From Lyngbya sp. HA4199-MV5 (GTDB lineage: Bacteria; Cyanobacteriota; Cyanobacteriia; Leptolyngbyales; Leptolyngbyaceae), in assembly GCA_019359375.1 (NCBI GenBank), contig JAHHHL010000007.1, forward strand, positions 121,819-185,818: a stretch of 64,000 nt of DNA. Reading direction: 5' to 3'. Shown here piece by piece: positions 1 to 64,000 of this stretch (position 1 is the stretch's first letter; the number at the start of each line of letters is the position of its first letter). The position numbers and the translations under genes are program-made. The notes under the pieces are model-generated. The model worked only from the letters and a program-made list of their open reading frames with translations. It did not search any database and had not been told where the DNA came from.

Positions 1-1330
1 TACCAGCGAGAGGTAAACGCGCCATTGCAGCGGCTTCGACGGTAAGTGCTACCAGGTCTTCACGCTCCAGGTGATGGATGTTTTGCTTCCCACACGCACG
101 GGCGATCGTGGTCAATTCCATATTCAGCGTTTGCAGGTAGTTCTTTACTCGTCGCGCACCCACTTCCGGTTCTAGCCGCTTTTCCAGGATGGGATCTTGA
201 GTGGTGACACCGACAGGACATTTTCCCGTATGACAGTGATGGCAGTAACCAGGAGCGGTGTCGATCGCCGCATAATCCTCAACCGCCGAATGGTGTTCGC
301 CCCGTTGAATATAGGTTTCGCTGTTGCAGCCCAGGGCGATGAGAATGCCCTGTCCAATGGAAACGGCATCGGCACCCATTGCGATCGCTTTGGCTACGTC
401 TGCACCTGTCCGAATCCCACCAGACACAATCAATTGCACGTTGCCTTTCATATCCAGATCTTCGAGGGCATCGACTGCCTGACGCACGGCTGCCAGTGTG
501 GGAATGCCCACATGTTCAATAAAGACCGATTGGGTTGCTGCCGTCCCGCCCTGCATGCCATCGACCACAATCACATCCGCACCGGAATGCACCGCCAATT
601 TCACATCATTAAACGTGCGTGAGGCTCCCACTTTCACATAAATGGGTTTTTCCCAATCGGTGAGTTCTCGCAGTTCCTGAATTTTGATGGTGAGGTCATC
701 GGGACCTGTCCAGTCGGGGTGACGGCAGGCAGAGCGTTGATCTACACCTTCCGGTAGGGTTCGCATTTCTGCCACGCGGGGATTAATTTTTTGCCCCAGC
801 AGCATTCCACCACCACCGGGTTTTGCGCCCTGACCAATGACAATTTCGATCGCATCTGCCTTTCGCACATCATCAGGATTAAACCCATAGCGAGACGGCA
901 AGCATTGATAGATCAGGGTCTTGGATGATTGCCGTTCTTCGGGTGTCATGCCGCCATCGCCTGTGGTGGTAGATGTGCCAACAGCCGTTGCCGCCAGTCC
1001 CAGTGCTTCCTTCACGTTGGCAGACAGGGAGCCGAAACTCATGCCTGCGATCGTGATGGGAATCTCCAATTCGATGGGTTTTGTGGCGTACCGAGTCCCC
1101 AAGATGGTTTTGGTGGTGCATTTTTCCCGGTAGCCTTCCAGAGGATACCGCGAGAGGGATGATCCCAAAAACACCAGATCATCAAAGTGAGGTAAACGTC
1201 GCTTGGCACCCAGCCCACGAATTTCATACAGACCGTGCGCCGCTGCATTTTGAATGTAGCTAATCATGCGGCTGTCGTAGCCCCACGATGCTTCGAGCGA
1301 AAGCGGTTGATGTGGTTGAGCGTCGTTCAT
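1..1330 (-). CDS. FMN-binding glutamate synthase family protein (GlxD / MgsC-like), 3' end runs off the window
   Basis: Manual reverse-strand translation from the ATG at ~1330: MNDAQPHQPLSLEASWGYDSRMISYIQNAAAHGLYEIRGLGAKRRLPHFDDLVFLG...GMSFGSLSANVKEALG...GQGAKPGGGGMLLGQK...VDGMQGGTAATQ...GADAVSIGQGILIALGC...HHCHTGKCPVGVTTQ, typical of glutamate synthase FMN domains. Not in the ORF list because no stop lies in the window. Confidence 0.9.
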   Translation of the reverse strand, partial: MNDAQPHQPLSLEASWGYDSRMISYIQNAAAHGLYEIRGLGAKRRLPHFDDLVFLGSSLSRYPLEGYREKCTTKTILGTRYATKPIELEIPITIAGMSFGSLSANVKEALGLAATAVGTSTTTGDGGMTPEERQSSKTLIYQCLPSRYGFNPDDVRKADAIEIVIGQGAKPGGGGMLLGQKINPRVAEMRTLPEGVDQRSACRHPDWTGPDDLTIKIQELRELTDWEKPIYVKVGASRTFNDVKLAVHSGADVIVVDGMQGGTAATQSVFIEHVGIPTLAAVRQAVDALEDLDMKGNVQLIVSGGIRTGADVAKAIAMGADAVSIGQGILIALGCNSETYIQRGEHHSAVEDYAAIDTAPGYCHHCHTGKCPVGVTTQDPILEKRLEPEVGARRVKNYLQTLNMELTTIARACGKQNIHHLEREDLVALTVEAAAMARLPLAG

Positions 1331-1397
1331 GGTCATAATTCGTGTGTGCTTTTATCTGGTTTATTGACACGACATACGTTGTCGGAATGATGCCATC

Positions 1398-1856
1398 TCA
1401 AAGAGAGTCTTTTAATAACATTGCTGGATGAATTGGGACAATTTCTTCACTCATATAGCGACCGAAATCAGCAGTATTCAGTGTCAGAATATGAGTGATG
1501 CGATTGACATTCATCACTGCAACGAGACGGGCATCGTGTACCTGAACACCAGAAACACTAAAGGTGACGACTAATCGCCGCCATTCAGCGTAAATTTCTG
1601 GGACATCTGGCAGTACGGGAAAGAGTCGCTCGATGAGATGTAGGAGGCGATTAGCATCGGTAGGAGTAAGCCCAAGTCCATTTCGATCAGCGGGTCGCGT
1701 CACTACATTCCAGAATTCAGCACAATTTTGAGGCACGATCTGTAACGTGCAGTTTGCCTGTTTGAGTATTCGTATTGCCGTTCTTACTCTGGGGTGAAGG
1801 GGATGAGTGCGATCGGCGAACCGTAGCAAAATATTAGTATCCACAAGATAGTTCAC
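1398..1856 (-). CDS. PIN-domain (VapC-like) toxin
   Basis: MNYLVDTNILLRFADR N-terminus and C-terminal ILTLNTADFGRY, PIN fold pattern; directly downstream of a small antitoxin-like ORF. Confidence 0.8.
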   Translation of the reverse strand: MNYLVDTNILLRFADRTHPLHPRVRTAIRILKQANCTLQIVPQNCAEFWNVVTRPADRNGLGLTPTDANRLLHLIERLFPVLPDVPEIYAEWRRLVVTFSVSGVQVHDARLVAVMNVNRITHILTLNTADFGRYMSEEIVPIHPAMLLKDSL

Positions 1857-1859
1857 TGG

Positions 1860-2174
1860 TTAGAGATGCTCCTCGTAAATCCCTGCACGGCTCACGGCAT
1901 AATCTGAGAGTAACGACAGCTTGGGGTCAACACATCTGCTGAATTCATCTGTAAGTTGATTTGTAAGGCTTTCAAAGTCTTGATTGCTAATGGTTGCATC
2001 TAGTTCATTAGTGTTTAATGGGGCTGTGTGCTGTTCTTGCCAATTGACAAATTCGATAAAGTTTAGAACCTCGTGTAATCGCGTTTGAGGCAAAGACTGT
2101 AACCTAGTGACAATGTTTTCAATGAGTGGTTCCATAATGGCTGTTTCCATAAATGTGTTCGAGGCTAAAAGCAT
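1860..2174 (-). CDS. Putative antitoxin partner (DUF2281-like); start may be 2150 or 2135
   Basis: Small ORF (MEPLIENIVTRLQSLPQTRLHEVLNFIEFVNWQ...) ending 3 nt before the PIN toxin start. Confidence 0.6.
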   Translation of the reverse strand: MLLASNTFMETAIMEPLIENIVTRLQSLPQTRLHEVLNFIEFVNWQEQHTAPLNTNELDATISNQDFESLTNQLTDEFSRCVDPKLSLLSDYAVSRAGIYEEHL

Positions 2175-2266
2175 TGATAGATCTTCTTCTAATACAACTA
2201 AGCATATAAAGAAGCCATTTTTTCTACCTTATTTCTATCTTAAACAATTCGATCGCAAGAGAATCA

Positions 2267-2947
2267 TCAATACTCCTGATTGGCATCTGCATTCCAGTGA
2301 TAAAGCTGCTTGGCAGACGCAATGCGTTTGAATTCCTTTGGTTCGTAAGAAAACCCTGCTTTGGCAAGTAGCTCCCCAACTGCTTCATAATCGGTATCAG
2401 TCATAGGTTCCATCTGAGCATCGGCACCCAGGGATTTGATGGAACCGCGTACATAGATAATGGCTTCGTAGAGAGAATCGCCGAGGGCATCACCTGCATT
2501 GCCGCAAATTACGATGCGTCCTGCCTGTGCCATGAAGGCGGAGAAGCTGCCCACGCTGCCACCCACCACAATATCGGCTCCTTTGAGGGAAATCCCACAG
2601 CGCAGGCTGGCATCGCCATCAATGATGAGCAGTCCCCCCTGGGCAGAGGCTCCAGCAGAGACAGAGGCAAAGCCCTTGACGTAAACTCGTCCTGACATCA
2701 TGTTTTCAGCAACACCGGGACCTGCATTGCCCAGAATGGTGACGTTTGCCAGCTTGTTCATACCAGCCGCGTAGTAGCCTGCATGACCCGCAATTTCCAC
2801 ATCCACAGGTGCATCTAAGCCCACTGCAATATTATGGGCACCGTTGGAATTGAGAATGTGGATGGATCGCCCACTGGAGGGTTGATGGAGAAAGCGGTTA
2901 ACTTCACGCAAGGGTGTTTGGGCGAGGTCGAAGGTTACACCGTCCAT
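2267..2947 (-). CDS. GXGXG-motif glutamate synthase alpha C-terminal-like subunit (GlxC / MgsB-like)
   Basis: Beta-helix type repeats: NIAVGLDAPVDVEIAGHAGYYAAGMNKLANVTILGNAGPGVAENMMSGRVYVKG...GGSVGSFSAFMAQAGRIVICGNAG. Confidence 0.85.
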   Translation of the reverse strand: MDGVTFDLAQTPLREVNRFLHQPSSGRSIHILNSNGAHNIAVGLDAPVDVEIAGHAGYYAAGMNKLANVTILGNAGPGVAENMMSGRVYVKGFASVSAGASAQGGLLIIDGDASLRCGISLKGADIVVGGSVGSFSAFMAQAGRIVICGNAGDALGDSLYEAIIYVRGSIKSLGADAQMEPMTDTDYEAVGELLAKAGFSYEPKEFKRIASAKQLYHWNADANQEY

Positions 2948-3843
2948 ACATACATTTCCTCTGGTGCAGGTTCGTAGATGTGGGCGTGATTGATGTGAGG
3001 CAGATGGGCGAGCGATCGAAACTCAGAGGCGATCGCCACATAATCATCGGTTTCAGCCACTACGGCAGGCTTGCAGGCAAAGGCATCACGTACCAGCGCT
3101 AATTGATTGGCGGTGCCCATGAGAAAGGTGTAGAAACCATCCAACGCTTCAAAGCCTTTCTGAATGGCTTCCTTCAAATCATCTCCTTCTTGCATCCGCC
3201 ATTCGAGAAAACGACAGGCGGCTTCGGTATCGTTGTCGGTTTCAAACTGAATGCCGTGATGTTCAAGCTTGCGGCGAATTTCGTAGGGGTTAGACAGGGA
3301 GCCGTTATGCACCAGGCAGAAGTCTTCACCAGCGGTAAAGGGATGGGCGTGAGCAGGTGTGACTGCCGATTCGGTTGCCATGCGAGTATGTCCTACTAGA
3401 TGAGAACCTTGCAGATGTTTGAATTGGTAGCGATCGGCGATGCTGGTCGGACTTCCGGCATCTTTATACAAGTCGATCGCCCGTCCGGTAGACAAGAGAC
3501 GGATATGTGGATAGTGGTCTTGCAGCCATTGCTTTACCACATTGGGAGCCAGATCAGCGGTTAGCACTGCTTGATTCCCATGCACCTGAAGGTCAGGAGT
3601 TGTCTTGAAATGGGTTTGAAATGCCTGTGTTAGTTCCAACCAGTTGAAGTTTCCACCTGTATGAATGCTGCCAGAGTAAAGGCTATATTTGCGCTGATGA
3701 TCAGGAAGCGTTTCGGTGAAGATCGCAAGCCCAGCAGAATCGGATCCGCGTTGGCTCATGCCAATGAGCATGGGCACCATTAGCTCACCGAGGGACGATC
3801 GCAGTGATGGATTTTTGATGAGTAGTCCGACGATGCCACACAT
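2935..3843 (-). CDS. Class II glutamine amidotransferase (GlxB / MgsA-like)
   Basis: N-terminal MCGIVGLL nucleophile Cys, MSQRGSDSAG, GHTRMATES..., HNGSLSN; overlaps the next gene by 13 nt. Confidence 0.9.
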   Translation of the reverse strand: MCGIVGLLIKNPSLRSSLGELMVPMLIGMSQRGSDSAGLAIFTETLPDHQRKYSLYSGSIHTGGNFNWLELTQAFQTHFKTTPDLQVHGNQAVLTADLAPNVVKQWLQDHYPHIRLLSTGRAIDLYKDAGSPTSIADRYQFKHLQGSHLVGHTRMATESAVTPAHAHPFTAGEDFCLVHNGSLSNPYEIRRKLEHHGIQFETDNDTEAACRFLEWRMQEGDDLKEAIQKGFEALDGFYTFLMGTANQLALVRDAFACKPAVVAETDDYVAIASEFRSLAHLPHINHAHIYEPAPEEMYVWTV

Positions 3844-3885
3844 AGATGGTTGTTAGTTGTTAGTTGTTGGTTGTTAGGGCATCTC

Positions 3886-3918
3886 AGACCTCCGAGTTCT
3901 TGGAGAACTCGGAGGTCT
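3886..3918. repeat. Perfect inverted repeat, 15-bp arms with 3-nt loop (AGACCTCCGAGTTCT TGG AGAACTCGGAGGTCT)
   Basis: Direct reading; lies just 3' of the glnT/gmaS-like stop. No T-run on the minus strand, so more a dispersed hairpin repeat than a canonical terminator. Confidence 0.85.
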
Positions 3919-3927
3919 TTACAATTT

Positions 3928-5256
3928 CTAGAAAAATTCCAAGTACCGCTGCACTTCCCATTCAGAGACGTGGCGCATATATTCGACCCATTCCATGCGC
4001 TTGAGGGTAATGAATTCGGTGGCAAGAGGTCCGAGGGCATTGGTGATGATGGAATCGGCTTCGAGGGCATCGATCGCCTCTTTCAAGCTTTGCGGTAGAG
4101 TTTGAATGCCTTTTTCCTGAAGGTTGACTTCAGAAAGATCATAGAGATTAATGTTGTAAGGATCGCCTGGATCAAGTTCGTTTTCGATGCCATCAAGTCC
4201 AGCGGCGATCGCCACTGCTGCTGCCAGATAAGGATTACAGGAACCATCGGCAAGGCGAAATTCGAGCCGTCCGCCGGGAATGCGAACCATGCTGGACCGG
4301 TTGTTGTCGCCATAGGTGATGTAAGCGGGTGCCCAGGTTGCGCCGCTGAGCGATCGACCAACCACCAAGCGTTTGTAGGAGTTGATGGACGGCGCACAGA
4401 TGGCAGTCAGGGCAGGTGCATGAGCTAATAATCCACCGAGGAAGTGATACGCGAGTTTGGACAATCCTAAATGACGAGGATCGCTGTCATCGGCAAAGAG
4501 GTTAGAATTGCCATCCGAGATCGACATATGCATATGCATTCCATTGCCCGATCGATTGGCAAAAGGCTTGGGCATGAAAGTGGCAAGCAATCCCATCTCT
4601 TTGGCAATCTCAGAGGCAGCCATCTTGAAGAAAATGTAGCGATCGGCAGAAGTCAAACAATCCGTGTAGGTGTAATTGATTTCAAACTGTCCATTTGCGT
4701 CTTCATGGTCGATCTGATACACGTCAAAACCCGCGATTTGCAGGCTTTCCACCAGCTTCTCAATGAACGCACGACTGCGGGATAGACCTTTGTAGTCGTA
4801 GCAAGGCTTTTCCAATGTATCGGTAGCATCGGCAGGGAAAATGCGACCTTGAGCATCTTTTTGCAACAGGGCAAATTCCGGCTCCAGCCCGGTGTAGAAC
4901 GTCCAGCCCTTTTGTTTCAGCCGTTCTAGCTGTTGCATCAACACAAACCGCGCATCGTAGGGATAGGGTTCGCCATCCACATGACCAACGCAAACCATCC
5001 GCGCAAACCCCGGCATCCAGGGAACAAGGGTTAAGGTGGATGGATCACCCACTGCTATGAAATCGTGACTATTGGGCTGTTGTGCCAACCCCCACACGGC
5101 AAACCCGGCAAACCCTGCACCTGGATCGAGAATGTCATCAAAATGGGAGGCAGGTACAGCTTTGGTCTTGGCAGTACCGTGCATATCCACAAACTGCGCC
5201 AGGACGAACTTAACGTGATTATCTGCTAAGAATTTTTTTGCCGTTTCTGGGGTCAT
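3928..5256 (-). CDS. Type III glutamine synthetase family (GlnT; candidate gamma-glutamylmethylamide synthetase GmaS)
   Basis: [39 protein letters not shown]...[15 protein letters not shown]...[20 protein letters not shown]...[23 protein letters not shown]. The ORF-track N-terminus upstream of 5256 is heptamer repeat and probably untranslated. Confidence 0.85.
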
Positions 5257-5456
5257 GGGTGTTTCTGGGGATAGTGGTTGGTTGCTGGAGGTGAAAGGCA
5301 GGAGGCAGGGTGTAGGGTGTGGGGTGTAGGGTGTGGTCAAGGCTATTTTGAAATAAGGCAGGAGGCAGAGGGCAGGAAGCAGAAGGTAAGGGAGTGAGGA
5401 GTAGGGAGTAGTGGAAGCAAAATGTGAAACTCAAAATTTTTATTCTTGATCCTTTT

Positions 5457-6113
5457 TCATCCCTCATCCCTCATCCTTCCTTCCACCCCCACCACTCCTC
5501 CTCCTATTTCTGCCACGATCGCGCTTAACGTTTGCCACAAATATACCCCAAAGGTGCCATCACACCAGATACGGCAGAAGGATTGTCCATTGCGTTCTCC
5601 AGGAAGAATAATCACACTCACGCCTATCATTGAGGTGAGGAAAACGGGGCGTTCCATCAATGATAAAGCACGAACGTTAACGCTACAGGTTTGCAGCAGG
5701 AGTTCGTTGACTTCTGAGCCACAGAGGACGATCGCGGCATCCTGACGCAAGATGGGATAAACTCTGGCGGGTGGTTGCTGGCAATTCTCCATCAAGCGTA
5801 GGGCAAGTTGGCTATGCAGACTGTCTTCGATGAAAAATTCGGTTAAACCAAGGCGGGCAATGATACCGCAATCCGGGAGGGGATTCCAGGTGTTGGGGCG
5901 ATCGGGCGTTGTAATGCCTTGACTCAAGAGCCAATCGGCGGCGTTGGCTCCTTTGACTCCAAAGCGGGTCAGGCAAGAAACATCTGCAATGCCTAGATGG
6001 GTGGCGATCGCACTGTCATTGGATGTTTCCATCAAGGTGGGCATGCCATATAAATCGCGCCACGATCCATCAAGAGATTGAAGTATGTCGTGCATGGGGC
6101 TGAGGCGAATCAT
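5457..6113 (-). CDS. Sarcosine oxidase gamma-like subunit (SoxG / MgdD-like)
   Basis: Position directly after the SoxA-like gene with ATGA overlap; SVGKANAADWLL-like (GVKGANAADWLL) and GVYLWQTLSAIVAE features. C-terminus runs into a GGATGAG heptamer array. Confidence 0.75.
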   Translation of the reverse strand: MIRLSPMHDILQSLDGSWRDLYGMPTLMETSNDSAIATHLGIADVSCLTRFGVKGANAADWLLSQGITTPDRPNTWNPLPDCGIIARLGLTEFFIEDSLHSQLALRLMENCQQPPARVYPILRQDAAIVLCGSEVNELLLQTCSVNVRALSLMERPVFLTSMIGVSVIILPGERNGQSFCRIWCDGTFGVYLWQTLSAIVAEIGGGVVGVEGRMRDEG

Positions 6114-9100
6114 ACTGCAATCTCCTCTCGTTTTGGCATGGCTTCTTTCTGGCGGAGGTTTTCGGGATCGTAGAAGGGGGTGGGAGTGATAGTTGCCGTC
6201 ATGAAAGAACCATCAAAGCGACGAATGGAAAGGCGATCGCCCACGTTTGCCAGTTCAGGTTTCACATATGCCAAGCCAATAAAACGCTTCAGGAAAGGAC
6301 TGAAGGCGATGCTGGTAATGCGACCTGCAATATCACCGCGATCGATGATTAAATGACATTCTTGTGGTGGATTGCCTTGAAAAGATTCCAGCACAAACCC
6401 CACCAGCGTCTGTTTTACCGGACGTTTTGCCATACTTTGCAGGCTCCGTTGACCGATGAAAAATGGTTTGTCCATTTTCACTGCCCATCCCAGATTAGCT
6501 TCTCGCGGAGTGGTCAACCCGTCGGTATCCTGTCCGACAATGAGGTGACCTTTCTCCAGTCGCAACAGCCGTTGGGCTTCGACCCCAAAAGCTGTAATGC
6601 CATACTCTGCACCCGCTTCTAGTAAAGCATCCCACAGGGCGATCGCGCGGTCTGCTGCTACATGGATTTCGTAACCCCATTCGCCAACAAACCCAACGCG
6701 CATTAGGAGAGCAGGAATCCCGGCAACGCTTGTCTGACGGACTCCGAGATAGGGAAAGGCAGCACTGGATAAATCTAAATTTGTGAGCTTGGTGAGAACA
6801 TCACGAGCATGAATTCCAACCAGATTGATCGCCGATCGTGCGCCTGTGGTGTTCACAATGCCGCAATCCATCTGCCACATGGTATTGAGGCGTGATAATT
6901 CACGGTAGATAGTGGCGGCACCGGATGTTGTGGTTGTGAAATAGAAATGTTCGCTTCCAAAGCGGGCAATGACCCCATCGTCAATAATGACACCTGTTTC
7001 ATCGAGCATCAGGGCATAGCGAGACATACCAACTTTGAGATTGGTGTAGCGTCCGGTGTAGACTCGCTCTAGAAACTCAGCCGCCTCAGTTCCCCGGATT
7101 TCCAGTTTGCCCAATGTGCCTACATCAATGATGCCAACTTGTGTGCGAACGGCGATCGCTTCTGCTTGAATACACTCCTCACGGCTTTTACCCGGTTGCG
7201 TATAATATTCGGGTCGTCGCCAGTGTCCCGCCAGCATTAATTTTGCGCCCAAGGCAATATGACGACTATGTAAAGACGTTTGGCGGTCTGGTGTAAACCC
7301 ACGCCCTGCCAGATGGGAAAGCGGCACGGGATGAAAGAATGGTCGTGCGGTGGTGGTGCCGACTTCACCGGGAGTTTTGCCTGTAATTTGTGCCAGAATT
7401 CGCAAGGCGTTCATGTTGGAATGTTTGCCCTGGCTGGGTCCCATCCCTACAGTGGTGTAGCGTTTGAGAAGCTCAATGTTATCGAAGCCTTCTTGGGCAG
7501 CGTTGTAGAAATCTTTGAGTTGCAGATCTTCATCGAAATCCACAAAATTTTTGTTGTGGGGATGGGGGACGATCGACCAGGGATGGGATTGACTCTCAAC
7601 TGCGCTCCCAGGAGAGTTGTCGTGTAGTCTCATTTGGGCTTCGTTGTTAACCTTGTCCGGGGGACTTCCCCCCGGTCCCCCGCGATGTGGGGTCCTAACT
7701 CCCCCACGCCCCCCGAAAGGTGGTACTTGTTCCAGTTCTAGTCTCTTGTAGACCGAATCAATTTGGGTAAGCTGAAGGTTATTACACCTTGAAAGAGAAG
7801 GATCAGGGATGGTATTGGAAAAGCCTAGATAAGCTGCTGCTTCCATCCCAGCCCGATAGCCATCTGCCATTTTCCGCTCAAACTCGAAGATGCCATTGAC
7901 CCGACCGCAGGCAAAAACACCCTCAGGCAAAACATCTGGAACAAATTGCTGCAAGGGGTCATCAAAGTGCATCTTAGCACCTGCTTGATAGAGCAAATTT
8001 GCTGCTGGTGCCCAACCCACACTCATCAGAATGCCATCACAGGCGATCGTGCGCTTCTGTTCTAATTGCGGTTTATAGTCACTAAACGGACAAATTACAA
8101 CACTGGAAATTCCATCGCCTGCGGGATTTCGTGTTGCTTCGTAGATACAATGTCCTCTGAAGATGGGAATGTTTTGTGATCGCGCTACTTGCGTGAGATC
8201 CGTTGCTGTAGGAGTGGGGCGCAGATCGACGATCGCCATCACGATTACGCCATGCGCTGTCAAATCCAATGCCGCACGATAGCCATCACTGTTTGCTGCC
8301 AGGACTACAGCCCGCTGCATGGGTTTGACTGCATAGCGGTAAATAAGTCGCTGCGCCGCCGATGCCAGCATCACACCAGGAAGATCATTATTATGGAAGA
8401 CGGCTGGCTGTTCGTAGGCACCGCTGGCAACAATGACAGCTTTAGCACGCATTTTGGAGAGTCGATCGCGATCGACCAGTGGAATCCAATGATCGGCGTA
8501 ATAGCCTGCTGCCTGGGTTTCGGTATAGAGGCGAATGTTGGGATAGGAGGCGATCGCGTCCAACATTTCACCTGTTTTTTCGACACGAGATGGATTCCCG
8601 CCGCGCTGATACGTGCTTGATCCACCTGCTTGTGCATTCTCATCTACAATGACAACTTCTGCACCTGTATCTGCGGCTGAAAGTGCGGCTGAAAGTCCCG
8701 CTATGCCCGCGCCGACTACCAACACATCACAAAAGTCATAGCGTTTGGGAGTACGAATGTAGGGCGTTGATGGATCGCCTTCACCCAGCCCTGTCATGCG
8801 GCGAATGAGGCGTTCCCAGAAAGGGAAGAGTTTTTTATCGAGAAAGGCTTTGTAATAGAAACCAACGGGCAAAAACGGTGAAAAGAAATTGAGGACGCTG
8901 GCACGATCGCCCATCATGCCACCCATTGTATTAATTGCCGTGAGGGACATTCCCGCTTCTAACGGCGTAACATCTGCTCGCACATTTAACACCTGACCAG
9001 ACTGCATCAGCGTATTAATATCATGGTTCGCAAAGCTCAACAGCCCGCGTGGACGATGGTATTTGAAGCTGCGTCCTAAGATTCGCTGTCCTGCTGCCCA

Positions 9101-9220
9101 GAGCGCACTACTGATGGTATCGCCCTGATACCCCCGAAACAACATCCCTTCAAACGTGAAGTCGATCGGCTGCGTGCGATCGATCCATTCACCCGGTACA
9201 GGCGGCAGTCGTTGACTCAT
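6110..9220 (-). CDS. Sarcosine oxidase alpha-like subunit (SoxA / MgdC-like) with interdomain low-complexity insertion
   Basis: N-terminal 2Fe-2S_4-type domain (DFTFEGMLFRGYQGDTISSALWAAG), FAD-binding VVGAGIAGLSAALSAADTGAEVVIVDE, C-terminal GCV_T domain (EIRGTEAAEFLERVYTGRYTNLKVGMSRYALMLDETGVIIDDGV). Confidence 0.93.
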   Translation of the reverse strand: MSQRLPPVPGEWIDRTQPIDFTFEGMLFRGYQGDTISSALWAAGQRILGRSFKYHRPRGLLSFANHDINTLMQSGQVLNVRADVTPLEAGMSLTAINTMGGMMGDRASVLNFFSPFLPVGFYYKAFLDKKLFPFWERLIRRMTGLGEGDPSTPYIRTPKRYDFCDVLVVGAGIAGLSAALSAADTGAEVVIVDENAQAGGSSTYQRGGNPSRVEKTGEMLDAIASYPNIRLYTETQAAGYYADHWIPLVDRDRLSKMRAKAVIVASGAYEQPAVFHNNDLPGVMLASAAQRLIYRYAVKPMQRAVVLAANSDGYRAALDLTAHGVIVMAIVDLRPTPTATDLTQVARSQNIPIFRGHCIYEATRNPAGDGISSVVICPFSDYKPQLEQKRTIACDGILMSVGWAPAANLLYQAGAKMHFDDPLQQFVPDVLPEGVFACGRVNGIFEFERKMADGYRAGMEAAAYLGFSNTIPDPSLSRCNNLQLTQIDSVYKRLELEQVPPFGGRGGVRTPHRGGPGGSPPDKVNNEAQMRLHDNSPGSAVESQSHPWSIVPHPHNKNFVDFDEDLQLKDFYNAAQEGFDNIELLKRYTTVGMGPSQGKHSNMNALRILAQITGKTPGEVGTTTARPFFHPVPLSHLAGRGFTPDRQTSLHSRHIALGAKLMLAGHWRRPEYYTQPGKSREECIQAEAIAVRTQVGIIDVGTLGKLEIRGTEAAEFLERVYTGRYTNLKVGMSRYALMLDETGVIIDDGVIARFGSEHFYFTTTTSGAATIYRELSRLNTMWQMDCGIVNTTGARSAINLVGIHARDVLTKLTNLDLSSAAFPYLGVRQTSVAGIPALLMRVGFVGEWGYEIHVAADRAIALWDALLEAGAEYGITAFGVEAQRLLRLEKGHLIVGQDTDGLTTPREANLGWAVKMDKPFFIGQRSLQSMAKRPVKQTLVGFVLESFQGNPPQECHLIIDRGDIAGRITSIAFSPFLKRFIGLAYVKPELANVGDRLSIRRFDGSFMTATITPTPFYDPENLRQKEAMPKREEIAV

Positions 9221-9492
9221 ACTGCCTCCTCACCACACTGATTCTCACCCAGAAGATAGGTACGCAGAATTTCATCGGTAGTGGTATTGCGATCGACTAG
9301 AAACCAGGTATTGCTCGGCGTGTGGCACCACCATTCCTGCTTCACACCCGCTGCCCCATTGCGGTTAAATACATAATCTGCCCATGCATCATCATCTACT
9401 GATTGTGGATCAGGCATGGGACGCACTTCGCCGCCATATGCAAATTCAGAAATGGGGCGCATACCGTTAATTGGACATGTTAGAAGTTTCAT
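9217..9492 (-). CDS. Sarcosine oxidase delta-like subunit (SoxD / MgdB-like)
   Basis: LLTCPINGMRPISEFAYGGEVRPMPDP...WADYVFNRNGAAGVKQEWWCHTPSNTWFLVDRNTTTDEIL; ATGA overlap with the SoxA-like gene. Confidence 0.92.
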   Translation of the reverse strand: MKLLTCPINGMRPISEFAYGGEVRPMPDPQSVDDDAWADYVFNRNGAAGVKQEWWCHTPSNTWFLVDRNTTTDEILRTYLLGENQCGEEAV

Positions 9493-9651
9493 GTGATTGA
9501 TTAGCTATCAGCGGTCAGCTTGAGAGTTTTGAGCTTTGAGTTTTGAGTTAAACCTCTGCGCCTACGCGTCTCTGCGGTTTTCTAACTTCTGCCTCCTGTC
9601 CTCTACCTTCTCTCTTGCAGCCAGCAAAACAGTAAAGCAATGAATTGTATG

Positions 9652-9975
9652 TTACTCAGGCAGATGAGATTCATTAGGCTTCCAACTAAGAACTTCTGTA
9701 AAATGCTCGACGATCGGAAACGGCTCATAAAAGTGATGAAGCAATTGTTTCCATTTCTGATAGGTCGGTGATTCTCGAAAGCCGATCGTATGATCTTCCA
9801 ATGTATTCCATCTCACTAACAGCAAATATTTTCCAGGCACCTCCAGACATTGATGGAGTTCATGCGATCGATAACCGGGCATAGACGCAATTAGAAGAGA
9901 AGCTTCCCTAAACGCCGTTTCAAACGCCTGCTCCAAACCCCTTTTAACCATCAACATCGCCACCTCAAGCACCAT
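9652..9975 (-). CDS. Antibiotic biosynthesis monooxygenase (ABM) domain protein
   Basis: Short ferredoxin-like-fold pattern EAMLMVKRGLEQAFETAFREA...GYRSHELHQCLEVPGKYLLLVRWNTLEDHTIGFRESPTYQKW. Confidence 0.8.
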   Translation of the reverse strand: MVLEVAMLMVKRGLEQAFETAFREASLLIASMPGYRSHELHQCLEVPGKYLLLVRWNTLEDHTIGFRESPTYQKWKQLLHHFYEPFPIVEHFTEVLSWKPNESHLPE

Positions 9976-10093
9976 AGCCTTTATCCTTAATATCTTTCGC
10001 CCTCTACCTTTTACCGCTTCTGTTCATCATCTTTCTAACAACCAACAACTAACAACTCCTTCTGCCCTCTGCCTCCTGCCCTCTGCCTTCACC

Positions 10094-11335
10094 CTAATGT
10101 CCAACCGATGCCGCACCCTTTTCACCTACCAATGCATAGTTCGCAAACCGATCGAGGGAAAAGTCTTCAATCAATTCATGCGTGCGATCGTTCGCTACGG
10201 TAAATGCCATCGTTTTACCCGCCACAGGTGTGGCTTTGAAGCCCCAGGTGCCCCAGCCGGAATCTAAATAGAACCCGTCGATCGGGGTCTTTCCCATAAT
10301 GGGTGCAAAGTCGGGTGTCATATCTGCCATGCCTGCCCATTGCCGTACTACTTTGACGTGCGACAAAAAGGGAAAGAGTTCCAGCATGTGAGCCGCTAAA
10401 CCTTCCACAAAATCGAGGGTCGATCGGGTAGAATGCAGCTCATAGGGGTCAAGTGAGGCACCCATCACCAATTCTCCGCGTGCGGTTTGGCTGACATACA
10501 CATGCAAACTGCCAGAGACAATGATGGGATCGAGCCACGCCTTCATGGGTTCGCTCACCATTGCCTGTAGAGGATGAATGTAGAGGGGCGATCGCAGCCC
10601 TACCATATCCAGCAATCGGGGTGTTGATCCAGCCACCGCGCACAAGACTCGTGAGGTGGAAATACTACCGCGTGATGTTTCCACACCTGTTATCCGACCA
10701 GATTTTACATGGGTGCCCAAGACCTCTGTTTGTTGATGGATTTCCACACCACGCTGATCTGCCCCGCGACCGTAACCCCATGCCACTGCATCATGACGGG
10801 CAATGCTTCCGGGTGCATGGTAGAGCGCGCCGAGAATGGGAGCGTGTCCACCACAGGTAATATCCATCTGAGGACAGGCTTCTTGTACGGCATCGGCATC
10901 CACCAGCTCGCTATCAATCCCAAAGTGCTTGTTAACTTCCGACCGCCAGCGCATCGTCCGCACCGAGGCATCGGTATGTGCCAAGGTGAAGTGTCCTCGT
11001 GTGGAATAGAACACATTCAGGTCAAAATCCTGTGATAAGTCCTGCCACAAACGCACCGATTCATCGTAGAACTTCACGCCTTCGGGAGTAAGGTAGTTAG
11101 AACGAATAATCGTTGTGTTGCGCCCCGTATTGCCACCACCGAGGTAGCCTTTCTCCAGCACTGCGACATTTTTCATCCCATGATCGCGTGCCAGATAGTA
11201 GGCAGCAGCCAACCCATGCCCACCCCCACCGATGATTACCGCATCGTAGCTTGACTTCAGGCGATCGGGCTGCCGAAACATCCGAGGTTCGGGGTATTTC
11301 TTAGAGAAACCAAATTTCAGCAGGCGTAAGGGCAT
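10094..11335 (-). CDS. Sarcosine oxidase beta-like subunit (SoxB / MgdA-like)
   Basis: DAVIIGGGGHGLAAAYYLARDHGMKNVAVLEKGYLGGGNTGRNTTIIRSNYL...GFYLDSGWGTWGFKATPVAGKTMA. Confidence 0.93.
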   Translation of the reverse strand: MPLRLLKFGFSKKYPEPRMFRQPDRLKSSYDAVIIGGGGHGLAAAYYLARDHGMKNVAVLEKGYLGGGNTGRNTTIIRSNYLTPEGVKFYDESVRLWQDLSQDFDLNVFYSTRGHFTLAHTDASVRTMRWRSEVNKHFGIDSELVDADAVQEACPQMDITCGGHAPILGALYHAPGSIARHDAVAWGYGRGADQRGVEIHQQTEVLGTHVKSGRITGVETSRGSISTSRVLCAVAGSTPRLLDMVGLRSPLYIHPLQAMVSEPMKAWLDPIIVSGSLHVYVSQTARGELVMGASLDPYELHSTRSTLDFVEGLAAHMLELFPFLSHVKVVRQWAGMADMTPDFAPIMGKTPIDGFYLDSGWGTWGFKATPVAGKTMAFTVANDRTHELIEDFSLDRFANYALVGEKGAASVGH

Positions 11336-11344
11336 CGCATCCTC

Positions 11345-12205
11345 CTACCGAAACACGACGGTTTTATTACCATGCACCAGCACGCGATCCTCAACGTGGT
11401 AGCGCAAACCCCTTGCCAGCACTGCTTTTTCAATATCTTTGCCATACCGCACCAAATCTTCTACCGAATCGGAGTGGTCAATGCGAATTACATCCTGTTC
11501 AATAATGGGACCTGCATCCAGGTCAGCGGTGACATAGTGACACGTTGCGCCCGTTAACTTCACGCCTCGCTCATATGCTTGATGATATGGCTTTGCACCC
11601 ACAAAGGACGGCAAAAAAGAATGATGAATGTTGATAATACGTCCAGAGTAACGATCGCACATTTCTGGCGATAGCACCTGCATATACCGCGCCAACACCA
11701 TGACATCACCTTGAATGCTGTCAAATAAATGAGTGATCTTACCAAAGGCTTGCGCCTTCGTGATGGGTGTGACAGGCACATGATAAAAGGGGATTTCGTG
11801 CCATTCCACAAACTTGCGAAACACATCATGGTTAGAAATGATGCAGGGAATTTCCACATCCAGTTCGCCGCTCTGCCACCGTGCCAGCAGATCATACAGG
11901 CAGTGTTCCAGTTTAGAGACCAGAATCACCACGCGCTTTTTCTGTGCAGAGTCGGTAACGTTCCATTCCATTTGAAAGGACTCAGCGATCGGTGCAAACT
12001 GTGCTCGAAACGTCTCAATGCCAAAGGGAAGTGATTCCGCAAGAATTTCCTGCCGCATGAAGAACCGCTCTGCCACACGATCGGCATGATGCTGCGCTTC
12101 CACAATCCAACCCTGATGGTTGGCAACAAAGGTGCTCACGGCCGCCACAATGCCCACACGATCAGGGCAAGAGAGAGTCAGGGTGTAGTGTCTTGCAGAG
12201 GACAT
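11345..12205 (-). CDS. purU: Formyltetrahydrofolate deformylase
   Basis: N-terminal ACT domain plus SNHDVFRKFVEWHEIPFYHVPVT...INIHHSFLPSFVGAKPYHQAYERGVKLTGATCHYVTADLDAGPIIEQDV. Confidence 0.95.
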   Translation of the reverse strand: MSSARHYTLTLSCPDRVGIVAAVSTFVANHQGWIVEAQHHADRVAERFFMRQEILAESLPFGIETFRAQFAPIAESFQMEWNVTDSAQKKRVVILVSKLEHCLYDLLARWQSGELDVEIPCIISNHDVFRKFVEWHEIPFYHVPVTPITKAQAFGKITHLFDSIQGDVMVLARYMQVLSPEMCDRYSGRIINIHHSFLPSFVGAKPYHQAYERGVKLTGATCHYVTADLDAGPIIEQDVIRIDHSDSVEDLVRYGKDIEKAVLARGLRYHVEDRVLVHGNKTVVFR

Positions 12206-12326
12206 CAGATTCCTGTTGCGCGAGGAAACTATCAGTGACTATCATGCAATCTTGATTCATATATGTCAACTAATTTTCCTGCTATTATGCAAGCTAGCCA
12301 GAGCAAGACGATCGCCTGCGAGGTGA

Positions 12327-12959
12327 ATGATGGCAGAGGTGACAACGAGTAATTTTGAGCAGAGCATTACCGATCACGCTCTGGAACGGTACATTGGCAA
12401 TACAATTCGTGAACTGCGGCAGAAACATGGCTTGACGATCGCCGATGTCGCTGAACAAATCGGCATCTCGCGGGGCATGTTGTCCAAAATTGAGAATGCC
12501 CAAACCGCTACGAGTCTGGAAACGTTAGCGAAACTTGCCAGTGCGCTGGGCGTATCGTTGGCAACGCTGTTTCGCAACTACAACATTCCGGCGGGGAGTG
12601 CTCAACTGGTCAAGCAAGGTGAAGGGATGGAAGTGGTGCGCCGAGGGACGAAACGCGGACATACCTATCATCTATTGGCATATGACCAGGGACCCACAAA
12701 ACTCTTTGAGCCGTTTCTCATCACGATGGATGATGCGTCGGAAGTGTTTCCCACCTTTGAACATCCCGGCACGGAGTTTATCTACATGCTAGAAGGCGCG
12801 ATCGAATACCGTCATGGGCAATCTACCTATCGGCTCGAACCGGGTGATTCGCTCACCTTTCGCGGTGACATTCCCCACGGTCCCGAAAAGCTGATTACGT
12901 TACCCATTCGCTTCCTCGCCATCATCTACTATGCGATGCTGCCTGAAAGTGCAGAGTGA
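12327..12959 (+). CDS. XRE-family transcriptional regulator with C-terminal cupin domain
   Basis: HTH (IRELRQKHGLTIADVAEQIGISRGMLSKIENAQTATSLETLAKLASALGVSLATLF) and cupin (HPGTEFIYMLEGAIEYRHGQSTYRLEPGDSLTFRGDIPHGPE); divergent from purU. Confidence 0.92.
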   Translation: MMAEVTTSNFEQSITDHALERYIGNTIRELRQKHGLTIADVAEQIGISRGMLSKIENAQTATSLETLAKLASALGVSLATLFRNYNIPAGSAQLVKQGEGMEVVRRGTKRGHTYHLLAYDQGPTKLFEPFLITMDDASEVFPTFEHPGTEFIYMLEGAIEYRHGQSTYRLEPGDSLTFRGDIPHGPEKLITLPIRFLAIIYYAMLPESAE

Positions 12960-13046
12960 TGCTTGCCCACGATCGCCCCACTGCCCTGAAAGCTATTGAG
13001 GAACCGCTATTGAGGAAAGCTTTGAGCGAGATAAAGCATGCCACTG

Positions 13047-13097
13047 TTACCTGAGCATGTATATGACCTGAGTGTATATATTACCTGAGCACGTCAT
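13047..13097. repeat. Three tandem copies of a 17-nt unit (TTACCTGAGCATGTATA)
   Basis: Direct reading: TTACCTGAGCATGTATA / TGACCTGAGTGTATATA / TTACCTGAGCACGTCAT. Confidence 0.8.
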
Positions 13098-14146
13098 TAC
13101 TTTGGCTGAAAGGCAACATATTGACCACCTAACCCTTCGACAATCGCTCTGGTATTGGCAACCAGCATTTTAGGGTAGGTATCGCCCTCGGAACCTGCCT
13201 CTCCCAACCCATCAGCGAACAGTTCCTGGTCTGACAATTTTACATTCGCTTCTTTTGCCACCGTTTCAATCAACTTAGGATTGGCTGACACTTCTGCAAA
13301 AATGGTCGGCACTCGATCGGCTTTAATTTCATCAGACAATTCTTTCACTCGCGCGGCGGTGGGCTTTTCTTCAGTGCTGATACCCTGCAACGCCCCCTCC
13401 ACTGGAATGCCATAGGCCGCAGAGTAATATCCCAGGGCATCGTGGGTGGTCACCAGTTTGCGCGAGGTAGATGGAATGGTCGCGATTTGAGACGTGATCC
13501 AACCATCAACCTGAGTCAGTTCTGCCGTGAGGGCTTGAGCCTTTTGGGCATACAGGTCAGCGTTTGCTGGGGCTGCTTTCGTCAGGTTGGCTTGAATCAC
13601 TTTCACCATTTGAATCCCATTTTTGGCATTGTGCCAGATATGCGGATCGGGTTCGTCTGCTTCTGCCTGCTTTTCTCCCGCAGCAGGTTTTTCTCCCGCA
13701 GCATGGTCTTCTCCGTGTTCATGCTCATGTTCACCCATGAGAGGCTTGGGCACGGCTGCTTCGCCTACCGCAACTTTGGTCGCAGGATTTGAGGAGGCTT
13801 TGATGAGCTTAATCAAACTCGGCTCAAAACCGTAGCCAGAATAGAGCACAAGTTGGGCATCTTCGATCGCTTTGCGGTCTTCGGGGGTTGGCTCATAAAC
13901 ATGGGGGTCAGTCCCCGCTTTTACCAGACATGTGAGGTCAACTGTATCGACCGCAATGGTCTTGGTTAAATCGCACAAAACGCTGCTGGTAGCAACCACT
14001 CTCAGCTTCGGGCTAGTAGCAGCGGTAGTGGTAGACGTGGCTGGGCTAGTTTGGCTCGTGGGTGTGGAGGGGGCACAGGCGCTGAGAATACCAACCGCTA
14101 GAGCAAGCAATGTGCTTCCCAACGTGCGATGGCGTTGAATCAACAT
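13097..14146 (-). CDS. znuA: Zinc/manganese ABC transporter substrate-binding protein (ZnuA-like)
   Basis: Lipoprotein signal (LALAVGILSACAPS), TDPHVYEPTPEDRKAIEDAQLVLYSGYGFE, His-rich loop HEHEHGEDH, DPHIWHNAKNGIQM, ALGYYSAAYGI. Confidence 0.9.
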   Translation of the reverse strand: MLIQRHRTLGSTLLALAVGILSACAPSTPTSQTSPATSTTTAATSPKLRVVATSSVLCDLTKTIAVDTVDLTCLVKAGTDPHVYEPTPEDRKAIEDAQLVLYSGYGFEPSLIKLIKASSNPATKVAVGEAAVPKPLMGEHEHEHGEDHAAGEKPAAGEKQAEADEPDPHIWHNAKNGIQMVKVIQANLTKAAPANADLYAQKAQALTAELTQVDGWITSQIATIPSTSRKLVTTHDALGYYSAAYGIPVEGALQGISTEEKPTAARVKELSDEIKADRVPTIFAEVSANPKLIETVAKEANVKLSDQELFADGLGEAGSEGDTYPKMLVANTRAIVEGLGGQYVAFQPK

Positions 14147-14182
14147 AAGGTTTAATCTCTGAATCGCATTGCAGGTTTATAA

Positions 14183-14197
14183 TGATAATCATTCTCG
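14183..14197. promoter_or_regulatory. Putative Zur box upstream of znuA
   Basis: TGATAATCATTCTCG, near the cyanobacterial Zur consensus TGATAATNATTATCA, inside a perfect AATGAT-A-ATCATT palindrome at 14181-14193. Confidence 0.65.
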
Positions 14198-14526
14198 CTT
14201 CAGGTTTTCATGGTAGAGGTTCAGTCGCTTGCTGTCAATTAGCGAAGTGGATGTGGACTGAATCCGGCGAGCTTCCACATGAGTCTGGAGTAACTGGCAA
14301 GCATCATTGACCACATGGGGCAGGCAAACATACGCTACTCAAAGCGTTGTTATAGCAAAAGGCAGGAGGCAGAGGGCAGAAGGCAGAAGGCAAAACTACG
14401 CGTATCAATGCTTTGAGCAGTGCTATGTGCCGTAACTAACCGTTCAATTGCTATAAGCTTAAAGCGCCCATTCACCGATCTCGATCGTTTCCATCTACTC
14501 TCCTACTCCTTCATCCATCCACCGTT

Positions 14527-15357
14527 ATGCTCAATTTCCTTCTAGAGCCGCTTAACTACGAATTCATGCGAAACGCGATCGCCATTGGTGTACTTGTTGG
14601 CATTCTTTGTCCAGTTGTTGGCAGTTACCTGATTGTGCAACGCATGGCATTGCTGGGAGATGTGATCGCCCACTGCGTTTTGCCAGGGCTATCCATCTCC
14701 TTTTTTTTGGGTATTGATATTCTGATCGGCGCGTTTGGTTCTGGCATTCTCGGTGCTTTGCTCATTACCTGGATTCGTTCTCAAACACGAGTCAAAGTTG
14801 ATGCGGCGATGGCGCTGACTTTTTCAACGTTTTTTGCGCTGGGAGTCACGCTGGTTACCGTGTTGAAAAACAAGCTTGATCTAGACAGCTTTCTGTTCGG
14901 CGATATTCTAGGCGTGACACCTCTTGACATTCAGCGCACCCTCGTGATTGCGGGTTTGATTCTGCTGGTTGTCAAATTGTTTTACAAGGAATTGTTGTTC
15001 TACACCTTTGACCAGACGGGCGCTCAGGCGATCGGCTTACCAATTAACACTCTTTACGTTGGTTTTATGGCAGCCATCACGCTGACGATCATTGCCAGTA
15101 TGCAAGCAGTGGGAGTCATTCTGGTGATCTCTCTACTGATCGGTCCGGCACTGTCTGCTTACCTGTTAGTCAAAGAGCTGCATCAAATGATGCTTTTGGG
15201 AGCTGTTCTGGGTGCGATCGCCAGCATTTCTGGGGTCTACCTCAGTTATTACCAGAACTTGCCTTCAGGACCCGCGATCGTGCTGGTATCCTCCAGTTTG
15301 TTTTTGCTGGCATTGCTGTTCAGCCCGTCTCAAGGACTTTTGACGCGACCCACTTAG
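14527..15357 (+). CDS. znuB: Metal ABC transporter permease (ZnuB-like)
   Basis: Membrane ORF of the ABC-3 family: LLEPLNYEFMRNAIAIGVLVGILCPVVGSYLIVQRMALLGDVIAHCVLPGLSISF...QAVGVILVISLLIGPALSAYLL. Confidence 0.88.
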   Translation: MLNFLLEPLNYEFMRNAIAIGVLVGILCPVVGSYLIVQRMALLGDVIAHCVLPGLSISFFLGIDILIGAFGSGILGALLITWIRSQTRVKVDAAMALTFSTFFALGVTLVTVLKNKLDLDSFLFGDILGVTPLDIQRTLVIAGLILLVVKLFYKELLFYTFDQTGAQAIGLPINTLYVGFMAAITLTIIASMQAVGVILVISLLIGPALSAYLLVKELHQMMLLGAVLGAIASISGVYLSYYQNLPSGPAIVLVSSSLFLLALLFSPSQGLLTRPT

Positions 15358-15366
15358 GATCGTGGA

Positions 15367-15482
15367 TTAATTAACCTGAGTTCGGGATAAGCTGAAACCG
15401 TGATTCTGCCGTTGCCTGAAAAGGCGATTCTTTCGTCAAAGTCATGGCAAAATCCCCTTAACCCGAACTGACGTTAATTAAC
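15367..15482. mobile_element. MITE-like element with ~25-bp terminal inverted repeats
   Basis: Left TTAATTAACCTGAGTTCGGGATAAG; reverse complement of right end TTAATTAACGTCAGTTCGGGTTAAG. Confidence 0.6.
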
Positions 15483-15507
15483 ATCGGCAAAGCCAAGCGT
15501 AAGGGCT

Positions 15508-15636
15508 TAGGGCGTGTCATCAATTAGCTCCAAAACTTTGCAATATCAGCAGTGTCACGCCCGTCCCACCACACCAGGCTAGGGGCTGGAACCCTTGCTG
15601 CAAGCAATGTGTAGTAGTAATTGATGACAGCCCCTA
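15508..15636. mobile_element. MITE-like element with ~20-bp terminal inverted repeats
   Basis: Left TAGGGCGTGTCATCAATTA; reverse complement of right end TAGGGGCTGTCATCAATTAC; no ORF inside. Confidence 0.6.
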
Positions 15637-15747
15637 GCATTCGGGCACAAGCCTCTGCCATAGCCGAAAGCATACCTGCCGTAGCTTGCTTCCCGTAGGA
15701 TATGCTAAGTCCTTACAGAATGATCGGTTTTATTTTGTTCTCGTTCC

Positions 15748-15927
15748 TTAGCTATAGCGACGCTTACGCCGAGCCACGATCGCTTTCCGCTTCTTCTTCT
15801 CGATCGGCGTTTCAAAGTGTCGGTGGGAGCGCAAATCAGCTAAAATCCCAGCTTTAGAAACTTGACGTTTGAATCGCCGCAAAGCAGAATCAATGCCTTC
15901 GTTTTCACCAAGAACTACCTGAGTCAT
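15748..15927 (-). CDS. rpsU: 30S ribosomal protein S21
   Basis: [59 protein letters not shown]; 59 aa from the internal ATG at 15927. Confidence 0.95.
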
Positions 15928-16173
15928 TCCGTTTAATTTCTCCAGAACATAGTTGTGTGAACGAACTGCCGTACAGTCGAGCAATTACTTTGCTCCAGGA
16001 CAACCCATTTAAGCGCTGGCTGCCTTCCTGGTTACAGATCGAGTCAAGCCTTTGGAGGTGGCTTCCTTAGAACATCCATAGCGCATCTGGCAAGAGGCTA
16101 CTCAATTCAGTTTACCGACAGATCAATTCAAAGGGTACGTTAGCACAAAAAGCTGCACTCGTCTCCCTACCGC

Positions 16174-17490
16174 TTACTGATGAGCAATCTGATTGATGAA
16201 CGAGAGATCGATCGTACTAAAGTTAGTGCTCAGCGCCAGGTTGAGTGTCTCCATTGCTTCTACAAGCCAATGCACGCCATCACGGCGACAGAACTCATAA
16301 TGGTTAAACAGTATCGAGAATCGCTTTTCTAGATAGGGCTTCACCTTGCGGCAAATCAGCACAATTTTGAGCAAAAGCCCGGTAGTCAAGGTCGAGCCAA
16401 TATTAGAGATGAGATCCACAAAAACAAAGTGATTCGGTCGTTGCGGACTTTCTACCACAAGGAAGTTAAGCAACTGGCTACACGTTCTCACGATCAAAAA
16501 GTCGTTCAGCTTCTGATCGTTACTTTCTGGCAGAGTACTCTTGAGCTGACTGTAAAGCTGCTGGTTGAACTGCCGCCTACCGTATTCCGGGTCTACCGAA
16601 GCCGTCATGTACTCGTAGAGATCGTCCTTGAAAGACTGAAAGGTCGGAGTCTGATTGGTATGCGTCAGAAACCGTTGTGCTGAATCTCGATAGGTGCCAG
16701 CACTTTGAGATTTGCCAGCAAATTGCTTGAGCGCACGGCATAAATCTTGATCGCTTAACAGGGTGGGGTTTTTGACTGGCTGAAGCACCCGGCTACCCAT
16801 GTGTGCAGACCCTTCACGATCGAGCTGCGATCGACGCACCTGATAGGTCACGTACTGCGATAAGTCCACTTCATATTGACGCTGAGCCTTTGCCTGAAGC
16901 TGCCGAATAGTTTGCTGATGCTCGTAGGTGCTGCCATCGGTTAAGAGACAGTGTTCATAGAGGTAAGGGTAGCGGCGAATCAGCGCCCCGATCGGCTCGT
17001 GAGCCGGAGGGGTGTGCAAATCAGCCGCCTGGTTCATCACCTGAGACAATCGGCGTAGCGTCACATACTGCTCACTGTCCACAAAGCCCTTGACTAACTC
17101 GCGCATCCGTCGCACCGATCGAGCACGCGAATACTCAGTGACAGGTCGAGCAGGAGTGGTCTCAAACAATGAAATAAGCTCTGGGATCGCCGTTTGAAGC
17201 TGAGGGCGAGTTTGCCAGCGATTAATTAAAATATGGCAACAGCGGTTGAGTACAAACCGAAATTCTTGATCAGCGGCTTTGGAGCTTGCAATTTTGTTGA
17301 TTGCTGCCACGATGTCTGCATCAGGATAACCAACCCCATCCACAAAAAGAGCGCGAAAGCGCTCAATTAACTGGCTTGGTAGCTCAAATTGCACCAACCG
17401 GAGCAGGTGATCGTACAGTTGCTGCTCCTCTTGATCAATGTGTCGATTAAAGTTGGGTGTCCAGGTACTCACGGTGGCTAGAATTCCCAT
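16174..17490 (-). CDS. Hypothetical protein (438 aa), probably conserved in cyanobacteria
   Basis: Long ORF with plausible composition; function not recognised. Confidence 0.75.
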   Translation of the reverse strand: MGILATVSTWTPNFNRHIDQEEQQLYDHLLRLVQFELPSQLIERFRALFVDGVGYPDADIVAAINKIASSKAADQEFRFVLNRCCHILINRWQTRPQLQTAIPELISLFETTPARPVTEYSRARSVRRMRELVKGFVDSEQYVTLRRLSQVMNQAADLHTPPAHEPIGALIRRYPYLYEHCLLTDGSTYEHQQTIRQLQAKAQRQYEVDLSQYVTYQVRRSQLDREGSAHMGSRVLQPVKNPTLLSDQDLCRALKQFAGKSQSAGTYRDSAQRFLTHTNQTPTFQSFKDDLYEYMTASVDPEYGRRQFNQQLYSQLKSTLPESNDQKLNDFLIVRTCSQLLNFLVVESPQRPNHFVFVDLISNIGSTLTTGLLLKIVLICRKVKPYLEKRFSILFNHYEFCRRDGVHWLVEAMETLNLALSTNFSTIDLSFINQIAHQ

Positions 17491-18002
17491 GCCTAGGGAT
17501 GAGGGTAAAATTGCACTGACTCAGGCACTGAAGAGACTGACCAACGCACGAGACTCCACTCTTGGACGAAAGTAAAATAGACGAAAGGAAAATACTATTG
17601 TTGCAGGCTTGCATGATACATCTAACAAGCACATTTAGATAGAGTTTGAAACTTTATTGTTTACCATCGTACCGTAAGCTAGCGTGCCAGATTGTGACTT
17701 GTATCACCAAGCTCCATCATAGAGTACAATCATCACTTTGACTTCAAATCACAAAACGCAACACTTTAGAACACGCTTAAGCACTACGGTGAGCCTTTGA
17801 CCACGATCACAATCATCAACATCAAAGGAAGCTTAGCCAAGTGTTGCCTCTGTGAATATACGTAGACCCGTCTGTGAATATACGTAAACTCAACCGTATC
17901 GCTAATCAAATCTGAAGCACGGCTGAGTCTGAGATGATCTTGGTTCAAGCTCTGCCATCCGAGCCGAGAATTTAATCAACAATGTTGGAGACATGAGAGC
18001 AT

Positions 18003-20303
18003 TCATTGCCCGTCAACCTGGCTTAAGCGGCGTAGGTTCAGCACATCACTCAGCTTTCGGATCTGGCTAAACGTGCGTTCAAGCTGCTCGTGATCACGAA
18101 TGTCAATGCCTAAGTCAATCACAGCCGTTTGGGCTGGAAACGTTTTGACCTGGGCATTGCGAATATTAATATTGTTATCGGTCAGGCGAGACAGGATGTC
18201 TTTCAATACACCGACGCGATCAATGACTTGAATTTGAATATCGACGGGATACGTCTGAGGGCGACCAAAATCCTGGTCAGCAGTATTCCAACTCACGGGC
18301 ACTAAGCGATCGCCAGGTATCGGCTCAACGTTGGGACAGCCCTGGCGATGAATGGAAATGCCTCGACTGCTGCGCGTAACCACGCCAATAATGGCTTCAC
18401 CCGGCACCGGGGTACAACACCCTGCAACGTGATGCAGCAAACCCTCAACGCCGATAATGGGTGCCTTACTCGATGGCTGCAACGGCAAGAGTTTCGGTAC
18501 CATTGGTAGCAAGGGTAACTCTTGAGAGGAGGCACTTAAGCTATCAAGGCTATCGGAAAGCCTGGTAAGGGGTTGCTGTGCCTTCACGGCTTCCCGTAGA
18601 CGGTTGAGCGTGGCATTCAGGGTTACTTCACCATAACCAAGAGCCGCCAGAAGGTCTTCAACGCTGTGGTAGTTACATCGCTCAGCGGTTGCTTGCATTG
18701 GCTCGGACTTCAGCAACGCTTCAAAGCCATTTTTGCCCAGCGATCGCTCCAGCATTTCTCGACCGCGAGCCACGTTTTCTTCCCGGTTCGATCGCTTATA
18801 CCACTGGCGAATGCGGTTCCGGGCACCTGGTGTCACCACAAAATTTAGCCAATCAAGGCTGGGACGGGAATTCTTTTGCGTGATAATTTCGACGATATCG
18901 CCATTCTTGAGTGGCGTATCAAGGGTTGCCATCCGCTCGTTGACCCGTACCCCCGCACAGTGGTTGCCGATCTCAGTATGGATACGGTAGGCAAAATCAA
19001 CAGGGGTTGCGCCACGGCTGAGAGACACCACATCCCCCTGCGGCGTAAACACGTACACATCCCCATCAAAGAGATCATCCTTGATGTTCTCTAAATATTC
19101 CTGAGCATCTTTCAGGTCGCTTTGCCAGTCAAGCAGTTGCCTCAGCCAGGTGAATTTTTCGTCAGCGCTGGTCAGTTGGGTATTGCTAGAACTGCCTGCT
19201 TCTTTATATTTCCAGTGAGCAGCAATCCCGTACTCTGCAATATGGTGCATCTCCAGCGTCCGGATCTGAATTTCTAACGGTCTACCTGTATTGCCAATGA
19301 CAACGGTGTGTAGCGATTGATAGCGATTTGGCTTGGGTAGACCAATGTAGTCTTTAAAGCGTCCAGGAATGGGACGGAACATATCGTGGACAACTGCGAG
19401 CGCACGGTAGCATTCGTCGTTCGCGCTGACAATCAGCCGGATTGCCGCAACATCGTAGATTTCGTTGTAGTCTTTTTGCTGCCGCTTCATCTTCTGGTAG
19501 ATGCCATACAGATGTTTGGGGCGACCGCTAATGTCGGCGTAGGAAATGTTTACCTGGCTCAAGCGCCGTTTGAGGCTATCAACAATTTGCGCTAACCCGG
19601 TTTCGCGATCGATCCGTTTTTCAGCCACCAGCTCTTGAATTTGCCGATAGGATTCAGGCTCTAAATATTTGAAGGTTAAGTCCTCTAGTTCCCACTTAAA
19701 GCGACCGATCCCCAAACGATTAGCGAGAGGGGCAAAGATTTCGCGGGTTTCTAGCGCAATTTGACGGCGTTTAGCATCGGGTAAATGCTCTAGCGTCCGC
19801 ATATTGTGCAGACGGTCTGCTAACTTGACAACAATGACGCGAATATCCTGCGCCATTGCCAGAAACATGCGGCGAAAGTTTTCAGCCTGTCGTTCTGTTT
19901 TGCTGGAGAAGTTGAACTTTGAGAGTTTCGTCACTCCTTCAACCAGAAGCTGTACCTCTTCGCCAAAGCGATCGCCGAGTTCTTCAGCCGTAACAGTTGT
20001 GTCTTCAACCACATCATGCAAAAAGCCAGCAGCAATCATCGCACTACCGCCGCCTAAATCACGTAGGAGACTTGCAACGGCAACGGGATGCATGATGTAA
20101 GGCTCGCCGGAGGCTCGATATTGCCCTTTGTGAAGCTCATACGCAAACTCAAACGCTCGACAAATGAGATCATCAGGAGCAGGTTTAGCCGTTTCGGGCT
20201 TAGCTTTCGACGTTTCGGTGAAAGTTCGCTGCGCGTTCAGGCATTCCTGCAACCAGCCAGGAAGCTCAAAATCGATGGAAGATGCGGGAGCCGTTAGGTG
20301 CAT
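18003..20303 (-). CDS. Bifunctional (p)ppGpp synthetase/hydrolase RelA/SpoT
   Basis: HD hydrolase (AGFLHDVVEDT), RelA synthetase (KRLKHLYGIYQKMKRQQKDYNEIYDVAAIRLI-type), TGS (DGDVYVFTPQGDVVSLSRGATPVDFAYRIHTEIGNHCAGVRVN) and C-terminal ACT domain. Confidence 0.95.
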   Translation of the reverse strand: MHLTAPASSIDFELPGWLQECLNAQRTFTETSKAKPETAKPAPDDLICRAFEFAYELHKGQYRASGEPYIMHPVAVASLLRDLGGGSAMIAAGFLHDVVEDTTVTAEELGDRFGEEVQLLVEGVTKLSKFNFSSKTERQAENFRRMFLAMAQDIRVIVVKLADRLHNMRTLEHLPDAKRRQIALETREIFAPLANRLGIGRFKWELEDLTFKYLEPESYRQIQELVAEKRIDRETGLAQIVDSLKRRLSQVNISYADISGRPKHLYGIYQKMKRQQKDYNEIYDVAAIRLIVSANDECYRALAVVHDMFRPIPGRFKDYIGLPKPNRYQSLHTVVIGNTGRPLEIQIRTLEMHHIAEYGIAAHWKYKEAGSSSNTQLTSADEKFTWLRQLLDWQSDLKDAQEYLENIKDDLFDGDVYVFTPQGDVVSLSRGATPVDFAYRIHTEIGNHCAGVRVNERMATLDTPLKNGDIVEIITQKNSRPSLDWLNFVVTPGARNRIRQWYKRSNREENVARGREMLERSLGKNGFEALLKSEPMQATAERCNYHSVEDLLAALGYGEVTLNATLNRLREAVKAQQPLTRLSDSLDSLSASSQELPLLPMVPKLLPLQPSSKAPIIGVEGLLHHVAGCCTPVPGEAIIGVVTRSSRGISIHRQGCPNVEPIPGDRLVPVSWNTADQDFGRPQTYPVDIQIQVIDRVGVLKDILSRLTDNNINIRNAQVKTFPAQTAVIDLGIDIRDHEQLERTFSQIRKLSDVLNLRRLSQVDGQ

Positions 20304-20709
20304 GCTGTCAGGCTTGGGAATCGGAAGGCTCGAAAGATTTGTTGTATTGGCTGATTCTACTGCACAGGGTGCTGTTTGATACGAACCATTGGTTGTGTGG
20401 CATCAATGTCTCAACGTTTGATGACTGAAGCCATGACAAGTAAGGCGAAATTAAACGACCCTGGTGCCGATGAAAGCAAAGTTTAGTTGATCTTGATGCC
20501 AGTTATATCTACCATCTAAAGTTTACGAGTCATGCCAATACACTCAATATTGATCGCTGTAGGCTTATGGATTAACTAGATTGTTCTTCAAAGCTGGGGA
20601 GTCTGGACGCAATGACATTTTTATGCGAGGTTCTTAACCTCTATTAATGTCTATCTTAGCAAGAAGGACAGAATTCTTTACAATAACTCATGAAACGCGG
20701 TGGTGAAGG

Positions 20710-21108
20710 ATGGGGAAAGCATTGCCGTTGTTACATCAGCAACGTTATGAGGCGTTTCAACAGCTCTTGGAGCAAATTGCCCAAGCGATCGCCCAGGGTG
20801 ACGATGATGACGATCGCCAGCATGACAGTCCTGTTGTGTTGCAGGCTAAGGTCACAGATCTACAGCAGTTTTTTCGTCATCAAGTTTTGAGTTTGCCTCT
20901 CGATGACCTTGCCTCATCAACGCAGCATTGGATGCAGTCGTACCAGGTGGAATGCGACAAGCAACTACGGCTACTGGGTCTGGACGCAATGAGCCTTCGA
21001 GCCGCACGTCAGTCTGAGACGATCGCCCAGCGTCGGCAACAGATGCGCGATCGTCTCCGCACATTGCAACGGTATTGCGCTGCGGTACTGGAGAAGGGTG
21101 AGGAGTGA
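20710..21108 (+). CDS. Small cyanobacterial protein, PatD-like (heterocyst frequency control family)
   Basis: HQQRYEAFQQLLEQIAQAI...QVECDKQLRLLGLDAMSLRAARQSETIAQRRQQMRDRLRTLQRYC resembles remembered PatD sequences; stop codon lies in a heptamer repeat. Confidence 0.6.
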   Translation: MGKALPLLHQQRYEAFQQLLEQIAQAIAQGDDDDDRQHDSPVVLQAKVTDLQQFFRHQVLSLPLDDLASSTQHWMQSYQVECDKQLRLLGLDAMSLRAARQSETIAQRRQQMRDRLRTLQRYCAAVLEKGEE

Positions 21109-21133
21109 GGGGTAAGGAGTGAGGAGTTAACTC

Positions 21134-21212
21134 AGTTGTTAGTTGTTGGTTGTTGGTTGTTAGTGCATGAGGTGTTCCTGACTCCTTCTAAAAACTAAAA
21201 ACCAACAACTCC
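21134..21212 (+). repeat. Dispersed heptamer-bounded element, copy A (TTGTTAGTTGTTGG...GTGCATGAGGTGTTCCTGACTCCTTCTAAAAACTAAAAACCAACAACT)
   Basis: Core GTTAGTGCATGAGGTGTTCCTGACTCCTTCTAAA is shared with copy B (32683-32752, inverted) and copy C (47947-48053). Confidence 0.85.
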
Positions 21213-21237
21213 TTAGCCTTCATCCCTCATCCCTCAC

Positions 21238-22503
21238 CTAAAAAACAGTCCCGTCACTCTCGGTTTGAATCGGAGGACTGCCGTTTAGTCGTAGCTCAGC
21301 CGCGATCCGTCGTCCTGCTGTCCAGGTGCCGCCCTGAAGGATCTTGACCAGAGGCAGATCAGTGACGCTGAGGTGAAGTTTTTGTCGGATGGTTTCGGCG
21401 ATGCGATCGAGCAAAATAACGGTCAAGGCACGCCATTCTACGATCGCCTCACTGCTGGGCAAATGTTTCTGTTGTAGGACGATCGGATCTTTCACTTGCA
21501 GCAGCCCTAAATCCACACACAAACCGCCGTTACGGTATTCTGGTAGACCTGTAAGTGCTTCTAACCCGGTGATTTCTAACCCAAGCTCTTGAAGTGGTTC
21601 AAGCAGGGAATAGGTGAGCCATTGGGAAAGCTTGTGGAAGGGGATAAGGGTATGGTGTGGGGTGTGGGGTGTGGGGTGTGGGGTTGCAAGGGCAGAATGA
21701 ACCCAAACGTCACCAAGATTCACCCCCGAAACGGTCAGCCGTCCAGCCCAAATGTCACCCAAACCAAATAGCACTGCATTTAAAACGGTACTGGCTTCGA
21801 GTTTGCCGTCATACATCTGGCTGAGCAGGTAGTCGATTAAAGAACCAGAACGAGGCTTGTAGGAGCCAAAGACTGTAGAGTTCTGCTGGAGGATCTTTCC
21901 TAAGCGTTGCAGCAGTTGTAAGCGACCGTGAACGCCGACTAGCGGGTTTCCTGCACTGACTTGAAACGCGTTACTCAAAGCGTCTTCGGTCAGAGTTTGG
22001 AGACCGATCGCGCCTGCCTGCAACGGTTGAGCGGGGTCGCTGGAAAAAGTACCCTGACAGAAGGCGTGAAAGCTGGCGATCGCCAAACCTTCCGATCGTC
22101 GCCAAACCTGTCCCGTTCCGGGTTCGGTATATTGCCAGCGATCGCCTGCGCCTGCATCCAGCAACACACTGACGATCACCAGATCAAATTTTGCCTGTGC
22201 TCTGGCTAAAGGTGTTAACCCTGCCAGCTTGTCGTCTAGAAACGCCAGACGGTTGCTATCTCCGACCTCAAAATGTCGCCAGCGGCTGTGAAACGGAATG
22301 TTCAAATCCGGGTAGCTTTCCCGCGTGATTTGGATCACATAATCGGCAACTCGATCCAATTGACCGAGATCGCAGCGAAAGTACCGCAGTTTATCAACAC
22401 ATGCCAGATCGAATAGTTGCCCACAGCGCTCTCGAATTGCCAGGGGAGACCGGAGGTAGGCGATCGCGGCAGAATCCTCAGGGCTGAGTAATTGAAAAGT
22501 CAT
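21238..22503 (-). CDS. URC4/Urg3 family protein (DUF1688), putative uracil catabolism
   Basis: LRSPLAIRERCGQLFDLACVDKLRYFRCDLGQLDRVADYVIQITRESYPDLNIPFHSRWRHFEVG...; carries heptamer insertion [14 protein letters not shown]. Confidence 0.85.
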   Translation of the reverse strand: MTFQLLSPEDSAAIAYLRSPLAIRERCGQLFDLACVDKLRYFRCDLGQLDRVADYVIQITRESYPDLNIPFHSRWRHFEVGDSNRLAFLDDKLAGLTPLARAQAKFDLVIVSVLLDAGAGDRWQYTEPGTGQVWRRSEGLAIASFHAFCQGTFSSDPAQPLQAGAIGLQTLTEDALSNAFQVSAGNPLVGVHGRLQLLQRLGKILQQNSTVFGSYKPRSGSLIDYLLSQMYDGKLEASTVLNAVLFGLGDIWAGRLTVSGVNLGDVWVHSALATPHPTPHTPHHTLIPFHKLSQWLTYSLLEPLQELGLEITGLEALTGLPEYRNGGLCVDLGLLQVKDPIVLQQKHLPSSEAIVEWRALTVILLDRIAETIRQKLHLSVTDLPLVKILQGGTWTAGRRIAAELRLNGSPPIQTESDGTVF

Positions 22504-22646
22504 TAGAGAGAATCTTAGTCAAATAAAGTATGACGAAAGCAGCGGATAGAGACGGCAGAGGTAGAAGACAAACGGGGACAGAGGAGCAATGAAAAAACGT
22601 TTTGCGCCCAGTTTCCTGCCTTCTGCCTCCTGCCTTTCTCTGCGTG

Positions 22647-23932
22647 CTAATCGCTGAGGTCACGACCTTTGACGGCTGCCAGGATTGCTTCAGTTGGGAC
22701 CTGTCCTTCTGTATAGTAACCAGCGGCTTTCTTTGCCTCGATCTCAACCTGAGCATCGGCGGGAATCATATCGTTGGGGATGGGAACGCGCTCGACAACT
22801 GTAATACCAGATTGAGTAATCGCGTCGTACTTCATGTTGCTCATGGAGATCAGGCGATCGATACGCGTCACGCCTAGCCAATGCAGCACATCGGGCATGA
22901 GTTCCTGAAAACGCATGTCTTGCACACCCGCTACACACTCTGTTCGCGCAAAGTAGGCATCGGCGCGATCGCCCCCTTCCTGTCGTTTACGAGCGTTGTA
23001 AACCAGAAACTTCGTCACTTCGCCCAGAGCGCGACCTTCTTTGCGGAAGTAGACAATGACACCTGCACCGCCAGCCTGTGCCGTCTGCACACAGCCCTCA
23101 ATGCCATGCACCAGGTAGGGGCGGCAGGTGCAAATATCCGAGCCGAAGACATCAGAGCCGTTGCATTCGTCATGAATCCGCACGGCAAGTTCTCGATCGG
23201 GATCGGTAATCGCTGCCACATCGCCCACAATGTAGACCGTCATGCCCCCGATCGGTGGCAAAAAGACATGCAAATCGTGACGAGTGACCAGTTCTGGAAA
23301 CATGCCACCTGTTTGTTCAAACAACGTTCGTCGGAGTATCGATTCCGTCACCCCCAGCCGTTTCGCTAGCCCTGGCAGATACCAGACAGGTTCGATCGCC
23401 GCCTTCGTCACCACCAGATCACCATTGCCTTTCATGATAGTGCCGTCAACCTTAAGGCGACCTTTGGCTGCTGCCTCCTGGAGTTCTGGCATGTTGATGT
23501 GTGCCCTGGTAATGGCGATCGTGGGGCGAATGTCATACCCCTTTTCATATAGGGGCTTATAAACTTCGCCAACCAGGGCACCAAAGGGGTCTAGCGACAC
23601 AATCTTTTCTGGATCTGCCCAGGCAGGGTGCGGTCCTAAAAGCGCGGCGGGAGACGTATTCGTGAGGTCTGCCCGATGATCAGACTGGAGTTGACCGCTG
23701 GCAACGGCTAACGCTCGATAAATGCCATAAGCACCAGAGTGGCTACCAATTACATTCCGATGAGCCGCATTTGTTAAGGTGCCGATAATGGCTCCCCGCA
23801 CTAGCGGATCTGCCGCTCCCCACTGGATTGGGAAGGGTTTAGGACCAAAGCGGGTAGGGTGAGAGGTCAGAACGATGTGTTTCGGCTGCGACCCTGGTTT
23901 TTCGCTCGGCGACTCTGGTTTTTCGCTGGACA
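22647..23932 (-). CDS. GTP cyclohydrolase II homologue of the URC1 type (uracil catabolism)
   Basis: VLTSHPTRFGPKPFPIQWGAADPLVRGAIIGTLTNAAHRNVIGSHSGAYGIYRALAVASG... plus RibA core RIHDECNGSDVFGSDICTCRPYL; adjacent to the URC4 gene. Start inferred at MSSEKPE. Confidence 0.85.
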
Positions 23933-24285
23933 TAGATGCTCCCGATAAAAATAGGACGTGAAAAGAATGTGGAACGATCGACCCTACACTTGACAGCTTT
24001 AATCTCTGAAGGTAGTCGATCGCCCCCCCAGCTATCGATATAAAGCCCAAATGAGATGAGCTACGTTCGATTAGTGTGTAATCGTTGCAATCTACAGAGT
24101 CTACGATTTTACCAACAGGGCTTTACTGATGGAGTGATGCAAGCAGCAGAAAAGGAGGAAGGAGGAGGGTGAAAGAGAAAGGAGTTGTTGGTTGTTGGTT
24201 GTTGGTTGTTAGACAGGGCATAGGGATGGGGGATGAAGGCTAAAGGATGAAGGCTAAAAGTTGGCTCCTGACTTTCAGCGATTAG

Positions 24286-24410
24286 GAGATTTCTAAGAAA
24301 GAATGTACCGCTGGTAGGGGGGCAGGTTTCGCTAGAATCTCTGCCTCCAGCCGATCACGTTCGTATCAAACCTGCCCCTACGGGTATTTTGTTTGCTAGA
24401 AACTCCTTAG
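24286..24410. mobile_element. MITE-like element with ~40-nt imperfect terminal inverted repeats
   Basis: Left TTAGGAGATTTCTAAGAAAGAATGTACCGCTGGTAGGGGGGCAGGTTT; reverse complement of right TAAGGAGTTTCTAGCAAACAAAATACCCGTAGGGGCAGGTTT. Right end supplies the mutY stop codon. Confidence 0.65.
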
Positions 24411-25627
24411 CTATCAGCGTGTTTACTCTTGCCTTCTGCCTTCTGCCTTCTGCCTCCTGCCTTCTGTCTTTCTTCTTGCTTCAGTGCCTCGATAATCTGC
24501 ACATTTGCTTTGGGGAACGGAAACTGGTCAAGCTCTGCTAGCGTGACCCAGCGCACTTCATCACACTCGATCGCCTGTGGTTCGCCGCTCACATAGCAGC
24601 AGTGGTGAACGTTGAGCGTAACGCGAAAATGGCTGTAGGCGTGGTCAACTACAATCAGACGATCGCCAACGGTAATCTCAATGCCCAACTCCTCTCGAAT
24701 TTCGCGTTGAATGCAGGCTGCGATCGTTTCATCGGCTTCGACTTTGCCGCCCGGAAACTCCCACAAACCACCGAGCAAGCCTTCTTGCCGACGGCGATCG
24801 ATGAGAATCTGCCCCTGGTTGTTCCAGATGACAGCGACCCCAATCATTTTGTGAGGCAAAGGTGCGCGTGTTTCAGACATAGGGAGTGTTGTTTGAATGC
24901 CTTGATTGTAAGCCTGACAGTGCTCTTGCCACGGGCAAACTGGGCACAACGGTTGATGAGGCGTACACACCGTTGCACCCAAATCCATGATTGCCTGGTT
25001 AAAATCGCGGGGCTGTTGCTCATCCAGAAGCATTTCGGAAAGGTGCCAGAGGTAGGGCAGGGCACGATTGGGCGGCACTTGTAGCGCGACCAGACGTGCC
25101 AGAACTCGCTTCACATTGCCATCTAAAATCGCCCAGGGTTGATTGAACGCTGCACTCAAAATACCGCCAGCCGTAGTGCGTCCAATGCCAGGTAATTGCA
25201 TGACCGCAGCAAGACGATCGGGAAACGTTCCCTCATATTGCGACATTACAACTTGGGCGGCACGATGCAGATTACGGGCGCGGGCATAATAGCCAAGCCC
25301 TTCCCAGACCTTGAGTACCGTCTGCTGTTCGGCGATCGCCAGCAGTTGCACCGTGGGAAACACATCCAGCCAGCGATGGTAATACGGAATCACTGTTTTC
25401 ACCTGGGTTTGCTGGAGCATAATCTCCGAAACCCAGATTGCGTAGGGATCGTGGCTCTGTCGCCAGGGCAAATCGCGTCCACATTGACGATACCAGGACA
25501 GCAGGGTGTGACGGAGACTGGCAATAACAAAAGCGGACAGACGATCGCGATCGTCTGTCCGGTCTAAAGAAAGTAAGGATTGGTTGACAGCGGTAACGTG
25601 GCGATCGTCAACGGGCTTACGCGGCAT
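24407..25627 (-). CDS. mutY: A/G-specific adenine glycosylase with C-terminal NUDIX domain
   Basis: LLSWYRQCGRDLPWRQSHDPYAIWVSEIMLQQTQVKTVIPYYHRW...QLPGIGRTTAGGI, 4Fe-4S Cys cluster, NUDIX GLLGGLWEFPGGKVEADETIAACIQREIREELGI; heptamer-derived C-terminal tail. Confidence 0.95.
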   Translation of the reverse strand: MPRKPVDDRHVTAVNQSLLSLDRTDDRDRLSAFVIASLRHTLLSWYRQCGRDLPWRQSHDPYAIWVSEIMLQQTQVKTVIPYYHRWLDVFPTVQLLAIAEQQTVLKVWEGLGYYARARNLHRAAQVVMSQYEGTFPDRLAAVMQLPGIGRTTAGGILSAAFNQPWAILDGNVKRVLARLVALQVPPNRALPYLWHLSEMLLDEQQPRDFNQAIMDLGATVCTPHQPLCPVCPWQEHCQAYNQGIQTTLPMSETRAPLPHKMIGVAVIWNNQGQILIDRRRQEGLLGGLWEFPGGKVEADETIAACIQREIREELGIEITVGDRLIVVDHAYSHFRVTLNVHHCCYVSGEPQAIECDEVRWVTLAELDQFPFPKANVQIIEALKQEERQKAGGRRQKAEGKSKHADS

Positions 25628-25731
25628 AGCAAGCGATACAGGTAGACGTGGGCTTCACTGGCTCCTCAGTGTATCGCAGCGAGAAGAGGGAATCACCGGG
25701 AAGCGCGATCGCCCCCATGCCAATTAGAGGG

Positions 25732-26076
25732 TCAACTGTCTGAGCTTGCGTTATCTGTGGTAGTAGACGCAAGAGACCTTTCAAACGCCATCCGCTGTTC
25801 GGCGTTGTGTAGAAAGTAACCACTCATCATCGCAGAGGCTAACAATCGACCCAGATCTTCACGGCTGGTAGTAATCATGACATTAAAGCTATCAGGAGGC
25901 AGCGCTCCCAGCAAGCCAACGATGTTCCGCTCCATCACTTGAAAGACATCCGACGAAGCGGGGCGAGATAGTTGAGCGATCGCTTCTGGACTCAAGGATT
26001 GGACGTAATTCAGAAACTGATTGCTGGATTCAGCACCGCCGAGAAACTCTGGCATCCGGTCTGACGTGTTGTTCAC
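25732..26076 (-). CDS. DUF760 domain protein
   Basis: FLNYVQSLSPEAIAQLSRPASSDVFQVMERNIVGLLGALPPDSFNVMITTSREDLGRLLASAMMSGYFLHNAEQRMAFER. Confidence 0.8.
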   Translation of the reverse strand: MNNTSDRMPEFLGGAESSNQFLNYVQSLSPEAIAQLSRPASSDVFQVMERNIVGLLGALPPDSFNVMITTSREDLGRLLASAMMSGYFLHNAEQRMAFERSLASTTTDNASSDS

Positions 26077-26191
26077 TTAAGGAACCTCAAGCTAAACTGC
26101 TGTGGCTTTATATCAACAAATGTATCAGCGTCTTTAGCAAATCGAAGTGAGTAGAACCGAACCAGCAGTTGGGGAATAGACGTACATAGAG

Positions 26192-26342
26192 TGATTGGTT
26201 TTTGGTTGTTAGTTGTTAGATACAGCGTTTTCCAATTTACTGAGGTACACCTTACTCCCTTGACTCCCTGCATAGATCTGTACTTCACTTGATTGAAAAT
26301 TGCTGTATTTCTTTGTCTAACAACTAACAACTAGCAACTAAC
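26192..26342. mobile_element. MITE-like element bounded by GTTGTTA heptamer arrays
   Basis: Left TTTGGTTGTTAGTTGTTAGATACAGCGTTTTCCAATT; reverse complement of right AGTTGTTAGTTGTTAGACAAAGAAATACAGCAATTTTCAATC. Confidence 0.6.
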
Positions 26343-27294
26343 TTGCTAAATACTCGCCGATCGCCGCCTTCCGTTTCCGCAGCTTGGTCAGGGCTTCGCG
26401 TTCGATTTGGCGCACCCGTTCGCGGCTAATGTTGAGGCGATCGCCAATTTTTGCCAGAGTCAATGCCTGACCGTCTTCCAGACCAAACCGGAGTGCCAGC
26501 ACTTCGCGCTGTTGAGGGGTGAGGTCTGACATCAGGCGCTCTAGATCAGCCCGTAGAGATGACTGCAAGGCAAAGTCTTCGGGAGAAGCACCCGTATCTT
26601 CTAGCAGTTCGCCCAGTTCGGTATCTTGGTTATCACCGACGCGCAGATCGAGTGAGAGCGGTTGGCGCGATCGTTCCAAATATTCGCGCACCTGACGAGG
26701 GGTTAGCTCCAATTCGCTTGCCAGTTCAGTAGCAGTAGCAGCTCGTCCCAGTTGTTGAGACAGTTGCCGTTGGGCTTTCTTGATCTTGTTGAGCTTTTCG
26801 GTGATGTGAATCGGCAACCGAATGGTACGACCTTTTTCTGCGATCGCACGGGTAATCGCCTGACGAATCCACCAATAGGCGTAGGTCGAAAACCGATAGC
26901 CCTTAGTAGGGTCAAACTTTTCAACGCCGCGCTGCATCCCGATCGTGCCTTCCTGAATCAAGTCCAGAAGATCGACATTGCGCTTGGTGTACTTTTTGGC
27001 GACCGAAACGACCAGACGCAGATTTGCTTCTACCATTTTACGCTTAGCGTTTTCGCCTTCAGCGATCGCCTGCTGTAGCTCAGGCACAGAGAGATCGACA
27101 TTCTGTGCCCAGGTTTCCAGCACTGGCTCATGTCCAAGTTGTTCCTTAAGCATGTCTTTAACGTCGTACACCACAGCTAGCCGTTGCACCTGCTTGCCAT
27201 AGAGAATTTCTTGCTCATGAGTCAGCAGGGGCACACGACCAATCTCTCTTAAGTAAGCGCGTACTAAATCAGTTGAGGTTTGAGCGGTCTTCAT
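26338..27294 (-). CDS. RpoD-like group 2 sigma-70 factor
   Basis: [25 protein letters not shown]...[87 protein letters not shown]...[44 protein letters not shown]. Confidence 0.95.
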
Positions 27295-28028
27295 GGCGCT
27301 GTTGAGATAGTGACAGTGAATAGGGGGCTGAGAGAAACAGCCAGAGAGTTGTGACGAAACTGAAACGATACTTTTGAGTCAAGCGCCTGAGCCGTTGAAC
27401 CGTGACTCTCCGGTAAATCCTGGCGACCAAGCTGGAGAGCAAGGCTAAACAACACGAAGCATAGACACAACGGTGGTCAGGGAGAGGATGGGAGGGCAGT
27501 GACTTCGTAGTGCTGTCAAAGAGCAAAAAATCCTAGTCGCTGACTCAAATCAGAATTGCTGATGTGACATATTAACAAATGTAACATTTCTGAGAGAGGA
27601 CGTATATACCCACCGAAGGATTTCTAAAAGCAAATAGCAAGACTAAGAACGATATACAGCTTGAATTTAGATAAGACTACTCAGGATTGGGCTATACAAA
27701 TGCATCCCATAAAACAAAATGCCCCAGTCAGAACCAAAGCGGCACAAATATTCAGCTTCTCTTAAGAACCTTTAGATTAAGAAGCGTCAGCTTCCTTAAA
27801 GCGTGCTGATCTACAACTAGCTGTAGAAGCGTTTCCACAGCCGTGAGGTTGGGTGATCTATGCTGAAAGATGGTCTAGAACACAGGCAGGCACGATGTCA
27901 ATGGCTTGTCGCCGACCCTGCTGCAAGCTTGGCTAGTGACGTTTGGATTGGCTAGTGACGACATTTCGGCGGACAGGCGCTTGTGAGCGGGCAATCTACT
28001 TGTGAGCGGGCAATCTATGAGTAGGCAG

Positions 28029-31000
28029 CTAATGGATATAGTCCTGCAAGGCTTTTACTGAGAGTGTTTGAGACTGAAGCGATCGAATAGCGGCGGTCGT
28101 TGCCTTAGCTCCGGCGATCGTGGTGACAATCGGAATCTTATAGGATAGCGCAGTCCGGCGAATAAGGCGACCATCTGCTTTTGCTTCTTCGCCAGAAGGT
28201 GTATTAATAATGAGCTGAATCTTCTCATTTTTGATCGCGTCCATAATATTGGGGCGACCTTCGTGCAGTTTTAGCACCAGTTCAACCTCTACGCCCTGTT
28301 CGCGCAGCACTTTGCGGGTGCCTTCGGTAGAAACTACGTGAAAGCCTAGCTCCAGAAGCTCTTTGACCACTGGTACGACAGCCTCCTTTTCGCGATCGCG
28401 CATGGAGACAAACACTGTGCCCTTCAGCGGTAGACGTTGCCCTGCGCCCAATTCCGCCTTGGCAAACGCCGTGCCAAAGTTGTCATCAATGCCCATCACT
28501 TCGCCCGTCGATCTCATTTCGGGACCCAGGATCGTGTCGGTGCCAGGAAATTTCTCAAAGGGCAATACGGCTTCTTTCACGGCGATGTGTTTGGGAATCA
28601 CTTCTTGCGTGTAGCCCAACTCTACTAGCGATTTACCCGACATGACGCGAGCCGCCATTTTTGCCAGCGGAATGCCGATCGCCTTGGAGACAAAGGGCAC
28701 AGTGCGCGAAGCACGGGGGTTGGCTTCCAGAATGTAGACCTGATCGCCTTGGACGGCGTACTGGATATTCATCAACCCGACAACTTTGAGGGCTTTTGCC
28801 AGGGCGACTGTCCAGGTGCGGATTTGGTCAAGCACAGCATCGCTTAGAAAGACGGATGGCAGGGAGCAGGCTGAGTCGCCAGAGTGAATGCCCGCTTCTT
28901 CGATGTGCTCCATAATGCCGCCAATGACGACGTGCCCCGTTTGGTCGGCGATCGCGTCTACATCCACTTCCACCGCGTTTTCCAGGTATTTGTCAATGAG
29001 AATGGGGTGATCGGGTTCGACGAGAACGGCAGCCGTCATGTAACGCTGTAGCTCGGCATCCGAGTAGACGATTTCCATCCCGCGTCCGCCAAGCACGTAG
29101 CTGGGGCGCACAACCACAGGATAGTTGATGCGGCGGGAGACTTCGAGCGATTCATTGTAGCTGCGGGCGAGACCATTGGCAGGCTGCTTGATATCCAGTT
29201 CACGCAGAATTTTCTCAAAGCGCTCCCGGTCTTCGGCAGTGTCGATCGCGTCTGGAGAGGTGCCCCAGATTTTTGTGGGGTGTGGGGTGTGGGGTGTAGG
29301 GTGTAATTGCTCGTTCCCGACTCCCGACTCCCGACTCCCGACTCCCTCACTCAAATACTTTTGCAGGGGCACTGCCAATTTCAGCGGGGTTTGTCCGCCG
29401 AACTGAATAATGACTCCCTCTGGATTTTCGGCTTCGATGATGTTGAGGACATCTTCTTTCGTCAGCGGTTCAAAGTAGAGGCGATCGCTGGTGTCGTAGT
29501 CGGTCGAAACGGTTTCGGGGTTGGAGTTGACCATGATGGTCTCAAAGCCATCTTCGCGCAAGGAAAAGGAGGCGTGACAACAGCAGTAATCAAACTCAAT
29601 GCCCTGACCAATGCGGTTTGGTCCGCCGCCTAGAATCATGACTTTGCGCCTGTCCGATGAGAGAATTTCGTTTTCGCCCTCTTCGTAAGTGGAGTAGTAG
29701 TAGGGGGTCAACGCCTCGAATTCAGCGGCGCAGGTATCCACAGTTTTGTAAACGGGGATTACGTCGAGTGACTTGCGGTAAGTACGCACTTCATCTTCGG
29801 TTGTCTTCGTAGCGAAAGCAATCTGACGATCGCTAAACCCCTGGCGCTTGATGGCAAAAAACTGCTCTTTGGTCAGGCTTTTGAGTGGGGTGCGCTTGAG
29901 GGTCTTTTCGGTTTCCAGCAGGTCGTATAGCTTGTCGAGAAACCAGGGATCGATCGCGGTCAATTCGTAGACTTCATCGACCGTCATACCCATTTGAAAG
30001 GCGTGGTGAATGGTAAAAATGCGCTCCGGGTTCGGAGTCCTTAAGCCGGGGCGGATTTGCTCCAGACTGGGTACTTTTTCGTTGCGATCACAGCCCCACC
30101 CTGCCCGTCCCGTCTCCATCGATCTCAGGGCTTTTTGGAATGATTCTTGGAAGGTACGCCCGATCGCCATGGCTTCACCCACCGATTTCATCTGGGTGGT
30201 CAGGTTGGGTGTGGAACCGGGAAATTTCTCAAAGGCAAAGCGGGGAATTTTGGTGACGACGTAATCGATCGTCGGCTCGAAGCTGGCAGGCGTTTTTTTG
30301 GTGATGTCGTTGGGAATTTCGTCGAGCGTGTAGCCAACCGCGAGTTTTGCCGCCATTTTGGCGATCGGAAAGCCTGTTGCCTTGGATGCCAGTGCCGAAC
30401 TACGCGACACCCGTGGGTTCATCTCGATCACCACCACATCACCGTTATCGGGGTTGACCGAAAACTGGATATTGGAGCCACCTGTTTCTACGCCAATTTC
30501 ACGGATGATTTTGATGGAGGCATCTCGCAAGCGCTGGTATTCTTTGTCGGTCAGGGTTTGGGCAGGTGCAACGGTAATCGAGTCGCCTGTGTGAACGCCC
30601 ATCGGATCCAGGTTTTCGATCGAGCAGATGATGACCACGTTATCTGCCAGATCGCGCATGACTTCGAGTTCGTATTCCTTCCAGCCCAGCAGCGATTTCT
30701 CAATCAAAATCTGCGATACCGGGCTGGCATCTAAACCAGACTGGGAAATGGCTTCAAATTCTTCCTGGTTGTAAGCAATGCCACCACCGGAACCACCCAT
30801 CGTAAAAGCAGGACGAATAATTAAGGGATAGCTGCCGATTTCGTGCCCAATCTGCCGTGCTTCTTCTAGGGTTGTCGCTAGACCCGATGGACACACGCCA
30901 ACTTCAATCCGCGCCATCGCCTCTTTAAAGAGCTTACGATCTTCTGCCATTTCGATCGCGGGTAGCTTTGCTCCAATCAACTCCACGTTGTACTTATCTA

Positions 31001-31322
31001 AGGTGCCATTTTTTGCCAGCGACACCGCCAGGTTTAAGGCTGTCTGTCCACCCATCGTCGGTAACAACGCATCAGGACGCTCTTTCTCAATGATCTTCGC
31101 CACGATTTCGGGCGTGAGCGGCTCGACATAGGTACGATCGGCGGTCTCCGGGTCGGTCATAATCGTCGCTGGGTTGGAGTTAACCAGCACGACTTCATAG
31201 CCTTCATCTCGCAAGGCTTTACATGCTTGTGTACCGGAGTAATCAAATTCGCAGGCTTGCCCGATCACAATGGGACCAGAGCCAATCAGGAGGATTTTGT
31301 GGAGATCGTTACGACGTGGCAT
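28029..31322 (-). CDS. carB: Carbamoyl-phosphate synthase large subunit, with heptamer-repeat insertion
   Basis: Full-length CarB ([58 protein letters not shown]...); in-frame insert [24 protein letters not shown] between KYLSE and [11 protein letters not shown]. Confidence 0.97.
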
Positions 31323-31922
31323 GGTGGTGATACGGGGTCGAGGGCTAAAATCCCAATTATTGTAGAGGGTTTCTTCCCTTTAGACGGTAGCCTTTTTTCT
31401 AATCCCAGGGTTTGCGATGTGCATTCATCCTGTGGTTTTACCTGGGCGATCGAGCTGCAATGCCTGGGGATCATCAGCAACACGGCTCTTCCTTACGAGG
31501 GAAGGCAAGGTGGTTAAACACATGTATGGGCTCCAAAACTCAGTCCTCATGGTCGTTTCCCTGGTATCTTGCTGAGAGATCCGTCATACTTAAGGAGATG
31601 ACTGTTCCAGATGAGCGATCGCAGCGATCCATACGTCTCCTGAACCACAGTTTCCAAAGTGCAGCCCCTGAAGTGCAGTCGCTAACGTGTAATCACTGAA
31701 GTGTAACTGCTGAAAGAAGCTGACCTGAGACATGGTGTACTGGAAGTAGCCTGAGCTTGAGCTGGACAGCATAGACCTTGAGCAGACAACGCCGTTCTAT
31801 TCACCGATTATGTCTGGTGCGATCGTCCTACCAGTAACATCTTGACTGGTTCCTGATAGGCTTAAACTGTACCAGATGGCGGCAGGCTTTCGTTTAACTC
31901 ACTTAACGTGTGACTCTTTGCT

Positions 31923-32666
31923 GTGACCCAAATGCCGAATCGCTTAGAGCGTCCTAAGCAAACAATCCTGGTTGTAGATGACGACGCTAACATTCGTCGG
32001 ATCTTGGCAACTCGCCTTTCGATGGTGGGCTACACCGTCTCTACAGCGGCTGATGGCGCAGAAGCGCTTACCAGCTTTCGTCAGCAAGCGCCCAACCTCA
32101 TTGTGTTAGATGTCATGATGCCTGAACTGGACGGCTATGGGGTTTGTCGCACCTTGCGTCAAGAGTCGGATGTGCCCATTATTCTCTTGACGGCTCTGGC
32201 AAATGTCGCCGATCGGATTACGGGACTGGAAGCAGGTGCCGATGACTACATGGTGAAGCCGTTTTCGCCCAAGGAATTAGAATCGCGCATTCGGTGTATT
32301 TTGCGTCGGACGGATAAACCGATCGAGGAAGGGGCGATCGGCGGCGTACTGGAAGTTGGCTCCATCCGCATTGAGACCCACACGCGCAAAGTCTATAAAG
32401 ATAAGTCTCTGCTTCGATTGACCGATATGGAGTTTAACGTGCTGAAACTGCTGGTGAGTCAGGCAGGTAACTGCATTTCGCGGCTAGAAATTTTGGAAAA
32501 GGTGTGGGGCTATAACCAGCCAGGGTTAGGCGATGTCCGCATTGTGGATGTTCACATCTCGCGCTTACGAGAAAAGCTGCAAGCGTTATCAAATGGCACC
32601 GAGTCAACAGAGTCGATCGTGACGATTCGGGGAAAGGGGTATGTGTTTCCGCGAGGGGAGGAGTGA
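31923..32666 (+). CDS. rpaB: OmpR-family response regulator (RpaB-like)
   Basis: ILVVDDDANIRRILATRLSMVGYTVSTAADGAEALTSFR...LIVLDVMMPELDGYGVCRTLRQESDVPIILLTALANVADRITGLEAGADDYMVKPFSPKELESRIRCILRR plus winged helix. Confidence 0.82.
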   Translation: MTQMPNRLERPKQTILVVDDDANIRRILATRLSMVGYTVSTAADGAEALTSFRQQAPNLIVLDVMMPELDGYGVCRTLRQESDVPIILLTALANVADRITGLEAGADDYMVKPFSPKELESRIRCILRRTDKPIEEGAIGGVLEVGSIRIETHTRKVYKDKSLLRLTDMEFNVLKLLVSQAGNCISRLEILEKVWGYNQPGLGDVRIVDVHISRLREKLQALSNGTESTESIVTIRGKGYVFPRGEE

Positions 32667-32682
32667 GGGCAGAGGGCAGGAA

Positions 32683-32752
32683 AGTTGTTGGTTTTTAGAA
32701 GGAGTCAGGAACACCTCATGCACTAACAACCAACAACTAAAAACTAACAACT
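32683..32752 (-). repeat. Dispersed heptamer-bounded element, copy B (inverted relative to copy A)
   Basis: AGTTGTTGGTTTTTAGAAGGAGTCAGGAACACCTCATGCACTAACAACCAACAACT; reverse complement matches copy A. Confidence 0.85.
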
Positions 32753-32836
32753 GGTTTTACTCCCCACTCCCCATTCCGTCGATCGCCGATGCCTGAGACT
32801 CGCTATAGTGTCCTTTGACAACTTTGTTTGTATCCT

Positions 32837-33658
32837 ATGATTGCTGCGTTCAGCCAACTCCAAATCTTTCTTGATGTGGCGACAGAAGCGGTTCTGGCAG
32901 CCGGTACCGTTTTACAAAACTACTGGGGCAATCTGGAGGCGATCGAAGAAAAAGGTCGCCCTGGTGATTTGGTGACAGAGGCAGACAAAGCAGCCGAAGC
33001 CGTTATTTTAGAGGTCTTGCATCGCCATGTGCCCGATCACAATATTTTGACAGAAGAATCGGGGCAGTTGGGGAACCAGGAGAGTGCGTGTCTGTGGGCG
33101 ATCGATCCCCTAGACGGTACGACAAACTATGCTCACCAGTACCCTGCTTCAGCCGTTTCAGTGGGGCTTTTGATCGATGGCATCCCGCAAGTCGGCGCAA
33201 TTTTTGATCCCGCTCGGCAAGAACTGTTTCGCGCCGCTAAAGGGTTGGGGGCAACCTGCAATCGTCGTCCAATCCAGGTGTCCAAAACCGCACTGCTTGA
33301 AAAGAGTTTGCTGGTGACGGGCTTTGCCTACGATCGTCGTCAAACCACCGACAATAATTACGCCGAGTTTTGCCACCTCACCCATTTAACCCAGGGGGTT
33401 CGCCGGAGCGGTTCCGCCGCACTCGATTTGGCATACGTTGCCTGTGGTCGCTTCGACGGCTACTGGGAACGCGGACTCTCGCCCTGGGATATTGCCGCTG
33501 GCATCGTGCTGGTCGAAGAAGCGGGAGGATTGGTGACAGCCTACGATCGTAGCCCAATGGACATCCGCTCCGGACGCATTCTCGCAACCAATGGACTACT
33601 GCATTCCCCTCTCAGTGAAGCGTTGCAAACCGTCCCACCGTTGGCGAGTTGGGTGTAG
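32837..33658 (+). CDS. Inositol monophosphatase family protein
   Basis: EEKGRPGDLVTEADKAAEAVI...ILTEESG...LWAIDPLDGTTNYAHQYPASAVSVGL...GSAALDLAYVACGRFDGYWERGLSPWDIAAGIVLVEEAGG. Confidence 0.94.
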   Translation: MIAAFSQLQIFLDVATEAVLAAGTVLQNYWGNLEAIEEKGRPGDLVTEADKAAEAVILEVLHRHVPDHNILTEESGQLGNQESACLWAIDPLDGTTNYAHQYPASAVSVGLLIDGIPQVGAIFDPARQELFRAAKGLGATCNRRPIQVSKTALLEKSLLVTGFAYDRRQTTDNNYAEFCHLTHLTQGVRRSGSAALDLAYVACGRFDGYWERGLSPWDIAAGIVLVEEAGGLVTAYDRSPMDIRSGRILATNGLLHSPLSEALQTVPPLASWV

Positions 33659-33751
33659 GGGATAGGTGTAGACTCAACGCTGCGTTATGCCGCTGAATTA
33701 ATAATTTAGAATTTAGATTGAGATGTCATCGTTTAGCGATAACCATTAAGT

Positions 33752-34057
33752 ATGGCGGCAGACCGTTCTAGCTCACCTCCAACTACTCTCGATGTGCTGC
33801 TTCATGAGATTGAGGCAATACCTAGAGAGCATTGGGCAGAATTGCTGGATACCTTACGTCAGTTTAGGCAAAAAATTCCATCAACGACCCAATCTGTTGT
33901 TGATATTGAGCAAGCACGGAGGAATCAAGCAGCGATCGACCTCTTAGAGTCCTGGTTGGATGATGATGAAGACGCATCTGAGCATCAGCAAGCTTGGAAT
34001 TTTCTGAAAACTGCTCTGGATGAAGATCGATTGTCAGATCGTCCTTTATTTCCATGA
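33752..34057 (+). CDS. Putative antitoxin of a PIN toxin-antitoxin pair
   Basis: Small acidic ORF overlapping the downstream PIN ORF by ATGA. Confidence 0.65.
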   Translation: MAADRSSSPPTTLDVLLHEIEAIPREHWAELLDTLRQFRQKIPSTTQSVVDIEQARRNQAAIDLLESWLDDDEDASEHQQAWNFLKTALDEDRLSDRPLFP

Positions 34058-34506
34058 GTCGGCTGATTTTGCTGGATTCTGGACCACTAGGGATGGTCAC
34101 GAATCCAAAAGCCACAGGTATTTCTCTTGCTTGTCAACTATGGCTAAGATCTCTCTTACGACGTGGAGAAAGGGTTGCCATTCCTGAAATTGCGGACTAT
34201 GAAGTTCGTCGTGAACTTCTTCGTGCCGATTTATTGCGAAGTTTGCGTCGGCTTGATGATTTGAAACAAGTTCTCGACTACATTCCGATTCAAACAGATA
34301 CCATGCTTTTGGCGGCTGAGTTATGGGCAGAAGCAAGGAAAATGGGACAGCTCACCGCAGATGCAAAAGCGTTAGATGGAGATGTAATTCTCTCTGCTCA
34401 AGCTCGTCTTCTCTCTCATGAAGCAACAGAAGTACTTGTTGCGACAACGAATGTAGCTCATCTTGCTTGGTTTGTTACAGCATTGGACTGGAAATCCATT
34501 GTATGA
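34054..34506 (+). CDS. PIN-domain toxin
   Basis: LILLDSGPLGMVTNP...VAIPEIADYEVRRELL...LDGDVILSAQARLL...VATTNVAHLAWF; PIN-like acidic residue pattern. Confidence 0.78.
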   Translation: MSRLILLDSGPLGMVTNPKATGISLACQLWLRSLLRRGERVAIPEIADYEVRRELLRADLLRSLRRLDDLKQVLDYIPIQTDTMLLAAELWAEARKMGQLTADAKALDGDVILSAQARLLSHEATEVLVATTNVAHLAWFVTALDWKSIV

Positions 34507-34868
34507 ATTGTTGGCTCACAGCGCAGCACAACAACCTCGCTGCATCAAAACGCGAAATATGTTCAGTTGGTCACAAAGGCTATCTGTGTCTGGTGAGCGG
34601 CAGCGTTCAGTCTTCAGCTATCAACGGTCAGCCTGAGAGTTTTGAGTTGAAAGAGGGCGGTCAGGAGTCAGAATTCAGGAGTCAGCTTTTTAGCCTCTAT
34701 GCTTCACCTCTTCACCCTTCACCCCTCATCCCTTCTGCCCCCTGCCCTCTGCCTTCATCCCTCATCCTCTGCCTTCATTCCTCATCCCTTCTTGATTTTT
34801 GATCAGCTACACTCGCTTCCAGCTATTACACTAGAAGGAATTTAACGGTAGACACAACGGGTTATACC

Positions 34869-35819
34869 ATGTCTTTCCAAATCGCTCGTGGACTGTTTCT
34901 GCTAGACTTCATCGATCATCATGCCATTCTGGGAGTGCCAGTGGATGCTGAAATCAAGGACATCCGCAAGCGGTATCTCAAAATTGCCCGTCGGCTCCAC
35001 CCTGATAGTGCGTCTTCTGAAACGGAGGCAATTCGGCAACAGGCAAGCGATTTCTTGTCAAAGCTAGTGAACCCTGCCTGGGAGAAGCTGTCGCAAGAGC
35101 GCGATCGTAGTGAATATATGATTGTGCTGAAGCTGAAGGGTCAGCAAGCGGTGCACCAGCAGGGTGAACTCGTACTGGGCACACTGGCAAAACAGCTTTC
35201 GACCTCGACCAACCCTGACCATTTTTACTTAACTTCGCTCAAAGATTTAGCAGAACGGCAATACGAGCAGCTCGATCAAACGCTGGAATTAACCGCCCAA
35301 TTAAGCGAGTTAAACCTGGTCTACCTGATGCGAAAGGAAGCCAAGGGTGAACTCCAAACTGGAGAAAAGAAAGCATCTAGACCATCTTCATCGCCACGCC
35401 AAACACCAGAACCTGCACCACCTGCACCACCACCGCGCGAATCCTCTGATGGGCAATACTATCGTCGTGCTGAAGGGTTTATTGCTAAAAATAACTTTGC
35501 CCAGGCGATTTTAGAACTTCGGGAAGGACTTCAGGCAGATCCTAACAGCAGTCGTTGTCACAGTTTGATGGGTATGATCTACCTGAAGCAAAATCAGGGG
35601 ACAATGGCAAAGATTCACTTCAACAAAGCGTTGCAGCTTAACCCACAAGACACGATGGCACACGAAGGTATACAACGCTTGGAGCAGGCGCAGAAGCCTA
35701 CTAATAAGACAACAGGTTCTCCTACGAAGACAGGGGCATCAAAAGAGACTTCCGGCAAAAAGCCAGACGATAAAGCTGGCGGCGGCTTGTTTGGTTTGTT
35801 TGGCGGGAAGAAGAAATAA
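34869..35819 (+). CDS. J-domain and TPR-containing protein
   Basis: DHHAILGVPVDAEIKDIRKRYLKIARRLHPDS, then Pro-rich linker and TPRs (AEGFIAKNNFAQAILELREGLQADPNSSRCHSLMGMIYLKQNQ). Confidence 0.85.
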   Translation: MSFQIARGLFLLDFIDHHAILGVPVDAEIKDIRKRYLKIARRLHPDSASSETEAIRQQASDFLSKLVNPAWEKLSQERDRSEYMIVLKLKGQQAVHQQGELVLGTLAKQLSTSTNPDHFYLTSLKDLAERQYEQLDQTLELTAQLSELNLVYLMRKEAKGELQTGEKKASRPSSSPRQTPEPAPPAPPPRESSDGQYYRRAEGFIAKNNFAQAILELREGLQADPNSSRCHSLMGMIYLKQNQGTMAKIHFNKALQLNPQDTMAHEGIQRLEQAQKPTNKTTGSPTKTGASKETSGKKPDDKAGGGLFGLFGGKKK

Positions 35820-37108
35820 TGGTGTATCAACCACCAGCGGGAGCTAGAGATCTGCTGCCCCTGGATGTAGCTCAAAAACGCTGGATTGAAGATCGCCTCC
35901 AGCAAGTCTTTCAGCGCTGGGGCTACCACCGGATCATCACGTCCACCCTGGAACGGTTGGATACGCTGATGGCAGGTGGGGCAATCCAGCGATCGACCGT
36001 CATCCAGCTTCAAGACTCAGATGACGAGCAGCTAGGGTTGCGCCCAGAACTGACGGCTTCGATCGCCCGCACCGCCGCGACTCGCATGGCAGGCTCCGCA
36101 CACCCGTTGCGCCTGTACTACAACGCCAACGTCTTCCAGCGAGCGCAAGAAGGAAGCTACAGCCGTCAGCAAGAATTTTATCAGGCAGGGGTGGAATTAT
36201 TAGGCGCGGGTGGTTTGCTCGCCGATGCTGAAGTGCTGCTATTGGTAGTAGATTGTCTTCGCAGCCTGGGTCTGCATCAATGGTCAATCATTTTGGGTGA
36301 AGCTGGGCTCACGCGATCGCTGCTCTCCGTTTTCCCTTCACCCTTGCGCGATAAGGTGCGTAAAGCGATCGCCAAACTCGATCGCATGGCATTAGAAACC
36401 CTACCCATGTCAACGATGCTGCGTGAACGAGCACTCTTACTGCTTGACCTGCGTGGACGACCCGCTGATGTTCTGCAACGAGTTGCGTCTCTGGATCTCG
36501 ATCCAGCTCAGCAACGTGCCTTGACGAACCTGAAGTCGCTGGTTGACCTGCTAGAAGAGAGCGATCGTCCACCCCACACCCCACACCCCACATCCCACAC
36601 CCCTACTAGCGATCGTCCACCCTACATCCCACACCCCACTCCCCACTCCCTCATTCTCGATCTCAGCCTCATCCGCACCCTTGACTACTACACAGGCGTT
36701 GTTTTTGAAGTGGTCAATACCAGCGAAGCCGGACAGCACGTTCTGGGGCAAGGCGGACGCTACGACCAACTTCTGGGACTGTACCATCCTGAAGGACAAA
36801 CCTATCCCGGCATTGGCTTTGCCCTCCAGCTTGAGCATTTGCATCAAGTGCTATTACCCACAGGTCAACTGCCCGATCGCACCCCTGGCAGTGATTGGCT
36901 CGTGGTACCAGACAGCCCCCAGGCTTATGCAGCAGCACTTGTCTACGCCCAAACCCTCCGTAACTCAGACGCTGCTAGAGTTGAACTTGATTTAGCAGCC
37001 CGATCGGCGGAAGAGGCTCACAGCTACGCACAACAGCGGCGAATAGCTCAAATTGCCTGGATAAAGCCCGATGGCAAAGCCGTGATTGAAACCGTCAGCC
37101 AGTCGTAA
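35819..37108 (+). CDS. hisZ: ATP phosphoribosyltransferase regulatory subunit, with heptamer-repeat insertion
   Basis: YQPPAGARDLLPLDVAQKRWIEDRLQQVFQRWGYHRIITSTLERLDTL...LRPELTASIARTAATRM; insert RPPHTPHPTSHTPTSDRPPYIPHPTPHS. Confidence 0.9.
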   Translation: MVYQPPAGARDLLPLDVAQKRWIEDRLQQVFQRWGYHRIITSTLERLDTLMAGGAIQRSTVIQLQDSDDEQLGLRPELTASIARTAATRMAGSAHPLRLYYNANVFQRAQEGSYSRQQEFYQAGVELLGAGGLLADAEVLLLVVDCLRSLGLHQWSIILGEAGLTRSLLSVFPSPLRDKVRKAIAKLDRMALETLPMSTMLRERALLLLDLRGRPADVLQRVASLDLDPAQQRALTNLKSLVDLLEESDRPPHTPHPTSHTPTSDRPPYIPHPTPHSLILDLSLIRTLDYYTGVVFEVVNTSEAGQHVLGQGGRYDQLLGLYHPEGQTYPGIGFALQLEHLHQVLLPTGQLPDRTPGSDWLVVPDSPQAYAAALVYAQTLRNSDAARVELDLAARSAEEAHSYAQQRRIAQIAWIKPDGKAVIETVSQS

Positions 37109-37237
37109 TACAGTAATGAGTTGTAAAACCTTAAAGCCTTGTTCATCAAGATAGGTATACCAGAGAGCTTTTAGTCGTGAGACATGAGCCTCTCTAACAA
37201 CCACCCACTAACAACCAACCTCTTCTAGAAAAACCCC

Positions 37238-37465
37238 GTGTCGCATACAATCGTTACAAATACCTGTGAAGGCGTTGCCGACTGCGTGGATGCCTGTCCC
37301 GTTGCCTGCATCCATCCCGGTCCTGGCAAAAATACAAAAGGAACAGATTGGTACTGGATTGATTTCGCGACCTGCATTGACTGTGGCATTTGCTTGCAGG
37401 TCTGCCCCGTTGAAGGGGCGATCGTGCCCGAGGAGCGCTCTGAGTTACAAGAAACTCCAAAATAG
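37238..37465 (+). CDS. 4Fe-4S ferredoxin (GTG start)
   Basis: TCEGVADCVDACPVACIHPG...DWYWIDFATCIDCGICLQVCPVEGAI, two Fe-S binding Cys clusters. Confidence 0.9.
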   Translation: MSHTIVTNTCEGVADCVDACPVACIHPGPGKNTKGTDWYWIDFATCIDCGICLQVCPVEGAIVPEERSELQETPK

Positions 37466-37780
37466 GGTCAGGAGTCAAGAAGGCAGAAGGCAGGAGGCAG
37501 GAGGCAGGAGGCAGAAGGGATGAAAGATGAAGGCTAAAGGATAAGGGCTAAAGGCTCAAAAGCTGTAGCTTGCTTCCCGCAGGGTTAGCTGATCGCTGAC
37601 TGTTGTAGCCTGTTTCCCGTTGGCGAAGCCTGCTCAAGGCACAGGGTAGGCTAAAAGTTTGAGTTTTGAGTTGCTTCCCCTGCCTCCCTTGCTTCCCCTG
37701 CTTCCCCTACACCCCACACCCCCTCTGCCCTAACAACCAATAACCAACAACCAACAACGGCCCCTTTCTCCTCCCTGCCC

Positions 37781-38515
37781 ATGTCCGACTCCTCTCCCCT
37801 CCTTGAAGTCCAAAACGTCTACGCTGGGTACATCAAAGACCTGGACATTTTGCAAGGGGTCAATTTCAAAATCCATCCCGGTGAGTTGGTCGCGGTCATT
37901 GGACCGAATGGTGCGGGTAAATCGACGCTGGCAAAAACCATCTTTGGGCTATTGGCTCCGCATACGGGAAGTATCGTTTTTAAGGGCAAGAGTATTGCAG
38001 GGCTGAAGTCTGACCAGATTGTGCAGCTTGGCATGGGGTATATTCCCCAAATTGCCAATGTGTTTCGCTCTCTCACGGTGGAAGAGAACCTGGAAATGGG
38101 AGCCTTTGTACGCCATGTGCCGCTGCAACCGCTTAAGGAGGAAATTTTTGCCACGTTTCCAGCGCTGGCAAAGCGGCGCAAGCAGCGAGCAGGAACCCTT
38201 TCAGGAGGGGAGCGCCAAATGCTGGCGATGGGAAAAGCCTTAATGCTCAAACCCAGTTTGCTGTTGCTTGATGAACCGTCCGCGGCACTATCACCCATTC
38301 TGGTCAACACGGTGCTTGAACAGGTGAAGCTCATTAACCAGAGTGGGATGGCGATCGTCCTGGTTGAGCAAAATGCCCGCAAAGCTTTAGAAATGGCCGA
38401 TCGGGGTTATGTGCTAGAAGCAGGGCGCGATCGCTTTGAGGGGCGCGGCATCGATTTATTGAGCGATCCCAAAGTTGGCGAACTCTATCTGGGTGCAGGC
38501 ACTGCCCATGAATGA
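37781..38515 (+). CDS. ABC transporter ATP-binding protein (branched-chain amino acid LivF-like)
   Basis: Walker A GPNGAGKST, signature LSGGERQMLAMGKALM, Walker B LLLLDEPSAALSP. Confidence 0.9.
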   Translation: MSDSSPLLEVQNVYAGYIKDLDILQGVNFKIHPGELVAVIGPNGAGKSTLAKTIFGLLAPHTGSIVFKGKSIAGLKSDQIVQLGMGYIPQIANVFRSLTVEENLEMGAFVRHVPLQPLKEEIFATFPALAKRRKQRAGTLSGGERQMLAMGKALMLKPSLLLLDEPSAALSPILVNTVLEQVKLINQSGMAIVLVEQNARKALEMADRGYVLEAGRDRFEGRGIDLLSDPKVGELYLGAGTAHE

Positions 38516-38617
38516 GGCGAAGCAGGGCATCATTCCCGTGTTGGTGGCAGCGCTACTGATTGGCTACACAGACAAAGTGAGTGTCTACACCCACAGACAA
38601 CATCAGCAAAGAACAGG

Positions 38618-38623
38618 TATAAT
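38618..38623 (+). promoter_or_regulatory. Putative -10 element (TATAAT) of the ssrA promoter
   Basis: GGTATAATGAG, 13 nt before the mature tmRNA 5' end. Confidence 0.6.
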
Positions 38624-38636
38624 GAGAAAGTAGCGC

Positions 38637-39022
38637 GGGGCTGCAACGGTTTCGACGTTTTGGCGAACACTACAGTGTGATTCAGGCTGAGAGCGAGCTA
38701 ACTCTCATTAATCAATGGCTCAAAACAACGTACATGCGAACAACATCGTACCTTTTGCTCGTAAGCAAGCACTTGTTGCTGCCTAACAACCTCTAACTGG
38801 TTCGAGCGTCTGTCATTCGACTCCGTTAAGGATGATAGACAACCCCCAACGGATGCTCCAGGAAGCTTTCTCTGGTAGGCTTTGTGGCTAAGACTTTATC
38901 AGAGCATCCCACCGTCCGGGATAAGGGACGGTTCCCGCTTCGAGGATCAGAGAAGCTAAGCCTGTGAATGAGCGATGTATCAATACCCAGGGCGGACACG
39001 GGTTCGACTCCCGTCAGCTCCA
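38637..39022 (+). ncRNA. ssrA: tmRNA; tag ANNIVPFARKQALVAA encoded at 38736-38786
   Basis: 5' GGGGCTGCAACGGTTTCGAC, 3' GGTTCGACTCCCGTCAGCTCCA pairing with the 5' end; tag reading frame GCGAACAACATCGTACCTTTTGCTCGTAAGCAAGCACTTGTTGCTGCCTAA. Confidence 0.97.
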
Positions 39023-39027
39023 CTTAT

Positions 39028-40140
39028 TTAACTTAGCCGCTGTTGATAAAGCTGGTAGAGCGTGGCACCGATCGCCTGCCAGTCAAATTTGTCTGCTAGC
39101 TTGTAAGCATTGAGGCACATCTGTTGCCACTGCTCTGAGGGCATGGCTAGTGCCTGATCGATGGCTTCGGTCAGATCCGCATCATTGGCATAGCAAATGC
39201 CCTGTTCGCCGTCTTGTATGAGTTCTGTTAAGGCTCCTTTTTGCGGCACGATGACGGGTCGGCTGAACGAAAGAGCCAGTAGGGCTGAACCGGAGTTGAG
39301 GATTTTTTGATAGGGCAACACCACCCAATCGCAGGCATTCATGTAGACCTGAATGTCGTCATCGTCGATAAACTCAAGGCGCAGCAGCAGACGAGGATCG
39401 GCTTGAGCGGCTTGCTGCATGGCAGCGGTCAGTGCTTGATCGCGGCAGGCACCCGCAATTAGCAGTACAACATCGGGATGGTTGCTTTGCTGAAAGGCAG
39501 CTAGAAGGCGATCGATGCCTTTGTAGGGCTTGATTTGCCCCAGGTGCAGCAAGACTTTTTGCTGCGGTGCCAGTCCCAATTGTTGACGGGCAACCTCTCT
39601 GCCGATCTGATTGGGATAGGTACCAATGTAGTTGCCATGCGGCACAATATGAATGCGCTTTGTGCGTCCATACAGGCGGGTAAATTCTTGTTTGCTGTAC
39701 TCACTCATAACGATAATATCGCTGCACAAATGAGCGAGCACCCAGCGAAAGCTATATTCAAAGCGGGGTGCCTGAGAATCGTGAGAAAGCGTGTTGTGTA
39801 CTGTCCAGACGAGTTGATAACCCTGTAGCTTCAAGACCGCGAACCCAAAAAGGGCTTTGAGCGTCCTGAAGAAGGCATTGAAACTTTTCTCGGCGGCGAT
39901 CGGACAAAATCGCTGAATCCAGTGAAGATGAATGACATCTGCAACAGGGCGATCAACCCAAAATTGCACACGGTCAAAGCTTTCAATTTCAACCCCGTAG
40001 GGCTTTACGGCTGACCAAAGACAGGTGAGGTATTGATTATCGCTCAGTGAGATTTTGGGCGTGAGTACTTTAATGCGGGCAGTATCACTCACTGGCTCAG
40101 ACGTTTGGGCGCGATCGTTAACCGTTGATGAGCTACTCAT
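39028..40140 (-). CDS. Glycosyltransferase family 4-like protein
   Basis: VIHLHWIQRF...LVWTVHNTLSHD...LLHLGQIKPYKGIDRLLAAFQ...SFSRPVIVPQKGALTELIQDGEQGICY. Confidence 0.88.
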   Translation of the reverse strand: MSSSSTVNDRAQTSEPVSDTARIKVLTPKISLSDNQYLTCLWSAVKPYGVEIESFDRVQFWVDRPVADVIHLHWIQRFCPIAAEKSFNAFFRTLKALFGFAVLKLQGYQLVWTVHNTLSHDSQAPRFEYSFRWVLAHLCSDIIVMSEYSKQEFTRLYGRTKRIHIVPHGNYIGTYPNQIGREVARQQLGLAPQQKVLLHLGQIKPYKGIDRLLAAFQQSNHPDVVLLIAGACRDQALTAAMQQAAQADPRLLLRLEFIDDDDIQVYMNACDWVVLPYQKILNSGSALLALSFSRPVIVPQKGALTELIQDGEQGICYANDADLTEAIDQALAMPSEQWQQMCLNAYKLADKFDWQAIGATLYQLYQQRLS

Positions 40141-40182
40141 GTGATGGGTGACTGATAGTCTCTCAAAAATGGCGGCAAAATT

Positions 40183-41409
40183 CTAGCTCAAAATGCCTGC
40201 AATCATATCGAAGTTGCTGGCAGAAGCTTGCTTGGTTTGAGGTAGCACTTGATGCAATTGAGCAGACACGTCTTGACGTTGCTCCCAGGCTGTACGAATA
40301 GCTGTGTAGGACGCAACGGGATCTAAAAATTGTTGAATGGGAATGAGCAGTCCGCTTTGGAGTGAGGTTGCGCCCAGCAAGTTGGTCATAATGCCTTCTG
40401 CCTTGATGGAGTAGCCCACTGCAACGGTGCAAACACCCGTTGAAAGACCTGCGATCGCCGCATGCATCCGTTCGGCAATGACCATATCGCACGCAGAAAT
40501 CAGCCCCTTAAACTCAGAAGCCGTGTGATCGGCGCTGGCAACTCTAACGTGAGGATTGAAAGCAAGCAGGCGCATCAGGTTGGTTGCCAGAATGCAGTCG
40601 TTGTTGTTAGCCGCAATTTCTTGCACATGCGGGATCAAAATGACCTGTGCCTTCAGTTCATCCAGTAATCGTTGAATGACTTCATACCAAGCTTTGAGAT
40701 GGTGGTCGTAGTTGCAATTGGCATAGCGAGTAATGCCCTGACTGATGCCCAGCGCAATGGTTGGACGATCGCGATCGATGCCGTAGAAATTGAGCATTTT
40801 GGCGATCGTTTCCGGGGGTGGTGGTGCCAGCAGAAAGGCTGGATCAGCGGTATGTTTGACGAGATGCGGCGATAACTTCAGGTCTTTTGTCAGGTAGTTG
40901 TAGGAAATCTCTTCGCGGACGGTGATTAATTTTGAGCGCAGAGCCACCTTTCGCCAGGTGTCAATCTCGTCTTGGCGCTTAAACGGGCCGATCGATTGCG
41001 CCAAAAACATCACGGGCACGCCTGCATCTAAGGCGATTTCCAGGGGTTGCAGATGTCGGGGTAACGCTCCATAATCTGAGCTAAAGACATCGCCACCCGA
41101 AGCAATCACGATGGAAGCCGATTGCAGCCGTTCTTTGATCGCTGTGTGATGGGATGAACCCGTCGATCGCAGTTGAGTGAGCTTCGCCCGGATCTTACCC
41201 AGACGGCTTTGAGGCGGTCTACGCAAAGAGTCGTTTATGACTTCAGCCTGATAGGTCTGTAGCCGCAGATGATCATAATCGGGGGTTTTGGTTAGCACGC
41301 TGATAGCTAAGTCAGGATGCCGCTGCTGCAATTGTTCGATCGTTGGTACTACGAGGGCTTCAACGCCACGATTTCGTAACCCGGTGATTCCTGTAATGAC
41401 AGCTTTCAT
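40183..41409 (-). CDS. Polysaccharide pyruvyl transferase family protein
   Basis: MKAVITGITGLRNRGVEALVVPTIEQL...ASGGDVFSSDYG...PVMFLAQSIGPFKRQDEI...ADPAFLL...VIAERMHAAIAGLSTGVCTVAVGYSIKAEGIM. Confidence 0.85.
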   Translation of the reverse strand: MKAVITGITGLRNRGVEALVVPTIEQLQQRHPDLAISVLTKTPDYDHLRLQTYQAEVINDSLRRPPQSRLGKIRAKLTQLRSTGSSHHTAIKERLQSASIVIASGGDVFSSDYGALPRHLQPLEIALDAGVPVMFLAQSIGPFKRQDEIDTWRKVALRSKLITVREEISYNYLTKDLKLSPHLVKHTADPAFLLAPPPPETIAKMLNFYGIDRDRPTIALGISQGITRYANCNYDHHLKAWYEVIQRLLDELKAQVILIPHVQEIAANNNDCILATNLMRLLAFNPHVRVASADHTASEFKGLISACDMVIAERMHAAIAGLSTGVCTVAVGYSIKAEGIMTNLLGATSLQSGLLIPIQQFLDPVASYTAIRTAWEQRQDVSAQLHQVLPQTKQASASNFDMIAGILS

Positions 41410-41630
41410 GTGCATTCAAATGGTTAGGTGACAACGGATTGGAGCCGTGATTGCAATGTTTAGTCACACATTTCGTGTGCTCCGGGCGTGATTGTGGAAG
41501 TTCAAGACAAATCTGAAAACTACTACTGTTTGCACAGGCATTCGCTCGGAACCGGACATTTTTTAGACTCAAGCTATTTTTTGTCAACACATCCATATTG
41601 AATCTCAATGAAGTATTCGCTCATTGGCAG

Positions 41631-41899
41631 TCAAAGAGTGTAATTTGAACGAAGTTGGCGAAGCGTTGCGCGATCGCGCTCTAAATCAGCTTCGTCGTAG
41701 TGTAAGTCAGCTTTGTGTTGTTTTAGAAAGGTCTCTACAGCCCAACGAGACGGCAAATCAAGCATACGCCCAACCTCAGCACTGGTAATTTTTTAACCTG
41801 ATAAGCTTGCACCACTAGAGCTTCTAAAATCTCGCGGGCAAGGTGATCACGGTTGAAATGTTGAATCAATTCATCAGGAATATTAAGGGTGATGTGCAT
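41631..41899 (-). pseudogene. UPF0175-family antitoxin-like gene with a -1 frameshift at an A run
   Basis: Manual translation: MHITLNIPDELIQHFNRDHLAREILEALVVQAYQVKK / (frameshift in GTTAAAAAATTACC) / ITSAEVGRMLDLPSRWAVETFLKQHKADLHYDEADLERDRATLRQLRSNYTL*; 269 nt is 3n+2. Confidence 0.75.
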
Positions 41900-41960
41900 C
41901 GTCCAGCTACCAGAAAAAAAATTGGTTTCAAAGGTAATCGACTTGAGGCGAATGGCACTG

Positions 41961-42144
41961 ACTTAAGCAGAGTAATCAAGGCGTTCTGTTTGCAGCAGTT
42001 TTGTAGGATGAACGACCACTTCGATTCTACTGGGAATCAGGAAACAGGGAGGTTTCGGGCTTGCCTTGAAAACTCCCCACTGTTTTAAGTGCCGATCGCT
42101 TGTCCTGATGCTACGTCAATCGACTGTGGGCACTGCCCACCCTA
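41961..42144. repeat. ~180-bp block homologous to 42951-43135 (left copy)
   Basis: GACTTAAGCAGAGTAATCAAGGCGTTCTGTTTGCAGCAGTTTTGTAGGATGAACGACCACTTCGATTCTACTG... versus GACTTAAGTAGAGTGATCAAGGCTTTTTGTCTGCGGCAGCAGTTTTGTAGAATAAACGACCATTTTGATTCTACTG... Confidence 0.85.
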
Positions 42145-42148
42145 CCAA

Positions 42149-42544
42149 CTATGGAAGGAAGATTCGTCTTGCGCCGAGGTAGGTATCAAGATCAAGAACG
42201 ATTTCAATCAGGCTTTCAACACACCGCCCTCGATATTCGGAATCGCTCAGCAGCCGATCCGCATTGCTAACCGTAATGACAGGCAACAATTCTGAAGTGT
42301 TTTCTTCACGCATGACCTGCTCCAGCGAATCTTTTCCTTTCATGCTGCGGTTGGCAGTCAGCAAAATCATCTGATTCTCTTGGGCAAATCGCCAAACTAC
42401 TCTGTCATCGCTATCGATCGATAAATTCATTTCGTCAAATGTGACAAACTGAACCGGGACGATATCTAACCAACCTTGCGATGCGATCGCACCAAAGAGA
42501 ACCAACGCATGACCTTTGAGGTTGTGATCGACCAGAAAGATCAT
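42149..42544 (-). CDS. DUF5615-like / PIN-like toxin candidate
   Basis: MIFLVDHNLKGHALVLFGAI...DDRVVWRFAQENQMILLTANRSMKG; overlaps the upstream DUF433 ORF by 4 nt. Confidence 0.65.
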   Translation of the reverse strand: MIFLVDHNLKGHALVLFGAIASQGWLDIVPVQFVTFDEMNLSIDSDDRVVWRFAQENQMILLTANRSMKGKDSLEQVMREENTSELLPVITVSNADRLLSDSEYRGRCVESLIEIVLDLDTYLGARRIFLP

Positions 42545-42915
42545 ACGTTGGACTTGCGCTTTGCCTTAGCCGCCCGAAGCTTTTCCCAAGCGGCTTCCGT
42601 ACCAGGTTTGGGAGGTTTTGCAGCGCTTTGAGTAACTCGCTCACGATTTTGCTCTTCGTAGTATTGTCGAAGTGCTTCAGTTTCTTGCAGCACTTGCTGG
42701 TACTCAGCGTCCACCTCTAAGCGATGCGTTTCAATGTAAGCCAGCGCCACATTAATTTGCTCTTCCGTCAGGTCAAATAAGCCCTGAATAAACTTAGGTG
42801 GATATTGAGCGGTCACATAGTCCATCACGTCATAGAGAGTGATACGTGTACCTGCGATCGTGAGTCCTCGTTCTGTCCGAACAATGGCACTCGCTGCATT
42901 AGATGCTGAAGACAT
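42541..42915 (-). CDS. DUF433-type antitoxin-like protein
   Basis: IVRTERGLTIAGTRITLYDVMDYVTAQYPPKFIQGLFDLTEEQINVALAYIETHRLEVDAEYQQ. Confidence 0.75.
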   Translation of the reverse strand: MSSASNAASAIVRTERGLTIAGTRITLYDVMDYVTAQYPPKFIQGLFDLTEEQINVALAYIETHRLEVDAEYQQVLQETEALRQYYEEQNRERVTQSAAKPPKPGTEAAWEKLRAAKAKRKSNV

Positions 42916-42950
42916 CTCGATCCCTCCTAGAATCTATCTTCACACGATCT

Positions 42951-43135
42951 CTGACTTAAGTAGAGTGATCAAGGCTTTTTGTCTGCGGCAGCAGTTTTGT
43001 AGAATAAACGACCATTTTGATTCTACTGAAATCAGCGAAACAGAAGAGTTTCGGTTTTGCCTTGAAGACTCTCTACTGTTTAGAACGCCGATCGTTCGCC
43101 CTAATGCTACTTCAATCGACTGTAGGCACTGTCCA
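42951..43135. repeat. ~180-bp block homologous to 41961-42144 (right copy)
   Basis: See left copy; both lie upstream of an antitoxin-type gene in the same orientation. Confidence 0.85.
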
Positions 43136-43269
43136 CCTCATGTTGCCCAAATGATCGGTGCGTTTGCTTATCAGCGATGCACCCTACAAGATCGGCGATC
43201 GCACTAAAGTGCGTTTAGCCTAGTTTCGGCTACCAAACCAATGAACTTTCTTCGCAAACTGATTGACAT

Positions 43270-43521
43270 TTGCCAATCAATAGACGAATATATAGTACAG
43301 ATGAACTATTTTCTTGTACTATGATCTATAAAGGTAGCCAAAGGAACAATTCAGGCGATCAGGATGTACAACTCTCGTATCTCCTATTTAAGTTGAAAAG
43401 CTTGCTAGAAGTTGCAAGACAGTATTTCCATTCACAGGATGTTAATTCGGAACCCATAAGGCGAATTGAGAAGACGCTAGGTTCTATTGAGTCCCTTGCA
43501 AAACAATTCGACGACAATTGA
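43270..43521 (+). CDS. Hypothetical small protein
   Basis: 83-aa ORF in an A+T-richer island; no family recognised. Confidence 0.4.
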   Translation: MPINRRIYSTDELFSCTMIYKGSQRNNSGDQDVQLSYLLFKLKSLLEVARQYFHSQDVNSEPIRRIEKTLGSIESLAKQFDDN

Positions 43522-43610
43522 TTCACCGATAATTATAATGCTGGAGTTTTCCTGATTTACCTCTCAAAGCGTGAATATGTAATTGATCAGTTGACACAAA
43601 GGAAAAAAGA

Positions 43611-43841
43611 ATGGCAGCAGAATCACCCTTAAGGCAATTAGTTCGAGGTCTTGCTGGATATGCAAGAACGCTTAAAAGCTTGGCTACGAAACCAGGCTTG
43701 AAAGCTGTTTATAACAACCTGTGTGGTGTACTCGATATGTTGAACGCAGAATTAAAAGATGAACGTGAGGGTCCACTTCCCCCTGATTGGCACAAGTTCC
43801 CACCAGAGCCACAAAATCGTTCAACATCAAAACATTTATAA
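43611..43841 (+). CDS. Hypothetical small protein
   Basis: 76-aa ORF, MAAESPLRQLVRGLAGYARTLKSLATKPGLKAVYNNLCGVLDMLNAELKDEREG; no family recognised. Confidence 0.45.
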   Translation: MAAESPLRQLVRGLAGYARTLKSLATKPGLKAVYNNLCGVLDMLNAELKDEREGPLPPDWHKFPPEPQNRSTSKHL

Positions 43842-43892
43842 ACTTGACGGTTTATAGTCTGAGTAGTTGCTTCCAAAAAGCTTGTTGAGAAG

Positions 43893-44672
43893 CTAGATAG
43901 AACTTTCGTAACGAATATCTTCAATAAGTCTATCGAGACAGTTATTCAATCTTTCAAGTTCTGTTTCCCTCAAGCCTTGATGGTTATCAACTTCTTGCTT
44001 AATTTGAGCTTTAAGGGCTTGCATCGCTTGCGTGTAGGGAAAGGGATTACCAATGTGAAAGGCTATATCTCGTGCTCCAGGGGTAATATACTTAGCTTCT
44101 TCGAGACTCTCCACCATAAGTTCTACGTATCTTTTGATTTCAGCCCGAAAACTATCCGAAGCCTTACCATTTATTTCAGAAAATTTAACTGATTGAAGAA
44201 TTGATTGATGGTGGTTTACCAACCATTGTGCAGCTAAGCGAGACTCTCTACCCGCTTTTTCAAATTCTCGTGCTTGATCTTTTACTCCATTTAAAATGTC
44301 TAACAAAGATAACGAAACGTCATCATTTCTTGATTCTATAAACTCTTTAATCTCTTTTATAATCTCCTCTAGCTTAGTTATCGTATTCTTTTGAGTTTCA
44401 ATTTTTTGTTGAGTCTTTAGACTAACCTCCTTGCTTGCGCCCTTCGGTAGTCTAAAGATTTTATCTTTAAACAGAGTTAACGTGGAAATCAGTGTCAAGG
44501 CTATGCCGACCACTAACAAAATGACCTTAACTTGAGAAGATATAGTCAAGGTAGAACTTCCCAACGGAAGCTTCTCTGCGCCACCAAGAACAATCAGGAA
44601 AACGCCGAAAAGTAATATGGCAAGAGGAGAGTTCTCCAGTAGCTTTAGCAGTAATTCAGGAATCTTATCCAT
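43893..44672 (-). CDS. Hypothetical membrane-anchored helical protein
   Basis: Two N-terminal hydrophobic helices (LAILLFGVFLIVLGGAEKL; VKVILLVVGIALTLISTLTLF) then a charged helical region; A+T-rich. Confidence 0.7.
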   Translation of the reverse strand: MDKIPELLLKLLENSPLAILLFGVFLIVLGGAEKLPLGSSTLTISSQVKVILLVVGIALTLISTLTLFKDKIFRLPKGASKEVSLKTQQKIETQKNTITKLEEIIKEIKEFIESRNDDVSLSLLDILNGVKDQAREFEKAGRESRLAAQWLVNHHQSILQSVKFSEINGKASDSFRAEIKRYVELMVESLEEAKYITPGARDIAFHIGNPFPYTQAMQALKAQIKQEVDNHQGLRETELERLNNCLDRLIEDIRYESSI

Positions 44673-45108
44673 TTAGCTCTGAGGGTAAATGCGTGCAAGT
44701 AGCCTAGCCTATTCACTTTTCAATCTATCACTGAAAATCATAGAATCCTCCAAGCCTTACAAACTCTACAAGTGCCTTAAGAGTCTTTTTGAAAGGTGTG
44801 GTTGGTTATGCTAAACACTTATCGATTTCCCTAGCTCCTTGTAAAAAGGGAGAACTTATGCATCATTCCCCCTTTTTGGATGAACTTGAGAGATTTGAAC
44901 GCTTTGCTACAAAAAGCAGAACTATTCAAACGGAATCAAGGCTTGCAAAAGGACTTTTCTAGGTAATGCTGAAGTCATGTTACTATCTAAAATTTTTCGG
45001 AACATTTATCCAGCTCCAGTCTCTTAACCATATATTATCTGCATAATATCCTTGCCGTAAAAAATTGTCGAGAAATATATAACTGTTTTCAGAATCTAAC
45101 TGTTCATA

Positions 45109-45139
45109 CGAAAACGCCCTGCACCACAGAGCGCAGGGC
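45109..45139 (-). terminator. Candidate rho-independent-like terminator of the clpC-like gene
   Basis: Minus strand GCCCTGC-GCTCTGTGGT-GCAGGGC followed by GTTTTCG. Confidence 0.5.
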
Positions 45140-45163
45140 ATTAGAGTAGAATTTAGGTGGTCT

Positions 45164-47722
45164 TTAAGAGACGATCGATTCCAGTAAACGCTCTGAGTGT
45201 GCGGCTGGGTGAATCACAACGTTGTTGTCGTCATCGAGATCCACGATCGCCGTGTCGCCTTCTCGAATGGTGCCGGATAGCAGGGCTTCTGCCAGGGCAT
45301 CTTCCAGCAAGCGGGTGATGACGCGGCGGAGCGATCGAGCACCGTAGCTGGGGCTGTAGCCTTCCACCACCAGGCGATCCTTCACGCGATCGGTGACTTC
45401 GAGGGCAATGCCGCGATCGGTGAGATTTGCTGCCACTTCTTGAATCAGCAGACCTGCAATTTGCTTCACTTCCTCACGGGTGAGTTGCCGGAAGACGATG
45501 ATTTCATCCAAGCGGTTGAGAAATTCGGGACGGAAGAACTGCTTGAGTTCCTCGTTGACCGATGCCTGAATGCGAGTGTACTGAGCATCTGCCTGGTCTG
45601 CAAACTCAAAGCCAAAGCCATTGCCACCTTTTTCGATCGCCCTGGAACCCACGTTTGCTGTCATGATTACGAGCGTGTTGTTGAAGTTCACGGTGCGACC
45701 CTGGGCATCCGTTAAGCGTCCATCGTCGAGCAATTGCAGCAAGAGATTGAACACATCGGGATGGGCTTTCTCAATTTCGTCGAAAAGGACAACCGAGTAA
45801 GGTTTGCGCCGTACCGCTTCCGTCAACTGTCCGCCTTCGCCGTAGCCCACATAGCCCGGAGGTGAGCCGATGAGTTTAGACACCGTATGCGATTCCATAA
45901 ACTCGGACATATCCAGCCGAATCATGGCATCTTCACTGCCAAACACATTCGCTGCCAGAGCTTTTGCCAACTCGGTTTTACCTACCCCAGTCGGACCAGA
46001 GAAGAAGAAACTGGCGATCGGGCGATCGGGGCTTTTCAACCCGACCCGTGCCCGCTTTAATGCCCGCGCTGCCGCTTTCACCGCTTCATCCTGACCAATC
46101 ACCCGCTCATGCAACGCATCTTCGAGATACAGCAGTTGCTCTGACTCTAGTTCAGTCAACTTGCGAACAGGTACGCCAGTCCAGGAGGCAACGATTTGGG
46201 CGATGTCGTCTTCGGTGACGGAGGGGGTGAGGAGTGAGGAGTGAGGAGTGAGGAGTTTTCCACCCTCTGCTTCCCCTGCCTCCCCTGCTTCCCCTTCTGC
46301 CCTCTGCCCTCTGCCTTCTGCCTTCTGTCCGCTAATTTGAGCTTCTAACTCCAACTCTCGATCGCGCAACTTCCCAGCGGCATCGAAATCTTGGGCGTTG
46401 ACTGCATCTTCTTTGGCTTTCTTGACCTGGCGTAGCTCTTTACGAAACGCTTTGGTGGGTGAATGTTGGGTGTTTGCCAACCGCACACGAGAGCCTGCTT
46501 CATCAATGAGATCGATCGCTTTGTCGGGAAGGTAGCGATCGGTGATGTAGCGATCGGACAACGTCGCAGCCGCAACCAGAGCGGTGTCTTCGATTTTGAC
46601 TTTGTGGAACTGCTCGTAGCGATCGCGTAACCCAAAGAGAATTTCGATGGTTTCGGTGACGCTGGGTGCATTGACGGTGACGGACTGAAAGCGACGTTCC
46701 AGCGCCGCATCCCGCTCGATGTACTGACGGTATTCATCCAGGGTAGTGGCACCCAGGCATTGCAGTTCGCCCCGTGCGAGAGCAGGTTTCAGCAGGTTGG
46801 CCGCATCCATGCCGCCTTCTGTACCACCTGCCCCGACCAGGGTATGCACTTCGTCTACCACCAGAATGATGTTGCCACTGGCACGCACTTCTTCGACGAC
46901 TTTCTTCAGGCGCTCTTCAAACTCACCCCGAAAGCGGGTGCCAGAAATGAGTGACCCCATATCTAGGCTGATGACCTGCTTGTTTTCCAGGTTTTCGGGT
47001 ACGTCGCGGTTCACAATACGCTGGGCAAGCCCCTCGGCGATCGCGGTTTTACCCACACCCGGTTCCCCAATCAGAATGGGGTTATTTTTCGTGCGGCGAC
47101 CGAGAATTTGCACCACGCGCTCAATTTCGGTTTGGCGACCCACGACCGGATCAAGTTTTCCATTCGCTGCCAGTTTCGTTAGGTTGGTGCTAAATTCTGC
47201 CAGCGTGAGGGTTTGGGCATTGCCTCGGCTATTAAAGGGATCTTCCTGACGACCACCCACTGACGCAGCGACGGCTTCTCCAATGGCTTGCGACCCCAAC
47301 ATTTGGAGCATTTGATCTTGCAATGCCAGCGGTTCGACACCCAGACGTTGCAGCACTTTGATGGCAACGGTTTCGTTCCCCTGCGTCAGGGCGAGCAGTA
47401 GATGTTCGGGGCTGACGTGATTTTGCCCCAGTTCCCGCGCTTGCTGCATGGCTTCGGCAAACAGGCGCTTGACTCGTGGGGTAAAGGGCAGTTCAGCCGG
47501 AAGGCTCCCCGTGCCGCGACCCGTAATTTTTTCACACTCGGCACGCGCAGCATCCAGAGTCACACCTAGTTCAACCAGCATGTGCGCGGCGTTGCTCGTT
47601 TGCTCGCGAATAATGCCCAGCAGCACCTGCTCTGTTCCCACCAGGTTGTGCCCCTGACGACGGGCTTCTTCCTGGGAAAGCATGACGGCTCGGATGGCTT
47701 TTTCTGTGAACAGTTCAAACAT
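45164..47722 (-). CDS. ClpC-like AAA+ ATPase (divergent paralogue) with heptamer/nonamer repeat insertion
   Basis: Two AAA modules ([33 protein letters not shown]), Clp N repeats, UVR-like motif; insert [36 protein letters not shown] before [19 protein letters not shown]. Confidence 0.93.
46221..46330. repeat. STRR-like low-complexity insertion within the clpC-like gene
   Basis: Plus strand GAGGAGTGAGGAGTGAGGAGTGAGGAG then CTTCCCCTGCCTCCCCTGCTTCCCCTTCTGCCCTCTGCC. Confidence 0.9.
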
Positions 47723-47946
47723 GATTGGTTCTCCTACCACGCCGTTTGTAGCGATGAATGAGACAACTGAAAGAGCAAGAGGCAGTGGTGAGAATCGCTG
47801 TAACCTGTCTTTCTCAGTTGCGATAAAACAAATGTGCAGTGGTGGGGTTCGGCTCCCCAGTAGACCGTATGTACTTTAATGTATTGATACTGTATCGCTG
47901 GCAGGGGGGCGATCGCAGTGGGGAAAGCCGTATTCGGTGGAGGGGG

Positions 47947-48053
47947 AGTTGTTAGTTGTTAGTTGTTGGTTGTTAGTGCATGAGCCGTTCCTGATTCCTT
48001 CTAAAGACTTTTCTTGAATGCCCAAAGGGCTATAAAACCAAAAACTAAAAACT
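47947..48053 (+). repeat. Dispersed heptamer-bounded element, copy C (with ~35-nt internal difference)
   Basis: AGTTGTTAGTTGTTAGTTGTTGGTTGTTAGTGCATGAGCCGTTCCTGATTCCTTCTAAAG...ACCAAAAACTAAAAACTCC. Confidence 0.8.
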
Positions 48054-48161
48054 CCTTTTGCCTTCTGCCTTCTCTTGTTATTACGTGCCATTACAACCGA
48101 CGTTAATGCCCCCAATGCGGCGGGTAGAATAGACTGCCAGCACAGGCTAGGAATCCTGCCT

Positions 48162-51100
48162 ATGACTTCTGCCCCCCAGTCGTTGCCCGAATCGCTGCCT
48201 CAATCGTTGCCCCAACCGTTGACTGTCGCGTTACAGCTTCATCGTAGTGGACGGGTAGCGGAGGCTGAATCTGCCTATCGTCAGAGGCTTGAGCAGTATC
48301 CGTATGATGTAGATGCACTGAACCTGTTGGGTGCATTGATGTATCAACAGAAGCGCTTTGAGGAGGCGATCGCGTGCTTTGAGCGGGTTTTGGCGCTGCA
48401 ACCAGAGAATCCTGATGCATATAACAGTGTGGGCATCGCGCTGAAGGGGCAGGGCAAGCTGGAGGAGGCTGTAGCTCATTATCAGCAGGCATTGTTGCGG
48501 CAGCCTACTCATGTGGAAGCGTTGAATAATCTGGGTAATGCGCTCAAAGAGTTGGGTGACCTAGAGGGCGCGATCGCAGCCTATCGACAAGCCCTCGACC
48601 TACGACCCGTCTACCCCGAAGCACACAGCAATTTGGGCACAGCGCTGAAAGATCAGGGGATGCTGGAGGACGCGATCGCCCACTACCGGGAAGCCCTCCG
48701 CCTGAAGCCAACCTATGCGGAGGCGCATCACAATTTGGGGGTTGCCCTTCAGCGGCAAGGAATTCTAGAAGAAGCCATCCACCATTACCAGCAGGCGATC
48801 GCGCTCAAGCCTGAATACCCCGAAGCGCGTTACCACTGGGGCAATGCACTGCAACAGCAGAGTGATTTGGAAGACGCGATCGTTCAGTACCGACAGGCGA
48901 TCGTGCTAAAACCCACCTATGCGGAGGCGCATCACGGGCTGGCAAATGCTCTCCAGTTACAGGGCAAGATCGGGGACGCGATCGCGGCGTACCATGATGC
49001 GCTTACCCTCCGTGAAGATTATGCTGAGGCTCATAACAATCTGGGGAATGCGCTCCAGGAGCAAGGTAAGCGAGACGAGGCGATCGCCCATTATGAACGC
49101 GCCCTTTCTCTCCGACCGCAGTTTGCCGAAGCGCACAGCAATCTGGGTTCCGTGTTGAAAGACCTGAAGCAGTTTGATCAGGCGATCACCCACTTCCATC
49201 AGGCACTTGCTATTCGACCAGACTATGCCGAAGTTCACAACAACTTAGGCAATGCGTACCAGGATCAGGGCAATTTAGAAGCGGCGATCGACTGCTACCG
49301 CCAAGCGATCGCAATTAATCCCAACTTTGCCGAGATTCGGAGCAATCTTGGTAACTTGCTTCAGCAAGATGGAAAGTTTGAAGAAGCATTTGAGCATCTG
49401 GAAGCCGCGATCGTTGCCCAACCGGAGTACACCGGGGCATACAACAACCTTGGCATTGCCCGTCGCAACTACGGTGACATCGAAGCCGCCTTTGCTGCCT
49501 ATGATCAGGCGCTTGCCCTCGATCCAGGCTTTGTGGAAGCAAAATGGAACAAAGCGCTGACCCATTTGTTTACAGGCGATCTCACACAGGGCTTTGCTGG
49601 CTACGAATGGCGCTTGCAGTGGAGCAAATTTCAAGAGCAAAACCTACCGCGATCGTTTTCGCAGCCTCGGTGGGACGGTTCTCCTTTGAACGGCAAAACC
49701 ATCCTGCTCTATACCGAACAGGGCATGGGCGACACCATTCAGTTTATTCGCTACGCGGCGATCGTCGCTCAATCAGGCGGGAACGTGATTGTTGAGTGCC
49801 AAGCCGCCCTGGTAAATCTCCTTCAAACCGTTGCAGACATTCAGCAAGTCATTCCTCATGACACTCCCCTCCCTCCCTTCGATGTCCACGCCCCCCTCAT
49901 GAGCCTGCCCCACATCTTCGGCACCACCCTCGACACCATTCCCAACCACATTCCCTACCTCCAACTACCCGCTTCCCCCGCTCCCCTGCTCCCCCTGCCT
50001 CCCTTATCCCCACTCCCCACTCCCCACTCCCCACTCCCCCTCACGATCGGCATCGTCTGGAGTGGCAACCCCCACAACCCCTACAACCGCAACCGAGCCT
50101 GTCCGTTAGAGTATCTTCTTCCCCTCGCAACCTTACCCAACATCACGCTCTACAGCTTGCAAAAAGAGCTGTCAGCCGCAGAACAGCAGCAGTTGAATGG
50201 CTGTCCCTCCGTTCACAACTTGCAGGAACACCTCCACGATTTTGTCGATACAGCCGCCATCATCCATGAGCTTGATCTCGTCATTGCAGTAGATACGGCT
50301 GTGGCACATCTCGCTGGGGCATTGGGGAAACCTGTGTGGCTGCTGCTACCCTTCTCCCCCGACTGGCGCTGGATGCAGGAGCGCAACGATAGCCCCTGGT
50401 ATCCCACGATGCGGCTGTTCCGGCAACCCACGTTTGGGGATTGGGGCAGTGTGATGGAGATGGTGAGAAAGGCGCTAGAAGGCAGGAGGCAGAAGGCAGA
50501 GGGCAGAAGGCAGGAGCTAGGAGGCAGAAACCCCCCACCCTGCACCCTACCCCCCACTCCTCACCCCTCGCACCTTACTCCTCATTCCTCTCCTCATTCC
50601 CCACTCCCCACTCCCCACTCCCTCCTTAAAGAAGCTGTCCGTCACCACCAGGCAAGACAATACCGTGAGGCGGAACAGTTGTGTCGTCAGATCTTGCAGC
50701 AGCAGGACGATCATGCGGATGCGTGGCATTTGTTGGGCATGGTGGCACATCAGGAGCGTAAGTTCGATGCGGCGATCGCAGCCTATCGTCGCGCTCTAGC
50801 AGCCAATCCGGAGCATCACGATACGTACAACAATCTGGCAGTGGCACTGCAAGAACTGGAACAGATTGATGAGGCGATCGCCCACTACGAAAAGGCGATC
50901 GCGCTGAAGCCAGACTTTGCGGATGCTCACAACAATTTTGCCAATGCACTCCGCCATAAAGGACGAACCGAGGAGGCGATCGCTCACTATCAGCAGGCGA
51001 TTGTGCTGCGACCTAACTACGCGGATGCTCACAATAATTTAGGACTGATCTACTTTGCAGAAGGGGAGTTTGAGCAGGCGGCGGCATGTTACCGTCAGGC

Positions 51101-53852
51101 GATCGCGGTGAAGCCAGACTTTCCCCAGGTGCACAATCATTTGGGCAATGCCTTAAAGGAACTGGGCGACTTTGATGCTGCCGTGAAATGCTACGAGCAG
51201 GCGATCGCGCTCAAGCCCGATTATGCGAAAGCCTTCAATAACTGGGGCAATATCTTCCGCGATCGGGGTGCTCTGCAAGAAGCCGTGCAGTATTACAACC
51301 AGGCAACCGCGATCGAGCCGACCTTTGCCGAGGCACACTGGAACAAAGCACTCACCCTGTTGCTCAACGGCGAATTGCAGGCTGGCTTTGCCGAATACGA
51401 ATGGCGCTGGCAGGTGAAACTACCCACCTTTCAGCCCATGCGCTCCCTAGCCCAACCCCGCTGGGACGGCTCTCCTCTGGCAGGTAAAACCATCTTCCTC
51501 CATGCTGAACAGGGTATGGGCGACATGATTCAGTTTGCGCGCTATGTGCCCCTGGTTGCTCAGCAAGGCGGACGCGTCGTGCTGGAATGCCACGCGCCAC
51601 TCGTGAACCTCTTCAAACAGCTTCCTGGCATACAGGCGATCGTCTCTTACGGCAGCACACCCCCTCCCTTCGATGTCCACGCGCCCCTCATGAGCCTGCC
51701 CCACATCCTCGGCATCACCCTCAACACCATCCCCGCCGACATCCCCTACCTTCAACTACCTGCTTCCCTCGCTCCCCCACTCCCCACTCCCCACTCCCCA
51801 CTCCCCCTCAAGCTCGGCATCGTCTGGAGCGGCAACCCCCAAAACCCCTACAACCGCACTCGCGCCTGCCCGTTAGACCCGCTACTATCCCTGGCAGAGC
51901 TTCCTGGGATTGCCCTCTACAGCTTGCAGAAGGAATTGACTGAGGGCGATCGCTCTCTTCTACAAGCTCATCCCCATGTCCACGCGCTGCACGAACATCT
52001 GCACGATTTCGTCGATACAGCCGCGCTGATCAATCAGCTTGATCTAATCATCGCCGTCGATACCTCGGTTGCCCATCTCGCGGGTGCCCTGGGCAAACCT
52101 GTGTGGCTCTTGCTGCCCTATGCCCCAGATTGGCGCTGGATGCTGGGACGAGAGGATAGTCCCTGGTATCCCACGATGCAACTGTTTCGCCAACCAGCGT
52201 ATGGGGATTGGAGCAGTGTAGTGAAGGCAGTGAAAGAGGCGTTAGAGGGCAGGAGGCAGGGGGCAGGAGGCAGAAGGGAGCAGGAGAGGCAGAGGGAGCA
52301 GGGGGAGCAAGGCAATCTGCTCCACACCCCGTACCCCGTACCCCGTACCCTGTACCCCATTCCCCGTACCCCACACCCCGTACCCCACACCCCACACCCC
52401 ACACCCCACTCCCTCCCCACCGCTCTCCAGCATTACCACAGCGGCAATTTCGCCGAAGCAGAACGGCTGTGTCGTGACGTGTTGCAGCAGCAGCCCGATC
52501 GCGTGGAAGCGTTGCAAATTCTGAGTGTGTCGCTCTGTCGCATGGGGCAATCAGCCGCCGCCATTCCCTACCTCCAACGCTTAGCGCAATTGCAACCGGA
52601 AGCCGCAGAATCGTGGAGTAATTTGGGCACGGCGTTGCAGGAGCAGGGACAGATTGAAGCGTCGATCGCCCATTTTCACCGTGCGATCGTCCTGCAACCG
52701 GACTATGCAGATGCCCATTACAATCTGGCGCTGGTACTTCAAGAGCAGGATCGGTTGGAAGATGCTCTGTTTCACAGCCAGCGGGTGCTTGCGCTCAAAC
52801 CAGACTATGCGGATGCGTTCTACAATCACGGCTTTCTATTGCGGCGGTTGGGACGACTGGAAGAGGCGATCGCCCACTATCGCACCGCCATTCAGCTTGC
52901 CCCGAATTCTGCTGGAGCGCACAAAAATCTGGGTCATGCACTCCTACTCACAGGCGAGTTACAGCAGGGCTTTCAGGAATACGAGTGGCGCTGGCGACAG
53001 TCCGGATGGACACCACGATCGTATCCCCAGCCGCTCTGGGATGGATCGCCCCTCGATGGCAAAACCATTCTCCTGCACGCCGAGCAAGGGTTTGGGGACA
53101 CCATTCAATTCATCCGCTATGCCGCACTGGTGAAAGCGTTGGGAGCGCAGGTCATCGTAGAATGCCCACCTGAGTTGCAGACGCTCCTGGAATCTGCGAC
53201 AGGCATCGATCAATACGTTGCTCAAGGCACGCCCCTCCCGACCTTTGACCTTCACGCGCCATTACTTAGCCTCCCCCATCTGCTAGGCACAACTCTGGAA
53301 ACCATTCCTGCCACTATCCCCTACCTCCATCCACCCCTTCCCCTGCTTCCCCGACTCCCGACTCCCGACTCCCCACTCCCCTCCCTCAAAATCGGCATCG
53401 TCTGGACGGGCAACCCTGACCACAAAAACAATCGCTATCGTTCGTTTGCGATCGACCGCTTTCTTGCCGCTTGCCAAAGACCAGGGATTTCGTTCTACAG
53501 CTTACAAAAGGGCGCAGACGAAGACTTGCAGACTTCTAAGATGCCAATTCAGAATCTAGGGCAGCATCTACACGACTTTAGCGACACGGCAGGCGCGATC
53601 GCTCAACTCGACCTGGTAATCACCATTGATACTGCTGTGGCACATCTCGCAGGTGCGCTGGGAAAACCTGTCTGGCTGTTGCTCTCCTTCGCTCCCGACT
53701 GGCGCTGGCTATTGGAACGTGAAGATAGCCCCTGGTATCCCACGATGCGCCTGTTTCGACAACGCCAACGGGGAAACTGGCAGGGTGTATTTGAGCAAGT
53801 TGCAGCCGCATTATGGCTATGGGTAGAAACGGGCAAAACGAACGGGCACTGA
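48162..53852 (+). CDS. Giant TPR protein with three TPR + glycosyltransferase (GT9-like) modules
   Basis: Long TPR arrays (AIAHYRQAL..KPDYAEAHNNLGNAL), each followed by DGSPLxGKTILLxxEQGxGDTIQFIRY...IGIVWSGNP...YSLQKE...DFxDTAxxIxxLDLVIxVDTAVAHLAGALGKPVWLLL; linkers are STRR-derived. ORF track starts at 48075; ATG at 48162 preferred. Confidence 0.88.
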   Translation: MTSAPQSLPESLPQSLPQPLTVALQLHRSGRVAEAESAYRQRLEQYPYDVDALNLLGALMYQQKRFEEAIACFERVLALQPENPDAYNSVGIALKGQGKLEEAVAHYQQALLRQPTHVEALNNLGNALKELGDLEGAIAAYRQALDLRPVYPEAHSNLGTALKDQGMLEDAIAHYREALRLKPTYAEAHHNLGVALQRQGILEEAIHHYQQAIALKPEYPEARYHWGNALQQQSDLEDAIVQYRQAIVLKPTYAEAHHGLANALQLQGKIGDAIAAYHDALTLREDYAEAHNNLGNALQEQGKRDEAIAHYERALSLRPQFAEAHSNLGSVLKDLKQFDQAITHFHQALAIRPDYAEVHNNLGNAYQDQGNLEAAIDCYRQAIAINPNFAEIRSNLGNLLQQDGKFEEAFEHLEAAIVAQPEYTGAYNNLGIARRNYGDIEAAFAAYDQALALDPGFVEAKWNKALTHLFTGDLTQGFAGYEWRLQWSKFQEQNLPRSFSQPRWDGSPLNGKTILLYTEQGMGDTIQFIRYAAIVAQSGGNVIVECQAALVNLLQTVADIQQVIPHDTPLPPFDVHAPLMSLPHIFGTTLDTIPNHIPYLQLPASPAPLLPLPPLSPLPTPHSPLPLTIGIVWSGNPHNPYNRNRACPLEYLLPLATLPNITLYSLQKELSAAEQQQLNGCPSVHNLQEHLHDFVDTAAIIHELDLVIAVDTAVAHLAGALGKPVWLLLPFSPDWRWMQERNDSPWYPTMRLFRQPTFGDWGSVMEMVRKALEGRRQKAEGRRQELGGRNPPPCTLPPTPHPSHLTPHSSPHSPLPTPHSLLKEAVRHHQARQYREAEQLCRQILQQQDDHADAWHLLGMVAHQERKFDAAIAAYRRALAANPEHHDTYNNLAVALQELEQIDEAIAHYEKAIALKPDFADAHNNFANALRHKGRTEEAIAHYQQAIVLRPNYADAHNNLGLIYFAEGEFEQAAACYRQAIAVKPDFPQVHNHLGNALKELGDFDAAVKCYEQAIALKPDYAKAFNNWGNIFRDRGALQEAVQYYNQATAIEPTFAEAHWNKALTLLLNGELQAGFAEYEWRWQVKLPTFQPMRSLAQPRWDGSPLAGKTIFLHAEQGMGDMIQFARYVPLVAQQGGRVVLECHAPLVNLFKQLPGIQAIVSYGSTPPPFDVHAPLMSLPHILGITLNTIPADIPYLQLPASLAPPLPTPHSPLPLKLGIVWSGNPQNPYNRTRACPLDPLLSLAELPGIALYSLQKELTEGDRSLLQAHPHVHALHEHLHDFVDTAALINQLDLIIAVDTSVAHLAGALGKPVWLLLPYAPDWRWMLGREDSPWYPTMQLFRQPAYGDWSSVVKAVKEALEGRRQGAGGRREQERQREQGEQGNLLHTPYPVPRTLYPIPRTPHPVPHTPHPTPHSLPTALQHYHSGNFAEAERLCRDVLQQQPDRVEALQILSVSLCRMGQSAAAIPYLQRLAQLQPEAAESWSNLGTALQEQGQIEASIAHFHRAIVLQPDYADAHYNLALVLQEQDRLEDALFHSQRVLALKPDYADAFYNHGFLLRRLGRLEEAIAHYRTAIQLAPNSAGAHKNLGHALLLTGELQQGFQEYEWRWRQSGWTPRSYPQPLWDGSPLDGKTILLHAEQGFGDTIQFIRYAALVKALGAQVIVECPPELQTLLESATGIDQYVAQGTPLPTFDLHAPLLSLPHLLGTTLETIPATIPYLHPPLPLLPRLPTPDSPLPSLKIGIVWTGNPDHKNNRYRSFAIDRFLAACQRPGISFYSLQKGADEDLQTSKMPIQNLGQHLHDFSDTAGAIAQLDLVITIDTAVAHLAGALGKPVWLLLSFAPDWRWLLEREDSPWYPTMRLFRQRQRGNWQGVFEQVAAALWLWVETGKTNGH

Positions 53853-53900
53853 TAGAGAAACCCTGTAAAAACATCTTGCCCTGCACACACATTTCCACAC

Positions 53901-55769
53901 TCAATCAGCACGTTTTTCTAGCAGTATGTCATTGCCTTGATGCAATCGTTTGACTTTAGTGCCAAAAATATTTACGAAGGCATCGATCGCACTTTGAGGC
54001 TGTACTGAAGCATTGCTCAAAGCTGCATTAACCCCATAGCCAGCAAAGAGAATCATGCCACCAGGCGTTAATAAACCCCAGCTTAAAACAGCCATCTCTA
54101 ACAGTTCGCTTGCAGTTACTATACCGCTGATTACAATTAATTGATAGCAATGATACGGCTGCGATCGCAAAAGATCACGAGGCACACCTGCAATTTTATG
54201 CACCTTCTCAGCAGCCCCGGCACGGACAATATTTGCAGCCAATTGTTCTAAAAGGATCTGTTCATTTGCGGCTGCTTCCACAGGATAGATACAAGTCAGG
54301 GCAGTTGTTTGGTGCAACAAAAGATTATCCAACAGCCAGCAGGCAATGCGTCCATCCTGACTACCAACCGTGAGTACCTTTAGATTTTCAACCATTTGCA
54401 AGGGCTGAAGAAGTTTTGCTAAAGCTTGCAAATCAACCTCTGTAAAACCACTAGAAAATTGATAGCCTTTTACCAATAATTGATGCTGATAAATAGCCTT
54501 GGCAAGCTCTCCGATCGCTTCTGTAAACTCTGGCTCCAATGCTACTGCCTGTTGCAAGGAGGCGATCGCTGGCTCATATTGTTTCTGCTTTGCCAGTACC
54601 GTACCGACATTAAAATGAATTCTCGCTAAATCCGCTGTAGAAAGCGCAGGCTTGAGCGCGATCGCCTTTTGAAAATAGATGCCTGCTTGCTCCAAATCGC
54701 CCTGCTTGTGAAGCGCCGAACCAAAATTGTTGTAAGCTGCTGCCAGAATGTTTTTCACGCTGTCACGAGTGGCAGGTTCTGCAACCATTCCTACTTCATA
54801 GAGTGCGATCGCTTCCGAGTAGCATTCCTGAGAGAGATAATCGTTGGCTAACTGTTGCCAGCTCAGAATAGCGGCGAAATCAGCCGTCAAAGGCATTTTC
54901 CTAAACTTTTCGATGAGATAGCTAAAGCGATCTTGTTCTAGTTTTCGTCGCAATAGGTGTAGCATTTTTTCCTCAGGCGAAGTGTCGTCCTGAACCTGAT
55001 CCGGTGCCGTTTGAAATTTCTTGAGTTGGCGATCGAAGTTATTACCGGGATAGCGAATATATTCAACGGTTTCAATTTCAACCTTCAGCACCTTAAAAAA
55101 CTTCGCCATCCACAAGTCGTAGGAAACGTCCTCACATCCACCAATTTCTTTGTATACAGGTGCTTCCGGAAAACCTTCAATAAATTCGTGACAATCTCGA
55201 CGAATACAGAGATTGAGTGCTAGCGTATTTTCGATCGCCATTTTCCAGTAGGGATGAAGCGGATCTTGCATTTTTACACCCGTACGTACAACCCCGATGG
55301 CATGAGGAGGCAGTGTGAGTGGATACGTTTTCTCACCAACCGTAATTTCAACTCGCTTCAGCTTTGGCTCACCGGGATCAGGGTCATGATTAAGCAGCAG
55401 GAAACAAAGATAAATATGTTCTTGAAAGATGAGATCATCCCCGTCACAAAAAAAGAGCATATCGCCCTTTGCAATCTTCGCGCCTGTATTTCTTGCAGGA
55501 CCAATACCAAGGCTCTTAAAGTGTTTGATGACCTTAAAGTAGGGTCTATTTCGACCAAACTCTTTGAGTAAGTCGGGTGTGCGATCGGTCGATGCCTCAT
55601 CGACAACAATCAGTTCAGACGTAACTGGACGAGACCCACGGTACTGGGCATGAAAAAAGGCAATACTAGCATCAATACTTTCTAACGTGCGAATGATTTC
55701 ATGCTCCTTATTCAGCACAGGAACGATGACCGAAAATGACGTGATCATAGTTTTAATCTCGTTGTTCAA
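53901..55769 (-). CDS. Glycosyltransferase family 2 with TPR region
   Basis: SFSVIVPVLNKEHEIIRTLESIDASI...ELIVVDEASTDRTPDLLKEF...ARNTGAKIAKGDMLFFCDGDDLI, then TPRs. Confidence 0.9.
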   Translation of the reverse strand: MNNEIKTMITSFSVIVPVLNKEHEIIRTLESIDASIAFFHAQYRGSRPVTSELIVVDEASTDRTPDLLKEFGRNRPYFKVIKHFKSLGIGPARNTGAKIAKGDMLFFCDGDDLIFQEHIYLCFLLLNHDPDPGEPKLKRVEITVGEKTYPLTLPPHAIGVVRTGVKMQDPLHPYWKMAIENTLALNLCIRRDCHEFIEGFPEAPVYKEIGGCEDVSYDLWMAKFFKVLKVEIETVEYIRYPGNNFDRQLKKFQTAPDQVQDDTSPEEKMLHLLRRKLEQDRFSYLIEKFRKMPLTADFAAILSWQQLANDYLSQECYSEAIALYEVGMVAEPATRDSVKNILAAAYNNFGSALHKQGDLEQAGIYFQKAIALKPALSTADLARIHFNVGTVLAKQKQYEPAIASLQQAVALEPEFTEAIGELAKAIYQHQLLVKGYQFSSGFTEVDLQALAKLLQPLQMVENLKVLTVGSQDGRIACWLLDNLLLHQTTALTCIYPVEAAANEQILLEQLAANIVRAGAAEKVHKIAGVPRDLLRSQPYHCYQLIVISGIVTASELLEMAVLSWGLLTPGGMILFAGYGVNAALSNASVQPQSAIDAFVNIFGTKVKRLHQGNDILLEKRAD

Positions 55770-55787
55770 CGGTGCTGAATGTCTGGT

Positions 55788-57242
55788 CTAATGTTGCCGT
55801 GACGATTCAATTTGCATCACTTGAATGAACTCGCCGCTGCTAATGTGAGTTTGCCCCACGGGTACCACCGCCAACCCACTGGTACCCGCCAAATTGATCA
55901 AATTTCCTGAACTATGACTACCACCAGCCAACGTAAATTCGTACAACCCATCCACCAAATACAGATGTCCCCAAAGATATGATTCTCGCTTACCGTCCGA
56001 TCGCAAATCAACCCGTGTTTTTGCTTTCACAAACGTTGGCTTCCAAGTTGCTTCCGGTAAACCCGATAGCTTTCGCAGGGCTGGCTCTACAAACCGCCAG
56101 AAGGTAACGAGTGCGGAGACTGGGTTGCCAGGAAGACCGAAGTAGAGGATGGGTGTGGGGTGTAGGGTGTGGGGTGTAGGGTGAGGAGTGAGGAGTGAGG
56201 AGTGAGGAGTGAGGAGTTGGGCAAGAGCCTCTGCTTCCCCTGCTTCCCCTGCCCCCTTCTGCCCTCTGCCTTCTGCCTTCCCTGCTTCCCCTGCCCCCTT
56301 CTGCCCTCTGCCCTCTGCCTCCTGCCTTTCCATCGCCTCTTGCCTTTCCATCGCCTCCTGCCTTTCAAACGTCGCTACCGTCAACGGCTTTCCGGGCTTC
56401 ACTGCGACGGCGCGAATGTGAATGGTGCCTCCCAAGGTCGCCAGGATATCTTCCACATAATCGTAATCGCCAACTGAGACACCACCGGAGGAAAGCACGA
56501 TGTCAGATTGCGCGATCGCAGCGGCGATCGCCACTTTGAGCGCCTCCGGGTCATCCCGCACCACTCCCAAGCGCAGGGGAATTGCGCCTGCCTGCGCCAC
56601 CAAACTCGCCAGCGCATATTGATTGGAGTCCACAATTTCACCGGGCTGAAGCGGTCGATCGATGCTGACCAGTTCATCCCCTGTCGATAAAATTGCGACG
56701 CGGGGTTGGCGGTACACTGTTACCTGCGCGCACTGAGCCGCTGCTAATACCGCTATTTCAGGAGCCTGGAGTTGTAAACCTGATGGCAAAAGAGGGCTGC
56801 CTGCCTGATAGAACGCTCCCCTCTGCCGTACAAATGCTTGCGGTTGTGGAGCAGCGAGTACCGTCACCATATCTCCATCTCGCTGCGTGTCTTCCTGAAT
56901 GACGATCGTGTCTGCTCCTTGAGGCATCACCGAACCCGTGAGTATGCGCGCCGCCTGCCCTGCCCCAACCGTCTGCTGTGGCTGATAGCCCGCTGGAATG
57001 GTTTCGATAATTTCTAATCGCACCGGAGACTCTGCTGAACACACCTGCACATCGGCATAGCGGACAGCATAGCCATCCATTGCCGAGTTATCCCAATGCG
57101 GAAAGTCCAACGCACTCGTTACAGCACCCGCTAGCACTCGACCAAGCGCATCCATCAGGTTGAGTACCTCACGGTCGCGATCGGCATCTAGCGGCTGCAC
57201 AAGCCCTAAAATGATCGTTTCTGCTTGCTCAACTGAAAGCAT
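55788..57242 (-). CDS. moeA: Molybdopterin molybdenumtransferase, with long heptamer/nonamer repeat insertion
   Basis: DFPHWDNSAMDGYAVRYADV...GAGQAARILTGSVMPQGADTIVIQE...STGDELV...SSGGVSVGDYDYV...FGLPGNPVSALVTF; about 70-residue low-complexity insert. Confidence 0.95.
   Translation of the reverse strand: MLSVEQAETIILGLVQPLDADRDREVLNLMDALGRVLAGAVTSALDFPHWDNSAMDGYAVRYADVQVCSAESPVRLEIIETIPAGYQPQQTVGAGQAARILTGSVMPQGADTIVIQEDTQRDGDMVTVLAAPQPQAFVRQRGAFYQAGSPLLPSGLQLQAPEIAVLAAAQCAQVTVYRQPRVAILSTGDELVSIDRPLQPGEIVDSNQYALASLVAQAGAIPLRLGVVRDDPEALKVAIAAAIAQSDIVLSSGGVSVGDYDYVEDILATLGGTIHIRAVAVKPGKPLTVATFERQEAMERQEAMERQEAEGRGQKGAGEAGKAEGRGQKGAGEAGEAEALAQLLTPHSSLLTPHPTPHTLHPTPILYFGLPGNPVSALVTFWRFVEPALRKLSGLPEATWKPTFVKAKTRVDLRSDGKRESYLWGHLYLVDGLYEFTLAGGSHSSGNLINLAGTSGLAVVPVGQTHISSGEFIQVMQIESSRQH
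56149..56370. repeat. STRR-like composite insertion within moeA
   Basis: GTGTGGGGTGTAGGG..., GAGGAGTGAGGAGTGAGGAG..., CTTCCCCTGCTTCCCC, CTTCTGCCCTCTGCC, TTTCCATCGCCTCTTGCCTTTCCATCGCC. Confidence 0.9.
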
Positions 57243-57608
57243 AAGAGGGAAAGGGGTGAAGAGAGGTTTGAGTGTCGAGGTGATTTAGTTGTTGGAGGGC
57301 AGGAGGCAGAGGACAGAAAGCAGCAGAGGGGGCAGGGGGAGCAGGGGACAGGGGACAGGGAGAGCAAGAGCATCTGGATTCAGCGTTTGAAAATCATCCC
57401 TCATCCTTCATCCCTCATCCTTCTCTTCCCCCACACCCCACACCCACTCTCGCACGACTGAAATGTCGCAACCAGCACACTCCATTTTGGTGCATACGCT
57501 ATTCTGTAAGGGTGTAGCGTGATTTATCGGTTAAACTACTCAGACTATGGTTGCACATCAGCCATATAAAAAGAATTTGCAGATAAGGTTCTTCTCTTTG
57601 AGGTGTTT

Positions 57609-57872
57609 ATGGCTAATCCACAGTTCCCTTCCTTCTCTGAAAATGCGTTTCAGTCAGGCGAACTACCCCAAGAGCTATTGAATCAAGAGCGATTGAGTCG
57701 GCTTCCGGCTGATTCGGAAATCTGGCATAACCTGAAGCAGGCGATCGCAGCAAGCTCTGGGTTCAAGCGTTGGCAGCTAGAACGTAATACCGATGGGCGG
57801 TTAAGTGAGCTTAACTTGGATCATTTAGTGCGCTACTACCTGCGCGAAACCTTAGAAACGCTGGCTTATTAG
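57609..57872 (+). CDS. Conserved hypothetical small protein
   Basis: MANPQFPSFSENAFQSGELPQELLNQERLSRLPADSEIWHNLKQAIAASSGFKRW...; compact intact ORF. Confidence 0.65.
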   Translation: MANPQFPSFSENAFQSGELPQELLNQERLSRLPADSEIWHNLKQAIAASSGFKRWQLERNTDGRLSELNLDHLVRYYLRETLETLAY

Positions 57873-57985
57873 AGTTAAACCCTATCCAAAAATCAACTTT
57901 GTAAGGTGAGCAATGCCCGCTTTACCCGGACAGATCAAAGGAGGTCAAGGTGTTCGCTGAGCCATTAAGGCGAGTAGTGCCGCTG

Positions 57986-58555
57986 CTACAGCTTCTCCAG
58001 CACGCCTAAAATTTTACGGATGCCGCTTTCAAGTTCGCTGAGCTTGGTCGCTGTATCTACCAGACGATCGCCCTCCACTTCCACTTCTTGTGTGGGGTAT
58101 TTTTGAATCGCTTCAATGAGCGACAACTTGCCATCATCACTGGCTGAAAGGACGAGTGCCGATCGCAATGCCTGACGATTGGCTACATTGGCGGGTGGAT
58201 GAATTGTCTTGCCCACTTCATCCAGTACGCGCTCTCCAAACGAATTGTTTAAGGCACGATCGAGGACTACTGCGCTGATCTTGACTTCTTTGTTCAACGC
58301 ATCGCGGATTTCTTCTGGTTTCTTGTTTGCCAGCTTCATGTAGGCGGCTAACGTTGGGGACGGTTCGCCCGTGGCAGCAAAGCTTGACAGCTCAGCGACC
58401 GAAAGCGATTCCTGAAAAATACCGTACCGTAAGATCACCTTCTCTGCTGCCATCCCAGCCGTGCTGTAGAGCGTTGCACCGACACTCGCTGTCAAGAGTA
58501 AGCAACCATGAAGCCAAAAACGTAGAGAGCGCATAGGTTCGATTACAAAAAACAC
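57986..58555 (-). CDS. DUF1400 domain protein (N-terminal domain of cyanobacterial alpha/beta hydrolases, here standalone)
   Basis: Signal peptide then AEKVILRYGIFQESLSVAELSSFAATGEPSPTLAAYMKLANKKPEEIRDALNKEVKISAVVLDRALNNSFGERVLDEVGKTIHPP. Confidence 0.75.
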   Translation of the reverse strand: MFFVIEPMRSLRFWLHGCLLLTASVGATLYSTAGMAAEKVILRYGIFQESLSVAELSSFAATGEPSPTLAAYMKLANKKPEEIRDALNKEVKISAVVLDRALNNSFGERVLDEVGKTIHPPANVANRQALRSALVLSASDDGKLSLIEAIQKYPTQEVEVEGDRLVDTATKLSELESGIRKILGVLEKL

Positions 58556-59022
58556 CAGATAGTCTAGTTGACGAGACTAAACGATATTCGTTTCCGCAAA
58601 GGGGCAACATCTAGCATGAGGCATACCCATTTGCTGGCAGCGCTCTGTTAGCACTGCTTTGAGATTGCAAAACGTGTGGTTATCATAGAAACCCTGATCA
58701 TGTAGATGTTTGTCAAATTTGGAACTTCCGTGCCCCAGCAATTGTCACGGTTCTACAATGTTGGCGCAAGGTTGTCCGTTAAGGAGTGAGCCGTCTGCCA
58801 TTGGGCGTACTGTACCTCTTGTAACCGATCGAATCGCCTGATCCTAACCTCAAAATCATTGCGCTTCGAGCGATCGCGATGGGCACACTAAAGCGCCTTC
58901 ATGTATAAACCTTGTCTCCTTTTCTCCAACTTCGTCATCAGCGCACACGTTATGCCGTATCAAGGTTTTCAGAATGATCAGTGCCATCAAAGTAAGACTG
59001 CAACACCGATAAAACATCTTAT

Positions 59023-60655
59023 GCGAGGGCAAGGTGTAAGCTGGAGCCGTCGAATCAGGTGCTTGAGCAGTTGTTTTGGGGGCATTGCCTTGCTATTGGC
59101 GAGTGGACAGGGGCTGAATGCTGCCACGTTCACTTCGGAAAGGGTTTTGCCTATCCGTGAGCCGATCTTGTTCGCTCAAACACCGCTTTCGGCAACGGTT
59201 ATCTACGTTAACCCCGCATCCGGTACAGATGCTTCTGGTGGAGGGACAGAGAATACACCTTATCGCACGATCGCCTACGCCCTGCGGCAAGCAACACCAG
59301 GAACCTACGTGCAACTCGCACGAGGCAGCTACACGGAAGCATCAGGCGAGGTTTTTCCACTCATCGTTCCACCTGGGGTTGTGCTGCGGGGCGAAGAATC
59401 AGAAAAGGGTCAGACGGTTGCCCTTATTGGCGGCGGTAATCTCATCAGCCCCACCTTCGCTCGTCAAAATGTCACCCTTCAAGCAGGCAAGGATACCGAA
59501 ATTCGCGGTATCTCTGTGACGAACCCCAACACACGCGGTACAGGCATTTGGGTTGAATCTGTCAATGCCAGGATTCAAAACTGCACCTTTAACCGCAACA
59601 ATCGGGAAGGCATCTTCATCATGGGGACTGCCAACCCTGTGGTCTCAGACAGTGTGTTTACCCAAAATGGTGGCAATGGCATCTCCGTTGCGAATCGTGC
59701 CACGGGAGAAATTAAGGATAATGTGTTTCAAAATACGGGCTTTGGGCTGGCGATCGGCGGCAATGCGGCACCCAGAGTCAGCGGCAACCGTATCATTGAA
59801 AACACAGATGGACTCTACATTAACGACGCAGCTCGTCCCATCTTGCGGAAAAACGTCATTGAAAACAATAAGCGCGATGGCATCGTTGCGACCATTAATG
59901 CCCAACCAGACCTCGGTACAGACGGCAGCGATGGCAACAACACCGTTCGTAACAACCGCCAATACGATCTCAACAACACGACCAGCGAAACGCTTTACTC
60001 GGTTGGTAATGCGATTGATCCAAGAAAGGTCTCTGGTCGTGTAGCCTTTGTTGCTCCTGCGATCGCTTCTGGCGACTCAGGACAGTTTACCGATGTACAG
60101 GGTCATTGGGCACAGGCTTACATTGTTGCTTTGGCACAACGAAAAATTATTAGTGGCTTTCCCGGTGGCACCTTCAATCCAGATGCCCCTGTCACCCGCG
60201 TGCAGTTTGCCGCTATCATCGACAAAGCCTTTGCGCCTTCAGCCAAACAGCAAGCCACGCGCTTTAAAGACATCAACAGTAGTTTCTGGGGCTACTCGGC
60301 GATTCAGTCTGCTGCTAGAGGGCAGTTTATGCGAGGGTATCCCAACGGCGACTTTCGTCCCAATCAAGCCATTCCACGCGTCGAGGTTTTGGTCGCTCTC
60401 TCTAATGGGCTGAACTTCAACGCAAGCAGCACCAGCATTCTCTCGAAATACCGCGATCGCGCCCAAATTCCTTCCTGGGCAACCACAGCCGTAGCTGCCG
60501 CCACCCAGCGCAAAATCGTGGTGAATTACCCAACGCTGGCGGAGCTTAACCCTACTCGTCAAGCGACCCGTGCAGAGGTTGCCGCCTTTGTGTATCAGGC
60601 AATGGTCAACGCAGGCAAAGCGAACGCGATCGCGTCACCATATATTGTGCCGTGA
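59023..60655 (+). CDS. DUF1565 / parallel beta-helix protein with C-terminal SLH-type repeats
   Basis: VNPASGTDASGGGTENTPYRTIAYALRQATPGTYVQLARGSYTEASGEVFPLIVPPGVVLRGEE; SLH: FTDVQGHWAQAYIVALAQRKIISGFPGGTFNPDAPVTRVQFAAIIDKAF. Confidence 0.88.
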
Positions 60656-60689
60656 GGGGTGAGGAGTGAGAATGAGAAATATATAGACG

Positions 60690-60992
60690 CTAGGAGTCTG
60701 ATTTGCGTCCTGCTTTGCTGTCAAGGCGGAAGAGCCAGATCATGAGGGCAACCACGCCTATCTGAAGTGCCAGGTTCGGCAGCGTATCGCTAACCTCTTG
60801 ACCCGCTGCCAATTTTGCTAAAAAGATGAAGGCACCGATCGCCCCAGACGCGGCAAAGCTGACATATACAAATTTTCGCAGACCCCGGTAGGGAGCCTCT
60901 GCCTCTGCTTTTAGAAACGCATACTTCTCAGGGTCTGTCTGTTGTAGTGTTGGGCGATCGCCAGTTCGTCCCAGAGGTTTGTCTGCCATCAC
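60690..60992 (-). CDS. DUF3493 family membrane protein
   Basis: LDPEKYAFLKAEAEAPYRGLRKFVYVSFAASGAIGAFIFLAKLAAG-type sequence, short membrane ORF. Confidence 0.8.
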   Translation of the reverse strand: MMADKPLGRTGDRPTLQQTDPEKYAFLKAEAEAPYRGLRKFVYVSFAASGAIGAFIFLAKLAAGQEVSDTLPNLALQIGVVALMIWLFRLDSKAGRKSDS

Positions 60993-61227
60993 TCTAAGCT
61001 TTCTTTCTACCCTACACTCTCTACCCTAACAGCATTTCTCGTTTTGGAGCAGTGCAGTGCAAACTCCGGCAAGCTCGGTATTGTAGCTCTATCGAACCTT
61101 ACTCACCCCCTAAAACCCGCACAGGTTTTCCATTGGGGACAGTTGCTGGGATGGTTGTACACGACTCGTCCAGGTACAGCCAAAGACGTTAAGTTAAAAG
61201 TGCAGAACTGCGGTGGGATAGAGAGAG

Positions 61228-62279
61228 TGAACGTGGCTCAAAGCAATGTGAATGCGGTAGATTTAGCCCTGACAGTGACCTTCGCCGATCTTGAAGCGGC
61301 TGCCGATCGTCTTCACGGTCAGGCACATCACACCCCTGTGATGACTTCAACAACGATCGACCATCAGACAGGAAGCCGTGTCTTTTTTAAGTGCGAAAAC
61401 TTCCAGCGCATTGGTGCCTTCAAATTTCGGGGTGCCTACAACGCAATGGTGCAGCTAGCAGACGAACAGCGTCGGCGCGGGGTGCTGGCGTTTTCATCGG
61501 GGAACCATGCCCAGGCGATCGCGCTGTCCGGTCAATTGCTTGACATTCCCACCACGATCGTCATGCCAGATGATGCACCTGCCGTTAAACTGGCAGCGAC
61601 TCGCGGTTACGGTGCTGAAGTCGTCACCTACAATCGCCTGACGGATTCGCGTGAAGGGTTGGCGCAGCAGTTGGCAGGCGATCGCGGTCTCACCCTCATT
61701 CCACCGTTCGATCATCCCCACGTTATTGCAGGACAGGGCACAGCGGCGAAGGAATTGATCGAAGAAGTGGGAGAGTTGGATCTCCTGCTGGTTTGCTGTG
61801 GTGGGGGTGGGTTGCTCTCTGGTTGCGCGATCGCCGCTCATGCCCTGTCGCCCTCCTGTCGCGTGATTGGAGTCGAGCCGAAACGTGCCGATGATGCCAC
61901 GCGATCGTTCTACGCCAAAACGCTGCAAACGGTCGAGAACCCGGACACGATCGCCGATGGTGCCCGCACTCCCTCCCTTGGCACACTCACCTTTCCGCTG
62001 ATCCTGTACTACGTTGACGATATGGTAACGGTTTCCGAAGCCGCCATCCTCCGCGCCATGTTCTTTTTGTGGGAACGCCTGAAGCTCGTTGTGGAACCTA
62101 CCGGAGCCTTAGCCACTGCTGCGTTGCTAGAAGGGATCGTTAACGAACCGGGTGCTCGCATTGGGGTCATCATCAGCGGTGGGAATGTGGATCTCAAGCA
62201 GGCAGGCAAACTGTTTGCTAAAGTCACAAAAACGCCCAAACCCCAACCGCGCGTTCCGTGGGCACAAGAACTAAGCTAG
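61228..62279 (+). CDS. PLP-dependent threonine dehydratase / threo-3-hydroxyaspartate ammonia-lyase family
   Basis: HHTPVMTSTTIDHQTGSRVFFKCENFQRIGAFKFRGAYNAMVQL...FSSGNHAQAIALSGQLLDIPTTIVMPDDAP...CCGGGGLLSGCAIAA; start uncertain. Confidence 0.9.
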
Positions 62280-62290
62280 GAGCGTAGGAT

Positions 62291-62932
62291 TTACGCGGGT
62301 AGTTGGCTTCTCATCACTTGTCCTAAATGCTTGAGAACGCGCAACACATCCACCAACTCGTTACTCGGTGCCAATAGCGAAAAGACTTTAGATGTCGCGT
62401 AGACTGGTTGCTCAGTCTGATCAAGCTTGATGAAGACAAAATCGCTGCCGTTGGTAATCAGCCCAAAGGAGAGACGATTAGGACTCGACAGCATATAGCT
62501 CAAAGCTTGAGGCAGTGCTTTGGTCAGGGAAAAGTCGCTCATCTTAGACTCAATAACCAACACCCAGAGCCGTTCTAACAGCACCAGCACATCGATTGCC
62601 CCTCGCACCACTACACCCGTTTCCTCATCAGCACTGGCAATACTAATTTCAGCCTCCGTCCGAATCCGAAAGGGTGGTTGATAGAACCCTGCCAGATCCA
62701 ACAGTGGCGACAGAATCACCATTTTGACCGCACCTTCCAGTAAGGGCGGTTCCTTCAGCAAACTGTCAAAATTCGCCTTGACACGATCAAGCATCTGCTG
62801 CTCTTGAGGCGTAATGCTTTCAGCCGCTGTCTGCCATTCGTTGAAGAAGGCGCGATCGCCCGTACCTGTTAACCCAAACTGGCTTTCTAATGTCGCCAAC
62901 GTGACCTGATTCGCCTGTAACGTCTGCATCAC
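62291..62932 (-). CDS. Standalone type I restriction R-subunit N-terminal-like (PD-(D/E)XK-type) protein
   Basis: EGAVKMVILSPLLDLAGFYQPPFRIRTEAEISI...VVRGAIDVLVLLERLWVLVIESKMSDFSLTKALPQALSYML. Confidence 0.7.
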   Translation of the reverse strand: MMQTLQANQVTLATLESQFGLTGTGDRAFFNEWQTAAESITPQEQQMLDRVKANFDSLLKEPPLLEGAVKMVILSPLLDLAGFYQPPFRIRTEAEISIASADEETGVVVRGAIDVLVLLERLWVLVIESKMSDFSLTKALPQALSYMLSSPNRLSFGLITNGSDFVFIKLDQTEQPVYATSKVFSLLAPSNELVDVLRVLKHLGQVMRSQLPA

Positions 62933-62959
62933 AGCACCTCAAATTTTATAGACAGCGAT

Positions 62960-63280
62960 TCAACTACCGCAATCGCTACCCCCATCATCGCCGCCACAAT
63001 CGTTACTACTTAAACCACTATCACTGCTCCAGCTACCATCGTTCCTAGAACCTGAATTAAAAGGGCGTATTATTAGCCGATTGCCACGATCGTAAAGGAA
63101 CCTCTGAAATCGAAAAATTAATGCAAGCCCAACCGCTCCGCCTGAGTAAACGGCAGCGCTCAATAGCAAGTCGTTCAGCTTCAGTTCGCATCCTGTTATG
63201 ACTGAAGTAACGACAGCCAATGAAAAACTAAGCAAAGCGATCCAGGCTACCAGCCTAACCACCGCAGTCGCCGCCCCCAC
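62960..63280 (-). CDS. Hypothetical membrane protein with Gly/Asp/Cys-rich tail (paralogue of next gene)
   Basis: VRLVAWIALLSFSLAVVTSVITG...IFRFQRFLYDRGNR...SSNDCGGDDGGSDCGS; start uncertain. Confidence 0.55.
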   Translation of the reverse strand: MGAATAVVRLVAWIALLSFSLAVVTSVITGCELKLNDLLLSAAVYSGGAVGLALIFRFQRFLYDRGNRLIIRPFNSGSRNDGSWSSDSGLSSNDCGGDDGGSDCGS

Positions 63281-63800
63281 CATCGCCGCCACGGTCGCCG
63301 CCCCAACCGCTGTCACTCCAACCACCGCCAGTTGAGCCATCAATATAGGAGCCATCAATGTAGACTCCAATGCCTCGGAAGCCGCGATCGTAAAGAAAGG
63401 TTTGAATCCGAAAAATTAAGGACGGCATAATTGCTCCAGCCAATGCGAAGAAAGCACTTAGAAAGCTAATGCTACTTAACTTCGGATTGTGTTCCTTGGT
63501 GAGAAAGCCAGCCGTCAAAAAAATAATACTTGCCAGGAGTGAAAGCATTGTGATTACTTTAAGCCTGACGTTAGAAAGCAATAATAAGCCTGCTACCAAA
63601 GGAAGTATGAGGAAAAAGCTCCAAACATCCGTCTGTGGGTTCCTTAACTTGCTGAACACTGCCATACCACCCATCAACGCGGCGCAGACTAAGAGAGCAA
63701 ATGCAGTACTCTTCCAATCTACTTTAGGATTCGGTTGGGCATCTGAGTCCATGTTGGTAAACCTGTCGAGTGTATTAGAGCTAATATGTTGCCGCTTCAA
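63255..63800 (-). CDS. Hypothetical membrane protein with Gly/Asp/Cys-rich tail
   Basis: Four hydrophobic stretches then IFRIQTFLYDRGFRGIGVYIDGSYIDGSTGGGWSDSGWGGDRGGDGGGGDCGG. Confidence 0.65.
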   Translation of the reverse strand: MKRQHISSNTLDRFTNMDSDAQPNPKVDWKSTAFALLVCAALMGGMAVFSKLRNPQTDVWSFFLILPLVAGLLLLSNVRLKVITMLSLLASIIFLTAGFLTKEHNPKLSSISFLSAFFALAGAIMPSLIFRIQTFLYDRGFRGIGVYIDGSYIDGSTGGGWSDSGWGGDRGGDGGGGDCGG

Positions 63801-64000
63801 CTTGCTTTTAGAAGTTTCTCTTTTAGCCAGGAATCCAAAAGCATCTCAACCGACACTTGCTGTTCTTTCGCAACCTCTAAGCTCGACTTTAGCCATTTGG
63901 AGGAAGAGGGACAAGGTATAGAAGAATGGGGTGAGCGGAACAAAGTCCATCTCACCCCTGAAAAGTTGTGTTTACTATACCAGAACCCACTGCGGCAATC

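Follow-up and report, generated by a model that had tools for sequence, protein, structure and literature searches.

Does a run of cyanobacterial genes that resemble sarcosine oxidase subunits, GlnT and pieces of glutamate synthase encode, taken together, the N-methylglutamate (NMG) pathway of methylamine use? The question is raised by the left end of the window, the whole stretch of 64,000 nucleotides of Lyngbya sp. HA4199-MV5 analysed here, for which the earlier note, made from the letters alone, had proposed the complete set MgsABC, GmaS, MgdABCD and PurU. Gene content, order and orthology bear this proposal out. Comparison of sequences makes it quite probable that this is a functional NMG operon, that it came by horizontal transfer from proteobacteria (beta/gamma-type), and that it serves to take nitrogen from methylamine. 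In cyanobacterial work, methylamine is a common non-metabolised analogue of ammonium. If our reading is true, some oxygenic phototrophs, among them several Leptolyngbyaceae as well as Phormidesmis and Aliterella, would draw nitrogen from it, and there may be an extra sink for methylated amines. A full-text literature search, which mostly bypassed subscription papers, found no report of the NMG pathway in cyanobacteria; GMAS is named in a single paper on cyanobacteria, reportedly a biocatalysis study in Synechocystis (PMC12588301). We regard the operon as a new occurrence, in a host where it was not expected, of a pathway already known, possibly with a distinct enzyme class.

The contig that carries the window is 186 kb long and belongs to an assembly of 6.9 Mb (100% complete). 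The order proposed for the minus strand (purU, mgdA, ABM protein, mgdB, mgdC, mgdD, gmaS, mgsA, mgsB, toxin-antitoxin pair, mgsC) is correct for every open reading frame, the XRE-cupin regulator gene is indeed divergent from the operon, and the overlaps are exact: an ATGA shared by mgdB and mgdC, another by mgdC and mgdD, and 13 nucleotides shared by mgsB and mgsA (Table 1). Profile searches also recovered the claimed domain content. They matched no curated model to mgdD, which has an orthologue at the same place in related loci (39-77% identity). The mgsC frame extends 26 nucleotides beyond the window edge and is complete on the contig (453 amino acids, L006:13794-15155), and gmaS probably starts at the ATG at 5265, not at the TTG at 5340. 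The toxin-antitoxin pair is a passenger, outside the pathway; it is missing from that position in relatives, where other inserts or none are found. Two relatives share the synteny of four left-flank genes (HPF, LipB and two more), which indicates chromosomal cyanobacterial DNA and speaks against contamination of the contig.

Table 1. Features of the putative NMG operon and its divergent regulator (window coordinates)
Feature	Position	Strand	Basis or remark
XRE-cupin (PuuR-like) regulator	12327..12959	+	HTH_3 and Cupin_2; divergent from operon
Putative operon promoter TTGACA-17-CATGAT	12241..12269	-	Overlaps inverted TTGA...TCAA element 12252-12269, putative operator
purU, 10-formyl-THF deformylase	11345..12205	-	NF004684, 438 bits
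mgdA (soxB-like), N-methylglutamate dehydrogenase flavin subunit	10094..11335	-	Sequence and structure-library matches
ABM-domain protein, accessory	9652..9975	-	PF03992
mgdB (soxD-like)	9217..9492	-	PF04267
mgdC (soxA-like), GcvT-type THF domain, expanded interdomain linker	6110..9220	-	
mgdD (soxG-like), divergent small subunit	5457..6113	-	Orthologue at same place
gmaS, gamma-glutamylmethylamide synthetase	3928..5265	-	9qur match, residues, tree
mgsA, class-II glutamine amidotransferase subunit	2935..3843	-	MCGIVG, catalytic Cys2
mgsB, GXGXG subunit	2267..2947	-	PF01493
Toxin-antitoxin pair between mgsB and mgsC	1398..2174	-	PIN-domain toxin 1398-1856 (PF01850), antitoxin-like 1860-2174
mgsC, FMN glutamate-synthase-like subunit	1..1336	-	PF01645; four putative Fe-S cysteines

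The identity of the GlnT-like protein is central to the argument. It had been proposed to be GmaS, and its phylogeny agrees: in a 102-row tree it groups with characterised GmaS and not with ammonia-specific glutamine synthetases (GS), in a clade of support 99 that holds 9qur (glutamate-methylamine ligase) and Methylovorus mays, while four other GS-family proteins of the host genome fall outside. Among solved structures it scores 719 bits with 9qur, 371 with RhGmaS and at most 288 with glutamine synthetases. All eight methylamine-site and catalytic residues described for RhGmaS (K30, Y147, Q175, D177, E179, E186, N188 and R312; PMC7948447) are conserved in the alignment, and the Glu of the GS Glu-flap is replaced by Trp and the GS Asp50' by Ala. 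These residues by themselves are not proof of methylamine specificity, since orphan GlnT-like cyanobacterial proteins with no adjoining mgs or mgd genes share them, and part of the argument for GmaS is therefore supplied by the operon context. We also considered the GlnT-like proteins of other cyanobacteria (42-47% identity) as markers of further NMG clusters, and rejected them because none of the 12 neighbourhoods examined contained mgs or mgd genes. One genome among these 12 cases carries a different cluster elsewhere.

How would the pathway run? GmaS would join glutamate and methylamine, with ATP, into gamma-glutamylmethylamide. MgsA would hydrolyse this product and free methylamine inside MgsABC, where the FMN subunit MgsC would combine it reductively with 2-oxoglutarate to give NMG. 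MgdABCD would then oxidise NMG to glutamate and load the methyl carbon onto tetrahydrofolate (THF) as methylene-THF; this C1-THF would be oxidised to formyl-THF, from which PurU would release formate and free THF, and the XRE-cupin protein would control the operon from the divergent promoter. The host genome encodes no PurU besides that of the operon, which is 67-77% identical to the Thiobacillus/Acidithiobacillus-type PurU found inside proteobacterial operons and 47% identical to the PurU of same-family relatives (tblastn). As PurU is present in most of the sampled class, the native gene seems to have been displaced by an acquired one in the host lineage. A sole PurU, of proteobacterial type and within the operon, fits a disposal of the C1 unit as formate with methylamine as the nitrogen source, and in a host whose growth does not depend on C1 units, its place in the operon fits nitrogen use better than methylotrophy.

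The same enzymes might instead act on another amine, such as ethylamine or some other short primary alkylamine, or serve to detoxify methylamine and not to feed on it. According to titles cited in PMC7948447, theanine is produced with M. mays GMAS, so that this enzyme accepts ethylamine, and there is neither a methylamine transporter gene within the operon nor a gene for an upstream demethylase within the cluster. However, the GcvT-type THF domain of MgdC and the presence of purU fit a methyl carbon given off as C1, not an ethyl group, and the characterised operons act on methylamine (PMC5023235). We hold these alternatives to be unlikely.

Could the Sox-like genes belong to a sarcosine or dimethylglycine oxidase operon that happens to contain fragments of glutamate synthase and a type III glutamine synthetase of the ammonia type? 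Automatic names would say so: gmaS passes the curated cut-off of TIGR03105, type III glutamate-ammonia ligase, so that public annotation masks the pathway, and the Sox-like genes are named after the soxB, soxA and soxD models. The solved structures nearest to MgdA and MgdC are also those of heterotetrameric sarcosine oxidase. However, all three sox scores are under the curated cut-offs (soxA 838/1164, soxB 485/529 and soxD 69/117 bits), and MgdA is closer, as proposed, to most proteobacterial MgdA encoded beside gmaS (72-80% identity) than to a Rhizobium SoxB-type protein (47%). MgdB lacks two cysteines of the SoxD-type delta subunit, namely the second Cys of the CxxC and a later Cys of Rhizobium SoxD, as does M. 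mays MgdB. Moreover, neither gmaS nor mgsABC is needed to oxidise sarcosine. In the host genome, no second SoxB-like protein scores above 41 bits, and the dimethylamine-monooxygenase family PF11927 has no match. The sub-cut-off sox scores, the clade and residues of GmaS and the identities of MgdA lead us to reject the sarcosine-oxidase interpretation, which we consider very improbable.

The NMG interpretation also draws on the persistence of the cluster in other genomes. In a survey of gene neighbourhoods, the order mgdABCD-gmaS-mgsABC, with a divergent XRE gene, is kept in cyanobacteria and proteobacteria, and the same order stands beside gmaS in beta- and gammaproteobacteria, M. mays included. 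Orthologous clusters are present in at least 15 cyanobacterial records (Tildeniella, Stenomitos, Leptolyngbya, Chroococcus, Chlorogloea, Aliterella, Microcoleus FACHB-1515, Phormidesmis, Hydrococcus and others), with a patchy distribution and several loci ending at contig ends; the ABM protein occurs in the Stenomitos/Tildeniella group and in two other cyanobacterial loci. Our distribution figures come from surveys of MgsC (the survey of GmaS over the phylum scored four candidates per genome). An MgsC of at least 87% identity was found in 3 of 386 cyanobacterial genomes sampled evenly over the phylum, and in 9 of 42 genomes of the order, among them most of those from the genus of the window. 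The operon genes compared are under purifying selection, with a dN/dS of 0.02-0.24 for every gene and a dS mostly of 0.5-1.0. These values and the conserved order argue against a chance arrangement.

Cyanobacterial sequences form a single clade for GmaS (support 96) and for MgdA (support 97), in both cases adjoining beta/gammaproteobacterial versions, which argues for horizontal acquisition. The clade has a support of 89 for MgsB and of only 68 for MgsC, and is not strictly recovered for MgsA. Five genomes share a conserved block that contains the sigma-70 promoter and the inverted TTGA...TCAA element, and most loci, cyanobacterial as well as proteobacterial, have an XRE orthologue next to the cluster or in divergent orientation to it. 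The curated model nearest to this XRE-cupin protein is PuuR, far under its cut-off; we infer that the protein reads the inverted element. No NtcA-type site (GTA-N8-TAC, one mismatch allowed) was found in the divergent promoter region. That the operon should be a silent leftover of a horizontal transfer, now without function, as its patchy distribution, the inserts within it and the absence of gmaS from the cluster of two relatives might suggest, is most improbable given the intact frames, the dN/dS and dS values, the conserved promoter block and the single cyanobacterial clades of GmaS and MgdA.

Does the cyanobacterial NMG synthase work like that of methylotrophs, which is described as a self-contained exchange between glutamate and methylamine? 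Its three adjacent subunits consist of a class-II GATase with catalytic Cys2, a GXGXG protein and an FMN glutamate-synthase domain. In the last of these, MgsC, the motif LGC...YCHHCHTGKCPVG contributes to four putative Fe-S cysteines, C337, C365, C368 and C373. Three of them (C337, C368 and C373) fall in the alignment on C1113, C1119 and C1124 of Mycobacterium tuberculosis glutamate synthase, its established [3Fe-4S] ligands. All 55 full-length MgsC of this class in our tree, among them all the full-length cyanobacterial ones, have the four-cysteine pattern. In MgsC from Methylovorus, Noviherbaspirillum, alphaproteobacteria and two others, none of the four positions is a cysteine (D, Y, W, D or the like). 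In a tree for which the motif region was cut out of every row except one, a single branch of support 100 parts the two classes. Since a more distant cyanobacterial MgsC (66-67% identity) has the cysteines as well, the history is simpler if the methylotroph class lost the cluster. The state of the Fe-S cysteines is a difference between subclasses of NMG synthase and does not define the enzyme.

The retention of cysteines aligned with [3Fe-4S] ligands makes an electron-fed synthase conceivable. To judge from the alignment, MgsC may assemble a cluster and receive electrons from ferredoxin or another donor; its AlphaFold model, built from a 32-row alignment, is poor (mean pLDDT 56). With rather less than even confidence, we suggest that MgsABC could be an Fe-S enzyme supplied with external electrons, for instance by photosynthetic ferredoxin, that GmaS and MgsABC could form the methylamine counterpart of GS-GOGAT, and that this class could be the one used by nitrogen-seeking autotrophs, the cluster having been lost from the methylotroph type. 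If true, 2-oxoglutarate and methylamine would be reduced to NMG directly, with no self-contained glutamate/methylamine exchange. By its sequences, NMG synthase divides into two testable classes, with and without the Fe-S cysteines, a difference that we did not meet in the papers from the literature searched.

The operon can finally be compared with known systems. Methyloversatilis universalis FAM5 shares all eight pathway genes (gmaS, mgsABC and mgdABCD); there, deleting either mgsC or mgsA together with mgsB leaves the strain unable to use methylamine, and an mgdD mutant was scored as non-growing on methylamine (PMC5023235). In contrast, the host of our operon is an oxygenic phototroph, purU and the XRE regulator are added, and the genes stand in another order than the locus tags given in that study. 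M. mays, the source of 9qur, has the same gene order and XRE gene, with GmaS 69% and MgdA 72% identical to ours, but its MgsC (70%) lacks all four cysteines and no purU was seen in its cluster. The glnT-glx cluster on pRL11 of Rhizobium johnstonii resembles the window in its mgsABC-type genes, GmaS residues, purU and nearby Sox genes, although its GmaS is only 42% identical, its MgsC is of the cluster-less type, and dimethylamine monooxygenase genes, a family absent from our host genome by the search above, are attached to it. The GATase, GXGXG and FMN domains of the GOGAT large chain correspond to MgsA, MgsB and MgsC, whereas the enzyme of the window is split into three proteins, has one extra conserved cysteine and has no NADPH subunit in its operon. 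The NMG operons of Thiobacillus, Dechloromonas and Acidithiobacillus, for which we found no experimental work, differ from ours in that no ABM protein was detected, but have XRE, purU, mgdABCD, gmaS and mgsABC ordered as in the window, and an MgsC that is likewise of the Fe-S type.

Scored with TIGR03105, which is curated under the name 'type III glutamate--ammonia ligase' and has a cut-off of 470 bits, the product of the window's gmaS gene (3928-5265) reaches 641 bits. A GmaS-clade protein thus lies well above this cut-off, and methylamine genes are therefore hidden by public annotation. In two same-family relatives, G060 and G400, gmaS is absent from the cluster (L156:9729-18000 and L158:7266-18196), and the MgsA-MgdD spacing is 31 and 132 bp, respectively. 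Outside its cluster, G060 encodes an orphan GmaS-like protein with all GmaS residues present, which might replace the missing gene. The orphan GlnT-like protein of a Leptolyngbya plasmid has the complete set of GmaS active-site residues; its gene neighbors a fatty acid desaturase and an alpha/beta hydrolase, and it is possibly another amide ligase.

The interval between mgsB and mgsC holds different small inserts, or none, in relatives. Expansion of the MgdC linker is caused by the low-complexity sequence GGRGGVRTPHRGGPGGSPP and is limited to the Stenomitos/Tildeniella group. The phosphatase-like gene of close relatives is missing from the window.

Variable features and compared loci
Feature	Location	Context
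PIN toxin-antitoxin pair	window:1398-2174	inside operon, mgsB/mgsC interval
MgdC expanded interdomain linker	window:7540-7740 (approximate)	MgdC residues about 495-560
Short low-molecular-weight phosphatase-like gene	L039:5374-5703, L037:5294-5641	ABM gene/mgdB interval
Orphan GlnT-like protein	L117:10004-11311	Leptolyngbya plasmid
NMG-like clusters	L157:1458-8511 and L163:5875-16683	MgsABC with Fe-S cysteines, UTRA-type GntR regulator, single-chain DAO oxidase

In the operons of L065:6979-10000 and similar Caballeronia loci, gmaS-mgsABC is present and mgdABCD absent. Since the only MgdA relative nearby is a DAO-type protein at 28%, these loci suggest another NMG-oxidizing enzyme.

Two other cyanobacterial genomes carry an NMG-like cluster unlike that of the window (L157 and L163), in which a single-chain DAO oxidase replaces MgdABCD. 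A GmaS-like gene adjoins the former; the latter includes an ammonium transporter and GcvT-like pieces. This cluster type may constitute a second methylamine route.
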